Source: Aurantiochytrium sp. KH105
Taxonomy: Eukaryota > Sar > Bigyra > Thraustochytrida > Thraustochytriidae
Assembly: GCA_003116975.1 (NCBI GenBank)
Contig: BGKB01000150.1
Span: forward strand, 101,152-165,151
Reading direction: 5' to 3'
DNA: 64,000 bases
Under the pieces are notes generated by a model. The model did no database searches. It saw only the letters and a program-made list of their open reading frames with translations, and was not told the DNA's origin. This document shows, piece by piece, positions 1 through 64,000 of this stretch (positions within the stretch are counted from its first letter, which is position 1; the number at the start of each line of letters is the position of its first letter). Position numbers and translations under genes: made by a program.

Positions 1-999
1 TCAGGGTCGAGCGGCTCATCCTCATCTTCGAGCGGCTCAAGATCACGCTCCTCCAGTGAATCCTCGAACGATACCGAGGGCGGTGCGAAGGCAAACACTG
101 GCAATGGAGAAAGCGACGACGTTCTCGCCATGTTTGACTCGTACGCCCCGGGGCGATCCGGCGGTGCCGATCCCATCAAGGCTGAACCGAGCGCACTTAC
201 TAGTGACGGCACCAGCAGCGCCGTGGAGCATCATACTGGATGCCAGCGAGGCGACTCTGCGGGGCAAAAGCTATTAGAGCCTTCTGCGCTCGAGACGGAC
301 ACGCGACCTCGCTACACAATTCTTGGCGCAGTCCACGGCGATGGACTGCGTGCAGAGGCCGTCTTTACGCGCAGACCGTCATCCTACAAGAAGAGCATGA
401 ACGAGATCTTGGTGTACGTAACGAATGGTCGAGGCCAGGCCATGACTGGCGTTCGGGTTACCCACATGCGGCTCAAGGATGACCAGGCGCTCATTCCCTT
501 TCCCGAAATTGCCACACTTCCACCCGGTGCAACGGAGCAAGTCACCATGCATGTGGACTTTGGAGGCAAGGCCAAGACGCCAATCAAGTTTTGCCTTTCC
601 AACGAACGCGGGGCGTTTTCTGCGAGCCTTAGCGCGCCTTGCGGCGAGCTTCTCACACCAGCGCCTGCTCTCTTGGCTGACCCTACTGCTTTTGCGAAGA
701 AACAGGCTCAGCTTTCGGGTATGCATGAAGCTAAGCGTGAACATGGGCACGGCGAGCTTGTTGCCTCTTTAACCTACGAGGAGCTTGCTGAGCGCCTTTT
801 TCGCGCGGCTAATGTGGCTACCTCCGCCTTTCCCGACGGAGTTGTGGCTGCTGCCGGCCGCAAACTTGGAAGCGACGGCTCCGATGTCACTGTCGTCATT
901 TCTTTGGATTCCACGCACTTGCGTGTGGGGTCAGACGACTTCCTTCTCGCTGCCACGCTCTGCGACGACCTGGTCAGCGGCATCTTCAGTCAGACTTGA
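1..999 (+). CDS. AP3B: AP-3 complex subunit beta, C-terminal part (5' truncated by window edge)
   Basis: The frame is open from base 1, so only the 3' end of the gene is present. It begins with a Ser/Gly/Arg-rich acidic hinge (about 45 residues rich in SSGSS and SSES) and ends with a beta-appendage-like domain. Recognisable blocks are FPEIATLPPG, CGELLTPAPAL and KKQAQLSGMHEA, which line up with FPEIESLAPG, VGELMAPVF and KKEQGKLxGMNEI of animal AP-3 beta. AP-3 is the adaptor that sorts cargo from endosome/TGN to lysosome-related compartments; the serine-rich hinge next to the C-terminal domain is typical of AP-3 rather than AP-1/AP-2 beta. The methionine at 130 is internal, because the hinge upstream is in frame and looks coding. 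The family assignment is firm; the N-terminal trunk lies outside the window. Confidence 0.85.
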   Translation, partial: SGSSGSSSSSSGSRSRSSSESSNDTEGGAKANTGNGESDDVLAMFDSYAPGRSGGADPIKAEPSALTSDGTSSAVEHHTGCQRGDSAGQKLLEPSALETDTRPRYTILGAVHGDGLRAEAVFTRRPSSYKKSMNEILVYVTNGRGQAMTGVRVTHMRLKDDQALIPFPEIATLPPGATEQVTMHVDFGGKAKTPIKFCLSNERGAFSASLSAPCGELLTPAPALLADPTAFAKKQAQLSGMHEAKREHGHGELVASLTYEELAERLFRAANVATSAFPDGVVAAAGRKLGSDGSDVTVVISLDSTHLRVGSDDFLLAATLCDDLVSGIFSQT

Positions 1000-1508
1000 C
1001 CACGGACTTGCATGTTGCTCTGCCTGCCTTGTTTGTTTGCCATGCGTAGTATTCATAAGAAATCATATTTGACGGCTGCTCCGCCTCGGATTATCATCTG
1101 CGCCTTCCTCAAGTTGTCGACTTGAATGAAATGAAATGAAATGAATAGACACCAAAGCTGCTTCAAGGTGGGCGAGTGATGACACAATAGTAGCAAGTCG
1201 GCATGAAGGTGGCGAACGCCGCAGGCCTCAGCTCCTTGACAGCCACACCAACCAGCCCTGAGCTCCGCTCGACTCGGCGTTCTTCCTCATCAACTCCAAG
1301 GCTATTTCTAGTAGCAGCAGGCCACATAGGTACTACCAGTAGCCTTCTGCATTCACTCGTCAAACCTCGATCGCTAGACCGCGCGCGGGCGCCTGTAGCT
1401 CGCGCGGGAAGAGCGGAGAAGGCGCGGCGGCAGGGAGGAGAGCCGCTCGACGCCCACCGGAGCGAGGAGCCCGCTGTCCATCCCGCGGCGCGAACGGCGA
1501 GAATCGAG
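1000..1508. other. Intergenic: AP-3 beta 3' flank and leader of next gene
   Basis: No gene seen. A short AATGA-type pentanucleotide repeat lies at about 1124-1146. The frame of the next gene stays open upstream to an ATG at 1203, but that stretch is low-complexity and basic and is more likely 5' leader than coding. Confidence 0.5.
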
Positions 1509-2651
1509 ATGGCGGCGTACTTGGGCTTGTGCTGCTCGTGCCTGGAAAGCCTCTGGCAGGGCGACGAGAAGCGAAACAGCGCCGCGCCGCGCAGCGCCGT
1601 GGTCGAGGACGATGACGAGGAGGTCAGAGTCGGGCTCAAAAGCGCGCATGCACAGCAAGAAGTGCAGCGCTTCGAGCTCAAAACTCAGCACGAGGACAAG
1701 GACGACAAGGCCGATGGCAATGACGATGACGATTATTACACCAACGACGATGGTGACGAGACTGGCAATGGAAAGAGCCGCCATCGCCGCCGCAGCAACA
1801 GTAAGAGCAGTAGTAGTGGCGACAGTGACGACAGTGACGGCGTCAGCGGCGACGACGATGGCGACGACGATGAAAACGGTCACGACAAAAATTACGAGAG
1901 AGAGAATAACAAGGGTAAGCTGCTCGAGCATGAAGTCGCCAACAAGCGCGAGGACAACGGAGCAAGAATTGAACAGCAACACGAAATTCACGAGGAAACC
2001 CAATTTACCGCCTCGGCTACGCCTCGCGTCACCGTAGATAAGGAAAACGACGATGACGACGAAGCGTGGAGCGACGACGATGGCGACGACTGGGACGATG
2101 AACCTGAGAACCCGCCCGCTCAGCCTGTGCAGATGGAGCTTGTGAATTTACCCCCGGAACTGCAGCAATTGCAGGAAAAAATGAAGGCTCAGCGCCCCCC
2201 GGCGAAGCAACATAAGCAAGAATCGCAGGACGATGGATTTGGTAATTTCGCCGAAGAGGATATTGAAAAGGAAGTCGTGCAGGACGACAAGGAAGAACGC
2301 GATGCTGCGCTTGCAATGTTCGAGGAACTTGGGATGGGCTCCCAGCCGCCTCCACGTAGCACCAGTAGCGTCGCATCGCAAAATAGTAATGGCCGATTCT
2401 CCTTTTCCGCCAACGTCGCGCCCCCGCAACAAACGTCAGGTCTCGTTTCAAGTGCACTTGACATGGGTGAGGCTGGACCTGGGTGGGGCGAGGATGATGA
2501 CGACGATGATGATCTGAACATGGAAGACGACATGGACCTGCAGGGCGCCGACCTCTTGGGCAAGACTGACCTGGACCAGCTAATTGATGATGATGACAAG
2601 CTCGAGCAATTTCTCGACGATGTCGATGATAGCGATGTAGACGCTGCCTGA
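1509..2651 (+). CDS. Acidic low-complexity protein with N-terminal Cys cluster, function unknown
   Basis: About 380 residues from the ATG at 1509. I chose this start because the protein then opens with MAAYLGLCCSCLESLW, a hydrophobic N-terminus with three cysteines that resembles an S-acylation (membrane-anchoring) site. The in-frame ATG at 1203 would add 102 low-complexity residues. The rest is very acidic, with long Asp/Glu runs, a Lys/Arg/Ser patch, and near the C-terminus two more ordered blocks: NLPPELQQLQEKMKAQRPP, and DDGFGNFAEEDIEKE leading into ALAMFEELGMG. A WSDDDGDDWDDEPENPP segment recurs in style. I do not recognise a family; a membrane-peripheral trafficking adaptor is one possibility, because acidic DGFGNF-like peptides are found in such proteins, but this is inference only. 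Confidence 0.6.
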   Translation: MAAYLGLCCSCLESLWQGDEKRNSAAPRSAVVEDDDEEVRVGLKSAHAQQEVQRFELKTQHEDKDDKADGNDDDDYYTNDDGDETGNGKSRHRRRSNSKSSSSGDSDDSDGVSGDDDGDDDENGHDKNYERENNKGKLLEHEVANKREDNGARIEQQHEIHEETQFTASATPRVTVDKENDDDDEAWSDDDGDDWDDEPENPPAQPVQMELVNLPPELQQLQEKMKAQRPPAKQHKQESQDDGFGNFAEEDIEKEVVQDDKEERDAALAMFEELGMGSQPPPRSTSSVASQNSNGRFSFSANVAPPQQTSGLVSSALDMGEAGPGWGEDDDDDDDLNMEDDMDLQGADLLGKTDLDQLIDDDDKLEQFLDDVDDSDVDAA

Positions 2652-2897
2652 GGAAACGAGAGCGTTCTTCCTTTGACACTGCGCAAAAATTTGAAGTTTT
2701 GTTTTGACTGAATTGACTGAATGTCTATGTGTATATAGCTTTGGGTTGATCAAACCGTCGGGGAAAAGTAAAAGGCAAAGCAATACAAAGCCAATGTTGA
2801 TCTGATCCACTGCATCTACTCTGTGTACTGTAAAGATCCAATGTTCCAGTTCAGCGCGATTCCCTTTTTTGCGGATGTTGGAACAGATTGACCTTCC

Positions 2898-2922
2898 AGA
2901 GAGAGAGAGAGAGAGAGAGAGA
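2898..2922. repeat. (GA)n microsatellite in 3' flank of HDAC gene
   Basis: About 12 uninterrupted GA units just beyond the HDAC stop codon, probably in its 3' UTR. Confidence 0.9.
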
Positions 2923-2933
2923 TGACAAGTTTG

Positions 2934-4235
2934 CTATTTCAGGATGCTTGCGTCGATCGCAGGCTTGGGGGGATCGAAGAACTCGGCCTCGTGCACCGTC
3001 TGCTCAAAGGCAGCGCGAGCTTCGGTGTTCTTGTCTGCGTCTTGCATGTCCTCGTCCTCCTCGGGCTCGGCATGGTCGGGCGCCTGGGCGGATTGCAGAC
3101 TCGTCGCCTGCACGCCAGGGACATGCTCGAGATTGTCCAACACGTTGCAGACAGACTCGAGGATGCGCTTGAGGTTTTCGGGCTTGTTACGGTTTTCCAT
3201 GTTACTCGGCGTGATATGAAGATTGTAGTCCGGGGCAAAGTACTCGTAGTACACATTCTTGGGTAGCGGGTTTTCCACTTCTTTGTTCAGGATCACACTC
3301 GTCTCATAGGTCCAGCAGCGCGCGACGTTGCGCATCGTGTAGCCGCCGCCGCCAAGCACGAGCACAGGGACATTGAAGCTCTTGACGTATTCAACACAGT
3401 CGCCGTGGCCGCGCAGCGAAAGGTTAAAGCAGCCAAGACGATCGCCGGAGAGCGAGTCGGACCCGCACTGCAAAAGAACGGCCTCGGGCTGAAAGCGCTC
3501 AAAGATCTTGGCGATAACGGGCCGGAAAATGCTCACAAAGGTGATATCGTCCATACCCTCGTCCAACGGCACGTTGACAGAGTATCCCTTGCCCTTGCCG
3601 GCGCCGGTGTCGTCGAGGGCGCCCGTGTGCGGGAAGAAGTTTCCGAACTTGTGAAAGGAGCACGTCATGACACGATCAGTCGTATAGAATGCCTCCTCGA
3701 CACCGTCGCCGTGGTGCACGTCAATGTCGATATACAGCACGCGTTGGTGGTATTTGAGGAGCTCGAGAATGCCCAACACGCAGTCGTTGACGTAGCAAAA
3801 GCCAGAGGCCTCGGACTTTTTCGCGTGATGCAAACCGCCAGACCAGTTGATGACAATGTCTGACGCCTTGGCATTGAGCCGCTTGGCGCCACCCACAGTT
3901 CCGCTCGAGTAAATCTGCACAAAGTCGAACATGCCATCAAAGACGGGGCAGTCATCACCCACATTGAACCGCTGCAGTTGTCGCACATACTGGTCCATGT
4001 TGTCGGGCGTCACCGTGCGGAGGAAATTGATGTAGTCGTCCGTGTGGAATTTCGTCATGTCTGCCGCGCTGATCAGCGGCGGTCGGAACGAGTCCATGTA
4101 CTTGTACAAGCCGTAGCCCACGATCAGGTGGTGCGTCAGCGTGATTCGCTTACTGCGCATCGGGTGGCCTTCGCTGAGCTGCGTAATGCCCACCTCCGAG
4201 TCGTAAAAGTACGACACCCTCCGTTTGCCGCTCAT
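2934..4235 (-). CDS. HDAC1: Class I histone deacetylase (Rpd3/HDAC1 type)
   Basis: 433 residues, close to the length of class I HDACs. Zn-dependent removal of acetyl groups from histone lysines in nuclear corepressor complexes. The catalytic domain spans about residues 5-375. Visible motifs: [20 protein letters not shown] with the His136-His137 charge-relay pair, [14 protein letters not shown] with Asp172 and His174 as zinc ligands, [12 protein letters not shown] with zinc ligand Asp260, and [14 protein letters not shown] with Tyr299. These correspond to His140/141, Asp176, His178, Asp264 and Tyr303 of human HDAC1, a constant offset of four. The tail (about 385-433) is acidic, as in HDAC1/2, but ends without a Lys-rich stretch. 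Divergent from the gene starting at 5145/5220, so the 0.9-kb interval holds both promoters. Confidence 0.97.
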
Positions 4236-5144
4236 CGTGCCCTCGATCCGCGCGCTCGCTGCGCCTCTTGCCTCCCCTCCCCGTGGTCCTCTCTGCTATC
4301 GAGGTCGCCGTCGTCCTCGCGGTCGCCGTCGTTGGGTCAGCTGGCCGATGCCGCGTGCGCCCTGCTCGCTCGAACCTCGCAGTGAGCCGCGGGGCCGACC
4401 GCCAGCGCACGAGCGGGAGCAGCGGCGGCGGCGGCGGCGGCGGCGGAGACCAGCACGCAGCCCTCTCCGGCCGCGGCGGGCTTCTCGCGGCGCAGCTCGC
4501 TCGCTGGCGACGGCGTCGGGCGCGGCCTCGCACGTGTTGGATTGAAAGTTTGCCGGCCGGCGCTTTTTGCCTTGAGTTTCGCCCCTCTGGGCCGCTTCTC
4601 TTGTGGACGCAGGTACGTGAAGGATTGCGGCCATCGAGATGGTGTGAGTCGCGGCGGAGGCAATGACAACGAAGGGTGAATGGTTTGCAAAGAGGATGTC
4701 GACGGCGAGACATGGGGTAAGGGACAACAAGGCTCGGTTTCAGTATCCCATTTCTATAAGAAAGAAAGGAGGGAGAAGGACTCATCTTGTGAGTGCTCTT
4801 AGCCGGTACCCTCTTTTTGCCTCGTGTGCTTGTTTGGTTTATCATGGTGAGGACTATCCGAGGCAAATGATTTTTATGATATAGGTGGATAACGCATCTC
4901 TTGCTTTAGAAAAGGCGTAATCTGGCAGCACGTAAATAAACTACGTTGCCCTTTGCATTTTTTTCCCCTTTCGCAGGCACATCAACAAGCGGTAGTCCAC
5001 ATTCTTCTTCGCTACTAAACGACACGAGTGACCTCGATTCTTTCCTGTCTGATCATGATTTGATCTAACGAAATCTCGAAGGTTCCACCTTGTCTCGAAG
5101 AGGATACGAGCGACCTCACCTTGCTCAATACATGAGAATGAACG
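4236..5144. promoter_or_regulatory. Divergent intergenic region, HDAC / glucosidase-II-beta-like gene
   Basis: About 0.9 kb between two divergent starts, so it should carry both promoters. The HDAC-proximal half is very GC-rich with a (GGC)n run near 4425-4445. The distal half is AT-richer. No clear TATA element and no coding sequence recognised. Confidence 0.45.
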
Positions 5145-6548
5145 ATGATAATGACGACAATGAGGTTTCTTGCAAACAAACCGCCTTCGCCAACCCCGCG
5201 ATCGAGGCAGGAGCAAAGGATGGATCCTGTCAGAAGACGTCGGGGCGGCCCCGCTTGGGTCCCAGTCGGCAGTGACGGTAGCGGCGGCGAAGGAAACGAT
5301 AAGTTCGGCTTTGGTGCGCCGGCAAGCGGAGACGAGCCCCGCGATCGTCGGCACGGACCACGATGCCAAGGCTTTCTACGCTCGAGACAAACGCGAAGGC
5401 TTGTGTTCGCCGGGGTGGCTGCACTTGTCTTTATGAGCATCATTCTGCTGCAACAGCTGCCGTCGCCAAGGGTAGATGAGGTGCTCGATGAGGCCTCCTT
5501 TTGGGATGATCATCGAGACATGCTCGAGGCGATCATGGTGGAGGGCCCAGGGACAGACGTCGAAACCAAAAACGCGCAAGAAACGGAGCACGTCGCCAAC
5601 CAAGAGCCGAAGCTCGCCGAAGTTGACGTTGAGGAGGTCAATGCAGAAAAAAAGGATATGCTGCGGGACGTCCCGTCCGGCCTTCGAGGCGCAGAAAGCC
5701 CGGCTTTATCGGCCGCGACGCAAGATGCCAACTTCAAGCTCACATTTGTCGCCGGCACACGATTTGACGACCCACGACGCTATCTTGTGGGTCAACGTCA
5801 GCGCTTTCGATGTCCAGAATCAACGAAAGATGGACCTTTCCTGGGTGACTATCACGTCAATGATGGATACTGCGACTGTCCGCAAACTGGCTTTGACGAA
5901 CCTGGGACCTCGGCGTGCTCTGGCCTGACTCCAGCGACGCAAGAGCCTCTCTTCTATTGTGGGCACGAAGATGGGAGATGGCTGCCGAGCTCACGTGTGG
6001 AAGACGGTGTTTGCGACTGTTGTGACGGAATTGACGAGGGCCCGGGACAGCGCGCCTGCAAGGATGTCTGTGCGCAACGCAGACGTCAGAGGGATGAGGA
6101 GACAAGGCAATCCACCCTTGCGCAGGAGATTCGTGACAGTCTGCTGACGCAATACCCAAATGTCCTCTTGGATCTTGAAAAGCATAGTCGGGTCAGTAAA
6201 GAACTCTTGACCATAATAATGGGCACACAACGTACATTGATCGCAAAAACAGGGTCCGACGAATATCAACTGAGCGTGGACAGTGCCAACGTGCTTTCGC
6301 AGCGAGCCGGGGGAAGAGGCAGAGGCCTGAGTCTTGGCAAGAATCCTCGCTGGAACTCAATAACCCAGCGTCTGGAGCTTCGAGGGGGGCAAAAGTGCCC
6401 AAATGGCGTGGCACGAGCGGCGGATGTATCTTTCGAATGCGCTCACGATGGATCGACCCCAACCTTGCTTCGCGTCGACGAAATTCACACGTGCATGTAC
6501 TCTGCAAGAGTTCGATCGCCCTTTGGGTGTATTCTGCGTTCGCAATGA
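5145..6548 (+). CDS. Glucosidase II beta (PRKCSH)-like type II membrane protein
   Basis: 467 residues from 5145; an in-frame ATG at 5220 is an equally plausible start. A single membrane segment lies at about residues 86-104 (LVFAGVAALVFMSIILL) after an Arg-rich cytosolic tail, giving type II topology. The lumenal part carries the paired Cys-rich modules of glucosidase II beta, VNDGYCDCPQTGFDEPGTSA and VEDGVCDCCDGIDE, and ends in a PRKCSH/MRH-like block (CPNGVARAADVSFEC, then HTCMYSARVRSPFGC). Glucosidase II beta retains and activates the ER enzyme that trims glucose from N-glycans. Canonical beta subunits are soluble with a signal peptide and HDEL; this one has a membrane anchor and no retention signal (it ends ILRSQ), so it may be a Golgi or ER paralogue rather than the orthologue. 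Confidence 0.78.
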   Translation: MIMTTMRFLANKPPSPTPRSRQEQRMDPVRRRRGGPAWVPVGSDGSGGEGNDKFGFGAPASGDEPRDRRHGPRCQGFLRSRQTRRLVFAGVAALVFMSIILLQQLPSPRVDEVLDEASFWDDHRDMLEAIMVEGPGTDVETKNAQETEHVANQEPKLAEVDVEEVNAEKKDMLRDVPSGLRGAESPALSAATQDANFKLTFVAGTRFDDPRRYLVGQRQRFRCPESTKDGPFLGDYHVNDGYCDCPQTGFDEPGTSACSGLTPATQEPLFYCGHEDGRWLPSSRVEDGVCDCCDGIDEGPGQRACKDVCAQRRRQRDEETRQSTLAQEIRDSLLTQYPNVLLDLEKHSRVSKELLTIIMGTQRTLIAKTGSDEYQLSVDSANVLSQRAGGRGRGLSLGKNPRWNSITQRLELRGGQKCPNGVARAADVSFECAHDGSTPTLLRVDEIHTCMYSARVRSPFGCILRSQ

Positions 6549-6956
6549 TATTGATTGAGGCAACTCTTACGAACAAGAACACTCGCCTTGTCGCTGGCTC
6601 GCTGCCTGACTCGCTGGTTGGCTGGCTGCAGAATCTTATGTGGATCTTCGAATTCAAGTGGCGAAAAGCACCAAAGAATTGCCAATTGAAAGTGAACAGA
6701 AACCGCCAACGCGTTGCAAACGCTCTCGCTCGCTCGCCACGCAAACGATACGAAACGGATTGAATTGAATTGAATTTTAAATTGAATTGAATTGAATTGA
6801 AATGAATTGAAATGAAATCAGGGGCGCCGTTGGTGACTCACTTCTATGGAAAGTGAAAGATTAAAAGTAAATCAAGGAGCACGTGATCTCCTACAATTTC
6901 CTTATGCAGTATACCTACCTAACTGTTTCTTTCAAAGCAAAGCATGATGTGTTCGT
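6549..6956. repeat. Convergent 3' region with (AATTG)n pentanucleotide repeat
   Basis: Roughly 400 bp between the stops of two convergent genes. At about 6762-6820 there is an imperfect AATTG/AAATG repeat, strikingly AT-rich against the surrounding GC-rich DNA. No gene seen. Confidence 0.75.
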
Positions 6957-9884
6957 TTACCCTTGGCGCAACGTCCAGTTCGACGTTTCCGCGTCGCGCA
7001 CAAGATCCACAGTGGGCCAGTAGTGATAATCGCATTTCAAAGTAAAAACGCGCTTTTTCTCCTTGAGAGAAATGGTTCGAATGCGCACAAACTCGCCGTC
7101 TTTCAACTCCGAAACAACTCGGACAAGGTCGTCGAGCGTCGGCGTATCATGATCGTTGATGCCCAAGATGAAATGCGTGGCCTTGAGGTCGTACTTGTGT
7201 GCCGGAGACCCGTAGAACCACCTGCTACAGTACACGGAGGTCCCCGGGTCGAAGCCGCGAAAAAATACCGGAGTGTGGGGCTCTTGAATGAACATTCCCG
7301 CAAAAAGAACCAGCCGTGACGTTCCGATAAAGGAAAGCGTTGACAGGGGGACCTGAAAGGTCTGCTCGCGCAAGTCCCGGAGCACAGTGACAGCGACTTC
7401 TGCCGGCGCGTCAGATTCATTGTTCGCGCTGGCCTCAAAAACTGCCTGTTGTACTGCCTCGAAAGTAATCATAGGTGTCTTGTTGATGTCGAGAAGAATG
7501 TCGCCGGAGCGAAGCACATTAAAGGAGTGCGAGCGCGCCAGAGCTGATCGCACGGTGAGAACCTGGTTGTGCGCCTCGGCAGCGCTTGCAAATTGGCGGA
7601 CTCGCTCGCTTGAAAGACCCATTCCTGCGCGAGCCTTGGAAATGGGTGTCACGACGAGATCCAATCCAAGTGTTGGCAGCGACGTCTGCGCGCGGCAACC
7701 ATTGGCTTTGAGGGCATTCACCGTTTCGTAGACGAAATCCGCGTGCACACCAACAAAAATCTCCTTGTCCTTGTAGCTGCTCGACTGGTAAGAAAATGAC
7801 CACCAGAATGCTTGGACACGATTTTCATCGTCAAGTAAGACGCCGCCCACGTTGGAGACAAGCTTGTCCACGTGTATAACGAGCTGATTCGGTGCCGTGA
7901 AGCGCGGCGGACTCGTGAGGGAGAACATGAGACGCTCCACGTTGGTCACCTTGCAAGATTGTTCCACCGTGGTCATTTGATGCGAAAGTCCCGCAAAAGT
8001 CGTGGCGTCACCGGCCGCGAGTCTTTGGGGCGAAAGGGCAAATTCCGCGCGAAAGGGCTCGGGCTCGCGCGTGGCTTCATCGTTGCTGTCGCTATTGCTA
8101 GCGCTGAATTCGACCTGAAGCAGGCTCGGGTCATACTGGATAATACTAAAATTATGCAATGGGTGCACCAAGAGCACGCGCGCGGATATCTCGGCCGTGC
8201 CACAAAAGGTAATGCTCACGTTGCAAAGCGTATTGGGGACTGTATTCCGATCAACTACCACGAGGCCGTTCTCGGCGTCGACGACGGTGCCCGTACCGTG
8301 CATGTTGGAACTTGGAATGCCATCGGCCAAGAAGGGCACATCACAAAGTACCATGACAAGTCCGGCACGCTTGTCGTCCGAGACGTGAATCGTGTGCTGC
8401 TTGGGTGCAGGTGCGATGGACGGCGATGCGAGGTTCCGAAAATGCCAGGTTCCTTCTTTGTCGCAGCGCTGCGCATGGCGCCAGACAAACCATGTCCGGT
8501 CCACCGTAATGGAGCGCACGAGGATGTGATGGCGGTGCGTCACTTGTGCGTATCGTACCGAGACGGTGCTAAGATCAGGGTACTTGGCAATGACGCGCTC
8601 GAACGTGGCTATGTCGGGCGTCTCCTCGTCGCCAACAGCCAAAATGATCGCATTCCATGGAACGTTCGCACGTCCAAGCATAAATCCGGACGAAGAGATA
8701 TACACGGATCCGGCCTCGATGGCGTTGTTGATGGCTTGCATGTAAGAGAGTGGGTGGATGACTGCGCCAGAGATCTCTAGAAAGCTGCTTGGTGTGAGCG
8801 CATGAAGATCAACAGTCTCTAGTTCCACGGTAAGCGTCTCGTCGCCGCGGCGAAGTGTGAGTTTCACGCTTTCAGAATCATCAAGAACAGCCTCGAGCGG
8901 GAGAAACTCGTGAATGTGCTTGCCGTTGAGCTCGAGAAGAATATCGCCAGGGAGAACGCCCGCGCGCGCTCCAGGTCCGCCAGGGACGACCTGGTCGGCA
9001 ACAAGAAGGCCTGTCGCTTTAGGAAATTCCTTGCGGATCTCTGCCTCTAGTTCCCGCGACAGGCCCAGGCGAAGCGCCTCGGTGAATGCCTGATGCTTGA
9101 AGATGACTTGCAATGTCCGGCGCGGCACAGTTTCACTTTTACGTAAGTACGAGAGGGCGCGCACAACGCGGTCGAGCGGCAAGTAAAAGCTAGACGCTGC
9201 TTTGGTCTTGCCGCCTGCGTTGATGGCAACAGCGTGGCCATCGGAATCAATGACGGGCGACCCGCTTGATCCGCCCGAGGTCGAGCTTGCCGCTGCATAG
9301 TAAAAGGTATTGTGGTCATTGTATTCCTTTGAGCCATAGTGGGGCGCAACGCGGTCGAGACGCGCGAGAGTTCCAGAGAGGATGGAGAGTTTTTCGCCGG
9401 CGTCGTTGCCAAGAAGGCGGACTTCGAGACCGACCTCTGCGCGCTCGGGTGAGAGTGGAATCTCCACGACTTCCTGAAATTTGATTTCCTTGGGGTCGAA
9501 CTGGAAGACACCATAGTCGTGCACGGGGTCTCTAAAGATGGCCTTGATCTCGACTTCCTCCTTGCTCAAGAACGTCGCGTCGGCGCGAACCGGCCCGCAC
9601 GAGACCACGTGCCGGTTCGTCAGGATGAGCCCTTTCTCCTTGTCTACCACGAACCCCGTCGCGCTCGAGCACCCGCGTCCCTCGCCGTCAAAGGCGCGCA
9701 CGTAATTCACGCGGAGCACCACGACGGCGGGCGCCACCTTGGCGATGGCCGCCGCGAAGACGCCGCCGTTGCCGCCGTTGCCGCCGTTGCCGACGCCGCC
9801 CAGGCCGCCCATCATGGCCCCATCCAGCGCGCCATTGCCGGCCCCGCCGGCGGGCTCCTCCAGCGGGCGCGTGGCATCCTCCAT
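6957..9884 (-). CDS. NMA111: Nma111/DegP7-type HtrA serine protease with tandem protease-PDZ halves
   Basis: 975 residues from the ATG at 9884; yeast Nma111p is of similar size. The frame stays open further upstream to 11078, but that stretch is antisense to the next gene and I exclude it. After a Gly/Asn-rich N-terminus (about 1-42) comes an HtrA protease domain with the triad His92 (LTNRHVV), Asp123 (HDYGVF) and Ser207 (SGGSSGSPV), then a PDZ domain (about 287-370, GVLPGDILLELNG). A second protease-like half begins near residue 520 and is degenerate: VVVDRNTV replaces TNRHVV and no GxSG serine is seen. PDZ-like segments follow (RSGDILLDINK). This double architecture, active half then inactive half, is the hallmark of nuclear Nma111/plant DegP7 proteins, implicated in protein quality control and apoptosis-like death. 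Confidence 0.92.
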   Translation of the reverse strand: MEDATRPLEEPAGGAGNGALDGAMMGGLGGVGNGGNGGNGGVFAAAIAKVAPAVVVLRVNYVRAFDGEGRGCSSATGFVVDKEKGLILTNRHVVSCGPVRADATFLSKEEVEIKAIFRDPVHDYGVFQFDPKEIKFQEVVEIPLSPERAEVGLEVRLLGNDAGEKLSILSGTLARLDRVAPHYGSKEYNDHNTFYYAAASSTSGGSSGSPVIDSDGHAVAINAGGKTKAASSFYLPLDRVVRALSYLRKSETVPRRTLQVIFKHQAFTEALRLGLSRELEAEIRKEFPKATGLLVADQVVPGGPGARAGVLPGDILLELNGKHIHEFLPLEAVLDDSESVKLTLRRGDETLTVELETVDLHALTPSSFLEISGAVIHPLSYMQAINNAIEAGSVYISSSGFMLGRANVPWNAIILAVGDEETPDIATFERVIAKYPDLSTVSVRYAQVTHRHHILVRSITVDRTWFVWRHAQRCDKEGTWHFRNLASPSIAPAPKQHTIHVSDDKRAGLVMVLCDVPFLADGIPSSNMHGTGTVVDAENGLVVVDRNTVPNTLCNVSITFCGTAEISARVLLVHPLHNFSIIQYDPSLLQVEFSASNSDSNDEATREPEPFRAEFALSPQRLAAGDATTFAGLSHQMTTVEQSCKVTNVERLMFSLTSPPRFTAPNQLVIHVDKLVSNVGGVLLDDENRVQAFWWSFSYQSSSYKDKEIFVGVHADFVYETVNALKANGCRAQTSLPTLGLDLVVTPISKARAGMGLSSERVRQFASAAEAHNQVLTVRSALARSHSFNVLRSGDILLDINKTPMITFEAVQQAVFEASANNESDAPAEVAVTVLRDLREQTFQVPLSTLSFIGTSRLVLFAGMFIQEPHTPVFFRGFDPGTSVYCSRWFYGSPAHKYDLKATHFILGINDHDTPTLDDLVRVVSELKDGEFVRIRTISLKEKKRVFTLKCDYHYWPTVDLVRDAETSNWTLRQG

Positions 9885-10190
9885 GCTGCTGCGCCGCGCC
9901 GCGCGCGCCGCTCCCGCGCGCGCCGCCCGGCCTCTGCCGCGCCGCGCGAGCACGCGAAGCCGTCGCTCCGCGCAAGATTGATCGATCGATCGATCTATCT
10001 GTTGAGCATTTGCTCCCTCGCGATTTGAAAATCCGCTCGAGGGCGCCCCGCCCGATCTTTCTCGCGCGCCGCCCCCGCCGGGTCCCGTGCCGCGCGCCGC
10101 GGCCGCCTTTGCGAGCAGGGGGCCGCCGCCGGGTGGCGCGAAATACGGGACGGGATCGCGCTCGCGGGCGGCGCGGAATCCGGCGCGGGG
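9885..10190. promoter_or_regulatory. Bidirectional promoter region, protease / coiled-coil gene
   Basis: 306 bp separate two divergent ATGs, so both promoters must be here or overlap the genes. It contains a (GATC)4 run at about 9978-9994, and otherwise only CG-rich sequence. Confidence 0.55.
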
Positions 10191-11150
10191 ATGGCGGCGA
10201 AGGCGGAGAAGGCGGCGGAGGAGGAGACCATGGCGGCGGAGGAGGGCGAGCAGAGCGGCAAGCAGGGCGCGGGCAGGGCGCGGAGGCGGGCGGAGATGGC
10301 GGAGCTGCGGCTGAAGATCAGGCTGGGCGGCGGCGCGGCGCCGTCCAGGCCGGCGGCGGGCGCGTCGGTGCAGGCGGTCGTGGCCGAGTCGCCGGCGCAG
10401 GAGCCCGTCTCGGTGCTGCGGCTGCTGCGCGCGTGCAAGGCGCAGACCAGGACGCGCCGCAAGCGCATGCGCCCCGTGTACCGCGCCCAAGACCCGCGGC
10501 TCGCCGCCGCCCACGAAGTCGAGGCCAGCGCCGTCGCCGGCGGCGAGGGCCAGCGCGAGCTCGAGGAAGAGACCAAGCAGGAGACCAAGCGCGCCGACGG
10601 CGGCGACCAGGACGCCGAGCCCGCCGCGAAAAAGGCGGCCAAGGCCCGCGTGCAGGACTACGGCGCGTGGGAAAAGGTCGCTGCGTTTGACCCGGACAGC
10701 AGCGCGGGCGAGGACGCTCGCGGCGAGATGAAAGCCCCTGCCGCGCTGCAGAGGACGCGCAGTCATTCGCGGACGGCCGCAAACGCCACCATGTCTCCCG
10801 ACGAGCTCAAGGCGCTGTGGCGGGAAGCACAGGTACAGTACAGGGGGCAGATTGCGCGTAAGCTCAAACTTCAAGAGATTGAAAAGAAGATCAAGGAAGA
10901 CCGTGCGCGGGAGATCCAGGCACTGCGTGCTCAGGCCCAGGAGGAGGAAGCTCGACGTAAGCGGCAAGAGGACGAGGCCAAGGACCGCGAGGAGCGCGAG
11001 CGAAATGAGGCTCGCGAGAGAGAGCGCCAGGAGCGCGAACGTCTTGCCCGAACGATCGATATGGACGCGCAAAAGCAAATTATGCAGGACGGCGACGCTG
11101 GCGATGACGACGATGATGACGACGATGATGACGACATGGGCGGCTTTTAA
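10191..11150 (+). CDS. Coiled-coil protein with poly-Asp tail, function unknown
   Basis: 319 residues. Ala/Glu- and Arg-rich N-terminal half (about 1-150), then a short possibly ordered stretch RVQDYGAWEKVAAFDP, then a strongly charged helix (about 205-290, rich in EEEARRKRQEDEAK-like heptads), and a C-terminal run of 11 aspartates ending in MGGF. The DYGAWEK peptide resembles DYxxWxxF-type motifs that occur beside TPR or cochaperone domains in protists, but I see no such domain here. An alternative start at 10233 is possible. Head-to-head with the HtrA protease. No family recognised. Confidence 0.65.
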   Translation: MAAKAEKAAEEETMAAEEGEQSGKQGAGRARRRAEMAELRLKIRLGGGAAPSRPAAGASVQAVVAESPAQEPVSVLRLLRACKAQTRTRRKRMRPVYRAQDPRLAAAHEVEASAVAGGEGQRELEEETKQETKRADGGDQDAEPAAKKAAKARVQDYGAWEKVAAFDPDSSAGEDARGEMKAPAALQRTRSHSRTAANATMSPDELKALWREAQVQYRGQIARKLKLQEIEKKIKEDRAREIQALRAQAQEEEARRKRQEDEAKDREERERNEARERERQERERLARTIDMDAQKQIMQDGDAGDDDDDDDDDDDMGGF

Positions 11151-11509
11151 TTGATTATGATAGGATTTGATACATGTTTGACTTTCTTCTCTAGGACTTC
11201 CAGTCCCAGGCCCAGTCTTGGTATTTTGTAGTAGTTACGTTCATCTGTTGCAAGCCGAAGCGGCCAGATAAGATGCTTACAAACTGTGAAGAACGACGAC
11301 GAAAGCATGGGCGGCTTTCGATCGATGCTTGAGTTTACAGATTAGAACGCAGAATTACTTGACCAAAACCTCTTCCATTTCCAAGTTTTCTGTTTTTTAC
11401 TTGGGCTCAACCAAGTTAAAGCGCAAGACGATCGATTTCAATAAGAGATTTTTTACGATGAAAGTGACGTGTATTGTACAATTGCGCGAGATGGCGCGAG
11501 AATCTTGCA
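11151..11509. other. Convergent intergenic region
   Basis: About 360 bp between convergent stop codons. AT-richer than the genes; presumably two 3' UTRs. Nothing else recognised. Confidence 0.5.
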
Positions 11510-12499
11510 TCAAAGGGATGCCTGTCGCAAAACGCTTTCGTCGTGCTTGGCTTCAGCAGATGCGCCCAAAAGAGTCCGGATCGCAAACTGCGTGCCGATC
11601 ACGACATTTTCGCGAAGCTGCTGGAGCGGAACGTCTTGCGTAGATTCAGGATGAACCTGGACTTGATGATGCCAATTATCTGGGTCAAATTCTGCCTCGT
11701 CGGGCACAAAGGCCTTGATACGCCTTTCAGAGTCCACCTCCTCAGTCTCTTCTAAAAGCATCGCTGCCTCGGTGCGAGATACCCATACAAGCTCGGAGAT
11801 CTCAGAGACCTGCGGACGAAAGGGGCGCGGATCCGCCGAATGGACGTGCGACGCACGAACGTGCACGTAGACAACAAGGTGCTGGTGAGAAAGACCGTTT
11901 CGCCCTTGGGATTCGTCAAAGGACAGCGGAAAGGTTGACTCCCAAAGGCAAAAGGGACGAACATCCGTCGCGTTGACGACGTCAAGACCCGTCTCCTCGC
12001 GGACCTCACGCAGCCCAGCTTCCACAAGTGACTCACCGCGCTCAAGGTTGCCCCCCGGAAGAACGTAAAGGCCGCCAAAGGAGCGCAAACGCTGCGGTCG
12101 GCGCGTGAGTAGAATTTTGCCGTCTGCGCTCTCGACGAGCACGGCGACCCCGACCCGAAGGGAAAGATCTTTTCTCTGGTGCTGCGCCGCTTCATAGGCG
12201 AACGCTGGGCACATGGGGGTCTTGTGGGCGATCGGGACAACGTCTGGCGCCGTCTTGCGAGGCCCAGGTCGACCCTCGCTGGTGACAGGGGTCAGCTGGA
12301 TGCTGAATGCCTCGCGGTCGAAGCCGAGGCGCACCATGGCGCGCCCCGTTGGCGGCAGTGACCGAGCATCGCCTGTCAGACGACACAAGATGCAACGCCC
12401 GAACTCGCACCGCTGCTGGACGCCCGCGCCGAGCGCGAGGACCACCTCGCACGCTCGATTCTTGGTCATTTTCCCGATCAAAAGAGGTTTTCTCCTCAA
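11510..12499 (-). CDS. NUDT17: NUDT17-like Nudix hydrolase
   Basis: 329 residues from 12499; an alternative ATG at 12469 gives a protein beginning MTKNRACEVV. Nudix hydrolases cleave nucleoside diphosphates linked to another moiety. The Nudix box is intact: GGNLERGESLVEAGLREVRE followed by ETGL, fitting G-x5-E-x7-REUxEExGU with the metal-binding glutamates present. Flanking blocks match animal NUDT17: GVAVLVESADGKILLTRR before the box, LWESTFP after it, and a C-terminal NVVIGTQFAIRTLLG resembling VSTGTKFALKLWL. The substrate of this family is not settled. It lies downstream of the anthranilate synthase gene on the same strand, 309 bp away, but these are presumably independent transcription units. 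Confidence 0.85.
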   Translation of the reverse strand: MRRKPLLIGKMTKNRACEVVLALGAGVQQRCEFGRCILCRLTGDARSLPPTGRAMVRLGFDREAFSIQLTPVTSEGRPGPRKTAPDVVPIAHKTPMCPAFAYEAAQHQRKDLSLRVGVAVLVESADGKILLTRRPQRLRSFGGLYVLPGGNLERGESLVEAGLREVREETGLDVVNATDVRPFCLWESTFPLSFDESQGRNGLSHQHLVVYVHVRASHVHSADPRPFRPQVSEISELVWVSRTEAAMLLEETEEVDSERRIKAFVPDEAEFDPDNWHHQVQVHPESTQDVPLQQLRENVVIGTQFAIRTLLGASAEAKHDESVLRQASL

Positions 12500-12808
12500 G
12501 TGCCTCGGAGTGGGCGGACCGATGTGGGGCCGTCTATACGACTAGGCCTACTACCGACTCCGACTCGGATCGATTTTAGTAGGCCTGAAAGTAGGATGCC
12601 GCGTTCCAGGAGCAACGGCAACAACACGTTGTCTGCGCCGACGATCGGATCAAAGTAGACGGTAACTTAGCGCTGACGAGGTTTGTATAGTACTTTCAAC
12701 AACCGAGGAAAGAGTAAAAGGAAAAAAAGCCGTGCGGTGGTGGAAAGGGGAAAGAGAAATATTGCTGATGTCACTTCTTTTGCGAGTAGCTAGCTTCGTC
12801 TAAGGGGC
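12500..12808. promoter_or_regulatory. Nudix gene promoter region with 10-bp inverted repeat
   Basis: Holds the upstream region of the Nudix gene and the 3' flank of trpE(G). A perfect inverted repeat AGGCCTACTA (12544-12553) / TAGTAGGCCT (12577-12586), 23-bp loop, sits about 45-90 bp upstream of the Nudix start. It could be a protein-binding site or an RNA hairpin. Confidence 0.5.
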
Positions 12809-15307
12809 CTAGTCGCTATACTTGAGCTTCTCGATGGCGTTGCGCAGCATACAAAGTCCGTCCGAGGGCCGCGTGAGAATGCTCTCCGGATGGAATTGCA
12901 CCGCGGCCATAGGGAGCTCAGTGTGCTCGACAGCCATGACGGTTCCGTCTTCAAGTTCGGCGGTGATGGCGAACTTGGTGTCCTTGGTGACAGACTCGCG
13001 ATTTGCATAGAGCGAGTGATAGCGCGCGACAGTGAACTCTTTTGAGACGCCGTCAAAGATGTTCCAGCGCCCAGCGCCAGTCTGCTTGACCTGGGAGGGC
13101 TTGCCGTGCATCGGGTAATCAAGAACGGCAAGCGTGCCGCCTCCCGCCTCCACCATGGACTGCAGACCAAGACATACGCCAAATACTGGAATTCGAAGCT
13201 TTTGCAGCATGGCGAGCGTTTCGGCGCACTTGAAGTCAGAGGGTTTGCCCGGACCTGGTGACATGAGAACCATGTCTGGTGCAAGGGCCTTGAGCTCCTC
13301 CTCGGTAATACCAAAGCGAACAGTGGTGACCTTGGCGCCAATCTGACGCACATAGTTGGCCAGCGTGTGCACAAAAGAATCCTGGTGGTCGATGAGCACA
13401 ACATGTTTACCAGCACCCACGTTACCAGCAGAGGCGCGGAGGCGCGACTGCGTGGCCGAGCCGTTCTTGGCCGTGTTCGCAAAGGCCTTGGCTCCCTGGA
13501 CCGCCTCGACAAACGCCGAGGCCTTGAGCTCCGTCTCCTTCTCCTCAGATGCCGGGACCGAGTCGTAGAGGAGAGTGGCGCCGGCACGAACCTCAGAGAC
13601 CCCGTCCTTGAGGCGAATCGTGCGCAGGGTCATGCCAGTGTTCAAGCTGCCGTCGAAGCCAACAAAGCCGACGGCGCCGCCGTACCAGCAACGCGGCGAG
13701 TGCTCAATGCGCTCGAGAAACTGGATCGCCCACGTCTTGGGCGCGCCGGTGACGGTGACAGCCCACGTGTGTACGAGAAAGGCGTCAAGAGCATCAAAGG
13801 ATGCATCTCCATTGGAGCCGTCGCGAAGGTAACCCTCGACATGATCGACGGTATGAATGAGCTTGGAGTATTTCTCGATTTGGCGCCGCCCAATCACCTG
13901 CACCGAGCCCTGACGACAAATGCGCGACTTGTCGTTCCGGTCCACGTCCGTGCACATGGTCAACTCGCTCTCCTCCTTTTTGTCCGAGAGAATTTGGCGA
14001 ATCTGCTCCGCATCCTCGAGCGCGTCAGCACCACGCTGGATCGTGCCCGAGATAGGGCACGTCTCGACACGCATACCTTCGAGCGTCTTTTCCACGCGCA
14101 CAAACATTTCAGGGGAAGCGCCAACCAGGTACTCATTGCTACCGAGGTTGATCTGGAAAAGGTAAGGCGACGGGTTCTTGACACGAAGCATGCGCAGAAT
14201 CTCCGAGGGCTTGGCCTTGCTTGGCTGCCGAAATGTCTGGCTGATGACTGCCTCGAAAAGGTTTCCTACCTTGAACTCTTCGCGTGCCTTCTCCACGCTC
14301 TTGGCGTACTCGCCGGGCTCGTGGTCGCGCGAGGGCTCGCCGCCTTCCTGGGGCACGAATGGCGCCTCTTCGCCCTCGCGTTCCAACCCCACCGTGCTTT
14401 CGGTGGATCCATCCTCGGTGGTCACCTCGAAATCGTACTCGAGCCTCCAAGACTTGGCCGTCTGCTTGTCGTGTACAAGGATTGAGTCAGGGAGGTACAG
14501 CGCCAGGTCGCGTTGCGAGGGGTCGCGATCCTGCTTGAGCTCGATGGGCTCAAACTGAAAGGTCAGATCGTAGCCAAAGGCGCCGTAGAGACCGAGCTGG
14601 GGGTCCACCTCGGTCTCGGTACGCCACTTGGCGATAATGCTACGCACAACGGAAAAGATGGAGTTCTGTTTGCTGCGCTCCTCCTCGGGGAAGCGGGCAT
14701 TCTCCAGCTCCTTGACGCGTCCCTTGATGGACTCGGCGCTGACCTCGAGCGAGTCAGCGTCCACGGCTTCGCATGCGCGCATCGCCTGGGAAAGCGCGAT
14801 CAAAAGCACCTTACCGCGCGCATTGAGCGCTGTCAGCGCGAACTTGCGGCCCCAGCCTTCGAGCGCCACGGGCGGGTCCTGAAAGCCCATGGTCCAGCGC
14901 GCATAGCGCCCCGGGTATTCATAGGCGGACTCAAAGATGCACCCTCGGTGGCTGTCGAGCGCCTCGACGAGTGCCTCGACGTCTTCCTCGACGGTTGCAC
15001 TCGTGTCGTGCACCTTGCGGATCACCTTGACCGCGCCCTGCGTCATGAACGTGCGGTCGTCCGGCCTGTACCTCGGCCTCCCCGTGGACAGCTCGTCCAA
15101 GGCAGGCTCGCCCTGCTGCTGCTGCTGCTGCTGCTGCGGCTGCGGCTGCTCGCCATTCGCGCCGCCACCTTCATCCGCGCGGAGCCGCTTGCGCTCCGGC
15201 TCGCCCTCCTGCGCCGCCGCCATCTCGCCGGGCTCGAGCGCCGCGCCTGTCGCGAGCTGCCGCGCCTTGCGAGTCTGCCGGCGCGCGCTCGCTCGCTCGT
15301 GCAGCAA
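12809..15307 (-). CDS. trpE(G): Anthranilate synthase, fused TrpE-TrpG (bacterial TrpE(G) type)
   Basis: 832 residues. First committed step of tryptophan synthesis: chorismate plus glutamine to anthranilate. N-terminal region: basic stretch, then poly-Gln (residues about 58-65, CTG/CAG repeat). TrpE domain follows (about 75-600) with ESAYEYPGRYARW, LGLYGAFGYDLTFQFEPI, CPISGTIQRG, ELTMCTDVDRNDKSR and HTWAVTVTGAPK. A TrpG-type glutamine amidotransferase closes the protein with Cys712 (FGVCLGLQ), His806 and Glu808 (VQFHPES). The wording of the TrpE blocks is very close to the rhizobial/alphaproteobacterial fused TrpE(G) rather than to separate fungal or plant subunits. Starts at 15307, 15223 or later in-frame ATGs are possible; the longest version has an Arg-rich N-terminus that could be a mitochondrial targeting peptide. 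Confidence 0.93.
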   Translation of the reverse strand: MLHERASARRQTRKARQLATGAALEPGEMAAAQEGEPERKRLRADEGGGANGEQPQPQQQQQQQQGEPALDELSTGRPRYRPDDRTFMTQGAVKVIRKVHDTSATVEEDVEALVEALDSHRGCIFESAYEYPGRYARWTMGFQDPPVALEGWGRKFALTALNARGKVLLIALSQAMRACEAVDADSLEVSAESIKGRVKELENARFPEEERSKQNSIFSVVRSIIAKWRTETEVDPQLGLYGAFGYDLTFQFEPIELKQDRDPSQRDLALYLPDSILVHDKQTAKSWRLEYDFEVTTEDGSTESTVGLEREGEEAPFVPQEGGEPSRDHEPGEYAKSVEKAREEFKVGNLFEAVISQTFRQPSKAKPSEILRMLRVKNPSPYLFQINLGSNEYLVGASPEMFVRVEKTLEGMRVETCPISGTIQRGADALEDAEQIRQILSDKKEESELTMCTDVDRNDKSRICRQGSVQVIGRRQIEKYSKLIHTVDHVEGYLRDGSNGDASFDALDAFLVHTWAVTVTGAPKTWAIQFLERIEHSPRCWYGGAVGFVGFDGSLNTGMTLRTIRLKDGVSEVRAGATLLYDSVPASEEKETELKASAFVEAVQGAKAFANTAKNGSATQSRLRASAGNVGAGKHVVLIDHQDSFVHTLANYVRQIGAKVTTVRFGITEEELKALAPDMVLMSPGPGKPSDFKCAETLAMLQKLRIPVFGVCLGLQSMVEAGGGTLAVLDYPMHGKPSQVKQTGAGRWNIFDGVSKEFTVARYHSLYANRESVTKDTKFAITAELEDGTVMAVEHTELPMAAVQFHPESILTRPSDGLCMLRNAIEKLKYSD
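15113..15136. repeat. CTG/CAG trinucleotide repeat encoding poly-Gln
   Basis: Eight CTG units on the plus strand, read as CAG (Gln) in the N-terminal region of the anthranilate synthase gene. Confidence 0.85.
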
Positions 15308-15375
15308 TTTTGCACTCTGCTGTTCGAGGCGTCGTTCCGCGCACTAGCAGCACAGGCCGCGCGCAGCCGCACCCT

Positions 15376-15430
15376 GCGCAAGTGGCCCATCGCGCCGCCG
15401 CAAGTGGGGAATGGCCGCGCCGCAAGTGGA
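15376..15430 (+). promoter_or_regulatory. Three CGCAAGTGG elements upstream of trpE(G)
   Basis: CGCAAGTGG occurs at about 15377, 15399 and 15421, spaced 22 bp (two helical turns), 70-120 bp upstream of the longest trpE(G) start. The second copy continues GGAATGGCCGCG, the third ACTTTCGCC. Similar copies occur in three other intergenic regions of the window, so I treat it as a candidate promoter element. Confidence 0.55.
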
Positions 15431-15867
15431 CTTTCGCCCTGCGGCGACTGACAGCGACAGACAGCGGGTGTGCCGTCGCCTGCAGGCAGTGCGTGCGTGC
15501 TAGAGAAGACGTCATCACAGCGACCGCCAGAGTCTGGGGACGCGGATGACGGGGCTGGCGTCGAATGGCTTGGTGGCGGCGATCGGAGTTCGCGGTGGCT
15601 GGCTGGCTGGCTGCCGGCTGGCTGGTTGTTGCAGCGTGGCTGAGTCAATCTGAGAGAGCGAGCTCGCTGGGATTTCTCGTGGCGATGAAGATGATGCTGC
15701 TGATGAAGGGATTGGGTCCTTGTTGCTGCTCTTCACGCCAAAGAGGATGCCGGCTCACGAAAGATAAACGAAACGAATCACAATGGACTCGAAGGCCAGA
15801 GGGGAAAAGCAACAGCGGGAAAAGCGCGGACAAGGACCAAACCGTGCTTGACAAGGACAGTAGTATA

Positions 15868-15981
<114 letters not shown>

Positions 15982-16235
15982 GTTTGTTTTTCCAGCCCAA
16001 AAGAGCAGAGCAACGACATGAGCATAATCGCCTGCAAACCCGTTTGTCGCAACAGAGATACACCGGCGAGGCAGGCAACGAGGGGCGGCCGCAGCCCTCA
16101 CATCAACGCAACGTCCTGTGCGCCGCGTGGGCTTGACGCAGCTGGCTGGCTGGCGGGCTGGCTGGCGACCAGGCGGGCTGCAAGAATCGAGACCAGAGAT
16201 CGATCGCAACACGCTGAGGCATCGTAACCACGGCG

Positions 16236-19200
16236 ATGGCGCGTAGCTCGCAAGGTCGTGCAGAGGCCCTGGTCCACAATGTGCTCAAAGGGACAGAGAA
16301 GATCTTGCTCGATACTATCAACGGTCTTCGGCCCGTGCGAAACCAAGGCTGGTGCATCATGGCTCTCGTCGTTCAGGCCGTGCTTGTCAGTCTCGTTTGC
16401 CTTTTCTGGCTGTACCGTGTCACATACGCAAGTACGACGTCGCACCACGGAATCTTTGGCTGTGAGGCATCAAGCGATAATCTCGCTGGCAAGTCATTTC
16501 CCGAACTTGCGTGCGCGGCTCCCGTTGACGTTGTGTATACCTGGGTCAATGGCTCTGACCCGCGATGGTTGGAACAACTTCGATATTACCGCGAACAACA
16601 GCGCTTGCAGGACGAAGCCAGAGAAGAAACCTCGCCGAATGATGCCGAAAGTATTGGCGAAACTGTCACCAACGAGAGCGGCGAGGACCTCGGAGCCGCA
16701 ACCTCTTCCCTTCAGAATCTTCACGAGCAAATTGAGGACCTCGATGAAGCCATCCGAAAGGTGCAGCAAGAACAAGCGCATCCTGAAATGGATTCTCACG
16801 CGCATGAAACGCGAGCGACGCAAACGGCTGATTTCGAGGCCTCCTCAAACCTCCGGCCAAGTCGGTCTGCCCAAATTGGGGATCATAACGATGAAGGGCA
16901 TTTGAAGCAAAGGCTTCTGCTTGATGAGGACTCCGTCGCGAAGGGGCAATTCCGGAGAGGACTCCGCTACGGCGAGTCGTACGATGGCGATTTTGGTGCA
17001 TGGGATAGAGACGCAGATGCCTACTTGCAAGCAAGTCTTGACTACGACGAGCTCTTGCAACGGGAGTACATTGCAGTCGCAGCCAAAGAGAGAGAAGGGA
17101 GCGCAATATCGGAATACGACGACGACGGTACAGTCCAAGCAAATGGAGGCGACTTCTTTTCGGAAGACAAGCAGGAACCCAGCATTGAAGAGGCTTCGTC
17201 TGCAAATCGGTTTCGTGACAACGAAGAGCTGCGATTCTCCCTGCGCTCGCTTGAAAAATATGCGCCATGGGTGCGTCACATTTACATTGTTACAGACAAC
17301 CAAATTCCTTCGTGGCTTGACCTCAATCATCCACGCATGACTCTCGTGTCCCATGCAGACATTTTTGCCAACAAGTCACATTTACCGACGTTTAGTTCTC
17401 CCTCGATCGAGGCCAATCTTCACCGCATTCCGGGTCTCGGAGAGAACTTTATCTACTTTAACGACGACGTCATGCTCGGTGCGCCCGTGTGGCCGAGCGA
17501 CTTTCACGATCCTGCGCTTGGCCAGCGCATTTTTCTCGCATGGGCGCTTCCGCACTGCAGCGATGGATGCATTTCCAATTGGATCGGAGACAATTATTGC
17601 GATGCTGCCTGCAATGTTGCAGCATGCGACTTCGATGGCGGAGATTGTGAAGGCGAAAATGCCCAGATGCCAAATTGGGGAGATCCTGACATGCATGCTT
17701 TCGGCGGCATGGGCGCCGAGTTTGGCGAATTCGATAACAGCCAAGCGTACAGGGAAGAATGCAGTGATGGCTGCCGCAAAGAGTACCTTGCGGATGGCTT
17801 TTGCGACCGCGAGTGCGCTCATCCAGAATGTGGGTGGGATGGCGTCGACTGCTTTGAGCCAAGCGGTCCGCCAGCGCGCGCGATGCCTTTCGTCTTTGTC
17901 GATCCATTTCCCCTGGCAACGAACTTGGTGACTCCTATTGCGCTCCCTTTTGGCGTTCGCGCCGCGAGTCTCAATTTGTCGCATATTGAAAACGAACCTG
18001 AATTGACCATCGAGACCGCCACAGCGACGTCTGCATCCATTGTTACCAAAGCTACATTTCATCAGCCTACAAAGACTTTGAACCTCGTCTTTGCAAACCC
18101 TGGGGCTCCCACCGAGCATCATTTGGTGTGGGGAGGTACTTCGCTCGAGACTTTCGCCTTTGGTGAAAATGTGACCACGTTCTTTTCAGAGGTCAAACGT
18201 GATCAATATCTTGTTGGGGGCTGCGCGCCTGGCCTCGGGTGTGAACAATTTGAAAGTCTCGAGCTCGCCATGCAAATGTGTCTTGTCCGTGGATCTCTTT
18301 GTGGAGGCGTCACGAGCTCCAACCGCCACGCGCCGCCTGCGACATACGAGCTTCGAGCGGGATCTGGCCTTGCGCCCTCGTACACATACGAAGATTCGTG
18401 GCAACGGTCCGGTGACTTTGATGGCGCGTGTGCAGAGTCGTCTGCTGATCTTTCCGTCGACGTTGAGAAAGTGGCGGTGCACTTGAAAATGTCCGACGAA
18501 AGTGCATACTTTATCAACATTACAAGTTCGCTCCCTCTATGCGCCTTTGGCGCAGCCACCTCTGAGCGTTCATCTTCACAGCGCCGCGGTCTTGCCTCGT
18601 CGCTGCCAAGGCCAGAAGAGCGCCGTGTAACTACTCATGCTGCACAGTCGCCTGCAAATCTCACCTTTGCAGCAGCGCAGTACGTCAAGCAAGCTCGTCT
18701 CAAGCGGCAAATGCTCCTGCGCGTCAACGTATTTCGAGCGCACATTGACGATTCTCTGCAAAGCAGAGCTGCATGGCGTCCCGACCCTGAAAGCGACCGG
18801 GCGAATGCGTCGACGTCATCTGCATCAACACTCGATGCTTTCATGTCAGAAATGTCGAACGCATCAGAGACTGTCAGCGCCGCTCCTGAGGCATCCGCGG
18901 TCGATGCATTGCCGTCACGCGAGCGAAGAACGCTGATTGATACCTTTGGAGGATCTTTGCTGCATGTGAATAAGCTTTACACGGAAGTGTTTGGCAAAAG
19001 GGAGCGACGCGTCATTGCGCACATGCCTCATTTTATGCAAAAGACCCAAATTGAGGCCATGCAAGCTCGCTTTGCGGAGGAATTCGCGCGAACTTCGCAA
19101 AACAGGTTCCGAAGCACGGATGATATGCAATTCGCATTCGCGTACATGTACTGGATCGTGCACCAGGGGGATCAACCGCTGTTTCCGCCGCGTGAGTACT

Positions 19201-19994
19201 TTGACAAAGAGCTCGATACGGACGGCGACGGCGTCCTTTCCCCAAATGAGCTTATTACACTTGCGGCCATGCAAGTTGGAGGCGACGCCGGTCACCACTC
19301 CACGCGCGAGACGCTGTTGGCCATGGTCCGATGCGTCGATCCTACGATCCTAGGGCCACCCCATGACGCTTCGTCTTCAGCGGATGAGGACAGCGAGGGA
19401 GCTGACGATGATGAGGAGCTGCAGGAAGAAGCCATCGAAGACAACAAGGATGACCTTGTTCGCTTCACGTTTGAGCAGATTATGGCGTGCGAGCTGACGC
19501 GCGGGGCTCTTTTAGACAAGACTCCGCGCAAACAGACACATTCGATCATCAAGGAAGAGGACAGCCCGGTGGCATTCCAGATGCTCGGCGACGACTTTGT
19601 GGACGTGGCTTCACAGCTAGACTCGATTCGAGCGCGCAAACCAAAGTTTATATGCGTCAATGACAACATGAATCATCCATCCATGGAGGTCCTGCAAGAG
19701 CTGCGCAACTTTCAACTCGCGCTATTCCCGCAAAAGTCCTCCTTTGAGCTGCCGCTGAATCGCCGCAACCGCTTCTTGTACATGGACGAGTACCATTCTC
19801 ATCTCTTTTATTACAACCTTTACGCGCGCGCAACATACGCGTTGATTATCCTTGTCATCTGCGTGTATTTTTGTCCGTGCTTTGAGGAAGTTCCGGCCCA
19901 GAATGCTGACTCTGCACAACGCAGAGATGAGAATGACGTGCGAGCAGATGTCGAGGGCGACCCTGAGATGGTTGCATCTTCTAAAGAACAGTGA
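16236..19994 (+). CDS. GNPTAB: GNPTAB-like GlcNAc-1-phosphotransferase (Stealth family) with LNR and EF-hand
   Basis: 1252 residues, the size of human GNPTAB. In animals this Golgi enzyme adds GlcNAc-1-phosphate to mannose of lysosomal enzymes, starting the mannose-6-phosphate tag. Order seen: N-terminal membrane anchor (about 42-61, MALVVQAVLVSLVCLFWLY); Stealth CR1 (about 97-115, DVVYTWVNGSDPRW); Stealth CR2 (from about 325, NEELRFSLRSLEKYAPWVRH, later IYFNDDVMLG); two LNR/Notch-type Cys modules (about 442-475 and 508-540); Stealth CR3 (HMPHFMQKTQIEAMQ); a canonical EF-hand loop DTDGDGVLSPNEL (about 994); Stealth CR4 (from about 1138, CVNDNMNHPS); C-terminal membrane anchor (about 1199-1215). 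A spacer between CR1 and CR2 is long and acidic. Whether it makes mannose-6-phosphate signals or another phosphosugar cannot be told from sequence. Confidence 0.93.
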   Translation: MARSSQGRAEALVHNVLKGTEKILLDTINGLRPVRNQGWCIMALVVQAVLVSLVCLFWLYRVTYASTTSHHGIFGCEASSDNLAGKSFPELACAAPVDVVYTWVNGSDPRWLEQLRYYREQQRLQDEAREETSPNDAESIGETVTNESGEDLGAATSSLQNLHEQIEDLDEAIRKVQQEQAHPEMDSHAHETRATQTADFEASSNLRPSRSAQIGDHNDEGHLKQRLLLDEDSVAKGQFRRGLRYGESYDGDFGAWDRDADAYLQASLDYDELLQREYIAVAAKEREGSAISEYDDDGTVQANGGDFFSEDKQEPSIEEASSANRFRDNEELRFSLRSLEKYAPWVRHIYIVTDNQIPSWLDLNHPRMTLVSHADIFANKSHLPTFSSPSIEANLHRIPGLGENFIYFNDDVMLGAPVWPSDFHDPALGQRIFLAWALPHCSDGCISNWIGDNYCDAACNVAACDFDGGDCEGENAQMPNWGDPDMHAFGGMGAEFGEFDNSQAYREECSDGCRKEYLADGFCDRECAHPECGWDGVDCFEPSGPPARAMPFVFVDPFPLATNLVTPIALPFGVRAASLNLSHIENEPELTIETATATSASIVTKATFHQPTKTLNLVFANPGAPTEHHLVWGGTSLETFAFGENVTTFFSEVKRDQYLVGGCAPGLGCEQFESLELAMQMCLVRGSLCGGVTSSNRHAPPATYELRAGSGLAPSYTYEDSWQRSGDFDGACAESSADLSVDVEKVAVHLKMSDESAYFINITSSLPLCAFGAATSERSSSQRRGLASSLPRPEERRVTTHAAQSPANLTFAAAQYVKQARLKRQMLLRVNVFRAHIDDSLQSRAAWRPDPESDRANASTSSASTLDAFMSEMSNASETVSAAPEASAVDALPSRERRTLIDTFGGSLLHVNKLYTEVFGKRERRVIAHMPHFMQKTQIEAMQARFAEEFARTSQNRFRSTDDMQFAFAYMYWIVHQGDQPLFPPREYFDKELDTDGDGVLSPNELITLAAMQVGGDAGHHSTRETLLAMVRCVDPTILGPPHDASSSADEDSEGADDDEELQEEAIEDNKDDLVRFTFEQIMACELTRGALLDKTPRKQTHSIIKEEDSPVAFQMLGDDFVDVASQLDSIRARKPKFICVNDNMNHPSMEVLQELRNFQLALFPQKSSFELPLNRRNRFLYMDEYHSHLFYYNLYARATYALIILVICVYFCPCFEEVPAQNADSAQRRDENDVRADVEGDPEMVASSKEQ

Positions 19995-20251
19995 GCTGCA
20001 TAAATAAACAGTGCTTCTCTGCTTGGGGAAAGCAGAGACTCGGCTACGTAATCCTAACAGACGATTCTCCAACCAAGATTTGCGTTGGCTTCGGCCCAAG
20101 GCGTTGCAATCTTTGTAACAACGCAAGGAAGTAGAAATTTGTGTAAGCACATGGGACAATGTCCGAATCGAAGGGGCGGAGGGCTGGGGGTAGCTACGGA
20201 TTGAGCGAACATGAGCTTATTATTAGTGATGCCTCCTCAGCCTTGGTGCGA

Positions 20252-20905
20252 TCACTTGCTCCGGCGCAAGAGCCGCGTGACCTTGTACTCCATGACGACG
20301 GTACCGTCTTGATTGATAACTTGCTGCGAGGTGGTGACAAAGCCACGATCAGGCTTGGACTTGCTTGGCTTCGATTCGGTCACCTCGAGAAGGACTTGCA
20401 GAGTATCACCGCCATAAACAGGGGCCTTGGCCACAACATCGTTCAGACTGACAAGGGCCACAGCATATCCTTCAAGGATCCCCGAGCCGACAATGAGGGC
20501 GTCTGCAATCGACGCCGTGAGCAAGCCCGGCGCGAGACGCCGCTTGTGGCCAGCCACATTTCGAAGGTACTCCATATCGCCAAAGAGGTTTTCGGCATCG
20601 TAGCCAGTGAGGTGCGTGTAGTTGATAATGTCCGCATCATTGATAGTGCGGCACTTGGTCTCAAGCAGCTGGCCGACTTTCCACGCCTCAAAGGGCATGG
20701 CATGATTCCCGGCGCATCGGATCCTCGAGCTCGTTGGGAATGACGAGGGGCCCGCACAGGCTGCAGCGGATCCGTAGTCGCCTCCGCAGTCGCTTCCGCC
20801 GCCTCCAGCGAGGTGAGCTCGGAGCGTCTGCACGCGACGGCTCGAGGCGCTTCTGTCCGACATTCTCGCAATCCGATCTGCTGGTCTGCTCTTGCTCTTG
20901 AACAA
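20252..20905 (-). CDS. MaoC-like hot-dog fold protein, probably mitochondrial
   Basis: 217 residues; an internal start at residue 15 (MSDRSASSRRVQTLRAHLAG) looks like a mitochondrial presequence. From about residue 70 the protein follows MaoC-like dehydratases/hydratases: FEAWKVGQLLE, INDADIINYTHLTGYDAENL, then KRRLAPGLLTASIADAL, and a C-terminal beta-rich stretch VYGGDTLQVLLEVTESKPSK. MaoC enzymes hydrate enoyl-CoA thioesters using an Asp/His pair in a TGDxNPxH motif; here that motif reads TGYDAENLFGD and the His is not evident. It may therefore use a variant site, as some bacterial MaoC groups do, or bind rather than hydrate its substrate. Convergent with the GNPTAB-like gene. Confidence 0.78.
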   Translation of the reverse strand: MFKSKSRPADRIARMSDRSASSRRVQTLRAHLAGGGGSDCGGDYGSAAACAGPSSFPTSSRIRCAGNHAMPFEAWKVGQLLETKCRTINDADIINYTHLTGYDAENLFGDMEYLRNVAGHKRRLAPGLLTASIADALIVGSGILEGYAVALVSLNDVVAKAPVYGGDTLQVLLEVTESKPSKSKPDRGFVTTSQQVINQDGTVVMEYKVTRLLRRSK

Positions 20906-21296
20906 TCTGCTCGTGCACGGCTTGGCTTGGCTTGGCTTGGCTTGGCTTGGCTTGGCTTGGCTTGGCTTGGCTTGGCTTGGCTTGGCTTGGCTTGGCTTGA
21001 CGTTTGTGTTTCACGCTCTTCCTTTGTCCGTACGAGCGGGGCGGTGCGGACGCTGGCGTGATGAGTGCTTGGCGTATCTCCTCTCTCTCTCTCTACGCTG
21101 TGTGTTTTCGCACGGAATTGTGCTCTTGTCAAGCCTGACGTTTGGCGGTGTGGCACTACGGATGGGACATGAAGCACGGCGAGCGCGTATAAAGGGTTGA
21201 TACTTTCTTTGCTAATGTCTGTGGTTCACAGGGATATACATACCGAGCACGCGTGTAGAATAGGAACAGGGCATCATTTGAGCAGTATGAATAGCT
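20906..21296. promoter_or_regulatory. MaoC-like gene upstream region
   Basis: About 390 bp containing the CCAAG repeat, a short (CT)n tract near 21080-21093, and the 3' flank of the coiled-coil gene. No gene seen. Confidence 0.5.
20921..20999 (-). repeat. (CCAAG)16 pentanucleotide repeat immediately upstream of MaoC-like gene
   Basis: Sixteen CTTGG units on the plus strand (CCAAG in the sense of the gene), beginning 16 bp upstream of its longest start codon. It probably lies in the transcript leader. Confidence 0.95.
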
Positions 21297-22709
21297 TTAA
21301 AAACGCATCCATGCAGGGGCGTCGCTATCCGAGGCAAGAGCAGGGTCAAGGAGAGAAGGTGCTTGGGGTTCGATCGAAGCCCTGGCAGCAGCAGGCTTGG
21401 CCGTCGTTGACTGGTCCTCATGACGACCCGTCGTGGAACCCAGGGCTGAGGCAGTTGTGGAAGATCGCGTGCTTGCCTTTGTAGGACTCGACCCTCTGCG
21501 CCCACCCGGTCGGACTCCCGGGAGAGAAGCCGACGGATTACCCGACGAGGAGTCAGGATCCTCTTCGTGGTTGTTGCTCTTACGCAAGGCAGATGTGTCG
21601 TTGCAGCCGTTGGACCCGACACCCGAAGTGTGTTTGACGTATTCGAGACGCTCTCTGACCATGCGGTACTTTTTGTTGAGAGACTCGAGCTTTTCAGCGA
21701 GGTCGAGAACCTCCTTTTCCTTGGCGACGAGCTTGTCCTGTGCAGCGTCCGCCTTTTTCACAAGAAAGCTCGCCTTCTTTTGACTCGCCTTGAGCTGATC
21801 AGCCAAGCGTGCAGACTTGGCCTCCGCGGCGCTTGCGGCCTCGGTAGCCTCCTTGCAAAGACGCTCTTGATCCCGATATTTATCTGCATGAGAGGAGACG
21901 CGACGCTTTGCGTTCTCCAGAGCGGCCTCGCTTTCCTCGGCGCGGTGCAAGAGGGTCCTGTTTGATGTGCGAAGCTGCTCGTTATCCGCGAGGAGCTTCT
22001 GCATGGCTCTCTTTAATCCGTCCCGTTCCTCCTGGAGCTCCTCCACGGTGCCCGCGAGTTGTGAGTGAGCATTTTCAGACTTGCGCGCAACCTGTTCGTT
22101 TTCTCGCGCGGCCGCGAGCTGTGCTTGGGCCACATCACGAGTCTCGTCCAAGGCGCGTTGCAGGGTTTCGACCTGTTCCTCAAGGTGGGCGGTGCGCATG
22201 GACTGGCCCTGAGAAACGCGTGCGTGCGCCTGCTCAAGCTGCGAGACCTTGCGCTGCAGCTCTGCAGCCGTCCGCTCCTTCTCGCTGGCAGCCGTTCGCG
22301 CCGCGGACACCTTTGCGTTGGCCTGCTCAAGTGCGGCCTCGAGCTCAGCAATTTCGCGTTCGCTCGACGTCTTTTCTTGCAGGGAATACTTTGCGGCCTC
22401 GAGGTCGCGCTCCACGCGTGCTTTTTCGCGAAGAACTTCTTCAATACGCGCTTCGGCCTTGCTGCAGCGCTCGCCCATGGCATCGAGGAGCTTGTCCTTC
22501 ATGCGGCCTTCCTCCGACACAATGTTTCGAAGCGCCGCAAGCTCGCCTTCAACTTGCGACGCTGCAAGTTGGGCACCGTCGCTCAGCGCATGCGAGGAGG
22601 GCAGAACCTTGTTCTTGTGTTTTCGCCGCTTCGGCATTACATTGGCGGCAAAGAGGCCGTTCACCTTGGCCTCCTTGCCGAGCCAGGACGCGCGGTCGCC
22701 GCCCGCCAT
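21297..22709 (-). CDS. Long coiled-coil protein, function unknown
   Basis: 470 residues. After a basic N-terminus (MPKRRKHKNK from residue 25) about 320 residues (50-370) are almost continuous heptad-type coiled coil, e.g. ELEAALEQANAKVSAARTAA, LEEQVETLQRALDETRD and LAEKLESLNKKYRMVRERL. The C-terminal 100 residues are Ser/Thr/Pro/Gly-rich and probably disordered, ending in APAWMRF. The layout resembles centrosomal, golgin or cytoskeletal scaffolds, but heptad composition alone gives no orthology. An alternative start is the Met at residue 25. Confidence 0.75.
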   Translation of the reverse strand: MAGGDRASWLGKEAKVNGLFAANVMPKRRKHKNKVLPSSHALSDGAQLAASQVEGELAALRNIVSEEGRMKDKLLDAMGERCSKAEARIEEVLREKARVERDLEAAKYSLQEKTSSEREIAELEAALEQANAKVSAARTAASEKERTAAELQRKVSQLEQAHARVSQGQSMRTAHLEEQVETLQRALDETRDVAQAQLAAARENEQVARKSENAHSQLAGTVEELQEERDGLKRAMQKLLADNEQLRTSNRTLLHRAEESEAALENAKRRVSSHADKYRDQERLCKEATEAASAAEAKSARLADQLKASQKKASFLVKKADAAQDKLVAKEKEVLDLAEKLESLNKKYRMVRERLEYVKHTSGVGSNGCNDTSALRKSNNHEEDPDSSSGNPSASLPGVRPGGRRGSSPTKASTRSSTTASALGSTTGRHEDQSTTAKPAAARASIEPQAPSLLDPALASDSDAPAWMRF

Positions 22710-24966
22710 CCTGGGGATGCACGTCCACGACGGCGTTGTGCTTGCTGGTCTCGAGCGCCTCGCTTCCGCGTGGCCGTGCTATACTTCTCTCCCCACGACC
22801 TTGTCGTCGCAGTTTTGCTCTGCTCCCTTGAACTTTTGGCTGCTCTTGCATACGCCGCGCCGCGCTCGTTGTTCGACGCGGGTCGTATCTCGGCCAGGAT
22901 TGGTGCGTACAGCCTCGACCCGAGCACGCACGCTTCGATTGCGCCCCACGCGCCGCTCCTCGGAGGACTGACGAATGCGTCGGGTTCGCTCGCTTGCGCC
23001 CGGCCGCGCTATTTCGCTCTTCGCTTTTTCACTTCTTGCTTCTCGCTTGGCACACACCCTTTTGCTCTTGCATGCAAGCAAGCAAGCAAACAAGCAAGAC
23101 CGGGTGAAGCGAGTATTATCCGGCAACAAGTACCCTGACTCGGGCTTCGTTGGCCGTTCGCGCTCTCAACGAGCAACATGCGCTCTCAGGTTCTCGAGAA
23201 CTTACTACTTCATTTCACCCAAACGGTGTGTACCGGGCAAGAAAAAAGACGAGGTGTGCGCGCGTGGACTCCTCCGCTTCCGCTTCGGCCGCGAGACGAA
23301 ACGGCCACAGCATAATTATAGGAAAATAAGCGGACATTCTTTGTGCAGCCGCACAGCTGCGTCGCAAATGACTTTCCTATCCATCCATTTTGAGCAAGAT
23401 GGCAATTTACGGTAGCTTTGCGGGGTGCAAAATGGAGGAGGGAGGAGGGAGGGGAGAGAGGGCAAAGAAGAAGTGCCAAAAGTCATTTTCTTCAGAGAGA
23501 ATGCTGGCGACTGCCTGTCGTTCGCTGGCCTCATTAGTGTCCGCGCCACGTCTATGAAGTTGCTGCCCTGATTGACCTTGCTTACTTTACCTAAAATACC
23601 TACCTTTGTTTTTGGTTTTTCCTACAGGAGGCCTTGCCTCGCCTGGCTTCTTCCGTCTTCTTTTTCTCCCCAAAATGTCGTGTGCCCATCTGTGTTGCGC
23701 TGCCCTGCGAGGTTGCTGGTGAGGGAAAAGATGCGACGAGCCTCCTTGCCCGAGGTGTTGTATCACGTTGGAGCGAAGTCAGCGAACTTTTTCGCGCAAA
23801 CGGATCCATCGCATGTGGTTTCCAAGAATATAAATGCTCACCGTGTGGCCCGGACGCTCTTCCCCTCTTCCAATTCAAAGGCACAGATGATCGATCGACC
23901 AGTCAAGCGACTGCCAGTCGCTGCTACTCCGTAGAAAAAGTGGATCACACCCGCGCTTGGTTTTTTGCTTGTTACCTACCCCTCACGACACGCTATGCCC
24001 ACGAAGGAGGAGCCACCGCAGGCTTCTCCTCTTTTATTTCTTTCTTCTATCCAAAATCTCCGGCCAACTCGCTGCGACCGGCTCTGGCTTTCATTCTCGT
24101 CGACGCAGGCAGCCTTCCTCCCTTTCGGCCTCCCCCTCCTTCCTCCCTCCCGGTACTTTCTCGTTCCTCAGGACAGCCCGAGAGAGCGAGACACAATCCG
24201 AGCGCGCGGATGTGTTGCGCTTCCCCCCCCATCAGGCTTTCCCCCGCGGTACACACCCTCATGTCCGTTGAGAGCGCACCCTCGCCGCGGACTCCGCGCA
24301 GAGTCTGTTCGCAAGACTTGAGCGGGGCCCGGCGCAGCTAGCGGCGACAGCTAGCAGCTTGCTATTGTAAGTCCGGCGCACCGCCGGCGTGCTGCGCTCG
24401 CGGCGCCACGGAGGCTGGCTAGACCTTGCTCGCTCTGAACGAGCTAGTGCTGGTTCGTGGCGGACGACGCAGGGCGAGAGCGCGCCGTGCGCGCGACCGC
24501 GTCCGGACGCAGGGGCAGTCTGCGCGCAGGACACAGGCCCCGGCCGTGCGCGCGCCACGGGAGCTCTTCTCGCGCGTGGCGAAGTCGACGTCGAGGTCGA
24601 GGTGAAGCGAGTCGTGTCCAGATTGACGAAATCGAGGTGGCGTCCGCGCTTGCAATCGGCGTGGCTTGACCGCGCCGTGCAGTGCAGGTAGCAACGCGCG
24701 CGGCTGCTAGTCGAGCTGCGAACGTCACCTTACCTTGGCGTCGCGCGCGTCCGCCCGCGCGCACGTTCGTCAGTTCGTTCGTTTTCCCTCTTGAATTGGA
24801 CGACCGTGTGGGCGGGCCCTTCGTCCATTGTGGTACGCGTGCGCGGCCTTGTGCGTAAACGCGCGCGTGCACAAGGGCTTTTACTTTGGGTTTTTCTCGT
24901 CGACGAGGTACTCTGAAATAACTTTGTTGTCATCTGAGAGCAACACCGTCAAACAACTTTTCAAGC
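22710..24966. other. 2.25-kb divergent intergenic region, no gene recognised
   Basis: Lies between divergent coiled-coil and PLC-like genes. Contains a short CAAG run at about 23072-23098, poly-pyrimidine stretches near 24000-24170, and a CG-rich segment 24280-24780. ORFs up to 235 codons overlap in several frames with no recognisable domain, so I read it as promoters and long leaders. Confidence 0.45.
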
Positions 24967-27054
24967 ATGGGAGCTGGCGGCTCCACAGCATCGCGGAAGG
25001 AGACGGACTTAGTGGTGCAGCGTCAGCCCTATGAAACGAATACAAGCTACCGTATCCGCGTCAAGTTTCAAACAGAGAAATTGCCAAAGGGAACATGGCA
25101 GCAGCAGCTCGAGGATATTTTTGGCTCAAACAAGCAATTCAGTATTGGGAGCGTGGTGAAGAAGTTCCATCGCGAATTGAACGTGAATTTGTCTCCTAAG
25201 ATGCTGCGTGACTTTTACGGGTTTTCTGAAGATAATATCTCTCTAAAGGACGTGGCCAGGGTGTACATGGACGTCTCGTACAATCCGTCGATTGGAGCTA
25301 TTTTTGCAGCTCTCATTAAAGAGAGGGACCAGCTCACCGAGACGATCTGGAACGAGTTTCAAACTGATTTCCAGGGCACACCACTTTCACAGATTGCAAG
25401 CATCACGCAGGTGGTTCGGGACTACTCAGACCTGGAGGGCCCACCAGTGACGGCGTCGCAGTTCGAAGAGTTCCTCCTCAGCCCCGCCAACTCTGCTTTT
25501 GACCCTCGTCTCGATGCTCTTCGCCGGTTCGACCGGCCACTGTCCGAGTATTTTGTCCAGGTTGCCAAAATTCAGGACTGTGACACTATGAGCGCAGAAG
25601 ACATGATCAAGCGCTACGCGAGCTGTATCCGACGCGGTGCTCGTGTAGTGGAACTCGAGTGCAGCGGAGGTGCATCTGACGGCGAGCCGCGTGTCTTTGC
25701 AGACACGCGGGCAGAAGACTTGCCCTTGGACACGCTGCCAACGCTTTTGGATACTCTTAAAGCAATTGTGGCGGAGATGAACGAGGTCGATGGCCTGGGC
25801 TCTGCGTCAAAGTCGCCCAAAGACCTGACGTGCATGGCGACGGGCACGAAAATCAATGCTATGCCGCTCTTGGTTATTGTTACCGTGCAACGCTCTTGTG
25901 ACGAGACCATGCAACGACGAATTAGCACACAGCTTCGCGAGGTGTTTGGAAGCAAGATGGACAAACTGCCGCTCAACGACAATGGGTCGATCTGGTCTCC
26001 CATCCAGCTGGACAGTCGCGTGCTCGTGATTATGTCGCAAACAATGGTAGGAAACCTGGACGCCGAAGGGAATTTGACGCCCGGTCCGCCTCTCGTGAGC
26101 GAGCTTAGTGATATTGCTCACTTGCGCATGGTAACCGTTCACGAGATTCGTCCAATCTTGGATCAAGCCAAGTCGCGCAAAGATCTTCGGCGTTTGTTGC
26201 AAGGGCTGGTGCTGACGCTCGCGTCGGTGGAGCTCTGTGCACACATCATGGAGCTCTCATCAATCACCGACATGCTGCTTATTCACGTGCAAACGTCGAA
26301 GCGAACAATCTTGCAAAAGAAAGAAGGCAATTTGCTGCAGCGAGACGACGACCAAGGTCGGGATCAAGACACCCGACATGTCGTGCAGTTCAGCGAGCTG
26401 CGGCCCGGCGAGACAAGTCAGCTCATCATGAAGGAGGAGTCACTGACAGAAGTGCAAAATGACGAAGTCGAGCCACTACGTGGATGGCGGTATGGCGCAC
26501 AAATCGTCCCCGTGCACACGTTTGGCCACGAGGAGGCCTCCTTACAACACGCCTCGCTCTTTTGCCAGCACGGTAGCTGTGGTTTTGTTCCTCGCATGCC
26601 ACGCGAGGCCTTTGAGGACGTCACTGGCTTCATTGACCTGTACGATGATTTTTGCAACGAGTACGCCCGAAGTCTGTTCGTGACGGTTCTGTCTGCGTGT
26701 CGGGTCCCAAGAGCGCAAGAGCTTACGCAGCCGTATCTGCGCATGTATTGCAATAATGGCACTGGACTTAAGCAGGTGGCCATTACGAGCACGGTGGAGG
26801 ACAATGGTTACAACCTCATTTGGGAGGAGGACTTTGAGTTCAAGTTTCACATCAACGACCTCAATTCGGCGGCCTGCATTCTTTTTGCGCTGCATGACCG
26901 CAACCAGCTTGGCATGGAAACCTTTGCTTGGGCATCTATTCCTCTCTGGGGGTTGCAGACAGGATATCGCCGCGTTCAGATTTTCGATCTCGATCATAAG
27001 CCGGTCCCCGGCGCCATTCTCTTTCTTCATTTTGATTGGGAGCCTGAGGAGTAA
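24967..27054 (+). CDS. Catalytically inactive phosphoinositide phospholipase C-like protein
   Basis: 695 residues, starting MGAGGSTASR, a good N-myristoylation signal (Gly2, Ser6). Architecture of a PLC without PH domain: helical EF-hand-like region (about 40-190), X domain starting PLSEYF at 191, a linker with a charged insert, Y domain with CQHGSCGFVPRMPREAF (cf. NGGCGYVLKP in true PLCs), and a C2 domain (about 555-690: SLFVTVLSACRVP, PLWGLQTGYRRVQIFD). The residues needed for catalysis are gone: after PLSEYF canonical enzymes have SSHNTYL with the first catalytic His, here VQVAKIQDCD, and the YHGHT segment with the second His reads VFADTRAED. By analogy with animal PLC-related but inactive proteins it would be a membrane-bound scaffold or lipid-binding regulator; that is inference. 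Confidence 0.82.
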   Translation: MGAGGSTASRKETDLVVQRQPYETNTSYRIRVKFQTEKLPKGTWQQQLEDIFGSNKQFSIGSVVKKFHRELNVNLSPKMLRDFYGFSEDNISLKDVARVYMDVSYNPSIGAIFAALIKERDQLTETIWNEFQTDFQGTPLSQIASITQVVRDYSDLEGPPVTASQFEEFLLSPANSAFDPRLDALRRFDRPLSEYFVQVAKIQDCDTMSAEDMIKRYASCIRRGARVVELECSGGASDGEPRVFADTRAEDLPLDTLPTLLDTLKAIVAEMNEVDGLGSASKSPKDLTCMATGTKINAMPLLVIVTVQRSCDETMQRRISTQLREVFGSKMDKLPLNDNGSIWSPIQLDSRVLVIMSQTMVGNLDAEGNLTPGPPLVSELSDIAHLRMVTVHEIRPILDQAKSRKDLRRLLQGLVLTLASVELCAHIMELSSITDMLLIHVQTSKRTILQKKEGNLLQRDDDQGRDQDTRHVVQFSELRPGETSQLIMKEESLTEVQNDEVEPLRGWRYGAQIVPVHTFGHEEASLQHASLFCQHGSCGFVPRMPREAFEDVTGFIDLYDDFCNEYARSLFVTVLSACRVPRAQELTQPYLRMYCNNGTGLKQVAITSTVEDNGYNLIWEEDFEFKFHINDLNSAACILFALHDRNQLGMETFAWASIPLWGLQTGYRRVQIFDLDHKPVPGAILFLHFDWEPEE

Positions 27055-27770
27055 TGATGCGTACGTGCAAACAAAACTTGGGGGCCCGGGCTCACGCGAG
27101 CCGTTCGTTCAATCAAAAGCACCATTCTGTCTATGGCTGTACCAAACGCAAAGCGCTCTGTCAAAGCGCTAAGAGCTCAGGGCCTTTCTATAATTCATCA
27201 TTGAGTTTGTGTCAATTCTGAGTATATGCAACTAACGAAAAAGAAAAACAACATCTCTTTCACATGAGGAAGACAATGGTCTTTTGAAGAATTTGAGTCA
27301 ATACAGATTCTCTTGCAAAGGAAAAAGACTCTTGGCTTTTGCGCGGGAAAGTTTCTGGCAAGCTATCCTCTTGAGAAGCAGGAAGAACAGGAGCATGTGC
27401 TCGTGACGACGGACGCTGCTTTATGACGATTGGTTGGGGACCTTGGTTGTGCTCATCCGTAAGCCTTGCCTCTTGTCTGGGGTGCCTTTGATCTGTTTGA
27501 CCCGAACAAGAAGAAGGATTCTTGGAAAACTCAAAACACTTTCTTTTTTCTTCAAAATAAGTTCGTATTTGTTTCGCCTGTTTGACCCGAAAGCGAGAAA
27601 AACCGCAGTCTCTTTTTGCACGTTCTTTGCTAATCCTAACAGATCTGCTTTCTTCCTCACCACGCGCAAGGCCCCGCTCTCCCAAAGAGCAAGGCCCCGG
27701 CAAGTGCGGGCACTGCAGGCAGGCACAGTCGAGGCCGTGCAGTATTGGATGACACCTTTGTTGCGTTTTG
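27055..27770. other. Convergent intergenic region
   Basis: About 0.7 kb between the PLC-like and sulfatase stop codons; AT-richer than the genes and holding only weak ORFs. Presumably two 3' UTRs. Confidence 0.5.
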
Positions 27771-30617
27771 TCAAGACGTGTCGCACTTTGTCACCTTGGA
27801 CAACACGTTGTTCGCATTGGGGCAAGACTTGAGCTCGCACTTGTTGCACGCCCAATACCTTCCGCTTCTCTTTCTCCATCCGCACGAGGCCGGATCGGAA
27901 AGCGAGGAAAAACACGTTTGCGCAGTGTCGTTATCTGCGTAGCACTCGGCTGTGTCTGTGCATGGCAGGCAATCCGAGGACGTCTTGAAGGTGTCCTCAA
28001 TCTGACAAGTCCCAAAGCGCTCGCAGGCGGTGCACGTGTACTTTTTATCCGAAGCGTCGGTGCACTGATCTTCGGCGCCGAGATCAGACATGAGGAGGCA
28101 CGGATTCATGAAACACCCAACCATGTAGTTGGAGTCGCCACCGCGAACCTTGTTCTTTCTCTTGTACCACACACATCGACCGCCCGTGTCTTGAATGTTG
28201 CACGACTTGTCATTACGATTGTGGCACGTGTTCATGACACATTTTTGCAGCGGTTCAAAGTACTGGCAGCCGGCGATAGCAAGACATTGACGGCCGTACT
28301 TTTTCTTCCAACGCCAATACTTTTTGGTTTTCTTGGGAATTGGGTCCTCGTCGAGGTCTGGGCTCACGGCGGCGCAGGCTGCCTCGAGTGCCGTAGCAGC
28401 AGCTGTCTTTGCAATTTGCGACTCGATGCACGAAGAGGCAGAGTCATGCTCTTCCCACCAGTTCGTCAAGTGTACCATGTTGCAAAAGCTCGAGTACGAC
28501 GTTGGACCAAACGTTGGGGCCACAGTGGGTGCCTCTGTCGGAATGGGCGTTGTTGGACTCTTCGTGGGGTATCTTGTTGGGCGCTCGGTCGGTGCTTCAG
28601 TCGGTGTTAGCGTGGGGCTTTTCGTGGGGAAACCTGTCGGGGCCATGGTTGGCACGTTGATCGTTCGAGTGCGCGCGTCTTCAGCAATGAGACACTCCGA
28701 GCTCTCTTCGTCCCAGGTGCAAGCTGCATCATCGTCGTTCTGGCGCTCGAGACAAAGAGTCTCGGCGTCGCTGCCGGAAAAGTCACAGAAGCTGCGGCTG
28801 CGGCAAGCGTCCCCAATGTAAATGCAGTGGTCGCCAATTGCTGCGCAAGACTCGGCGTCCATGTCCGAGTCTGCAAGACCAATTGCAGTGAGCGAGGACG
28901 AAGCATCACATCGGAGAAAGTAGGCTCGCAACATTGCGGAATAATCGGCAATGTCCGAGGCATACTTGCTCGAAGCGGAGACAGCAAGGTTGTCCGTCTC
29001 ATCGCCGAGAGAGCCGCCTTGGGAGTCGTCATGCTCGTACAGCTCGGTCGCATCGAGGCCTGCGTCAGTCCAATCTCCAATGATGCTATCATTGTCAAAG
29101 TAGCGCCACTCGGTGTACCTGTACCCCTTGATGCGCATGGAGTAGCCCATGAAATGAATTTCGCGAAGCGATATTGAACACTTGCTCTCGTCAGCGGTGC
29201 ACCTCCCACATCCTACCTCTTCGCCCGAGTTCTTCCAGACACAGATGCGACAGGGCAGGCTACCCTGCTGCGTCTCGGTGATGCCGCGCGCCGAGAGCTG
29301 GTATTCGTCTGCACAGACTGGGTTTGCCGAAAAGGCAGAGTGCAGCGGGTACGACCAGTCGCGCCCAGCACGAGAGTCGACGCGCTCGATGACCTCTGCT
29401 ACATCATCGGGGGTGATGACGTTGGGACGGAGGGCATCGGCAAAGCTGTTGCCTTCAAGTTCGAACTTGTCGGTTTGGGCCTTTGATACGGGAATGTTCG
29501 CAAGCTCTGCAAAGGTGGGGAAAAAGTCGAGATGGCTAACGATGCGCATCTCGCGTGTGCCAGGTGTGCGGGTGGATCTGGGGTCGCGAATCATAAGCGG
29601 CACGCGAAGGGCAATATCGTAGAGCGAGCTCTTGCACCAGGCGCCATGCTCGCCTAGACTCCAGCCGTGATCCGAGGTGATGATGATGAGTGTGTTGTTG
29701 TAGTCGACGACGTCAAGCACGCGACCAACAAGGTCGTCGACCCACTCGACGGAGCCAAAGTATCCCGCGCGGATCGTACGAGCAAGGTCGTTTGAGATGA
29801 CATTATCATTCTCGTCGACGAAGTCCTCGGCGGCAACCTCGTCGGAGTCCAAGAGATCATAGCACATGAGCGCGTGGGCTTGCCAGGGCGCATCCTGGGG
29901 TTTTGATTTGAGTGACGAGCTCACGATGGACGTCTGTGAGGCTGAGTGTTTTTCATAAATCGACGTGGGCATGCGCCAGGTAAGGTGCGGGCGTCGGATG
30001 CCGAGTACAAAGAACCATTGCTTGTTTTGCTTTGTAAATCGCTTGATGCGGTCGATGGCGAAGGTCGCTCCGTAGTAATCCGTGAGGTCTGATTCTTTGT
30101 CAACCGGGCAGATGGCTTGGGTTCCGCAGCTTTCCTCATCGAGCTCTGTAGCTTGTTGTCGATAGCCGTCAAAGATGTACTGGTTGTTGGTGATGAAGTG
30201 GGTGACCTTACTGGTGCCCTGTGTGTAGAATCCGTTGTCGCCAAAGTACGAAACAAAGTCGCTATTCTCCTCGAGGAGGTCCAGCTCGGTCTCTCGATCG
30301 AGATGTTGAAAGTATCCGAGCGTGTTTGTGCTGCGTCCGGTCAGCATGGAGAGGCGCGACGGGCCGCAGAGGGCCTGCTGTGGGTATACGCGTTCAAAGA
30401 CGACTGCTTCTTCAGCGAAGGCATCCATGTTCGGCGTTTCGACCTCGGAGGACCCGTAGGTGGCAATTTCGGGTCGGAAGTCGTCGATAATGATGAGGAG
30501 CGTGTTGAGCTTGTCGCTGCTCGCATACGCCGGGGAGGCCAAGATGGCGCTCGCCACGAGCGCCATGAGGGCCGCCATCTTGGGTGCCCGCCACTGCGTT
30601 TGGCGCCGCAGCTGCAT
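27771..30617 (-). CDS. Secreted iduronate-2-sulfatase-like sulfatase with Pro-Thr stalk and Cys-rich tail
   Basis: 948 residues; residue 14 onward (MAALMALVASAILASPAYA) is a classic signal peptide, so either Met1 or Met14 may start the protein. Type I sulfatase hydrolysing sulfate esters. Metal-binding Asp45-Asp46 (IIIDDFRPE); formylglycine motif CGPSR with Cys84 to be converted to formylglycine and Arg88; SKVTHF; and TSDHGWSLGEHG with metal/catalytic Asp-His. QQALCGPSRLSMLTGR matches iduronate-2-sulfatases best. After the enzyme domain (to about 600) come a Cys-rich segment, a Pro-Thr stalk of PTxxPT repeats (about 655-705), and about 240 residues with many Cys pairs. The stalk plus Cys-rich tail suggests display on the surface or scales and action on sulfated polysaccharide; substrate unknown. 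Confidence 0.9.
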   Translation of the reverse strand: MQLRRQTQWRAPKMAALMALVASAILASPAYASSDKLNTLLIIIDDFRPEIATYGSSEVETPNMDAFAEEAVVFERVYPQQALCGPSRLSMLTGRSTNTLGYFQHLDRETELDLLEENSDFVSYFGDNGFYTQGTSKVTHFITNNQYIFDGYRQQATELDEESCGTQAICPVDKESDLTDYYGATFAIDRIKRFTKQNKQWFFVLGIRRPHLTWRMPTSIYEKHSASQTSIVSSSLKSKPQDAPWQAHALMCYDLLDSDEVAAEDFVDENDNVISNDLARTIRAGYFGSVEWVDDLVGRVLDVVDYNNTLIIITSDHGWSLGEHGAWCKSSLYDIALRVPLMIRDPRSTRTPGTREMRIVSHLDFFPTFAELANIPVSKAQTDKFELEGNSFADALRPNVITPDDVAEVIERVDSRAGRDWSYPLHSAFSANPVCADEYQLSARGITETQQGSLPCRICVWKNSGEEVGCGRCTADESKCSISLREIHFMGYSMRIKGYRYTEWRYFDNDSIIGDWTDAGLDATELYEHDDSQGGSLGDETDNLAVSASSKYASDIADYSAMLRAYFLRCDASSSLTAIGLADSDMDAESCAAIGDHCIYIGDACRSRSFCDFSGSDAETLCLERQNDDDAACTWDEESSECLIAEDARTRTINVPTMAPTGFPTKSPTLTPTEAPTERPTRYPTKSPTTPIPTEAPTVAPTFGPTSYSSFCNMVHLTNWWEEHDSASSCIESQIAKTAAATALEAACAAVSPDLDEDPIPKKTKKYWRWKKKYGRQCLAIAGCQYFEPLQKCVMNTCHNRNDKSCNIQDTGGRCVWYKRKNKVRGGDSNYMVGCFMNPCLLMSDLGAEDQCTDASDKKYTCTACERFGTCQIEDTFKTSSDCLPCTDTAECYADNDTAQTCFSSLSDPASCGWRKRSGRYWACNKCELKSCPNANNVLSKVTKCDTS

Positions 30618-33330
30618 CTCTTCTTACGTGTCCCCTCGCCCGTGCCGTTTGCAATTTGCGCGCGGGACCGGGCGCCGTCGTCAGGACGTTGGCCTCCTCC
30701 GCCTCACGCGGGCCAGGCTCGTCTGCGTCGCGTGTTGTATTTATTAGCTAGGCCAGCTAGGCCAGCTAGCTAGCCCTTGCTATTGCTAGCTAGGCGTCAC
30801 GTGCCGCGCCGCGGCAACGATCGCGGCTTCGACTCCGCCTCGCGCTCGCGCTCGCGCTCGCGCTCGCGCCAGCTCCGCGTCGGCGGCCGCCTGCCGCGCA
30901 CGCTTTCCTCCTCGGCGCCGGCCTCTCCTCGCTGCGTCGCGCCGCGTCGCGTCGCGGGGCGCGTTGGCCTTGAAGGCGCGGGCGGGAGTCGGTCTCCGGC
31001 GCCCAATCAATCGCCGATGCCTCGCGGCGATCCCTCGCTGCGCGCACGCCCGCTCGCTCGCCCGCTGCTGCTGCTGTTTTGCCGCCGCTGCTGCTGCTGC
31101 CGCCGCCGCGCGTCGCTGCCTCTCGCGGGCGGGGGCGCGGCGTGCCGGGTCGAGGGTGCCGCGGCGTGCCTGGAATCCGGGGTCTGGCCGCCGCCCGTGC
31201 GCGTCAGGCGAGTCGCTTCCTCCCGGTCGGCGACCGAAAAAACACTACTGGCCAAGCGGGAAAAGCGTGTTTGGTCGCTGCCAAGCGGCAGTTGCCTCGC
31301 GCCCACCCATCGTCTTCTCTAGCGGCAGCCGCCGCTCGCACGCCACGCTTCTGCGACCTAAGCGCGCTGAGCCGGGCGGAGTTGTTGCGCGTCGCCTGTG
31401 TCCGGATGGATGCCCGGGCCTTGGGCGGGGACTACTCCCTTCGTCTCGCGCTTTTTCGCGCGCTTAATCGCGCGGCCAGCGCGGGCGGAGTTGGCGCGAG
31501 AAGACGGAGCGTGCTTGGCATCCGGTCCCCGTTGACTCGACTCACAGACGTCGCTTGATAGCAAAGAAAGCAAAGCAAAAATATAGCACAGCACGGCTGC
31601 GCTGCAGTCGCAGTTGCCGCGGTGCTTGGTGGTCGCGTGGAGGCCGATCTCCCGGCCCGGGCGGTGTCTGTGCTGTTGCTCACGAATCCAGTTCATGACG
31701 CACGATACCGTACATCATGCACGCGCCCGGCCGGTCAGTCACTCCCTCGTCCACCATGTAGCACGCTGCTGCTGCTGCTTCTGCTGCTGCAAGTTGACCG
31801 ATAAAACCAGCCGTCTAACTTCGGCCGGCCCATTCGGCATTTCTCGCCAACCTCGTGCTCTCTGCATCGCGCTTATCCACGTCCCCATCCTTGTCCTCCT
31901 CCTCGCCGCGCTCCTCCTCGCTGGCGCACCTCGAAGAGCGCCGCGATGGACGCCGGTCGCCATCTTGGTTTCGTTCAAACCTCTCTTCCTTTTTTCAGGC
32001 ACCTCCTCCTGCACGTGATCATGGCGCACCACGAGCGCTAGCCGCTTCCTACCGCTCCGTCTAGGCACCCTCGGACCGGCCCCTTGCGCGCGCCTCTTTC
32101 CCCCTTTGCACTTACTTGTTAGTACGTGCTCCCTCATCAGCCACTATAATAGAGTGCGTGCGTGAGTGCTCACTTGTCGATCCCGGCACTTTCAACTGCC
32201 GGCCGAGCGAAGTTACCAAACTTGGACGAACGCCAACGCGCGAAGCTGCAGCTGCAGCTGCAGCATGCGGCTGCCTCAGCCTTGGTCCGAGCGAGCGTCG
32301 TCGCCGGCAGCCAGCCAGCCAGCCAGAACCTCTGCCTGGGTAGGTGGCCGCTTCGCCGCGATTACATCCACCCATCCCTATCCACTCCACCCACGCCATC
32401 CTCGCTGGACCGACTTTTTTTTTTTTAACCATCTACGCAACGCTTTTTCCCCCCCTCAGCATCAGCCTGCGCAACGCAAACTATGAGATTAGGTTTTACC
32501 GCCACTGGACATTCCGTCAACACGGGAAAATATTAGCTGAGGACTTTACCGAGATGAATGACCAGCACCCTGCCCCTCACATCTTCACTATGCCCTAGCA
32601 CATGGAACCCGTCCCAATTTCAATGTCTCTCCACCCAGCACTATCCTGAAATGACTCCGAAAAGTGGTAGCTAGCGCTGCTGGGTGCATGTATTTATTAG
32701 ACCGACACTGGACTTGACGTTCGTGTTACCGTTACCTGTCCCAATTTTCCTTCGAGGAGTCTAGAATTCCTCGTAGGCTTCGCTACGTAGTCGCGCGGGA
32801 GGCAGGCGAACGTTGGCCAGATAAGAGCGCGCGGCTGCAGAGGAGCAGGTGGGGAGCTCCACTGGGTGGACGATTGCGCGGCAAGGTGGACAGGGAGCGG
32901 TTCTGGGCCTCAGAGAGGAACGCCTCCAGGGTCCACTGGAATGCGGTCCCAGGGCGGCCAAGAAGCCGCAACAAACCGAGGTCCCGCGACAGGAGACCAG
33001 ACAGGACGCGAGCGCGACGCGCGGGGCGGGTCGCGGTGAGGCGAGTCGCGGTGAGGCGAGTCGCGGCGCGACGGGATTGTGTACAACACGTTGTCGAGCG
33101 CGTGGACGTCTTTCGCCGCGGAAAGAGGAATTTTGGAGAAGGAGAGGAAGGAAAACTTTGGTTCTCGCGAGCGTGAGAACCCAGTTCGGAAGACAGACGA
33201 CAACCCTCGTGCGTGCGTGCGTGCGTGCGCGCGCGAGAGCAACAGCCCCCGAGCACGAGGGCGAGTACGCGTTCGTTCAAGCAAAAGGACAAGAAACTCA
33301 AGTACAAGCACAAGCACAAGTACATCAGCC
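30618..33330. other. 2.7-kb divergent intergenic region, no gene recognised
   Basis: Between the sulfatase and the 14-repeat protein. Contains a GCTAG-rich cluster at about 30747-30794, a (GCTCGC)n run at about 30841-30869, short CTG runs, and a GAGGCGAGTCGCGGT direct repeat near 33035-33065. The frame of the downstream gene is open back to 33079 but its peptide there is Arg/Ser low complexity. No credible ORF. Confidence 0.45.
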
Positions 33331-36300
33331 ATGATGCGATCAACGGCGTACTTTGTGGACCTGGGCGAACAACATCAACAACAGCAACAGCAACAGCAGC
33401 ACAAGCAGCGGCTCGCGTCAATGAAGATGAACGAGCCTGCTAACCCGCTCACAGAGCGCAAGCCCGGCACGCCGACCAAGGCGCGCGGAAACAACAACTG
33501 CTCCATCGACGCTGGCGAAGAAAACAAGACGCAGGCGTGCAACCAGCTCGCAGAAGGTCCTCTCATGGTCAAGAGCATGAACGGTGCGGGCAAACCGCAG
33601 CTCCCAGAACGCCTCCAGAAGCGGCTGGCCTCGCTGCCAGGGCGACCAAGCGCAGAACAAATCCGACAAAAGGAAGAGCAGGTCGAGATGAAGCGCGAGG
33701 AAATGCTCAAGGCCAAAGTCATGGGCGCAGCACAATTCGGGGCCAAGGTCCAAGAAGTGCGCGCGCGCAAAGATGAGTTTAACAGGAACATTTTGGGCTG
33801 CTGCGGCGCCAGCGCCGGGGCAGCCCAGCCCAGCGCGCCCCCCGCTCCCGTCAAGCTACCGGGCCGGCTGCAAAAGCGCCTGCGCAACCTCAAGGCGGCG
33901 TCTGCGGCCCGAGCCAAGCCGGTGCTCGAAAAGGAGGCCCAGACGGCCGCACGCCGCGAAGCTAGACTTCGCGCCGTCGCGGACAAGCAAGCCGCGCATC
34001 TCGCGACCGTCGCTGCGCGCAAGGAGGCCAAGGCCACCGAAGCAAGATTCGAGGCGGCCTCCGCGCCAGACTTTTTGCCCGCCAATCTTAAGGCAAGACT
34101 TGAAAGTCTCCGACGCCCGACCAAGGAAGCGATTCTGCGCAAAGAAGCATTGGCAGAAGCCAAGCATCGCCTTGTGCTCGAGGCCAAGGCCAAGCGTGCC
34201 AGCGATCACATGGTCGTTGTTGAGCAGGCCCGGGCAACAAAGAAGGCCTTTGTTGCAAATGAGGTCGACTTTGGGTCAGCAAATCCTGGCGCTTCCGCTG
34301 TGGGTGTGAAGCTTCCCAAACGTCTTGCTCTTCGCGCTGAGCGTCTGGCTCCCAAGTGGACCCCGGACTCGGTCGTTGCCTCGCATGAAGGTGCCGCGGC
34401 GCGCCAGCGCGAGCTGATGGAGATGAAGATGGCGAAAGCCCGCGCCCACCTGACCCAGGTGTCCAAGCTGCGCGAGGCGAAAACCACCGAGGCGCGCTTT
34501 CCAGAATTCAATGAAGCCAGCAGCGCAGCGGAACCGGCGGCGGCGGCGGGGGTCGACGCTGCCTCGGTGCAGCTGCCCGAGCGGCTTCGTGCGCGGCTGG
34601 CAGCCTTCACCAGACCGACCAAGGAAGCCTTGCTGCGCAAGGAGGCTCTCGCCGCCAAGCGCGCAGAGCTGCACACAGCCGCCAAGGCCCAGGCGGCCCG
34701 TGTCCACAACGAAATAGCCGTACCGCGCGCACGCGCTCTCAAGGAAAGTCTCGAGAGCAACAACATCCTCTTGGCCACGAGCGCTGACACCAAGCTTGCC
34801 ACGCCTGTCGCGCTTCCGAAGCGACTCGCCAAGAGGCTTGTCATGCTGCGAGCAGGTAAACCGGCCTGGACCTCGGAGGCCCAGCTCGCCAAGGAGGCCG
34901 CTGCCGAGCAGCGTCGTCGTGATATGCTCGAGGGTGTGATGGCCGGTGCCGCCGAGCACAGCGCCAAGGTCGCTAAGCTGAGCGCCAATAAGAAGCTCGA
35001 GCCGCGCTTCGGCAACAACAAGATTCCCGCTGGTCTCCCGGAAAATCTGCGCACCCGCCTCGAAGGTGCTCGTCGGCGCACGCCAGAGGCCATTTTGCGC
35101 AAAAACGAACTCGCCAGCGTACGGCGCTCCGTCGCCCTCGCCGCGCGTGCGCACATTGCGCACCAGCGAGGTGAGGCTGCCCGTGCCGCTGTGGCTCTCA
35201 AGCACAGCATGGCTGAGACCGGCATGGAGCTCGCTAGCGGGCAGGTGGCGACGGCCACGCCGCTCCCGCGCGCTCTGGCGCGGCGCGCCGCCAAGCTCGC
35301 GCCCCGCTGGACGCCCGAGGGCCTCGTAGGCAAGGAGGCCGCCGCGGGCGATACCCTGCGTGCGTCGCTGGCGGCCAAGGCTGCCAAGGCTCGCAAGCAC
35401 AACCGTCTTGCGGCCTCGCGCGCGGCTGCCAAGGCCCGGGAGCCCCGTTTTGCGGCAGAGGCCGCGGCCCCAGAGCTGCCCGAGCACCTTCGCTCGCGTC
35501 TGGCGTCGCTGACGCGACCGCGTCCCGAGGCAATTCGCCGCAAGCTGGCCGCGGCCTCGCAGCGTCGCGAGATCCGACTGGAGTCGCTGCGCCACCGCGC
35601 GCGCGAGGCCGCCCCTGCCCGCGAGCGCGCGCGCGCGCTGCACGCAGACCTCGAGCAGAACCAGGTCTGGATTGTGCGCGGGTCCCCAGAGCCGTTGAAG
35701 CTCCCAAAGAGACTCGCTGCACGTGCCGAGAGCTTGGCATCGCAGGCCCAGGCGCGCGGCGGCGAGGCGTCGCTGCGGCGCGAAGAGGCCGCTGCGGCGC
35801 GGCGCGAGGCGCTACTTCGCGCGCGACGGACTGCGGCGCGCACGCACGTGCGTCGGGCCATGGCACGGCGGCAGGCCAAGGAGACCGAGGCGAGGTTTCC
35901 CGAGGGAGCGCCTGCCGGCGTGGAGCTGCCGGCGGCTCTGGCAGCACGGCTGGCGGCTCTGCGCAAGCCCACGGATGCTGCCGTGCTGCGCAAGCTGGAA
36001 CTGGCGGCGAAGCGGGCCCAGCTTGCTCGCGAGGCCAAGGCTCATGCGGCCAGCATGCACCTGGCGCACGCTGCCAAGGTGCGCCAGGTGCGTGACACGT
36101 ACCGGGACTCGATGCAGCTTCTGACCAAGGGAGAGACGGTTGCCGTGGCGCTCCCGAAGCGCCTTCGAGCGCGTCTTGCTTCGCTCGAGGCGGCCAAGAA
36201 ATCTCCGTCTGCGCTCTTGGCCAAGGAAGCCGCCGCTGGGGCGCGGCGTCACGAGCTGCTCGCTGCGCGCTGCGACAAGCTCGCGGCGCACGCTGCCAAG

Positions 36301-36801
36301 GTGCGCGAGGTCTGGACGTTGCGCAAGACCAAGCCTCGTTTCGCAGAGGAGGATATCTCGAGCGCGCCGTTGCCGAAGCGACTCAAGGAGCGTCTCAAGA
36401 CGTATCGTAGTCCCACGGGCGATGTCATTCGCAACAAGGAGGCACGTGCCCAGCAGCGCCGCCAGAGCAAGTTGGCGGCAAAAGCAAAATCTGCGCACTC
36501 GCACCAGGAGTACGTTTTGCAGGTCAAGGCGCTCAAGCAGGAGTTCGTCGCGAACCAGGTATCCTTTGCACCTGATGATCGGGACGAGTCGCCATCGCTG
36601 CCGGCCTCGCTGCAGAGCAAGCTTGACAAGCGTTCTTCGCCCAAGTCTGCCGAGCAGATTCGCGAGAAGGAGACTGCCGTGCAGAACCAGCGGGACGCCA
36701 TTTTGCACGATCGTGTGCATGCGCGTCAGCTTCATTCGCAAAAGGTCGATGAGATTCTCCAGAAGCATCGCGAGCAGGCTGCCAAGCCGGAGACCGACTG
36801 A
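33331..36801 (+). CDS. Protein of fourteen alternating A/B helical repeats, function unknown (stathmin-like pattern)
   Basis: About 1156 residues from the ATG at 33331 (MMRSTAYFVDLGEQH); upstream in-frame sequence to 33079 looks like leader. After a poly-Gln tract and a short disordered N-terminus, residues about 91-1150 are 14 tandem modules, each opening with LPxxLxxRL and averaging 77 residues. Odd modules (A) carry RPTxEAIxRKxxLA and end near ExN.V.; even modules (B) carry WTxExxxxKEAAA or similar and close with the tripeptide (P/A)RF. The order A-B is kept through all seven pairs. Each module is predicted to be a long, strongly basic helix with I..KE..A..RR...L..K spacing, which resembles the tubulin-binding repeats of stathmins. 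I infer, weakly, a cytoskeletal (microtubule) role. Codon use is C-ending and biased, as in well-expressed neighbours. Confidence 0.85.
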   Translation: MMRSTAYFVDLGEQHQQQQQQQQHKQRLASMKMNEPANPLTERKPGTPTKARGNNNCSIDAGEENKTQACNQLAEGPLMVKSMNGAGKPQLPERLQKRLASLPGRPSAEQIRQKEEQVEMKREEMLKAKVMGAAQFGAKVQEVRARKDEFNRNILGCCGASAGAAQPSAPPAPVKLPGRLQKRLRNLKAASAARAKPVLEKEAQTAARREARLRAVADKQAAHLATVAARKEAKATEARFEAASAPDFLPANLKARLESLRRPTKEAILRKEALAEAKHRLVLEAKAKRASDHMVVVEQARATKKAFVANEVDFGSANPGASAVGVKLPKRLALRAERLAPKWTPDSVVASHEGAAARQRELMEMKMAKARAHLTQVSKLREAKTTEARFPEFNEASSAAEPAAAAGVDAASVQLPERLRARLAAFTRPTKEALLRKEALAAKRAELHTAAKAQAARVHNEIAVPRARALKESLESNNILLATSADTKLATPVALPKRLAKRLVMLRAGKPAWTSEAQLAKEAAAEQRRRDMLEGVMAGAAEHSAKVAKLSANKKLEPRFGNNKIPAGLPENLRTRLEGARRRTPEAILRKNELASVRRSVALAARAHIAHQRGEAARAAVALKHSMAETGMELASGQVATATPLPRALARRAAKLAPRWTPEGLVGKEAAAGDTLRASLAAKAAKARKHNRLAASRAAAKAREPRFAAEAAAPELPEHLRSRLASLTRPRPEAIRRKLAAASQRREIRLESLRHRAREAAPARERARALHADLEQNQVWIVRGSPEPLKLPKRLAARAESLASQAQARGGEASLRREEAAAARREALLRARRTAARTHVRRAMARRQAKETEARFPEGAPAGVELPAALAARLAALRKPTDAAVLRKLELAAKRAQLAREAKAHAASMHLAHAAKVRQVRDTYRDSMQLLTKGETVAVALPKRLRARLASLEAAKKSPSALLAKEAAAGARRHELLAARCDKLAAHAAKVREVWTLRKTKPRFAEEDISSAPLPKRLKERLKTYRSPTGDVIRNKEARAQQRRQSKLAAKAKSAHSHQEYVLQVKALKQEFVANQVSFAPDDRDESPSLPASLQSKLDKRSSPKSAEQIREKETAVQNQRDAILHDRVHARQLHSQKVDEILQKHREQAAKPETD

Positions 36802-36954
36802 TACCTCTTTTCCTTTTTTTTTTCTTTCCTTTCCTTTGCTCAAAATCATTCATGGAGAGCACCCATTGGAGATGAAAGACGAGAGGCGCCGCGAAGACGG
36901 ACGGCCATACACAAGGTCTTCACTGCATGCAACAATTCATACAAATACAGACAT

Positions 36955-36985
36955 TACATACATACATACATACATTCATACATTC
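36955..36985. repeat. (CATA)n microsatellite
   Basis: Several tandem ACAT/CATA units just 3' of the 14-repeat protein gene. Confidence 0.85.
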
Positions 36986-37052
36986 GACAGGCATTCTATA
37001 CCAGATCCTTTTTTCCGTTCGTTCGCCTTTTCGGTGACCCACCATCACCGAA

Positions 37053-37112
37053 AGCAGTGCAGAGCAGTGCAGAGCAGTGCAGAGCAGTGCAGAGCAGTGC
37101 AGTGCAGAGCAG
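37053..37112. repeat. 10-bp minisatellite, unit GCAGAGCAGT
   Basis: About five tandem copies of the decamer GCAGAGCAGT, the last degenerate. Confidence 0.9.
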
Positions 37113-37556
37113 CGTGCAATGCACCGACGCATTCGCCCTCCCAGGCTCCCTCCTGGACCCCACTGACACGCGACGGTGCTCGGAGAAGGCCGCACACTTC
37201 GTGCACTTGCTCGTTCGCTCGCTCGGACGGGGCGTCTCACCAGCCTGCGCTGCTTGCACACGCGGCGCGGCCACGCCACCCTGGCCACCCAACGAGGCTA
37301 TACCTAACTATACACACAAACCACATGGCTCATCGCAGTCGATCGACCGATCGATCGATCGATGACGAGCCTCTCCTCTTCCTCCCTGGCCGCAGCCGCC
37401 GGGCCAGCCGCACCGGCCGACCGACCGACCGACCGCGACCGCGACCGACAGCGACTGCGACTAAAAATGCTCGACTTTGGGACGCAGGGTGGACGAACGA
37501 ACATGCGCGACGACTTTCGCACGTGCACAAGTTTCTTCTGCCAGGCATCATCGGCA

Positions 37557-37790
37557 TGGCATTGCATTGCATTGCATTTCATTACAAGTTGCACTACAAC
37601 GTGATGCAGTTCGGAACAATCCGATCCGATGCGATGCGATGCGATGCTGGTCGACCACCCGTTCCGAGTCGTTGGCTGCGGAGACCAGTCCCCCGGACCT
37701 CGCCGCGCCGTAACGCCATGTAATGCAATTCACCGCAATGCAATGCAATGCAGTGCCATGCAATGCAATGCAATTCATCGCGATGCGGTG
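37557..37790. repeat. Cluster of related pentanucleotide repeats GCATT / GATGC / GCAAT
   Basis: GCATT units at about 37558-37580, GATGC units at about 37626-37645 and GCAAT units at about 37735-37773. GCATT and GCAAT are near complements, so the flanks can pair as an imperfect inverted repeat around a roughly 160-bp centre. Confidence 0.7.
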
Positions 37791-39047
37791 CAGTGCCAAG
37801 CCACGCACCCCTTCCCATAAAAACACTCTTTGTGCTGCCCACTCACTGCCCACGCAAGCTCACACTCCTGCGCGCGCCTTGCCCGCCAGTCCTCGCGTGT
37901 GCACAGCGCGCAGCGCACCGCTCTGCCATCTTACCCCGCTCTCGCTCTCCTCGCTGTCGATCGACACAGCCTCCCTCCTGCCTCGCCTCGCCTCGCCTCG
38001 CATCCGTCGATCCATCGATCCATCGCCCCTCCTGCGGCCGGATGCGTCCACGAACCAGCAAACAAACGCAGGCCGCGATGGAGATGGCAGCGTCGGGTGG
38101 TCGAATGGACGGCAGGGTCGAAGCGAAGGACAGGAAAGGATGGAAAAGCTTGGCGCGGGAGGAAGGGGAGGGAGGCAAGGGAGAGAAAGCGAGGCAAGGG
38201 AATGAGTGGCTGCGCCGCGCGAACTCTGTCAGCCATTTCACCCGCGCTGTCGAGCCTGCCCGTGCACACCGCCGCGCCTAGGCGAAACCGCACTCCGCTA
38301 CGCCCGCCCTACCGCCCCGCTACCGGAAACGGCGCCGCGCACCTGCGGGCAAACGCCCCTCCCGCAGCTGCCGGCTGGGGGCACGGCGCGCCCAGGGGAC
38401 GTTGTGGGGGACCAGCCCGCGCGGTCCCTCTGGCGCTGCGCCCTGGGCCACTGGGCGCCGGAGAGCAGAGCCCCGCATGACGGTGGGATGTGGGGAGAGG
38501 TGCGGGCACGTGCGGGGCGGGCGGCGATGGGTGGCTCTCGCGGCGCCGCTCCAGGCCTGCCTAGTCGTAAGTTGTTAGTATACTTGCGATCGGGCCTGCG
38601 AGGCGCCGCTCCTGCTGCCGCAAAAACAGCCCTTGCGGCCGCAGAAGCCGCTCCTGCGCCACAAGTCTGCCTTCCGAGAACGGGCCTCGCCCCGCTCCGC
38701 TGCCGCGCGCGCCCGGTTGTTTCCCGCGGGTTTGCGCGGTTTTTTCTTGGATTGTTTTTGAGGATTTCCTTTTCATGGCGATCCACCATAGTGGTTGGTT
38801 GTGCATTTTGAAGATCGTGAACCGGCGAAGAATGCCGCGAGGTCTTGGCGCCGGTGTGCTTGCAGCTCAGCCGACACAGGCGGCAAATGAGCCGGTTTCA
38901 CGCGGTCGCTTTTCGACTTTCCTCGCGCAGGAATGCATCTTTCCGCGGCGCCTGAAGATGCGAAGCGAAAAGCCTCCTTCTTTGTTTTCCTTTCCTTCCC
39001 GTCCATCCGTCCATGATTCATTCTCTTTTTCGAACGCTCTGTCGCCA

Positions 39048-39160
39048 TCGTATCCATCCACCATCCATCCACCATCCGCAGCCGCTCGCTCGCTCCGGGT
39101 CACTCACTCATCCGCCGCATCATCCGTCCATCCACCATCCATCCATCCATCCACCATCGG
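39048..39160. repeat. (CATC)n-rich interrupted repeat
   Basis: Three blocks of CATC units (CATCCATCCACCATCCATCC-like) separated by short unique segments. Confidence 0.8.
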
Positions 39161-39304
39161 CTACGCGCGAAATACGTTCCCTTGATGGATCAATCGATCG
39201 CCTGCACTTGCTTCGCTTTGCTTTGCTTTGCTTTGCTTTCCGAGGCCTGCGCTCTTGCTCTTCCCTCGGACAGTCAGCGCGGTGCTCAGGAAGACGGCCG
39301 CAAC

Positions 39305-39550
39305 AACAACTCGTGCGCCGCGCAAACAACTCGTCTGGCTCTGAACGCATGCGCTCCTTCTGCAACACGAGCGTCGCAGTTGGTTGCCATGGTTGCCTTG
39401 GTGACGCAGCTGCCGCAGGAATGGAATGAATGGAATGAATGGAAATGAATGGGACGGAGTGGAATGGAGTGGACGCTGAGCTGGGCTGGGTTGAGCTGAG
39501 CGCGGCTGCAAACAACTCGTCAAACAACTCGGGCCCTGCAAACAACTCGT
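39305..39550 (+). repeat. Five dispersed copies of AACAACTCG
   Basis: AACAACTCG starts at 39305, 39325, 39511, 39523 and 39541; four of the copies continue with T. All are on the same strand, in one 250-bp interval. Unequal spacing argues against a simple satellite. Confidence 0.7.
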
Positions 39551-39966
39551 CGACGATCGGGAAACGGCGCGCGGCTTCGCTCAGGATAGAGTGGGGTGGA
39601 GTGGAGTGCATCGTGCTTCGCGATCTCGGCAGCGGTCGTGGCGCGGTCTCGCTTGCCACGAGGAATCTGACGTCGCGACGCGAGAATCTTGCGCGAAAAT
39701 CGTCAGCGGCGTCGGCGCGAGAACGAAGGAATGCATGAAGGAATGAGTGAGCGATGAGTGAATAAGCTGCGCCATGAAGCGAAAGGCTTCCCGACCAGAG
39801 CGTCTCGAAGTCGTCCTAGGTCGCGTCGCTATCTTTTCGCGCCGCGCACGGTAAGCCTGGTGAGCTGACTTCGACTCGCATCGCAGTCGCAGGAAAGAAA
39901 ACGTGGCGTGCCGTGAGTCTTTGCCATGATCTCGCTTCGTCGTCTCCTGTGCTTGTTCTCCCTTAC

Positions 39967-40007
39967 CTTGTCTTGTCTTGTCTTGTCTTGTCTTGTCTTG
40001 TCTTGTG
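39967..40007. repeat. (TCTTG)n pentanucleotide repeat
   Basis: About eight perfect TCTTG units. Confidence 0.9.
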
Positions 40008-40117
40008 GCTTGTCTGGTGGCGTAGTCGTGCGGTATCCATCCCAAGTGGGTTCCATTGTGAGCTCATAGAAATGACGAGATCGAGAGCACGAATTCTTGA
40101 TGGCTGGAATGAATGAA

Positions 40118-40215
40118 TGGCTGGCTGGCTGGCTGGCTGGCTAGCTCACGAAAACAAATCAAAACAACCCGTGTGGCCACGGCGCGAGCGAGCGAGCGAG
40201 CGAGCGAGCGAGCGA
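40118..40215. repeat. (CTGG)n and (GAGC)n tetranucleotide repeats
   Basis: CTGG tract at about 40119-40141 and GAGC tract at about 40187-40214, 45 bp apart. Confidence 0.85.
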
Positions 40216-40643
40216 ATACTTCCTTCCCTCGATCGATCCTTCCAGGCTTCCATCCTGGCTGGCTGCGCTGCTGCTGCTGCTGCTGCTGCAGCTGCTGCCG
40301 CTGTCGGAAGCGGTATGGAATCGGCCACCGACTCTCAAACTGCGAAGGGTAAGTAAAGAGGTTGAGGGAACGAAGGCGCGGCAGCTGCGCTGGTCTCGCT
40401 CGCTCCATAAATGTATCGCATTCTAGCAGAAGAATACAGCAGACGCCGGTGGTTGGACGCGACGAGCCCAGGCTCGCCCGCCCCCACCGAACCCCGCAGC
40501 GCCATGCTGTGGGCAAACGCCGCACAGCCCACACCTGCGCCCGCACTTGCGCGAGTGTGGGAAAACGCCTTGCCCCGCAGTCACGCGCTCTGCGGGCAAG
40601 GGGTGGCGGCGGCGCGGAGTCTTCCTGGAGCCGCTGACGCGGC

Positions 40644-41034
40644 GCATTCTGCACTTGCGGCGGCGCGGCGCGGTTTGTTCCACTTACGGAAGACGGATAG
40701 GCAACTTGCAGCGACCCCAATTGCGCACTTGCAAACAACCAGGTTGTCTTGATTGGCTGCGAGCGCTCGCGTCGCTCGCGCAGGTGTGCAAGATAGTGGC
40801 TGTGGGGGTGAAAGAAAACGAGAAAACAATCAAGGAGCAAGGCAAATCGGGGGTCTCCCTGTCTGCGTCTCCTCTGGCGCGCGCGCGGTTCTCTCTGGGC
40901 TTCCACTGGGCTGCACTTTCCGCTTTTCACTCCTTAGCGCCCTTTCCCATCTCGCTTTCTCCTGCCCGGCCGCGTAGTACGTATGGCGCGTTCCCAAAGT
41001 GCACAATGTGCGCCGCAAGTGGGCTATGGCGCGG
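40644..41034. promoter_or_regulatory. CGCAAGTGG/GCAAGTGCAGAATG elements upstream of carbamoyl-phosphate synthetase
   Basis: On the minus strand CCGCAAGTGCAGAATGCGCC lies at about 40643-40662; on the plus strand CAAAGTGCACAATGTGCGCC at about 40995-41014 and CCGCAAGTGGGCTATGGCGC at 41013-41032. They share the pattern of the trpE(G) and bS6m upstream elements. Confidence 0.5.
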
Positions 41035-41409
41035 TGCAGAGGCGGCGCCACTGAGCAGCATTGGTGCGAGTGCAGGCACGGGTGCGCAGTGGGGAGCAGA
41101 GGGGAGGAGGAACCACAATGCACACCCACAGAGCGACCAGACGGGAAAGAATGTAAAAGATAGAAGAAAGAAAAACAAAAAGAAAAACAAAGGAAACGCG
41201 GCGACGCTTCGAATCCAAATTTTCGAGGCGGCATTTCAAATTCAAAACCAGGACCTCCCGTCCGCACGCCCGTCCGCACGCCCGCCCGCCCGCACGCCCG
41301 CCGGCCCGCCCGCCCGCCAGCCGACGCGCCGCGGCGAGCGCGCGAGCGCGCGAGCGGACCGCGTCCGCGCGCGGGACCCGGCGTCCTCCTGCTTCCTCCG
41401 CTCGTACCC

Positions 41410-41482
41410 GTCTGTGTGTCTGTCTGTCTGTCTGTCTGTGTGTCTGTCTCTCTCTGTCTCAGTGAGTCTGTCTGTCTGTCTG
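41410..41482. repeat. (CTGT)n interrupted microsatellite
   Basis: CTGT units with a CTCTCT interruption, about 210-280 bp upstream of the carbamoyl-phosphate synthetase start. Confidence 0.9.
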
Positions 41483-41694
41483 GCTTCGTGGACAGGCAGG
41501 CAGCCTGGCGCAAGCAAACAGCAAAACCCCAAGCAGCCAGGTGCAGCCAGCCGCTGCGCCTAGCTTCCTGCAGCGCAGCAGCAGCAGCAGCAGCAGCCGC
41601 CGCGGCCAGCCACCAGGCCGGCGCGCAGCAAACCCGCAAGCGAACCGCGACCAGCTAGCAGCGAGCGCAGCAGCAGCGAGCGCAGCGCGACAAG

Positions 41695-44600
41695 ATGTGG
41701 AGCGTCAAGAGCGCCCGCAGCGTGGCGGCCTCCAAGGCCGCCGTCAGGCAGCTCTCCTCGTCCGCGAGCAAGGGCACCTCTGACCTCAGCAAGCCCGCTG
41801 CCGCCCGCGGCTTTGTAGGCTCCAGCATGGGCAGCGGCGGCGTCCGCACCGCCACCCTCGCGCTCGAGGATGGCTCCCGCTTCACCGCCATGTCCTTTGG
41901 CCACGAGGAAAGCGTTGCCGGCGAGGTCGTCTTCAACACCGCCATGGTCGGCTACCCCGAGGCCCTCACCGATCCCTCGTACCGCGGCCAGATCCTCGTC
42001 AGCACCTACCCCCTCGTCGGTAACTACGGTGTCCCCGACAAGGGCGTCGTCGACGAGTTCGGCCTCCCCAAGCACTTTGAGAGCGACCAGATCCACGCCG
42101 GCGGCTTCCTCGTCAGCGACTACTCGCACCACTTTAGCAACTGGGAGTCCGGCCGCAGCCTCAGCTCCTGGCTCCGTGAGGAAAAGGTCCCCGGCCTTTA
42201 CGGTATCGATACCCGTCTTCTCACCAAGAAGATCCGCGAGCACGGCAGCATGAAGGGCAAGATCGAGTTCGAGCCTGCCTACAAGCCCCCTGGCCACAGC
42301 GAGATCGAGTTCGTCGACGTCAACGCGCGCAACCTCATCCAGGAGGTCTCCTGCACTGACCGCATCGTGTACGGTGCTGGCAACCCCGTCAAGCTCCTCG
42401 CCCTTGACTGCGGTATCAAGAACAACATCATCCGCAACCTCGTCCGCCGCGGCGTCGAGCTCCACCGCGTCCCGCATGACTTTCCCTTTGCCGAGCACGT
42501 GCACGAGTTCGACGGTCTCTTCCTCAGTAACGGCCCCGGTGATCCCATCATGGCCACCGAGGCCGTCGCCAACCTCCGCAAGGTCCTCGAGAGCGGCTTC
42601 GACAAGCCCATCTTTGGTATCTGCATGGGTAACCAGCTCACCGCTCTCGCCGCTGGCGCCGAGACCTACAAGATGAGCTTTGGTAACCGTGGTGTCAACC
42701 AGCCTGTGCTCAACCTGCGCACTGGCCAGTGCTTCATCACGCCCCAGAACCACGGCTACGCCATCCGCACCGAGACCCTCTCGGAGGACTGGGAGCCCCT
42801 CTTTGTCAACCGCAACGACGGCACCAACGAGGGTATCATGCACAAGACCAAGCCCTACTTTACGGCCCAGTTCCACCCGGAGGCCAAGGGTGGTCCCACC
42901 GACACGGAGTTCCTCTTTGACGACTTTGTCAACATGGTCCGCGACGGCAAGTCCTCCGTTGGCGCCGTCTTTGACGCGCGCAAGGTCCCCGACACCCGCG
43001 TTGAGGCCAAGAAGGTTCTCCTTCTCGGCTCCGGTGGTCTTTCCATCGGCCAGGCCGGCGAGTTCGATTACTCTGGCAACCAGGCCATCAAGTCTCTCAA
43101 GGAGGAGGGCATCGAGACGGTCCTTATGAACCCTAACATTGCCTCGGTGCAGACCAACCTCGAGGGCGCCAACCAAGCCGACACCGTCTACTTCTTGCCC
43201 GTCACCATGGACTTTGTCGAGGAGGTCATCGCCCGCGAAAAGCCCGACGGCCTCATCCTCTCCATGGGTGGCCAGACCGCCCTCAACGTCGGTGTTGAGC
43301 TCTACGAGAAGGGTATCCTCACTAAATACGACGTCAAGGTCATGGGTACCTCGGTCGAGTCCATTATCGCCACCGAGGATCGCGGCATCTTCTCGGACAA
43401 GCTCAACGAGATCAACGAGAAGCTCGCCCCGTCCTTCGCCGTCAACACCATCGACGATGCTGTCGTCGCTGCCCACAAGGTCGGCTTCCCCTGCATGATC
43501 CGCAGTGCCTTTGCCCTTGGTGGCCTTGGCTCCGGCATTTGCAAGGACGAAGCCCACCTTCGCGAGATGGCCCGCAAGGCCTTCTCCACCTCGCCCCAAA
43601 TCCTCGTCGAGAAGTCGATGCTCGGCTGGAAGGAGGTCGAGTACGAGGTCGTGCGCGATGCCGCTGATAACTGCATCACCGTGTGTAACATGGAGAACTT
43701 TGATCCCCTCGGTATCCACACCGGTGACTCGATCGTCGTTGCCCCCTCGCAGACGCTCTCCAACCACGACTACCAGATGCTCCGCGACACCGCCATCAAG
43801 ACGGTCAAGCACCTCGGCATCATTGGCGAGTGCAACATCCAGTACGCTCTCGACCCCCACAGCGACGACTACGCCATTATCGAAGTCAACCCCCGTCTCT
43901 CGCGCTCCTCGGCTCTTGCCAGCAAGGCCACCGGTTACCCGCTCGCCTTTGTGGCTGCCAAGCTCTCGCTCGGCATCCAGCTTCCGGACATCACCAACCA
44001 GGTCACCAAGCGCACCACTGCCTGCTTTGAGCCTTCCCTCGATTACGTCGTCACCAAGATCCCCCGCTGGGATATGACCAAGTTCGACCTTGTCTCGCGC
44101 AAGATCGGCTCTGCCATGAAGTCCGTCGGTGAGGTCATGGGTATTGGCCGCTCCTGGGAGGAGTCCCTTCAGAAGGCTATGCGCATGGTCGACCCCTCTA
44201 TCGAGGGCTTCCAGCCGCACAAGCACATGTACCTGCCGCCCTCTTCGGAGGCCGAGCTCATTGAGGAGCTCGAGCAGCCTTCGGATGTCCGCCCCTACGC
44301 CATTGCCCACGCCATGATGGACCGCGGCTGGTCCGTCGACCGTGTCAACCAGCATACCGCCATTGACACTTGGTTCCTCCACAAGCTTCAGCGCCTGTGC
44401 CAGCTCGACCAGCTCATGACCGAGGCCGGCTCGCTCGACCGCCTCAACTCCACCCTCCTCCTCCAGGCCAAGAAGTCCGGTTTCTCGGATCGCCAGATCG
44501 CCGAACGTATCAACTCTGAGGAGCTCCTCGTCCGCGACCGCCGCAAGATGTTCGGCATTGTCCCCGTTGTGAAGCAGATCGATACCGTTGCCGGCGAGGC

Positions 44601-46275
44601 CCCCGCTGCCACCAACTACCTCTACACCACCTACAACGGTGACGAGTCCGACGTTAGCTTTGACGACCACGGCACCATGGTTCTCGGCTCTGGTGTCTAC
44701 CGCATTGGCTCCAGTGTCGAGTTCGATTGGTGCTCCGTGTCGGCTATCCGCACCCTGCGCAAGCTTGGCAAGAAGAGCGTCATGGTCAACTACAACCCCG
44801 AAACCGTCTCGACTGACTTTGATGAGTGCGACAAGCTCTACTTTGAGGAGCTCTCGCTCGAGCGCGTCCTCGACATTTACGAGCTCGAGGGCTGCGAGCA
44901 GGCCATTGTCTCCGTCGGTGGTCAGCTGCCCAACAACATTGCCCTCCAGATGCACAACTACGGCACCCAGATCGCTGGTACTTCGCCGCTCATGATTGAC
45001 TCCGCCGAGGATCGCGACAAGTTCTCGAGCGTCTGCGACAAGTTCGACATTGACCAGCCCTCGTGGTCCCGCCTCACCACCCCGGAGGATGCCTTTGACT
45101 TTGCCGACAAGGTTGGCTACCCCGTGCTCGTGCGCCCCAGCTACGTGCTTTCCGGTGCTGCCATGAGTGTCGCCTACAACGCTGCCGAGCTCTCCAAGAA
45201 CCTCCAGCGCGCTGGCGAGGTCAGCCGCGACCACCCCGTTGTGCTTACCGCTTTTATTGAGAACGCCCGCGAGATCGATGTCGACGCTGTCGCTCGCGAC
45301 GGTGAAGTTATTGCCCACGCCATCTCGGAGCACGTTGAGAACGCCGGTGTGCACTCCGGTGACGCCCACCTCATGCTCCCGCCCCAGACTCTCAGCGAGG
45401 AGGTCCTCGAGAAGTGCCGTGAGACCACGCGCCGCATCGCCAAGGCCTTCAACATCACTGGCCCCTTCAACCAGCAGCTTATCGCCAGCCCTGACGGCTC
45501 GGTGAAGATCATCGAGGCCAACATCCGTGCCTCGCGCTCTTTCCCGTTCTCGTCCAAGACTGTCGGTGCTGACTTCATCGAGATTGCCACCACCGCCATG
45601 GTCGGCGCCGGTGAGCCCGACTGGCTCGCCAGCAAGGACCTTGGTCTCGGCGGCAAGGGCGCCACCCCGACCACCTACGTGGGCACCAAGGTCCCGCAGT
45701 TCTCCTTCAAGCGTCTTGCTGGCGCTGACCCCAAGCTCGGCGTCGAGATGGCTTCCACCGGTGAGGTCGCTTGCTACGGCAAGGACGTGCACGAGGCCTT
45801 CCTCAAGTCCACCCTTTCCACCCTTGCGTACACCCTGCCGGAGCGCAAGAACATCCTCGTCTCCATCCAGGACCGCCTCCAGGAGGACTTCAAGCCCAGC
45901 CTCCGCAACCTCGTCGAGGCCGGCTACACCATCTTTGCCACTGAGAAGACTGCGCGCTTTTGCGAGGCCAACGACATTCCCGTCACCGAGCTCCACTGGG
46001 AGGAGAGCGGCCAGGTCCCCTGCCTCGACACCTTCGTCCAGGAGGGCGAGGTCGACCAGGTCTGGATGTTCTCTAACAACGAGTCGCTCCGCACGGAGAC
46101 CAACTACAAGGTCCGCCGTCTGGCAATTGACTACGGCACCCAGCTCGTCACCAACGCCCAGGTTGCCGCCATGCTCTCCGAGTGCTACCTCAAGATTGAG
46201 AAGGGCGAGCTGAACATGGAGCCCCTTACGCTCAAGGAGTACTACGAGGCCGAGGCCCAGGCCCGTGGTCTTTAA
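41695..46275 (+). CDS. CPS: Glutamine-dependent carbamoyl-phosphate synthetase, fused small and large subunits, mitochondrial
   Basis: 1526 residues. N-terminal Ala/Ser/Arg/Lys-rich transit peptide (about 1-45). Small-subunit region follows with amidotransferase triad Cys310 (FGICMGNQL), His394 and Glu396 (QFHPEA), so glutamine can be used. The large-subunit region (from about 435, KVLLLGSGGLSIGQAGEFDY) contains two ATP-grasp halves, then an allosteric MGS-like domain at the C-terminus. No ATCase or DHOase domain is attached, so this is the arginine/urea-cycle type (CPS III-like) rather than the pyrimidine CAD enzyme. The C-terminal domain keeps FATEKT, LHWEES and SNNES...TNYKVRR, matching the human CPS1 positions that bind N-acetylglutamate (Thr1391, Thr1394, Trp1410, Asn1437, Asn1449). 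Very strong C-ending codon bias. Confidence 0.96.
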   Translation: MWSVKSARSVAASKAAVRQLSSSASKGTSDLSKPAAARGFVGSSMGSGGVRTATLALEDGSRFTAMSFGHEESVAGEVVFNTAMVGYPEALTDPSYRGQILVSTYPLVGNYGVPDKGVVDEFGLPKHFESDQIHAGGFLVSDYSHHFSNWESGRSLSSWLREEKVPGLYGIDTRLLTKKIREHGSMKGKIEFEPAYKPPGHSEIEFVDVNARNLIQEVSCTDRIVYGAGNPVKLLALDCGIKNNIIRNLVRRGVELHRVPHDFPFAEHVHEFDGLFLSNGPGDPIMATEAVANLRKVLESGFDKPIFGICMGNQLTALAAGAETYKMSFGNRGVNQPVLNLRTGQCFITPQNHGYAIRTETLSEDWEPLFVNRNDGTNEGIMHKTKPYFTAQFHPEAKGGPTDTEFLFDDFVNMVRDGKSSVGAVFDARKVPDTRVEAKKVLLLGSGGLSIGQAGEFDYSGNQAIKSLKEEGIETVLMNPNIASVQTNLEGANQADTVYFLPVTMDFVEEVIAREKPDGLILSMGGQTALNVGVELYEKGILTKYDVKVMGTSVESIIATEDRGIFSDKLNEINEKLAPSFAVNTIDDAVVAAHKVGFPCMIRSAFALGGLGSGICKDEAHLREMARKAFSTSPQILVEKSMLGWKEVEYEVVRDAADNCITVCNMENFDPLGIHTGDSIVVAPSQTLSNHDYQMLRDTAIKTVKHLGIIGECNIQYALDPHSDDYAIIEVNPRLSRSSALASKATGYPLAFVAAKLSLGIQLPDITNQVTKRTTACFEPSLDYVVTKIPRWDMTKFDLVSRKIGSAMKSVGEVMGIGRSWEESLQKAMRMVDPSIEGFQPHKHMYLPPSSEAELIEELEQPSDVRPYAIAHAMMDRGWSVDRVNQHTAIDTWFLHKLQRLCQLDQLMTEAGSLDRLNSTLLLQAKKSGFSDRQIAERINSEELLVRDRRKMFGIVPVVKQIDTVAGEAPAATNYLYTTYNGDESDVSFDDHGTMVLGSGVYRIGSSVEFDWCSVSAIRTLRKLGKKSVMVNYNPETVSTDFDECDKLYFEELSLERVLDIYELEGCEQAIVSVGGQLPNNIALQMHNYGTQIAGTSPLMIDSAEDRDKFSSVCDKFDIDQPSWSRLTTPEDAFDFADKVGYPVLVRPSYVLSGAAMSVAYNAAELSKNLQRAGEVSRDHPVVLTAFIENAREIDVDAVARDGEVIAHAISEHVENAGVHSGDAHLMLPPQTLSEEVLEKCRETTRRIAKAFNITGPFNQQLIASPDGSVKIIEANIRASRSFPFSSKTVGADFIEIATTAMVGAGEPDWLASKDLGLGGKGATPTTYVGTKVPQFSFKRLAGADPKLGVEMASTGEVACYGKDVHEAFLKSTLSTLAYTLPERKNILVSIQDRLQEDFKPSLRNLVEAGYTIFATEKTARFCEANDIPVTELHWEESGQVPCLDTFVQEGEVDQVWMFSNNESLRTETNYKVRRLAIDYGTQLVTNAQVAAMLSECYLKIEKGELNMEPLTLKEYYEAEAQARGL

Positions 46276-47375
46276 ATTTTACCCCCAGTTCTATTCATAT
46301 CCTGAAAAAACAAAGAACGCTTGAACATCTCACTCACTCACTCACTCTCAATTCATAGAAGAGTCATTACTATTTTTCGATCCACATCATTTCACAAACA
46401 CCTCTCAAATTTCGTTCGACAATCTTGTCGCCGTGGAGCATTCGATCACTTGGTCCTTCCATCGTCATTTACCACGACTGCGGAAGACCTGTAAAAATCT
46501 CGTTGCACCTCTAGTAACATGGTATTCACATCAGAATACTCCGTTGAAATCATGTTGAACATTCGAGTGGTCCTTTGCTCGCCGTCCACTTTGAACGAGA
46601 AGACCTCGAGATCATACTGCAACGCCCAAACGATGCAATCACATGTGAATTTTGTCGCCCATGACATCATTCAATCACTTGGGTTATGGTTCACCACGAT
46701 TGCGAAGACCTCTGCATCTTGCTGCACTTACGTCAGCGTATTTAACAATCTTGTCGCTCGTGGCATTATACTACCCTTTTTTTAAAAGTTTTGCTAGAAC
46801 TGCCCAACGACGGATTGATTTACACGGAATAAAACCAATAATCACTTTCTTGCAAGCAGTGAATGCCTTTTGTCATGAAAGCCATTTGGCATACAGAAAA
46901 AACCTTCCTTGGCGGCGACCATCTCTACGATTTGGCTGCGCCCCGCCTCTCCCCTCTTACCCTCCAACAAGCTCTCCCCTCCCCATCATTTCCATCATCC
47001 GATACCTACCTTCTTCGCCGCCAGAGTCCTAAACACCAGCGCGCGATTGCTTGCGTTCGCGCGCTACACGGGTCGCTTTCCTGCTTGTAAATTACGGCCG
47101 CAAATGCATACCGTCTGCCGCGCAACGGCGCCGCCACGCTCGCCTCGCGCGCTTAAACCCTCGCACGCTTGAACGCACGCACGCACGCACGCACGCAGGT
47201 ACACGCTGGCTCGTGCGCGACAGCGAGGCAAGCGAAGCAGACCTCGAAAGGGAGTCGCGTCCTGGTCGTTCTTGCCCCGAGGCGTGCACGTGCTGCGCGG
47301 CACGCGCCACGGCGCCCTCGTGGTACCTGACGGGCAGAACCCGAGCGGGGCGGGGCGGAGCGGAGCGGCGGCGAT
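46276..47375. other. Intergenic region after carbamoyl-phosphate synthetase
   Basis: AT-rich first half with the degenerate 110-bp repeats described separately; GC-rich second half with an (ACGC)n run at about 47173-47197, presumably the promoter of the jacalin-domain gene. Confidence 0.5.
46420..46770 (-). pseudogene. Three degenerate ~105-116-bp repeats, possible relic of a coding-repeat gene
   Basis: GAAGACCT recurs at 46483, 46599 and 46704, and a CATTCgAtcacTTGG-like block at about 46439, 46559 and 46667; AATcTTGTCG begins or ends copies at 46421, 46649 and 46747. On the minus strand the copies encode related peptides in shifting frames: VQRDFYRSSAVVVNDD, LQYDLEVFSFKVDGEQ, VQQDAEVFAIVVNHN. 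A 35-39-residue repeat broken by stops and frameshifts fits a decayed repeat-protein gene. No intact ORF is long enough to be the gene itself. Confidence 0.45.
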
Positions 47376-49991
47376 ATGAGCACGGCCCTGGGCAAGGCGG
47401 TGCGGAGCTGCGCGCAGGGCGACTGGGCCGCGGCCGAGCAGCAGCTGCGAAGGGCCACGATGGGCCACGAGGACCAGGACGCCGACACGCTCGACCACTT
47501 CCACGACATCGGGGAGAACGAGGAGGAGGAGGAGGAGGCTGACGTCTTCGACAACGCCAGCATCAGTGGCGACGAAGACCATGGACGCCTCGCCGTCGTA
47601 CGCGTACGCTCGGGCAGACACGTCGACGCGATCGAGTTCGAGTTCCAAGATGGCTTTGTGAAGACGTATGGCAATGTCTCTGGCGGAGAAAAACAAGAAG
47701 ACTTTGTCCTGCATATTCCCGAGCGCGAATACATTGTGCAAATCAAGGGACGTCAAGGGAGCTACCTCGATGGAATCCAGTTCGTCTCCAATCTTGGCCG
47801 TACGAGTCGCTGGTACGGAGGTAGCGGCGGAAAACCCTTTGCCAGCACCGCCGACGCTGGCACGATGATCATCGGTCTTGACATGGCCGACGGCTTTTGT
47901 CCCTGCCTTTTGAAACTGCGCCTACACATGGCGCCTGCGCATCCGCGCAAGATTGGTATTTTCCGTCTCATGCTCCATCCACATGCGCGCAAGCTCATTT
48001 TTGGACATGACGAAGGCCAGCTTTCAGTCTTCAAGCAGATGCGCCAGGGGCGTCCATCCTTGCTGTGGCTCTTGATGCGCAAGCGCATGCTCATGTTTCG
48101 TCTACTTTTGCGAGGCCAACCCAGCCTCATCCGGCTCATGCTCGACGGTGAGCAGAACGCCGAGCCGGCTTCGCTCATGCGACGACTTTGCACGCCTCCG
48201 CCCGAGGGCGGCCTTTCCATCATGCAGCTCATGCTCTCCCGTGACCGCTCGATACGTTCATCGCGCAGCATTGCGCAGCTTCTCCTCTTGGGCAACCCCT
48301 CCGTGACGAGACAATTCATCGGAACAAAGGCCTCGCCTCACACTCCGTTGGCCCGCATGCTCTTTGAAGGCGACCAGGTCAATGGCTACCCTTCACTGAC
48401 GCATCTTCTCACGCTTCGCGATTCCTTTGATGGGGTCGAGTATCCGAGCGTGCTCGAGTCCGCCTTGCAATTCGAGGACTTGCAAAGAAATGCCAACGAG
48501 GCGGTGAGTGCGCCCATGTCGTTGCTGCGTCTTATGCTCCAGGGGAAACCATCCATCTTTGACTACATGCTCGAGGGCGAACGGGAAGGTCGCGTGTCCA
48601 TCTTGCGGCGCATGGTTGCCGACCGAACGGGCACTGGCATTTCCATCTCGCGAATGATTATGACGAGCTTCGAGAACCACAAGGGCCATCGTCCCGCACT
48701 CTCGACGTACATTTTCGGAAGCGAGTCCGGATCGCAGGGCTCCATCCTGCGTCTCATGCTCGCAGCTGAAAGAAGCTCCCAGCGTCCGTCCATCATGCGT
48801 CTCCTCTTTCTCAAGACCCAGCCGCGTAAGCGTCGTCGGCGACTTTTCCGTCGTAAGGGCAGCACCAAATCCTCGCAGACACCACATCCAGGCGAAGACC
48901 TTGAAGAGATCGAAGAAGTCCTCAGTGACGATACGATTGACGCGGGCGAGGCTGCAGAGGACTTTGTTGACGATGACGACGAAGGCGAGGAGGAAGACGA
49001 GGACGACGAAGACGACTCGCAAGGAAGTCGCGAAGGCGACGCTGGTGCTGCAGCCGTTACGGCGTACTTTGTCAAGGCAGCGCAGCGCGGCGAGCTGGAC
49101 CCTGCACCGACTCACCGAGAGCTCCGCCGTGGCAAGGCGCCGCCACGTTCGCTCATTGATCTACTCACTGCGGGAACACCTTCCATTTCAGATCTCTTTT
49201 TCGAAGGCGAGCTCGGCGGCGAAGACTCACTCGCGCGTCTCATGCTTGGCACGAGCGTCGACTTCTCCAGTGGGTACATTCGCCTGGGCGCGGCTCTGGG
49301 TGCAGGTAATCAGGATGGCGTGTCGCTTATGCAGACCCTTTTGGCCGGAGAGGAAGACGGCTCTCACGGAATTTCCATCATGCGTCTCTTGCTTCTTGGG
49401 GAAGAGGACACGGGTATTTCCGTCTTGCGTCTCTTGCTGACCAAGGAGAGCGCTACAGACCCTTCGATCTTGCGCGTGCTCATTGTCGCACTCAAGGCCA
49501 TTCTCACGACCGCAAAGACTCGGCCCAGCCACGTGCGCGAACATCTGAGCCGTCTTAAAACGGCGCTCTTGGGCGGCAAGGGCGGTGGAAAGTCCATCTC
49601 CGAGGCCCTCAATCCTGTGGGAAGTCAGATTCAGGCACTACTCAATGTGCTGCGCATTGTGCGCAAGCGCGGCAAGGACTTTCAGGCCATGTGGAAGCAA
49701 CAGTTTCTTCGCGTTGCACGCGAAATAGAGCTTTCTGGCCAGCGCGCCCCAGAAGACTCACTGTGGCGTCGCATGGCGCCCCGATGGAAACGTGTTGCCG
49801 AGAGCATTGCTGCGCAGCGTTGGTCACGTCTTCCGCGCGATCTCGCCATGACGACCGTCTCGCTGAACTCGCTGCAGTCCTGGGTTTCCAATGTCGGAAA
49901 TGGTCTTCGCAAAGCGTCCGAGCATCTGTCCAGCTTTGATGTTTCCAAGCCTCAAGCCAAACTCGTCACCGAGAGGAATCAAAGGGCTTGA
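47376..49991 (+). CDS. Jacalin-like lectin domain fused to Leu-rich short repeats, function unknown
   Basis: 871 residues. N-terminal 65 residues acidic. Residues about 70-155 form a jacalin-like beta-prism: VVRVRSGRHVDAIEFEFQDG, then VSGGEKQEDFVLHIPE, YIVQIKGRQGSYLDGIQFVS and WYGGSGGKPF, the usual GG-x-DGI pattern of mannose-binding lectins. After that, about residues 195-480 and 590-720 consist of irregular copies of PSI(M/L)RLLLxGE, e.g. PSLIRLMLDGE, SLLRLMLQGKPSIFDYMLEGE, PSIMRLLFLKT, ISIMRLLLLGEE, ISVLRLLLTKE. An Arg-rich patch and a long Asp/Glu run separate the two repeat blocks. The C-terminal 130 residues are basic and helical. No signal peptide is seen, so a cytosolic or nuclear lectin-scaffold is likely. 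I know no described repeat that matches. Confidence 0.8.
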   Translation: MSTALGKAVRSCAQGDWAAAEQQLRRATMGHEDQDADTLDHFHDIGENEEEEEEADVFDNASISGDEDHGRLAVVRVRSGRHVDAIEFEFQDGFVKTYGNVSGGEKQEDFVLHIPEREYIVQIKGRQGSYLDGIQFVSNLGRTSRWYGGSGGKPFASTADAGTMIIGLDMADGFCPCLLKLRLHMAPAHPRKIGIFRLMLHPHARKLIFGHDEGQLSVFKQMRQGRPSLLWLLMRKRMLMFRLLLRGQPSLIRLMLDGEQNAEPASLMRRLCTPPPEGGLSIMQLMLSRDRSIRSSRSIAQLLLLGNPSVTRQFIGTKASPHTPLARMLFEGDQVNGYPSLTHLLTLRDSFDGVEYPSVLESALQFEDLQRNANEAVSAPMSLLRLMLQGKPSIFDYMLEGEREGRVSILRRMVADRTGTGISISRMIMTSFENHKGHRPALSTYIFGSESGSQGSILRLMLAAERSSQRPSIMRLLFLKTQPRKRRRRLFRRKGSTKSSQTPHPGEDLEEIEEVLSDDTIDAGEAAEDFVDDDDEGEEEDEDDEDDSQGSREGDAGAAAVTAYFVKAAQRGELDPAPTHRELRRGKAPPRSLIDLLTAGTPSISDLFFEGELGGEDSLARLMLGTSVDFSSGYIRLGAALGAGNQDGVSLMQTLLAGEEDGSHGISIMRLLLLGEEDTGISVLRLLLTKESATDPSILRVLIVALKAILTTAKTRPSHVREHLSRLKTALLGGKGGGKSISEALNPVGSQIQALLNVLRIVRKRGKDFQAMWKQQFLRVAREIELSGQRAPEDSLWRRMAPRWKRVAESIAAQRWSRLPRDLAMTTVSLNSLQSWVSNVGNGLRKASEHLSSFDVSKPQAKLVTERNQRA

Positions 49992-50139
49992 CTCGGTTCG
50001 CTTAGTGCTCAAAGGAATTGACGAATCGACCATAAAATTAGAATCGGGTTGCGACAAGTCAGAGAAAAACTTGCTTGGCGCCGTCCTGAGATCACCATTG
50101 AGCACCTTTTATCATTTTATCTCTTTTTCTCTCTCGTTG

Positions 50140-50171
<32 letters not shown>

Positions 50172-50946
50172 GTTCAAGGCAAGGTTGTCGATTTTCATTC
50201 TTCTCTTGCTCATCTCTCGAACGAAGTGAGCTTTCATGGAGCACGCAATTCTTTTCTGCATCCTTTATCCTACTCTGCCTGCGCTTGACCCACGGGACCA
50301 AATTCTTCGTCACGAACAACCAACACGGCAGAGCACGGGCCTTGATTGACCTCACAAAGCAAAATTCGTGCTTGCTCCGTCCGGGTGGGCCGGCCGGCGG
50401 GCGGGCGGGGGGGCGGGGGGGGTGGACAACAACAACTAACAGTAAGTCAACCCTTGTGCATCCCGATTCCCATTTGCACGTTATCGTCCCAGTTTCTGCG
50501 GCATCTCCGCTCTGCTCGCTTCTTCGGCAACCTTGGCACGCTAGCTAGCTTCACGACGTCAAGGAGATCGACCTGCTCGGGCCGGGCTCAGGTTTCTCTT
50601 CTGGACGCGGGATGCTGGCAGAGCCCAGCTTTGCGGACTCGGACCCGGACTCCGAGTTCCTGTCTATCTAGGCCGGTGGTGAACGTTTCATGCCGGCGCA
50701 AAAGCTCTAGCTAGGTCACTCACTCCCTGCTTGCTTGCTTGCTTGCTTGCTCGCTTGCTTGCCGCCTGCTGCCGGGGAAGACGCATACGCAGTTCTACTT
50801 TCCCGCGCACCGCTTCTGCCGGGGCGAGACGCGGCTTGCGGCCGCGCGAGGAGGCCCGGGACCGGCGGTGGCTGCGAGCGCGGCATCCGGCCCGGGAGGC
50901 AGGAACCGGCTCGGGAGCCAGGCGAAGAAACGGGAGCCCGAGGACC
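49992..50946. other. Intergenic region with (CT)n and (CTTG)n repeats
   Basis: Nearly 1 kb. A (TC)n tract at about 50138-50171, a poly-G-rich stretch at about 50396-50422, and a CTTG repeat at about 50733-50762. The frame of the next gene is open upstream through the CTTG repeat, but I consider that leader. Confidence 0.5.
50733..50762 (+). repeat. (CTTG)n repeat in leader of the following gene
   Basis: About seven CTTG units with one CTCG variant, ending about 185 bp before the chosen start codon. Confidence 0.85.
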
Positions 50947-52221
50947 ATGTTCGCGGTGCCCTTTGGCGCCGTGGACCTGGCCGCGCTGCTGGTCGCGCGC
51001 GAAAAGCTCGAGCGTGCGCTCATTGCCGAGACCGGCATCGCGAAAGCAGACCCTCGCACCGGCAGGTACTCGGTTCACATTGACGATGAGGAAGACGTTG
51101 ACGAGGTCGCCGGGACCGCCGCGGATGAGAACGAGGTACACGGCAACAACGTGGAAAAAGAGTACGCGGCGACCTCGCCGACTTCAATGGCAGATCGTCG
51201 CGCGCGAGGACTTAAACCTGCTGGACTTGATCGCGTCTTGCAGATTCGCATGCAGAGCTTGGCAGTACGGATCATGATTGGGCTGGTGCTGCGTCTTGGT
51301 CTTGCAAGGGTACGATGTCAACTGCTGCAGCTTGGCGCGCAATGGATGAGCAGACGCGCCGATGCCGGCGTCGCACACGCCAATGAGATCTACGTAACGG
51401 ACGAAAATATTGTCAAGGTCTCCTGCGAGCTGTCCGAGGCTCTCGAAAACGCACCGGAGATCTTTGCAGATGCCGCCAATGACGAATCAAAATTTAGCAA
51501 AAATGGGACAGCAACTACTGGTTTAAATGGTCCATACGGCAAGATGAAGCACGCGGCCCCGCCCGCGCTGTATATTGAGCCGCGACCTCCCATGGAATTC
51601 GAGCAATCTGCGGCCTCCCTAAAGAATCCGCGTGACGGGTCCAAGTCTAAAGCACGGCGATTTGTTCGTTCAAGAATTTTACAGTCTTCAATCGCGTCGT
51701 CGTCGGCTGGTTCAGGGCCCGGGTCGCGCCAGGGACGATCGTCGAGCGGAGTGTTTGAGCGTGACAAAGCCTGGGAACAGCAGCTCCGCAAATCAAGGCC
51801 TTCCAGTCCAGCCCGAGCGTCCCCTAAGGCAAGATCTAGCACACATGCATCGACACAGAGGAGACGCGCGCGAACGCCAACGGCCCGAGATATCCAAGGG
51901 CAGCGGAGCGATGACGGCGTGGACGCAGACGTCCGCGCCGCGGTGCGTCGAGCTCTTACACCAATGTCAGCCAAGACGCTTCCCGTGAATTCGGGTCGCG
52001 CGTCTCCGCAGAGGAGCCGACAACAGCTGGCGCATAGCTCTCGAGGGAGTCAATCACAGGCGAACTCGCCGGCAGCAGCGCGGAGGCGCATGTCCCAAGC
52101 GTACGGGAACTTTTACTCTGATCAGAATGCGCGCAAGCAAATCCAGCGCGCGAAGCAAATCCAGTCCAATGCGGAAAGCCTCCTCTCTTCGCGCGGGTCT
52201 CGCGGTCAGCACGTTGTTTGA
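50947..52221 (+). CDS. Ser/Arg-rich low-complexity protein, function unknown
   Basis: About 424 residues from the ATG at 50947 (MFAVPFGAVDLAALLVAREK), chosen because the longer version would begin inside the CTTG repeat. An N-terminal 30 residues and a mid segment (about 95-140, LQIRMQSLAVRIMIGLVLRL) look helical; the latter is amphipathic or could insert in a membrane. The C-terminal half is Ser/Arg/Ala/Gln-rich with SPARASPKARSS- and SRGSQSQANSPAAARRR-like stretches, probably disordered and phosphorylatable. Ends with a basic helix QNARKQIQRAKQIQSNAESL. No family recognised. Confidence 0.6.
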   Translation: MFAVPFGAVDLAALLVAREKLERALIAETGIAKADPRTGRYSVHIDDEEDVDEVAGTAADENEVHGNNVEKEYAATSPTSMADRRARGLKPAGLDRVLQIRMQSLAVRIMIGLVLRLGLARVRCQLLQLGAQWMSRRADAGVAHANEIYVTDENIVKVSCELSEALENAPEIFADAANDESKFSKNGTATTGLNGPYGKMKHAAPPALYIEPRPPMEFEQSAASLKNPRDGSKSKARRFVRSRILQSSIASSSAGSGPGSRQGRSSSGVFERDKAWEQQLRKSRPSSPARASPKARSSTHASTQRRRARTPTARDIQGQRSDDGVDADVRAAVRRALTPMSAKTLPVNSGRASPQRSRQQLAHSSRGSQSQANSPAAARRRMSQAYGNFYSDQNARKQIQRAKQIQSNAESLLSSRGSRGQHVV

Positions 52222-52645
52222 TTTGATCGTTTGACATGCATGTTGCAAGGGGAAGGGTGCAGTCCGTGACGATGACCTGGGGACCACGAAGAATCAACCA
52301 AAAGTAAAGAGCAGAGTGCCAAGGGTTTGCTTCGTTGTCGAGCTCGCAACCGAGACGGCCAGCAAAGTAAACGCACACGTATCGAAGCTCTAAAGCAAGC
52401 AAGCAAGGCCTTGTCACGCTTTTAGAAAGGGAAGGGTCCCTTTTATTTTGGAAAATGATAAAAAGAAGCTGGCTATGGCTTGGCTTGGCTTGGCTTGGCT
52501 TAGCAAGAAGTTGAAGGGAGATAATACTAGCATTGCCTTTCAACGGTCTGGATTGATCTAATCTGTTTGGTTTGGTCTTGCCTGGCCTGGCCCGGCCCGG
52601 CCTGGTCCACGGGCTTTATTCCGGAAAAAAAGAAAATTATCATGA
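52222..52645. repeat. Convergent 3' region with TTGGC and CCTGG pentanucleotide repeats
   Basis: About 420 bp between convergent stops, holding TTGGC units at about 52477-52501 and CCTGG/CCCGG units at about 52577-52604. No gene. Confidence 0.7.
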
Positions 52646-52993
52646 TCATTCATACTTTTTTAGTAAGGGTGCAAACCGCGGCAAAGTTTCGTCAGCCCGC
52701 AAAGTCGTGGAGCGAATCACATCGTCGTCAATAGCCAGGCGCTTGTGAATCTCAGGCACGAGCGCCGGAGGGGCAATAAATTCCATGGAAAACATGTGGG
52801 TGCGCGAATGGCGCTCGGCCTCTCCCTTTCCGTCAAGCTTGTATCCCATCTTGCGAATGCCGTTATTCCGCACGTTCCGCACTATTGCGTTGTTCTCCAG
52901 CACGAGCTCCACGCAGTCCTTCACGACGCGCTTGAGCCCCGCCGCGCCGACGTTCGGCCGCAGCGAGCACATGAGCACATACACGGGCGCCAT
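52646..52993 (-). CDS. MRPS6: Mitochondrial small ribosomal subunit protein bS6m
   Basis: 115 residues, the length of the mitochondrial bS6 family. Starts MAPVYVLMCSLRPNV (first beta strand), then VVKDCVELVLENNAIVRNVR (helix 1 into the RNA-facing region), GIRKMGYKLDGKGE (matching the LGxRxLxYxI block of bacterial S6), and a C-terminal SMEFIAPPALVPEIHKRLAI strand-helix. The protein binds 16S-like rRNA next to bS18 in the platform of the small subunit. No long presequence is visible, as for several bS6m proteins. Divergent from the USP gene. Confidence 0.88.
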   Translation of the reverse strand: MAPVYVLMCSLRPNVGAAGLKRVVKDCVELVLENNAIVRNVRNNGIRKMGYKLDGKGEAERHSRTHMFSMEFIAPPALVPEIHKRLAIDDDVIRSTTLRADETLPRFAPLLKKYE

Positions 52994-53991
52994 CCTCGCT
53001 TCCGTCCGAGAGCCAGCAGGTGGCCCGCGAAACGAGAGAAGGGAGGAGGAAAGGAAGGCAGAAAAGCTGCGCGGCGCTCGCTCGCCCGGCTCCGCGGCCC
53101 GCGGCCTCCTCGCTCTCGCTCGCCCGGACGCCCGCGTGCTCTCCTCGCTCCCGGTATGGACGCAGTGGCTCTGCGCCCGCGGCGGCGCCTCCTCCGCCCC
53201 GCCTTAACCACGCCTCCATTCTGCACTTGCCGCGCCCTTTTATCCACTTGCGCCCGCCCCATTCTCCACTTGCGTCCCCGCCACCTTAAGGCGGCACTTT
53301 CGACACACCGCCTTAAACGCCCCGCGCAAGTCGAACTTCCGCGCATCGCTACAAGTCGAAACCGCCGACACGCAAGTCCGCTTTCGCGCGGCGCAAGGGC
53401 GGGACCGGCGCTTGGTTAAGGGGGCATAAACTGCGGTCCTAAAGCTGCCTCGGCATCTTCTGCGCATGCATATTTTTTTTCTTTCAGCCAGACTCCAAAA
53501 AACCTCGAGCCCGAAGCCGCCGCGCGAGGACCGGCACGGCGCGCGGGAGGGCGAGCGGCGGGCAGCTGCGCGCGGAGGAGCTGCGCGCGGCGTGGTACCG
53601 CGGCCGGGCGAGGGAGCGAGGGGGGAAGGGCAGGGAAGGGGAGAAGGCCCGAGCCCGGGTTTGAACCTCTCCCTCTTTTCTCTCTTTGTCTCTCTCTCTC
53701 TCTCATTCGCGCGTTGCTGCCGCGCTCCGAGGGCGCGGAGAGCGACGCCGAGAAGGCGCGCGGGAAGGCGCCCGACTCGCGCGCAGGGATGCTGGCGGCC
53801 CCGCGGAGCGCCTGACGAGAAGCTTGCGCGAGATCTGCTTTCGCGACGAGCCAAGAAGAACAAGAAGGACCCTGGCTGCCGGGCGAGGAACCCACCCACG
53901 CACCCCGCGCACGCGCCTCGCACGGCGCCCGAAAGCCGCCGACGACCCCGAGCAGCGCCCGAGCAGACGCAGCAAGAACGCCGTCGCGGAC
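52994..53991. promoter_or_regulatory. Divergent promoter region bS6m / USP
   Basis: About 1 kb with the element cluster at 53211-53391, a CCTTAAGG palindrome at 53284-53291, a (CT)n tract at about 53687-53704, and an open but Arg-rich upstream extension of the USP frame. Confidence 0.5.
53211..53391. promoter_or_regulatory. Cluster of five CGCAAGTGG-type elements upstream of bS6m
   Basis: Minus strand: CGGCAAGTGCAGAATGGAGG (in 53211-53232), GCGCAAGTGGATAAAAGGGC (in 53233-53253) and ACGCAAGTGGAGAATGGGGC (in 53254-53275), two of them spaced 22 bp. Plus strand: GCGCAAGTCGAACTTCCGCG (53324-53343) and ACGCAAGTCCGCTTTCGCGC (53370-53389). The pair of forms (followed by GAATGG or by CTTTCGC) is the same as upstream of trpE(G). 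Confidence 0.6.
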
Positions 53992-56733
53992 ATGGCCACG
54001 GAGGCGGACGCAGGGGCTGCTGCTGCTGCAGCTGGTGCTGCTGCTGTGGCAGAAGCAGCGGCCGCCGGCGCTGCGCAGGTCCCCGAGGTGGAGGCGGAGA
54101 CGGACCACGACGAAGAGGAGGAGCAGGATATTGCGGAGAGCGCCGCTGACGACGCTGAACGCGACAAGGATGGCGCGGTAGAGGCCAACGGCGGCGCTGG
54201 CGGCGCTGGCGGCGAGGTCAACGGCGGCGCAGGACACCAGCCGGATGTGCTGTATTGGGATGAACCCATCCAGTGGAAACCGTCGGTGGCCGTGGGCCTC
54301 GCCAACCTAGGAAACACGTGCTACTTGAACTCGATCCTGGAAGCCCTCGTGCACTGCCCACCGGTGGTGGCGTTCTTTTGCCACAAGTGGCCAGACGCAG
54401 GCGCCATGCTCTATTACCAGAAGCCAAACCGTTCGGAGTTCGTGAACCATTTCGCAGACCTCGTTCGGGCCATGTGGGCTGAAGGCCGCGACAACGAGGA
54501 GCACCACCTCAAGAAGTTTCTCACGCCGCGCGATCTCGTGCGCGGCGTGATCCGTGCCGTGCCCGAGTTCCGCGAGAATGGTCAGCAGGACGCCCAGGAG
54601 GCCCTGAACTACATTATGAACGACTTGCACGAGGAGCTTGCGGTCCGCATCGACTCCAGCTTTCACCCTGCGCGCAAGGCCATGCAGCTGCTGGACAGCG
54701 AGCAAAAGGCCTCGAAGCGATCGCACCGATCGAACGCAAGCCGGGCAACGGACGCCGCCTCAGGGGGGAGCGGGAGCACTAGCGGGCGTCGGCGTAAATT
54801 CAAACCTTCCTTCCGTCGCCGGACGCGCGGTCGCTCGGACGCCAACGCCAATGGCGCCAACGGCGCCAACGGCGCAGCCCATGCAGCGCTTCCCCCCGTA
54901 GCACCAAGTCCGGTGAGCGAGGCATCTTCTGTGGGTGCGAACGGCGGTGCTGTTGATGACGATGAAGACGCGAGCTCGTCGATTGCGTCGCCGCGCGCGG
55001 AGAACGACGATGAGGATACGGACGGCGAGGGCGACAAATCAACGTTTCTGCAGCTCGAGAAGGAGTACTCGCAGAGCATTATTAGCGACACCTTTTTGAC
55101 CCTTCTCGTGCAGCGCGTCACGTGCAAGCAGTGTGGATACACTTCCATGTCATTAGAAGAATATCTGGAGCTGTCGCTGGCACTGCCATCGAAAGCACTT
55201 GTCAAGGACTTACGACGGCGCGAAGAGGCCGAAGAGCAGGAGATTGCCGCTCGAGGTCGGAGTATGTCGACGTCGTCGGGCACGTCAAACAACAGCTCAA
55301 ATGGAGGACTCTGGGGCGTCATGAAGACGCTCAAGTCCATGGTCGGCTATGAGTCGCAAATGCTCTCCTTGCGCGAATGTATGCAGGCGTTCTTTGCGCC
55401 AGAGCAGCTGACTGGAGATGAGCAGTACTATTGCGAGAAATGCAGGGCCAAACAGGACGCGGTGAAGTCGCATGCCTTTGCGCACCTTCCCGAGGTGCTC
55501 TGCTTGAACCTCAAGCGCTTTAATCGTACTTCAATTGCGTGGACGCTCAACAGTACAAAGAACCAGACGCCGGTCGTGTATCCTGTGAACGACTTGGACC
55601 TCTCCGACTTTTACTTTGACAAGAACAGCGGACATGCGGCCGCCGTGGACCCGGCGCAGCAGTCTCGCCGTGCGGATGCGCAGGCGGATCCGTCCGAATG
55701 TATGTATGACTTGGTGGCAGTGGTGCGACATTCGGGCGGCATGAACGGTGGTCACTATACATCCGTGTGCAGAAACCCTGTAAACGACAAGTGGTACGAG
55801 TACGACGACGACCAGGTGCGCGTGGTGTCAGAGGCAAACGTGCAGAGCAACGAGGCGTACCTTTTGTTTTACCGCAAACACCGGTCAGCCGCCTCGCGCG
55901 AGAGCTTCAAGGAGCTGCACGAAGCGCTGGCACGGTCTGCCGAAGAGTGTCTCGAGGGGGAAGAGGCGCGCTTCATCTCGCAGTATTGGACGCTCAAGTG
56001 GGCGACGCTCGGCCGGCCCGGCGTGTGCGGCACCTTTGACTCGACGTGTCCCCACGGCCGTCTGCTTCCGCTCGTGTCGCCTTCGATTGATTCGCGCATC
56101 TTCCGGGTGACGCCTCACGTGTACAACACGATTGACCGCCTGTACGGCGCAGCTTCGACGCTCCAGGAAGTACGCGAATGCAGCACCTGTGTTGAGGAGA
56201 GGGTCTCCAATATGGAGCGTCGCGAAGAGGAGAAGGCCAAGATCCGCGAGCTGGAGGGTGCTGGTCCCGCGAGCTACATCCTCAGCAACACCTGGGCCAA
56301 GTCCTGGCAGCGCTTTGTTCGAAACTCGCCTCAGATGGGACGTGGCACCTTTGATGGCGTGACTGCGCCGGGGCCTATTGACAACGAGCCTCTTTTGCAA
56401 CCGCTTCCCAAGGGTGTGGACGCTGCTGCTACTGCTGCTGATGGCTCTACAGAGGGCGTCACGCGAGAGCCGAAGCCGAACTTGCGGCGCGACGTGCACT
56501 ACATTATCATTAATCGCGGCATTTGGGATTTTTTGCACGCGCGTTATGGTGGCGGCCCGACGCTCGTTTCGAGCGCGCAGCTCATTTACGATCTCGACCG
56601 TGACCCGTTCGTGGAGGATCAGGCCGAGAGCGAGGCCCGAGTTGAGGCCGACGGCAAGGCTAGAGCCAAGGCTGCGCGAGAACAGGCCTCGGTGTCCGAA
56701 GCTGTGGATGTTGCGCAAGAGGTCGAGAACTAG
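53992..56733 (+). CDS. Ubiquitin-specific protease with C-terminal DUSP domains (USP20/USP33-like)
   Basis: 913 residues from the ATG at 53992; the frame is open to 53686 but that extension is Arg/Ala low complexity. Cysteine protease that removes ubiquitin from proteins. Acidic/Ala N-terminus (1-85), then the USP fold: Cys box GLANLGNTCYLNS with Cys110, QQDAQEALNYIMNDLHEEL, two zinc-ribbon Cys pairs (CKQCGY and CEKCRAK), and His box with His588 (GGMNGGHYTSVCRN) followed by YEYDDDQVRVV. A disordered Ala/Gly/Ser insert interrupts the domain (about 240-350). After it come two DUSP-like modules: FISQYWTLKWATLG ... VYNTIDRLYGAASTLQEV and YILSNTWAKSWQRFVRN ... APGPIDNEPLL ... IWDFLHARYGGGPTLV. USP20/33 have this USP-DUSP-DUSP order, but their N-terminal ZnF-UBP is absent here. 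Confidence 0.92.
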   Translation: MATEADAGAAAAAAGAAAVAEAAAAGAAQVPEVEAETDHDEEEEQDIAESAADDAERDKDGAVEANGGAGGAGGEVNGGAGHQPDVLYWDEPIQWKPSVAVGLANLGNTCYLNSILEALVHCPPVVAFFCHKWPDAGAMLYYQKPNRSEFVNHFADLVRAMWAEGRDNEEHHLKKFLTPRDLVRGVIRAVPEFRENGQQDAQEALNYIMNDLHEELAVRIDSSFHPARKAMQLLDSEQKASKRSHRSNASRATDAASGGSGSTSGRRRKFKPSFRRRTRGRSDANANGANGANGAAHAALPPVAPSPVSEASSVGANGGAVDDDEDASSSIASPRAENDDEDTDGEGDKSTFLQLEKEYSQSIISDTFLTLLVQRVTCKQCGYTSMSLEEYLELSLALPSKALVKDLRRREEAEEQEIAARGRSMSTSSGTSNNSSNGGLWGVMKTLKSMVGYESQMLSLRECMQAFFAPEQLTGDEQYYCEKCRAKQDAVKSHAFAHLPEVLCLNLKRFNRTSIAWTLNSTKNQTPVVYPVNDLDLSDFYFDKNSGHAAAVDPAQQSRRADAQADPSECMYDLVAVVRHSGGMNGGHYTSVCRNPVNDKWYEYDDDQVRVVSEANVQSNEAYLLFYRKHRSAASRESFKELHEALARSAEECLEGEEARFISQYWTLKWATLGRPGVCGTFDSTCPHGRLLPLVSPSIDSRIFRVTPHVYNTIDRLYGAASTLQEVRECSTCVEERVSNMERREEEKAKIRELEGAGPASYILSNTWAKSWQRFVRNSPQMGRGTFDGVTAPGPIDNEPLLQPLPKGVDAAATAADGSTEGVTREPKPNLRRDVHYIIINRGIWDFLHARYGGGPTLVSSAQLIYDLDRDPFVEDQAESEARVEADGKARAKAAREQASVSEAVDVAQEVEN

Positions 56734-57252
56734 GCCTAGTCGGGGCTACAGAGGACACTCCTAAGGAGGAGGAGGAGGAGGAGGAGGAGAAGGAGCTGCT
56801 GTTCCCCACTTCTTTCTCAGGGTCTCCCAGAATCATTGCGGGACTTCCTTTTTTTTATTAACACGGAGTCCACGAGAGAAATACATGATTTTGCGAAGGC
56901 CAATCGGCACCTAGACCCCTCCGGCTTTGATTTTTTTTTCGAATCGGTTGGTCGACCGTTCGCCCACCGGCGAGAAACGTCGATTGCCGCAGTCTTGGTC
57001 TGCAAAGTCAACTCGTTGCAAAGTTAGACCGCGGGCGCCCCGGGGCGCCCTATATAATATATGGGCAGGCGGGCGCGTGAAGGGCGGAGCAGAAGGGGGA
57101 GGGCGGCGCGCCTAACGGCGGGAGCAGACGGGGATCGCAGGGGTGCGGCGGGCTCGCGGTGCCGCCGCGGGTGTACGGGCCTTGCTGCCCAGGAAAACCT
57201 GTGAGAGGGCGCGCGGTCAAGGGTAGCCTGTGCGCGTGGTTCACGCACGGGC
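56734..57252. other. USP 3' flank and upstream region of small ORF
   Basis: (GGA)n run at about 56765-56790, then AT-rich sequence, then the palindrome and TATA-like element described separately. Confidence 0.5.
57033..57062 (+). promoter_or_regulatory. 18-bp perfect palindrome directly followed by TATA-like element
   Basis: GGGCGCCCCGGGGCGCCC (57033-57050) is self-complementary, and TATATAATATAT follows at once (57051-57062). The TATA-like run is about 190 bp upstream of the small ORF at 57253. It is the clearest TATA candidate in a window where few promoters show one. Confidence 0.5.
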
Positions 57253-57489
57253 TTGCGCAGGAACAGGGCCATATGGAGGCAGCTGAAGAGGCGCCGCCGC
57301 CGGTTCTGCCGTGTGGATGATATGATGCGCAGCGACCAACCTGAGTACGAAGACGCGAGGGGTTTTGTCACCCCCATTGCAGACCGCAACCAGCCAGGCT
57401 GGGCGCACCGTCCCTCACACGGGAAGCTCTACGGCGAGAAGATCGACATGGAGCCGTGGCGAGCAACTATCCGCGANAAAAAAACTTGA
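57253..57489 (+). CDS. Uncertain small ORF interrupted by an ambiguous base
   Basis: 78 codons or fewer. From the Met pair at 57322 the peptide reads MMRSDQPEYEDARGFVTPIA and later RPSHGKLYGEKIDMEPWRAT, which has ordinary composition unlike the repeat-derived ORFs around it. An undetermined base (n) at 57477 lies in an A-rich run (ganaaaaaaa) right before the stop, so the true frame and end cannot be fixed; a change of one base would extend it to about 57545. No family recognised. It could equally be noncoding. Confidence 0.3.
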   Translation: MRRNRAIWRQLKRRRRRFCRVDDMMRSDQPEYEDARGFVTPIADRNQPGWAHRPSHGKLYGEKIDMEPWRATIRXKKT

Positions 57490-58614
57490 ACTTTCTCGTA
57501 ATCCATGCTTCTGTGATCTCAGAGTGGGACTTTTGAAAAAGAAATAAAAGATGAAACTATTTCTTCTCCTTTTTTTAATAAAATGGTTGCTGCCGTCCAA
57601 CCACAGCCACTTGTCATCGCCACTGACGATACGGCATTTTCGTCTCTCATGAAGTGAAGCTCTGTTGAAAAGAAAAACCTGTGAGCCCCGCCTGTGTTCC
57701 GTCATGACTCGAAGAGACTTGCTGATCGCATGTCGCTGTTGAGGCCTTTCAGGTGGCCGATCTTCGCTCAGTAGCAGCTGCAGCTGCTGCTGCAGCCCGC
57801 GCTTGGTAAATCATCGCCAGCGGTGGTCGGCACAGCGTAGCGCAGCACAGCACAGCACATAACACGGAGGTATTTATTTGGCCATCTAATTCGCAATCAA
57901 GAGCACAGAGACTTTTTCTTTTAGCTCACAACAGCTCGGCCCTCCATCTTTGGAGAGAGTCCCACCGCGCGTCCCAAGTTTTTTTTTAAAGCTCCAGCAC
58001 ATCGTGGCTTCTCACCTGCAGCTGCCAGGCTGCTCCTTCGCCAGTCAGGCCAGCAGGCGCTGCAGTCATTCTCCCGAGCGACCACTGAAAACCAAGAACT
58101 CCTGACTCGTCGAGCACAAGCCCGCGCCGTGTTGCGCGCGCGCCTCATGTGCGTGCCGCAAAAGGGCGCGCGCTCACGCGCTCGCGCTGCTCCAAGCAGT
58201 TCTTTGATTCTTGCCGTGGACCGGCTCGAGGGGCAGTGGCCTCTGCCTTGGACCGGCAGGTGCGGCTCGTACGCGCGGCCTGGCGGAACCGCCAGAACGT
58301 TCGCGCATTGCCCGCAGTATAGCTTGGCGTTCGTGCGCTGTGGGGGCGATCGCCGCGCCGCTATCCGTGGCGCAATATGAGGTTTTCATGCCGCCTTAAT
58401 AAGTCTCCCCGCAGCGACCCTTCAAAGGCCCATCCTCGGTTGGACGCAGGTTAGACGTCCCACTACAAGTGAGGTAGAGGTGCATTAGCATAGAAGGGGC
58501 GTGGAGTAAGGCGGGTACGGGGCGGCGCACGGCACGGGACCCGGAGGAATGGGTGGCTCTGCGAGCCCGGAACAGGCGGAAAGATCCGCCGCGCTTCCTG
58601 GGACAGGGCGCGGC

Positions 58615-58673
58615 GCGCAAGTGGCAGTGGGGCATGGCGGGCCGCAAGTCGGGAATGCGCGCCGCGAAGTGGG
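58615..58673 (+). promoter_or_regulatory. CGCAAGTGG-type element cluster, target gene unclear
   Basis: GCGCAAGTGGCAGTGGGGCA (58615-58634), CCGCAAGTCGGGAATGCGCG (58642-58661) and CGCGAAGTGGGATCG (58663-58677). Same core and the same AATG follow-up as in the other clusters, but no gene begins within 500 bp. Confidence 0.45.
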
Positions 58674-59374
58674 ATCGATTCTACCATCCGTATGGCACGG
58701 CTACCGGCCAGCGAGAGGTCTTCCTTCCGTGTTCAGTAAACGTATGTATACACAGGCCACACCACTGGGGAAGAATGAAGATGGCCGGTGAGGCGCCAGG
58801 ATCCGCCAGCCAGCCGAAAAGAATTGATCCACCTGGCTGCCGCGTGGTCACAGCGCTGCGTTTGCATGCTACGCTTGCATTTGCATCTGCATGTGCTGGA
58901 CGGATGAGGCCAAGACGCGCCAAGGCGAGGCGGCGGAAGGCGGAGGGAACGACCGGGAAGGAAAGCTTCTGGGGCCGGTCTTGGTTCGCGCGGGTTTGGA
59001 GGGATTGTTTGGGGTAAGTTGGTGTGCTCTTGTCTTGTTTTGTTCGGGCTGACGGTTCCGGCTGCCGGCGGGCAAGGAGCCTTTCCGCCAGAGGGGTGGC
59101 CAGGCACGGAAGCCGCGTCGCGTGCCGAGACTATCGGAGTCGAAGACCGGCCAGCAGGAAGTTCTCCTCCACCTCATGATCATCACCGTGCTCTGGCTGT
59201 ATGGATAGTTTATGGTTTTCTTCGGCCAGTGCTGGCGGGCGGATGAGTGGTGATTTTGTTTTCCTGGCCGTGCATGGTCATGCCAGCGGTGGCTGGCTGG
59301 TTTAAAGGCCTTGCTGCTTGGCAGGAGACGGGCACGGGCCAAGGCGGCCGTCTCGCTGCAGCCCTCATCCACCC

Positions 59375-59427
59375 AAGCAAGCAAGCAAGCAAGCAAGCAA
59401 CTGCAAGCAAGCAAGCAAGCAAGCAAC
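59375..59427 (+). repeat. (CAAG)n microsatellite, two blocks
   Basis: About six CAAG units, a short ACTG interruption, then about five more. Confidence 0.9.
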
Positions 59428-59496
59428 GCAAGCCGCCCGAGATCCTCGCCGTCCATCCCAAGCCGTACTACAGCCCGCCACATGACTCTGGGGAAG

Positions 59497-59662
59497 GCAA
59501 ATTTAAAAATTTGAAACCCTCCGAAATTTGAAACTCGGATCATCAGCCAGGACTTGGAGAAACTTTCAAATTTTCAAATTTTCAAACAAATTTTCAAAAA
59601 CCGACCATCAAATTTGGAAAAATTGATTTGAAAATTGATTTGAAAATTGGTTTGAAAATTGG
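59497..59662. repeat. AT-rich AAATTTTC/GAAAATTT inverted repeat
   Basis: Left arm about 59567-59597 (TTCAAATTTTCAAATTTTC and continuation), right arm about 59626-59662 (TTGATTTGAAAATTGATTTG and continuation). The arms pair nearly perfectly over about 30 bp around a 30-bp spacer; additional AAATTTGAAA copies lie at 59500-59535. Confidence 0.75.
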
Positions 59663-60431
59663 CCGAGAGAATGCAACTTGTGAATGAATGAAGGGGACGA
59701 ATTCCGCGCCTCGCGCCGAGCGCGGCCGCCGCAAGAGCCAAACGGGGCGCGGCCTGGCGCCGAGGCGCAGCTCCACACGCGTGCGTGCGTACGCAGCGCG
59801 GGCTGCGGCGGCGAGCTCGGCACGTTGGGCCGAGCGAAAGAAAGATAGCATCCGCGAGCGCGGGTCGTACAGCCAGTGCCTGCCCTCGATGCGCGGAGGG
59901 ACGGGTGGACGGCGGGCTTCCTGTGCTCCGCGATCGATCTGCACGAGCTTGGCTGCGAGGATGGATCATCATCGTCGCTCCGGCGTCGAGCTTGGTGGAG
60001 AGAAGCGACCGTCGATCAGGATTAATTCGATTCGGAGCGCGGCGATTTGAACGGAGCCGCGGAGGACGGGCTTGGCTTCCCGCCGCGATGACCACGACGT
60101 CGGCAGCGGCGAGCTCGAGCAGGATTCCGAGCGGAAGCCCTGGGAGAAGGAAACAGGCAACCTAGAAGAAGCTAGCTGCACTGCGCTGCAAAGGTGCTGG
60201 CAGCGAGGTGCTGGCTGGCTGCCTGGCTGGCAGCAAGGTGCGGCGGGTGCTGCTGGCTGGCAGCAAGGTGCGGCGAGTGAGTCCGCGGCCGTTCGCGCCG
60301 CGGTCGCTGTAGCTTTCTCTCCCTGGTCTCGCCCTCCCTCGCGCGGTTAGGATTGCATGCATGGCAGGGGCGGCGACGCTCAGAGCGTCGCGGATCCAAC
60401 GCGCCGCGGCCTCCACTGGCTTTGCCTCTTC

Positions 60432-60434
60432 CCC

Positions 60435-60486
<52 letters not shown>

Positions 60487-60488
60487 TT
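60432..60488. repeat. (CTTT)n microsatellite
   Basis: About 13 CTTT units followed by a longer pyrimidine-rich stretch to about 60570. Confidence 0.9.
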
Positions 60489-60933
60489 CCTTCTTTCTTC
60501 TCCGGTTTTTTCTTTTTCTTTTTCTTTTCCTTTTCATTCATTCATTCTTTCTTTCTTTCTTCCTTCCTCTCCCTGTTGGTATGATTTGCTGCTCCTCTTT
60601 CCAAGTTTCGTTCGTTTGCTGGTGCCTGCAGCGTCGCGCCCTGCACCGCCGGTGCTGGCGGCTTCCGCACCTTTGCCTGCGCCGTGTCTCCCAACCTCTC
60701 TCTCTCCCGCCTGCCTACCTGCCAGCTTGCCTGCCTTCCTGCCTGCCTGCACCCAGAGACGCTGAGAGGAGCGGCCGGCAAAGAGCAGAGCAGAGCGGAG
60801 CAGAGCGGCAGTCGGGCAGGCAAAACTCAAACTCCAAACAGCCGACCGCCCGCTTGCAAACAAAGCCGAGGCCGACCGACCCCGTCGCGGCCGCTCGCTT
60901 GCTAGCTCGTGCGTGCGCGCTCGTCGCCAGGCC

Positions 60934-60962
60934 CACTCGCTCGCTCGCTCGCTCGCTCGCTC
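60934..60962. repeat. (GCTC)n microsatellite
   Basis: About seven GCTC units, roughly 90 bp upstream of the ArgBC start codon. Confidence 0.85.
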
Positions 60963-61050
60963 ATACACGCCCGCTCGCTAGCTAGCTCGTGCGTCGCGCG
61001 CGGGCTCGAGGAGGAGAAAGAGAAAGAGAAGCTCAGGAGCCAAGAGGATA

Positions 61051-63636
61051 ATGAAGACCATGCTGAGACGCGGCGCGAGCGCGGCGGCGCGGCGCGCGGC
61101 GGCGACGCCCACGGCCGCACAGGTGCAGATGCAGCGGCGCACGCTCGTGGCAAGGAGCCTCCGCCCCGCCACGCGCAAGGAGAACCAGCTGCAGCGGCTC
61201 CAGCAGCGGCTCCGCGCCTCGGGCGCACAAGCCATGGCCAAGCGCGGCTTCGCCTCGCGCGCCGTCAAGAAGGAGGTCATCCCCGAGATCCTCCGCGCAG
61301 TCTCCAACACGGAAGAGGTCGAGTACTACCTCGACAGGTTTAGCGACTTCGAGGGCTCCGCCTTTGCCGTCATCAAGGTTGGCGGCGATGTCGTCGAGTA
61401 CGAGCTCGACACCCTCGTCCAGACCTGCTCCATCCTCTACAAGGCCGGCCTCAAGCCCGTCGTCATCCATGGCGGCGGCCCCCAGATGAACGATGAGCTC
61501 GCCCGCAAGGGCGTCGAGCCCCAGTACATCAACGGCAGCCGCGTCACCGACGAGGCCACCCTTGAGGTTGCCCAGCGCATCTTCACCGAGCTCAACGAGC
61601 GCGTTGTCAAGCGCATGCAGCAGGCCGGCATCAACGCCAAGGCCTTCCCCACGGGCGTCTTCCGCGCCGAGGTCGACAAGCCCGAGCTCGGATTCGTCGG
61701 CGCCGTCAAGGGCGTCAACGACGGCGATATCAAGCAGGCCCTCGAGGAGAACGTTGTCCCCGTTCTCACCTCCCTCGGCACCTCCGGTGACGGCCAGGTT
61801 CTCAACATCAACGCCGACGTCGCCGCTCGCGACCTTGTCCACACCCTCCAGCCCATGCGCGTCATGTTCGCCAGCTCCAAGGGCGGCTGGCTCGACGACG
61901 ACACTGGCAAGGTCGTCAACATTATTGACATGGCCAACGAGTACGAGATGCTCGCTTCCAAGGACTACGAGGGCCGCCAAGGCACGCTCCTCAAGCTCAA
62001 CGAGATCAAGCGCATCCTCGACGGCGTCCCCAGCTCCACCGCTGTCGCCATCACCGGCGCCGACACTATGGTCCGCGAACTCTTCACTCACGCTGGTGCG
62101 GGCACTCTCTTTACCACTGGTATCCCCGTTCAGCGCATTGAGGGCGACGCGTCCACCCCGCTCCTCTCCCCGCTCCCCAAGGGTGATGCCGTCGTCGAGG
62201 CCACCTACATCTACGGCCCCTCTGCCGACAAGCCGTACTGCGCGGGCCGCATCGTCCGTCTCCCCAAGCTCGGTGCCGATCTGCCCCCCGTCCTCAACGA
62301 GATTGTGCTCTCCCCCCAGCACCACGGCAACGGCTACGAGCATGTGCTCTGGAAGTGCATGCAGCGCGACTTCCCCAGCCTCGCCTGGACCTGGACCGTC
62401 GAGGAGGCAAAGCAGGGCTCCCTCAAGGCCGGATCTTCCGCCGCCGATGGCACCCTCTGCCACTGGGCCAGCGACTCCAACGTTGCTTGGTACAACCGCG
62501 GCCACCCCCTCAAGGGCTGGTCCGCCGAGAAGGCCCCGCGCCTGGTCATTGACCCGCCTGAGACCAAGGCCGTCAAGTACGCCCACGAGTACACCCCGAA
62601 CGCCAACCCTGTCAAGGTCGGTCTTCTCGGTGCCCGCGGATACGTCGGCCGCGAGTTCGTCAAGCTTCTCACCGACCACCCCAACATGGAGCTCACCGTC
62701 GCCAGCTCCCGCGCGCTCTCTGGCCAGCGCGTCATTGACTGCTTCGGCCTCGACAAGACCGCCGCCGTCCGTGGTGTCGCCGACACTCTGCGCTTCAACG
62801 CGCTCGAGCCCGAGGACCTCGCCGAGGACGACGCCGCGCGGGAGGTCGACATTTGGGTCCTGGCACTCCCCAACGGCCTTGCCCCCAAGTTTGTCGACGC
62901 CCTCGAGAAGTTCGCCCCGGATTCGACCATGATCGACCTCGGCGCTGACTACCGCTTTGACGACTCCTGGGTCTACGGTCTTCCCGAGCGACCAGGCGCG
63001 CGCGAGGCCCTCAAGGGCGCCAAGCGCATCTCCAACCCCGGCTGCTACGCCTCTGCACTTCAGCTTGCCCTTATGCCCATCATCCAGCCCATGTCTGGCG
63101 GCCTTCTCAAGCTCCAGAGCGGCACTGTGCCCAGCTCCTTTGGTGTCTCGGGCTTTTCTGGCGCCGGCACCAACCCCAGCGACAAGAACGACCCCCAGGT
63201 TCTCAAGGACAACATCATCCCTTACTCGCTGGTCTCCCACATGCACGAGCGCGAGTGCACCAAGCACCTCGGCTCCCAGGTTGCCTTTATGCCCCATGTC
63301 GCCTCGTGGTTTCAGGGCATTCACATGACCTCCACCGTCCACATTGAGCCTACCCAGGGCGGCAACTACCCCTCCACGGATGAGATCCGCGCCGAGTTCC
63401 AGGAGTACTACAAGGACGAGCCCCTCGTCAAGGTGACCAAGGAGGCGCCTACCGTTCGCGACAACATGTTCCGCCACCACGGTGCTGTTGGCGGCTTCAC
63501 GCTCGACCAGGAGACTGGCCGTCTCGTTGTCGTCTCCACCGTTGACAACCTCAACCTCGGTGCTGCCACTCACTGCACGCAGAACCTCAACATTGCCTTT
63601 GGCTTTGATGAGCTCGCCGGTATTGACCTCGACTAA
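61051..63636 (+). CDS. ARG5,6: Bifunctional acetylglutamate kinase / N-acetyl-gamma-glutamyl-phosphate reductase (Arg5,6 type)
   Basis: 861 residues. Two consecutive arginine-synthesis steps in one mitochondrial polyprotein: phosphorylation of N-acetylglutamate and NADPH reduction of the product. Arg/Ala-rich transit peptide (about 1-70, with LRRGASAAARRAAATPTAAQ near the start). Kinase domain (about 85-355): VIKVGGDVVE, VIHGGGPQMND, NINADVAARD and KGGWLDD. A DUF619/GNAT-like domain follows (about 355-505), as in fungal Arg5,6. Reductase domain (about 530-861): GARGYVGREFVKLL, SNPGCYASALQL with catalytic Cys665, and GIHMT with His758. In yeast the precursor is cleaved between the two enzymes; the linker here (about 505-530) could play that part. 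Codon bias equals that of the carbamoyl-phosphate synthetase gene. Confidence 0.96.
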   Translation: MKTMLRRGASAAARRAAATPTAAQVQMQRRTLVARSLRPATRKENQLQRLQQRLRASGAQAMAKRGFASRAVKKEVIPEILRAVSNTEEVEYYLDRFSDFEGSAFAVIKVGGDVVEYELDTLVQTCSILYKAGLKPVVIHGGGPQMNDELARKGVEPQYINGSRVTDEATLEVAQRIFTELNERVVKRMQQAGINAKAFPTGVFRAEVDKPELGFVGAVKGVNDGDIKQALEENVVPVLTSLGTSGDGQVLNINADVAARDLVHTLQPMRVMFASSKGGWLDDDTGKVVNIIDMANEYEMLASKDYEGRQGTLLKLNEIKRILDGVPSSTAVAITGADTMVRELFTHAGAGTLFTTGIPVQRIEGDASTPLLSPLPKGDAVVEATYIYGPSADKPYCAGRIVRLPKLGADLPPVLNEIVLSPQHHGNGYEHVLWKCMQRDFPSLAWTWTVEEAKQGSLKAGSSAADGTLCHWASDSNVAWYNRGHPLKGWSAEKAPRLVIDPPETKAVKYAHEYTPNANPVKVGLLGARGYVGREFVKLLTDHPNMELTVASSRALSGQRVIDCFGLDKTAAVRGVADTLRFNALEPEDLAEDDAAREVDIWVLALPNGLAPKFVDALEKFAPDSTMIDLGADYRFDDSWVYGLPERPGAREALKGAKRISNPGCYASALQLALMPIIQPMSGGLLKLQSGTVPSSFGVSGFSGAGTNPSDKNDPQVLKDNIIPYSLVSHMHERECTKHLGSQVAFMPHVASWFQGIHMTSTVHIEPTQGGNYPSTDEIRAEFQEYYKDEPLVKVTKEAPTVRDNMFRHHGAVGGFTLDQETGRLVVVSTVDNLNLGAATHCTQNLNIAFGFDELAGIDLD

Positions 63637-64000
63637 ACGCAAATCCCGACCCGAAACTCCCCATTTCTTCCTTCCTTCCTTCCTTCCATTCTCCCCCTTT
63701 GCCTTTTCCAATATCCCGTGCCTCGCTCACAGATACCTGCACAAGTCAACAGACGGAACGACCTTGTGGTATTCATCCCTCTGGCACACATTTCTCGCCC
63801 ATTCAAGATGACACCAAACCTCTTTTATGGGCGAGGTGGTGACGTACAAACCAATCCCAAGTGCGTGCGTCTCTTCAAATTTTTTCTTTCTCCTGATTTC
63901 ACCGACCGATTGATCGACCCTTTATATAAGCGTCTCTGGTCGGTGAGTCAAACATGACGACCCAAAAGTCAAACCCTGTGAATTTGATCTTTTTCAATTT
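63637..64000. other. ArgBC 3' flank and possible promoter at window edge
   Basis: Contains a (TTCC)n run at about 63668-63687. Near the edge, TTTATATAAG (63921-63930) is flanked by a 7-bp inverted repeat ACCGACC (63901-63907) / GGTCGGT (63938-63944), and an ATG at 63954 stays open to the window end (15 codons). This could be a promoter and first codons of a gene outside the window, but the spacing of 24 bp from TATA to ATG is too short for an ordinary leader. Confidence 0.35.

Follow-up and report, generated by a model that had tools for sequence, protein, structure and literature searches.

A fourteen-module helical array in Aurantiochytrium sp. KH105 with a possible likeness to stathmin repeats

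An intronless gene of the thraustochytrid Aurantiochytrium sp. KH105 encodes a basic protein composed largely of 14 tandem modules. We tentatively read the product as a multivalent stathmin-like protein that may bind tubulin or microtubules, an assignment that we consider almost evenly balanced. The stathmin likeness, proposed in a first-pass annotation of this DNA, is favored by PDB matches of the module profile, by the register of the stathmin repeats, and by long predicted helices, but Pfam, profile–profile comparison, and reverse searching do not bear it out. Judged by the sequence tests applied, the protein is not a member of the stathmin family.

Module array and predicted structure

The window, by which we mean the whole stretch of 64,000 nucleotides analyzed, contains one coding frame whose division into 14 modules is borne out, with LPxxL counted 14 times from residue 91 to residue 1090. 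The features are as follows, in window coordinates.

33331 to 36801, + strand: whole coding frame, 1156 amino acids and a stop codon, start ATG ATG, no introns needed
33331 to 33600, + strand: N-terminal 90 residues, non-repeated, including a Gln-rich stretch; net charge +3
33601 to 33855, + strand: module 1, divergent first module with the longer tail of the A type; AF2 long helix at residues 108–157
33856 to 34074, + strand: module 2 (B type); AF2 helix at residues 178–236, with the opener merged into the helix
34075 to 34311, + strand: module 3 (A type); AF2 long helix at residues 265–310
34312 to 34572, + strand: module 4 (B type); AF2 long helix at residues 345–386; stathmin register weaker than in any other module (rank 8 of 85 offsets)
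34573 to 34812, + strand: module 5 (A type), from motif positions and clustering
34813 to 35034, + strand: module 6 (B type), from motif positions and clustering
35035 to 35262, + strand: module 7 (A type), from motif positions and clustering
35263 to 35475, + strand: module 8 (B type), from motif positions and clustering
35476 to 35700, + strand: module 9 (A type), from motif positions and clustering
35701 to 35925, + strand: module 10 (B type), from motif positions and clustering
35926 to 36150, + strand: module 11 (A type); AF2 short helix at residues 868–876 and 51-residue helix at residues 882–932
36151 to 36369, + strand: module 12 (B type); AF2 opener helix at residues 943–955 and 42-residue helix at residues 959–1000
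36370 to 36597, + strand: module 13 (A type), from motif positions and clustering
36598 to 36798, + strand: module 14, last and divergent, lacking the RF end

Each module begins with a brief opener, LPxxLxx[R/K], and contains a conserved segment some 40 residues long. The opener had been described as LPxxLxxRL; LPxxL is present in all 14 modules and the final RL in part of them, with arginine at position 8 in 13 of 14 (lysine in module 14) and leucine at position 9 in 11 of 14 (alanine in modules 4, 8, and 10). Module lengths range from 67 to 87 residues rather than from 65 to 85, and the remaining motifs are looser than claimed: RPTxEAIxRK of the odd modules is exact in module 3 only, although its lysine is kept in all seven, KEAAA of the even modules is exact in three of seven (modules 6, 8, and 12), and RF lies near the end of six of the seven even modules, module 14 being the exception. 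Every single module is basic (net charge +2 to +10), and the whole protein has a pI of 10.9 and a net charge of +105, compared with −4 for STMN1.

The alternation of A and B modules, said never to break, holds for modules 2–13 but not for the divergent modules 1 and 14. Complete linkage with three groups yields the order 1-2-3-2-3-2-3-2-3-2-3-2-3-1, in which modules 1 and 14 are set apart together. Average linkage with four groups keeps odd modules 3–13 together, leaves module 14 alone, and divides the even modules (4, 8, and 10 versus 2, 6, and 12, the latter with module 1). With two groups, the odd/even split is returned by neither linkage (average linkage isolates module 14; complete linkage joins it to module 1). 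Among 1716 equal bipartitions, the odd/even split is within the top two by identity or the top three by BLOSUM, itself counted, and the nearest neighbor has the same parity for 11 of 14 modules (exceptions 1, 6, and 14).

AF2 models of modules 1–4, 11, and 12 predict a long helix of 42–59 residues in each, with low pTM (0.33 and 0.29). A globular or solenoid fold, named beforehand as counting against the stathmin reading, is predicted for none of these six modules, which appear as long free helices interrupted between modules. A Foldseek search with the module-pair model returned a single match (E 9.1). Stathmin carries two repeats 51 residues apart in a single continuous helix. The predicted helix lengths are near this 51-residue period, but the array does not have the stathmin layout of two such repeats in one unbroken helix: it has 14 modules, with linkers and Pro-Leu openers between them, at a period of 67–87 residues.

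Likeness to stathmin

In a search of 177,635 PDB sequences, the top matches of the 14-module profile were 9f07_C (Stathmin-4, E 0.0013) and 4f6r_C (SLD-R1, E 0.0073), followed by spectrin at E 1. These two chains were also the only matches of the odd-module profile (E 0.017 and 0.019); the even-module profile had no stathmin match. Both are engineered chimeras, and the matched stretch of about 45 residues is ungapped and fuses the beginning of stathmin repeat 1 with the final part of repeat 2. Natural stathmins are absent from the PDB matches of the 14-module profile up to E 10; scored locally, they have E values of 26 to 1300 when scaled to a search of PDB size.

The natural repeats were also compared directly. 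When eight of them were cut singly, seven aligned to the module profile in one register, and the summed score of 67.3 was reached by none of 400 permuted and none of 400 heptad-permuted profiles. Not every full-length natural stathmin stood clear of the nulls (STMN3, 24 and 33 of 300; RB3, 16 and 15 of 300). When four vertebrate stathmins were scanned without gaps at 85 offsets, the repeat-2 offset ranked first and the repeat-1 offset second, with a best gap-free score of 20.8 versus 5.2 for the reversed profile. This score was equalled by 1 of 1000 column permutations and by none of 1000 period-7 permutations, and was reached by 39 of 1000 permutations of columns in 11-residue phase (160 of 1000 for the even modules, in which the repeat-1 register is absent). 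Scanned singly, 11 of 14 modules place the repeat-2 register first; given that the modules are mutually related, their matches are not independent evidence. The profile of end modules 1 and 14 gives conflicting values, with only 6.2 bits on the R1 chimera and the top gap-free score among the groups tried (27.2; reversed, 16.8).

The Pfam Stathmin model (PF00836) has no match up to E 10 in the whole protein, the 14 single modules, or three hand-made consensus modules. The same Pfam runs, in which HMMER filters dropped most weak matches, gave weak single matches only, the best being Ribosomal_L29 in one module (E 0.0067). When the Stathmin model was run against the whole genome, none of seven candidates matched at its cut-off, but the control genomes were silent too. 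The profile–profile similarity that had been anticipated proved weak (hhalign probability 1.7%, P 0.029). In a reverse search, a profile built from eight repeats of vertebrate stathmins gave the modules no higher scores than it gave shuffles (mean −0.93 versus −0.51). Conservation in 5 or more of the 14 modules defines 34 positions, of which 7 are shared with STMN1 repeat 1, 10 with repeat 2, and 11 with the chimera. For the repeat sequence in the R1/R2 register the signs are mixed: there is a match from the module side (PDB search, null comparison for the chimera, single repeats, and gap-free scan) but a negative reverse search, a weak hhalign result, and a marginal 11-residue-phase null. The refuting outcome named in the first-pass annotation, no profile similarity to stathmin together with a globular or solenoid fold, is accordingly borne out only in part.

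The array and the stathmin family (STMN1-4, RB3) have in common the pattern P-S/T-x-E-x-I..K..A..R-R followed by a V-R..K end, and an ungapped alignment, roughly 40 residues long, that keeps the register of each natural repeat. They differ in that the array is very basic, has few identities at conserved positions, has no Pfam match, and lacks a visible cap: reading residues 1–90, we saw no stathmin-type cap. The N-terminal β-hairpin of stathmin is described as capping α-tubulin in PMC6408325. The match to engineered R1 (4f6r_C, 9f07_C) is of the size of one module helix, but R1 is a man-made single unit that carries the stathmin N-terminal part. In the engineered multi-site R4 (4f61_I), the run of stathmin repeats is longer and has no Pro-Leu interruptions.

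Alternative explanations and possible function

The module helices may instead belong to a structural protein, such as a cytoskeletal or flagellar-root scaffold, in which long straight α-helices alternate with short hinges and do not bind tubulin, an explanation that we regard as possible but somewhat unlikely. The likeness to stathmin would then reflect shared Ala/Glu/Arg helix composition and 11-residue periodicity, consistent with the 11-residue-phase permutations, the weak Pfam and hhalign results, the negative reverse search, and the long free helices of low pTM. This explanation fits less well with the rarity of whole-column and period-7 permutations that reach the gap-free score, with the low score of the reversed profile, and with the place of stathmin ahead of spectrin in the PDB. 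A basic, Ala/Arg-rich protein that attaches by charge to an acidic surface (a membrane, nucleic acid, or the acidic tails of tubulin), without a stathmin-like site, seems improbable to us; the high pI and the positive charge of each module agree with it, but charge alone leaves the fixed positions within modules and the stathmin register unexplained.

Two motif families are not supported, and we hold both to be very improbable. The odd modules could be degenerate G-actin-binding RPEL motifs, given that RPT-x-E-A-I recalls RPxxxEL with the same spacing from RP to the hydrophobic residue; however, the RPEL model (PF02755) places another gene (C5/C21) over its cut-off and this gene in none of 13 candidates scored, RPEL is absent from the Pfam families matched, and the odd-profile PDB search contains no RPEL peptide. 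The C-terminal repeats of TPX2 (PF06886) are, like the modules, tandem helical repeats, and belong to a microtubule protein, nine of about 50 residues lying in a region required for microtubule nucleation according to PMC5080731. A TPX2-like nucleating array is the least probable of these explanations: the TPX2 model identifies a separate TPX2 gene in the same genome (C43/C193, E 2.4e-16 and 3.3e-16) and this gene in none of four candidates scored, and TPX2 is absent from the Pfam families matched, with no profile match to the array.

Under the stathmin-like reading, each long helix would lie along the outer surface of one α–β tubulin dimer, as in the engineered one-tubulin stathmin. The first-pass annotation had assigned one A–B pair to each dimer, for up to seven dimers; this is not supported, as the match to the one-tubulin construct spans about 45 residues and so corresponds to the helix of one module. 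In the best reading, one module rather than one pair would serve each dimer, giving up to 14 dimers. The linkers may allow the helices to engage these along or across protofilaments, and a single kind of binding helix may occur in two versions, A and B, whose linkers alternate. Given that no stathmin-type cap is seen and each module is basic, we expect the protein to gather or bridge tubulin or microtubules rather than to sequester tubulin. That it is a natural tubulin ruler outside animals, with 14 single-dimer stathmin-like helices in two alternating variants templating or bundling protofilaments, seems to us doubtful.

Such a ruler, if real, would be the natural equivalent of the stathmins engineered to hold several tubulins. 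If tubulin is bound as proposed, the stathmin binding mode would extend beyond proteins that sequester tubulin at two sites, and the number of dimers kept together could be set by one chain. The array would then allow a direct test of whether helices of the stathmin type, without a cap, are able to nucleate, measure, or bundle microtubules, and might be of use as a multivalent scaffold in structural work on tubulin. A literature search on stathmin in protists, diatoms, and stramenopiles, covering titles and abstract beginnings with most subscription papers outside it, had no protist-stathmin title among the matches listed.

Second copy and candidate relatives

The array is neither a chance pattern nor an assembly artefact: a second haplotype copy on contig C80 encodes 1157 residues, one codon more, and keeps all 14 modules. 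The neighboring gene is also paired on C80 in the same order, which supports the two copies being alleles. The gene is under purifying selection. The copies differ by 54 synonymous nucleotides versus 13 nonsynonymous codon differences (dN 0.0053, dS 0.064, dN/dS 0.08), changes fall 10/0/58 by codon position, and no nonsynonymous difference affects the L, P, or L of any opener.

The candidates scored in the same genome included no paralogue. Whole-protein searches, which reach close relatives only, confirmed none of 53 pattern stretches in viral contigs and none of 170 stretches in prokaryote genomes. The own-genome search with the consensus module scored 30 candidates, of which at least 26 fall in the two haplotype copies. 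Two of the four candidates outside these copies (C9 and C35) lie in a frame that by eye resembles an ArfGAP-like protein, and a third (C144) in a coiled-coil-like frame; we rejected all three. The last lies on C203, and L003 is a weak match (E 0.9).

Module array and its second copy

The gene under study is an uninterrupted frame that starts with a double ATG at 33331 and is open from 33055.

33331-36801, + strand: whole coding frame of the 14-module gene, 1156 residues, no intron needed

Residues 1-90 are Gln-rich and without repeats, and residues 91-1156 consist, as the first-pass annotation had described, of 14 modules; these span 67-87 residues, and all 14 begin with the LPxxL opener. Alignment of the 14 gives the consensus LPxRLxxRLxxLxxPTxEAxLxKEAxAxxRRxxxLxAKAxxAxxHxxxVxxxRAxK. 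A 551-residue reading frame runs antisense to the gene at 34206-35861 and is probably a by-product of composition.

The alternation of odd (A) and even (B) modules, earlier said never to break, holds through modules 2-13 in a three-group complete-linkage clustering (alignment columns 1-63, used throughout), where modules 1 and 14 form a group of their own. A two-group cut yields the odd/even split by neither average nor complete linkage; average linkage with four groups unites odd modules 3-13, divides the even modules and isolates module 14. Among 1716 equal splits, the odd/even split ranks within the best 2 by identity or the best 3 by BLOSUM, and 11 of the 14 modules have a nearest neighbor of their own parity (exceptions 1, 6, and 14). 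An FVAN-type tail, four residues longer, is present in 7/7 odd and absent from 7/7 even modules, and RF lies close to the module end in 6/7 even modules. The array can be read either as six B-A pairs between two divergent end modules or as seven A-B pairs that have diverged at the array's ends.

The source assembly (76.0 Mb, 367 contigs) contains a second copy on contig C80. The two copies are most likely alleles, since the gene adjoining the module gene also has a nearby counterpart on C80 in the same order. They differ at 68 aligned nucleotides (10, 0, and 58 at codon positions 1, 2, and 3; dN 0.0053, dS 0.064), the C80 copy is longer by one codon, and the protein is under purifying selection. 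Both carry 14 modules, which argues against assembly collapse or expansion as the source of the module count, an artifact the first-pass annotation had considered. No paralog occurs among the matches listed in this genome (3 among 25 candidates scored; 30 among 30 in another listing), and the gene is a single locus as far as searched. Genes occur in pairs whose members, on separate contigs (C150/C80, C5/C21, C43/C193), score equally or nearly so, as expected of a diploid, haplotype-separated assembly.

Likeness to stathmin repeats

Searched against 177,635 distinct PDB sequences up to E 10, the 14-module profile has five matches, led by 9f07_C (Stathmin-4, E 0.0013) and 4f6r_C (SLD-R1, the engineered one-tubulin stathmin-like domain or R1 chimera, E 0.0073); two spectrin chains come next (E 1 and 2) and, at E 4.7, a heme-binding protein last. 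The odd-module profile retrieves only the same two leading chains (E 0.017 and 0.019); the even-module profile retrieves no stathmin, its four matches being betaine-homocysteine methyltransferase chains at E 0.19-0.29. Both stathmin chains are engineered and, read against natural stathmin, their matched stretch has the beginning of repeat 1 fused to the last part of repeat 2. The PDB lists 22 distinct stathmin sequences, these two included, and the remaining 20 all fall outside E 10 with the 14-module profile; four natural stathmins scored locally reach E 26, 300, 450, and 1300 at PDB-search size.

The Pfam stathmin model is not listed for the whole protein, the 14 single modules or three consensus modules, and in the source genome it matches 0 of 7 candidates, control genomes being likewise silent. 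Comparison of the modules with four stathmins by hhalign gives a probability of 1.7% (P 0.029), with the alignment in the repeat 2 register. In the reverse search, the 14 modules average -0.93 bits against a profile built from eight repeats of natural vertebrate stathmins, and shuffled modules -0.51, which we count as a failed stathmin test. The profile comparison suggested at first reading is thus divided, with engineered stathmins as top PDB matches but the Pfam, hhalign, and reverse searches against it, and we do not file the protein as a stathmin family member. It has no convincing Pfam family.

With the 14-module profile the R1 chimera scores 19.2 bits, compared with at most 11.7 for 300 column permutations, at most 9.2 for 300 heptad permutations and -0.8 for the reversed profile; full-length natural stathmins (STMN1, STMN2, STMN3, and RB3) give a mixed outcome.

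Null profiles reaching the observed score (profile, sequence, score: column permutations, heptad permutations; of 300 each)
14-module, STMN2, 10.6: 0, 0
14-module, STMN1, 7.5: 3, 0
14-module, STMN3, 4.6: 24, 33
14-module, RB3, 4.9: 16, 15
Odd, R1 chimera, 18.2: 0, 0
Odd, RB3, 8.4: 1, 0
Odd, STMN3, 5.8: 18, 10
Odd, STMN1, 4.7: 7, 7
Odd, STMN2, 1.8: 60, 50

When the eight natural repeats are cut singly, their summed scores with the 14-module (67.3) and modules 2-13 (75.7) profiles are matched by 0/400 permuted and 0/400 heptad-permuted profiles, and the odd-profile sum (57.6) by 1/400 and 0/400. Seven of the eight, all except STMN3 repeat 1, share one register with all three profiles, a result equaled by 0 to 3 of 400 null profiles.

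A gap-free scan of 40-residue module segments along the four stathmins (85 offsets) places offset 51, repeat 2, best at 20.8 and offset 0, repeat 1, second at 7.6 (all offsets: mean -13.5, sd 8.6), and 1/1000 column permutations reach the best score. The odd modules score 24.1 and 12.9 (best reached by 0/1000) and the even modules 17.4 at offset 51 (7/1000), with the repeat 1 offset absent from the even modules' top six. Because stathmin repeats resemble each other, even permuted profiles place their two highest offsets at a distance of 51 in 66/1000 cases; the offset pairing alone is therefore weak, and more weight rests on the score. Offset 51 ranks first for 11/14 single modules; it is second for module 3, eighth for module 4 and third for module 14, where repeat 1 leads. 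Permutation within phases of period 7, 11, and 18 reaches the best score in 0, 39, and 1 of 1000 cases for all modules, 0, 28, and 4 for odd, and 11, 160, and 1 for even modules, the period-11 null having three or four columns per class, so that its permuted order lies near the real one. Reversed profiles score 5.2 (all), 4.8 (odd), and 13.0 (even). Part of the signal may come from a common helical rhythm of 11 residues.

Predicted helices and a putative mode of action

AlphaFold2 models cover 6/14 modules and leave the placement of helices relative to each other undefined. Modules 11-12 (seven aligned pairs; mean pLDDT 83.0, pTM 0.33) are predicted to form one long helix each, 51 and 42 residues in length, in addition to short helices at the openers, and modules 1-4 (four rows, end imperfectly aligned; pLDDT 75.2, pTM 0.29) as long helices of 50, 59, 46, and 42 residues, the module 2 opener being fused with its long helix. 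The globular or solenoid fold that the first-pass annotation had set against its own proposal is absent from these models of 6/14 modules. We regard the long helices as permissive evidence, because such a composition is readily predicted as long helix; a Foldseek search with the model of the 11-12 pair returned nothing useful.

The helix rises 1.5 angstroms per residue and a tubulin dimer is ~80 angstroms long, and the 51-residue helix, at ~76 angstroms, would come near one dimer. The R1 match spans ~45 residues, or one module helix. Because both lengths correspond to a single module, a putative stoichiometry of one module per dimer fits better than the A-B pair per dimer originally put forward. 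One study mentions a complex in which a modified stathmin-like domain binds one tubulin (PMC4919923); another places stathmin-like domains on the tubulin face that forms the microtubule outside, with an N-terminal hairpin touching the longitudinal surface of alpha-tubulin (PMC6408325). Unlike these domains, the 14-module protein has no stathmin-type N-terminal cap visible on reading its sequence, and in contrast to STMN1, which is acidic (charge -4, pI 5.8), it is basic (+105, pI 10.9), each module carrying +2 to +10. Given the unseen cap and the net basic charge of every module, we posit that the protein might gather, bridge or lattice-bind tubulin or microtubules instead of sequestering tubulin.

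The likeness to stathmin repeats is, at the level of sequence, statistically supported but partial, and to this extent the proposed stathmin-like binder stands, outside the stathmin class. That the protein works like a multi-site stathmin is the most likely reading, which we hold at about an even chance, our confidence being slightly reduced by low residue identity and by even modules that lack the repeat 1 register. The same two observations slightly favor the serious rival, a helical scaffold that does not involve tubulin, which we consider possible though doubtful: at 34 positions conserved in at least 5/14 modules, 7 residues are shared with STMN1 repeat 1, 10 with repeat 2 and 11 with the chimera. 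RPEL and TPX2 readings were not supported: the RPEL model exceeds its cut-off on C5/C21 and the TPX2 model finds TPX2 on C43/C193, and the module gene is among neither the 13 nor the 4 candidates scored, respectively. Both matches show that searches by protein family can succeed in this genome. The C5 locus (484340-484819, second copy on C21) is a 511-residue frame, likely an actin-binding RPEL protein; one of its RPEL motifs passes the cut-off, and two or three others are weaker.

Neighboring genes

Three other frames of the window have recognizable domains.

16236-19991, + strand: protein with a Stealth domain and two LNR/Notch repeats, presumably GlcNAc-phosphotransferase-like
41695-46272, + strand: carbamoyl-phosphate synthase as a single chain, its glutamine amidotransferase and synthase domains combined in one intronless frame
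61051-63633, + strand: amino-acid kinase and semialdehyde dehydrogenase domains joined in one frame with a partial match to N-acetyltransferase (NAT), which we take to be an ARG5,6-like arginine-pathway fusion

Downstream of the module gene lie short tandem arrays at 37053-37112 and 37714-37786 (AGCAGTGCAG; AATGC-type).
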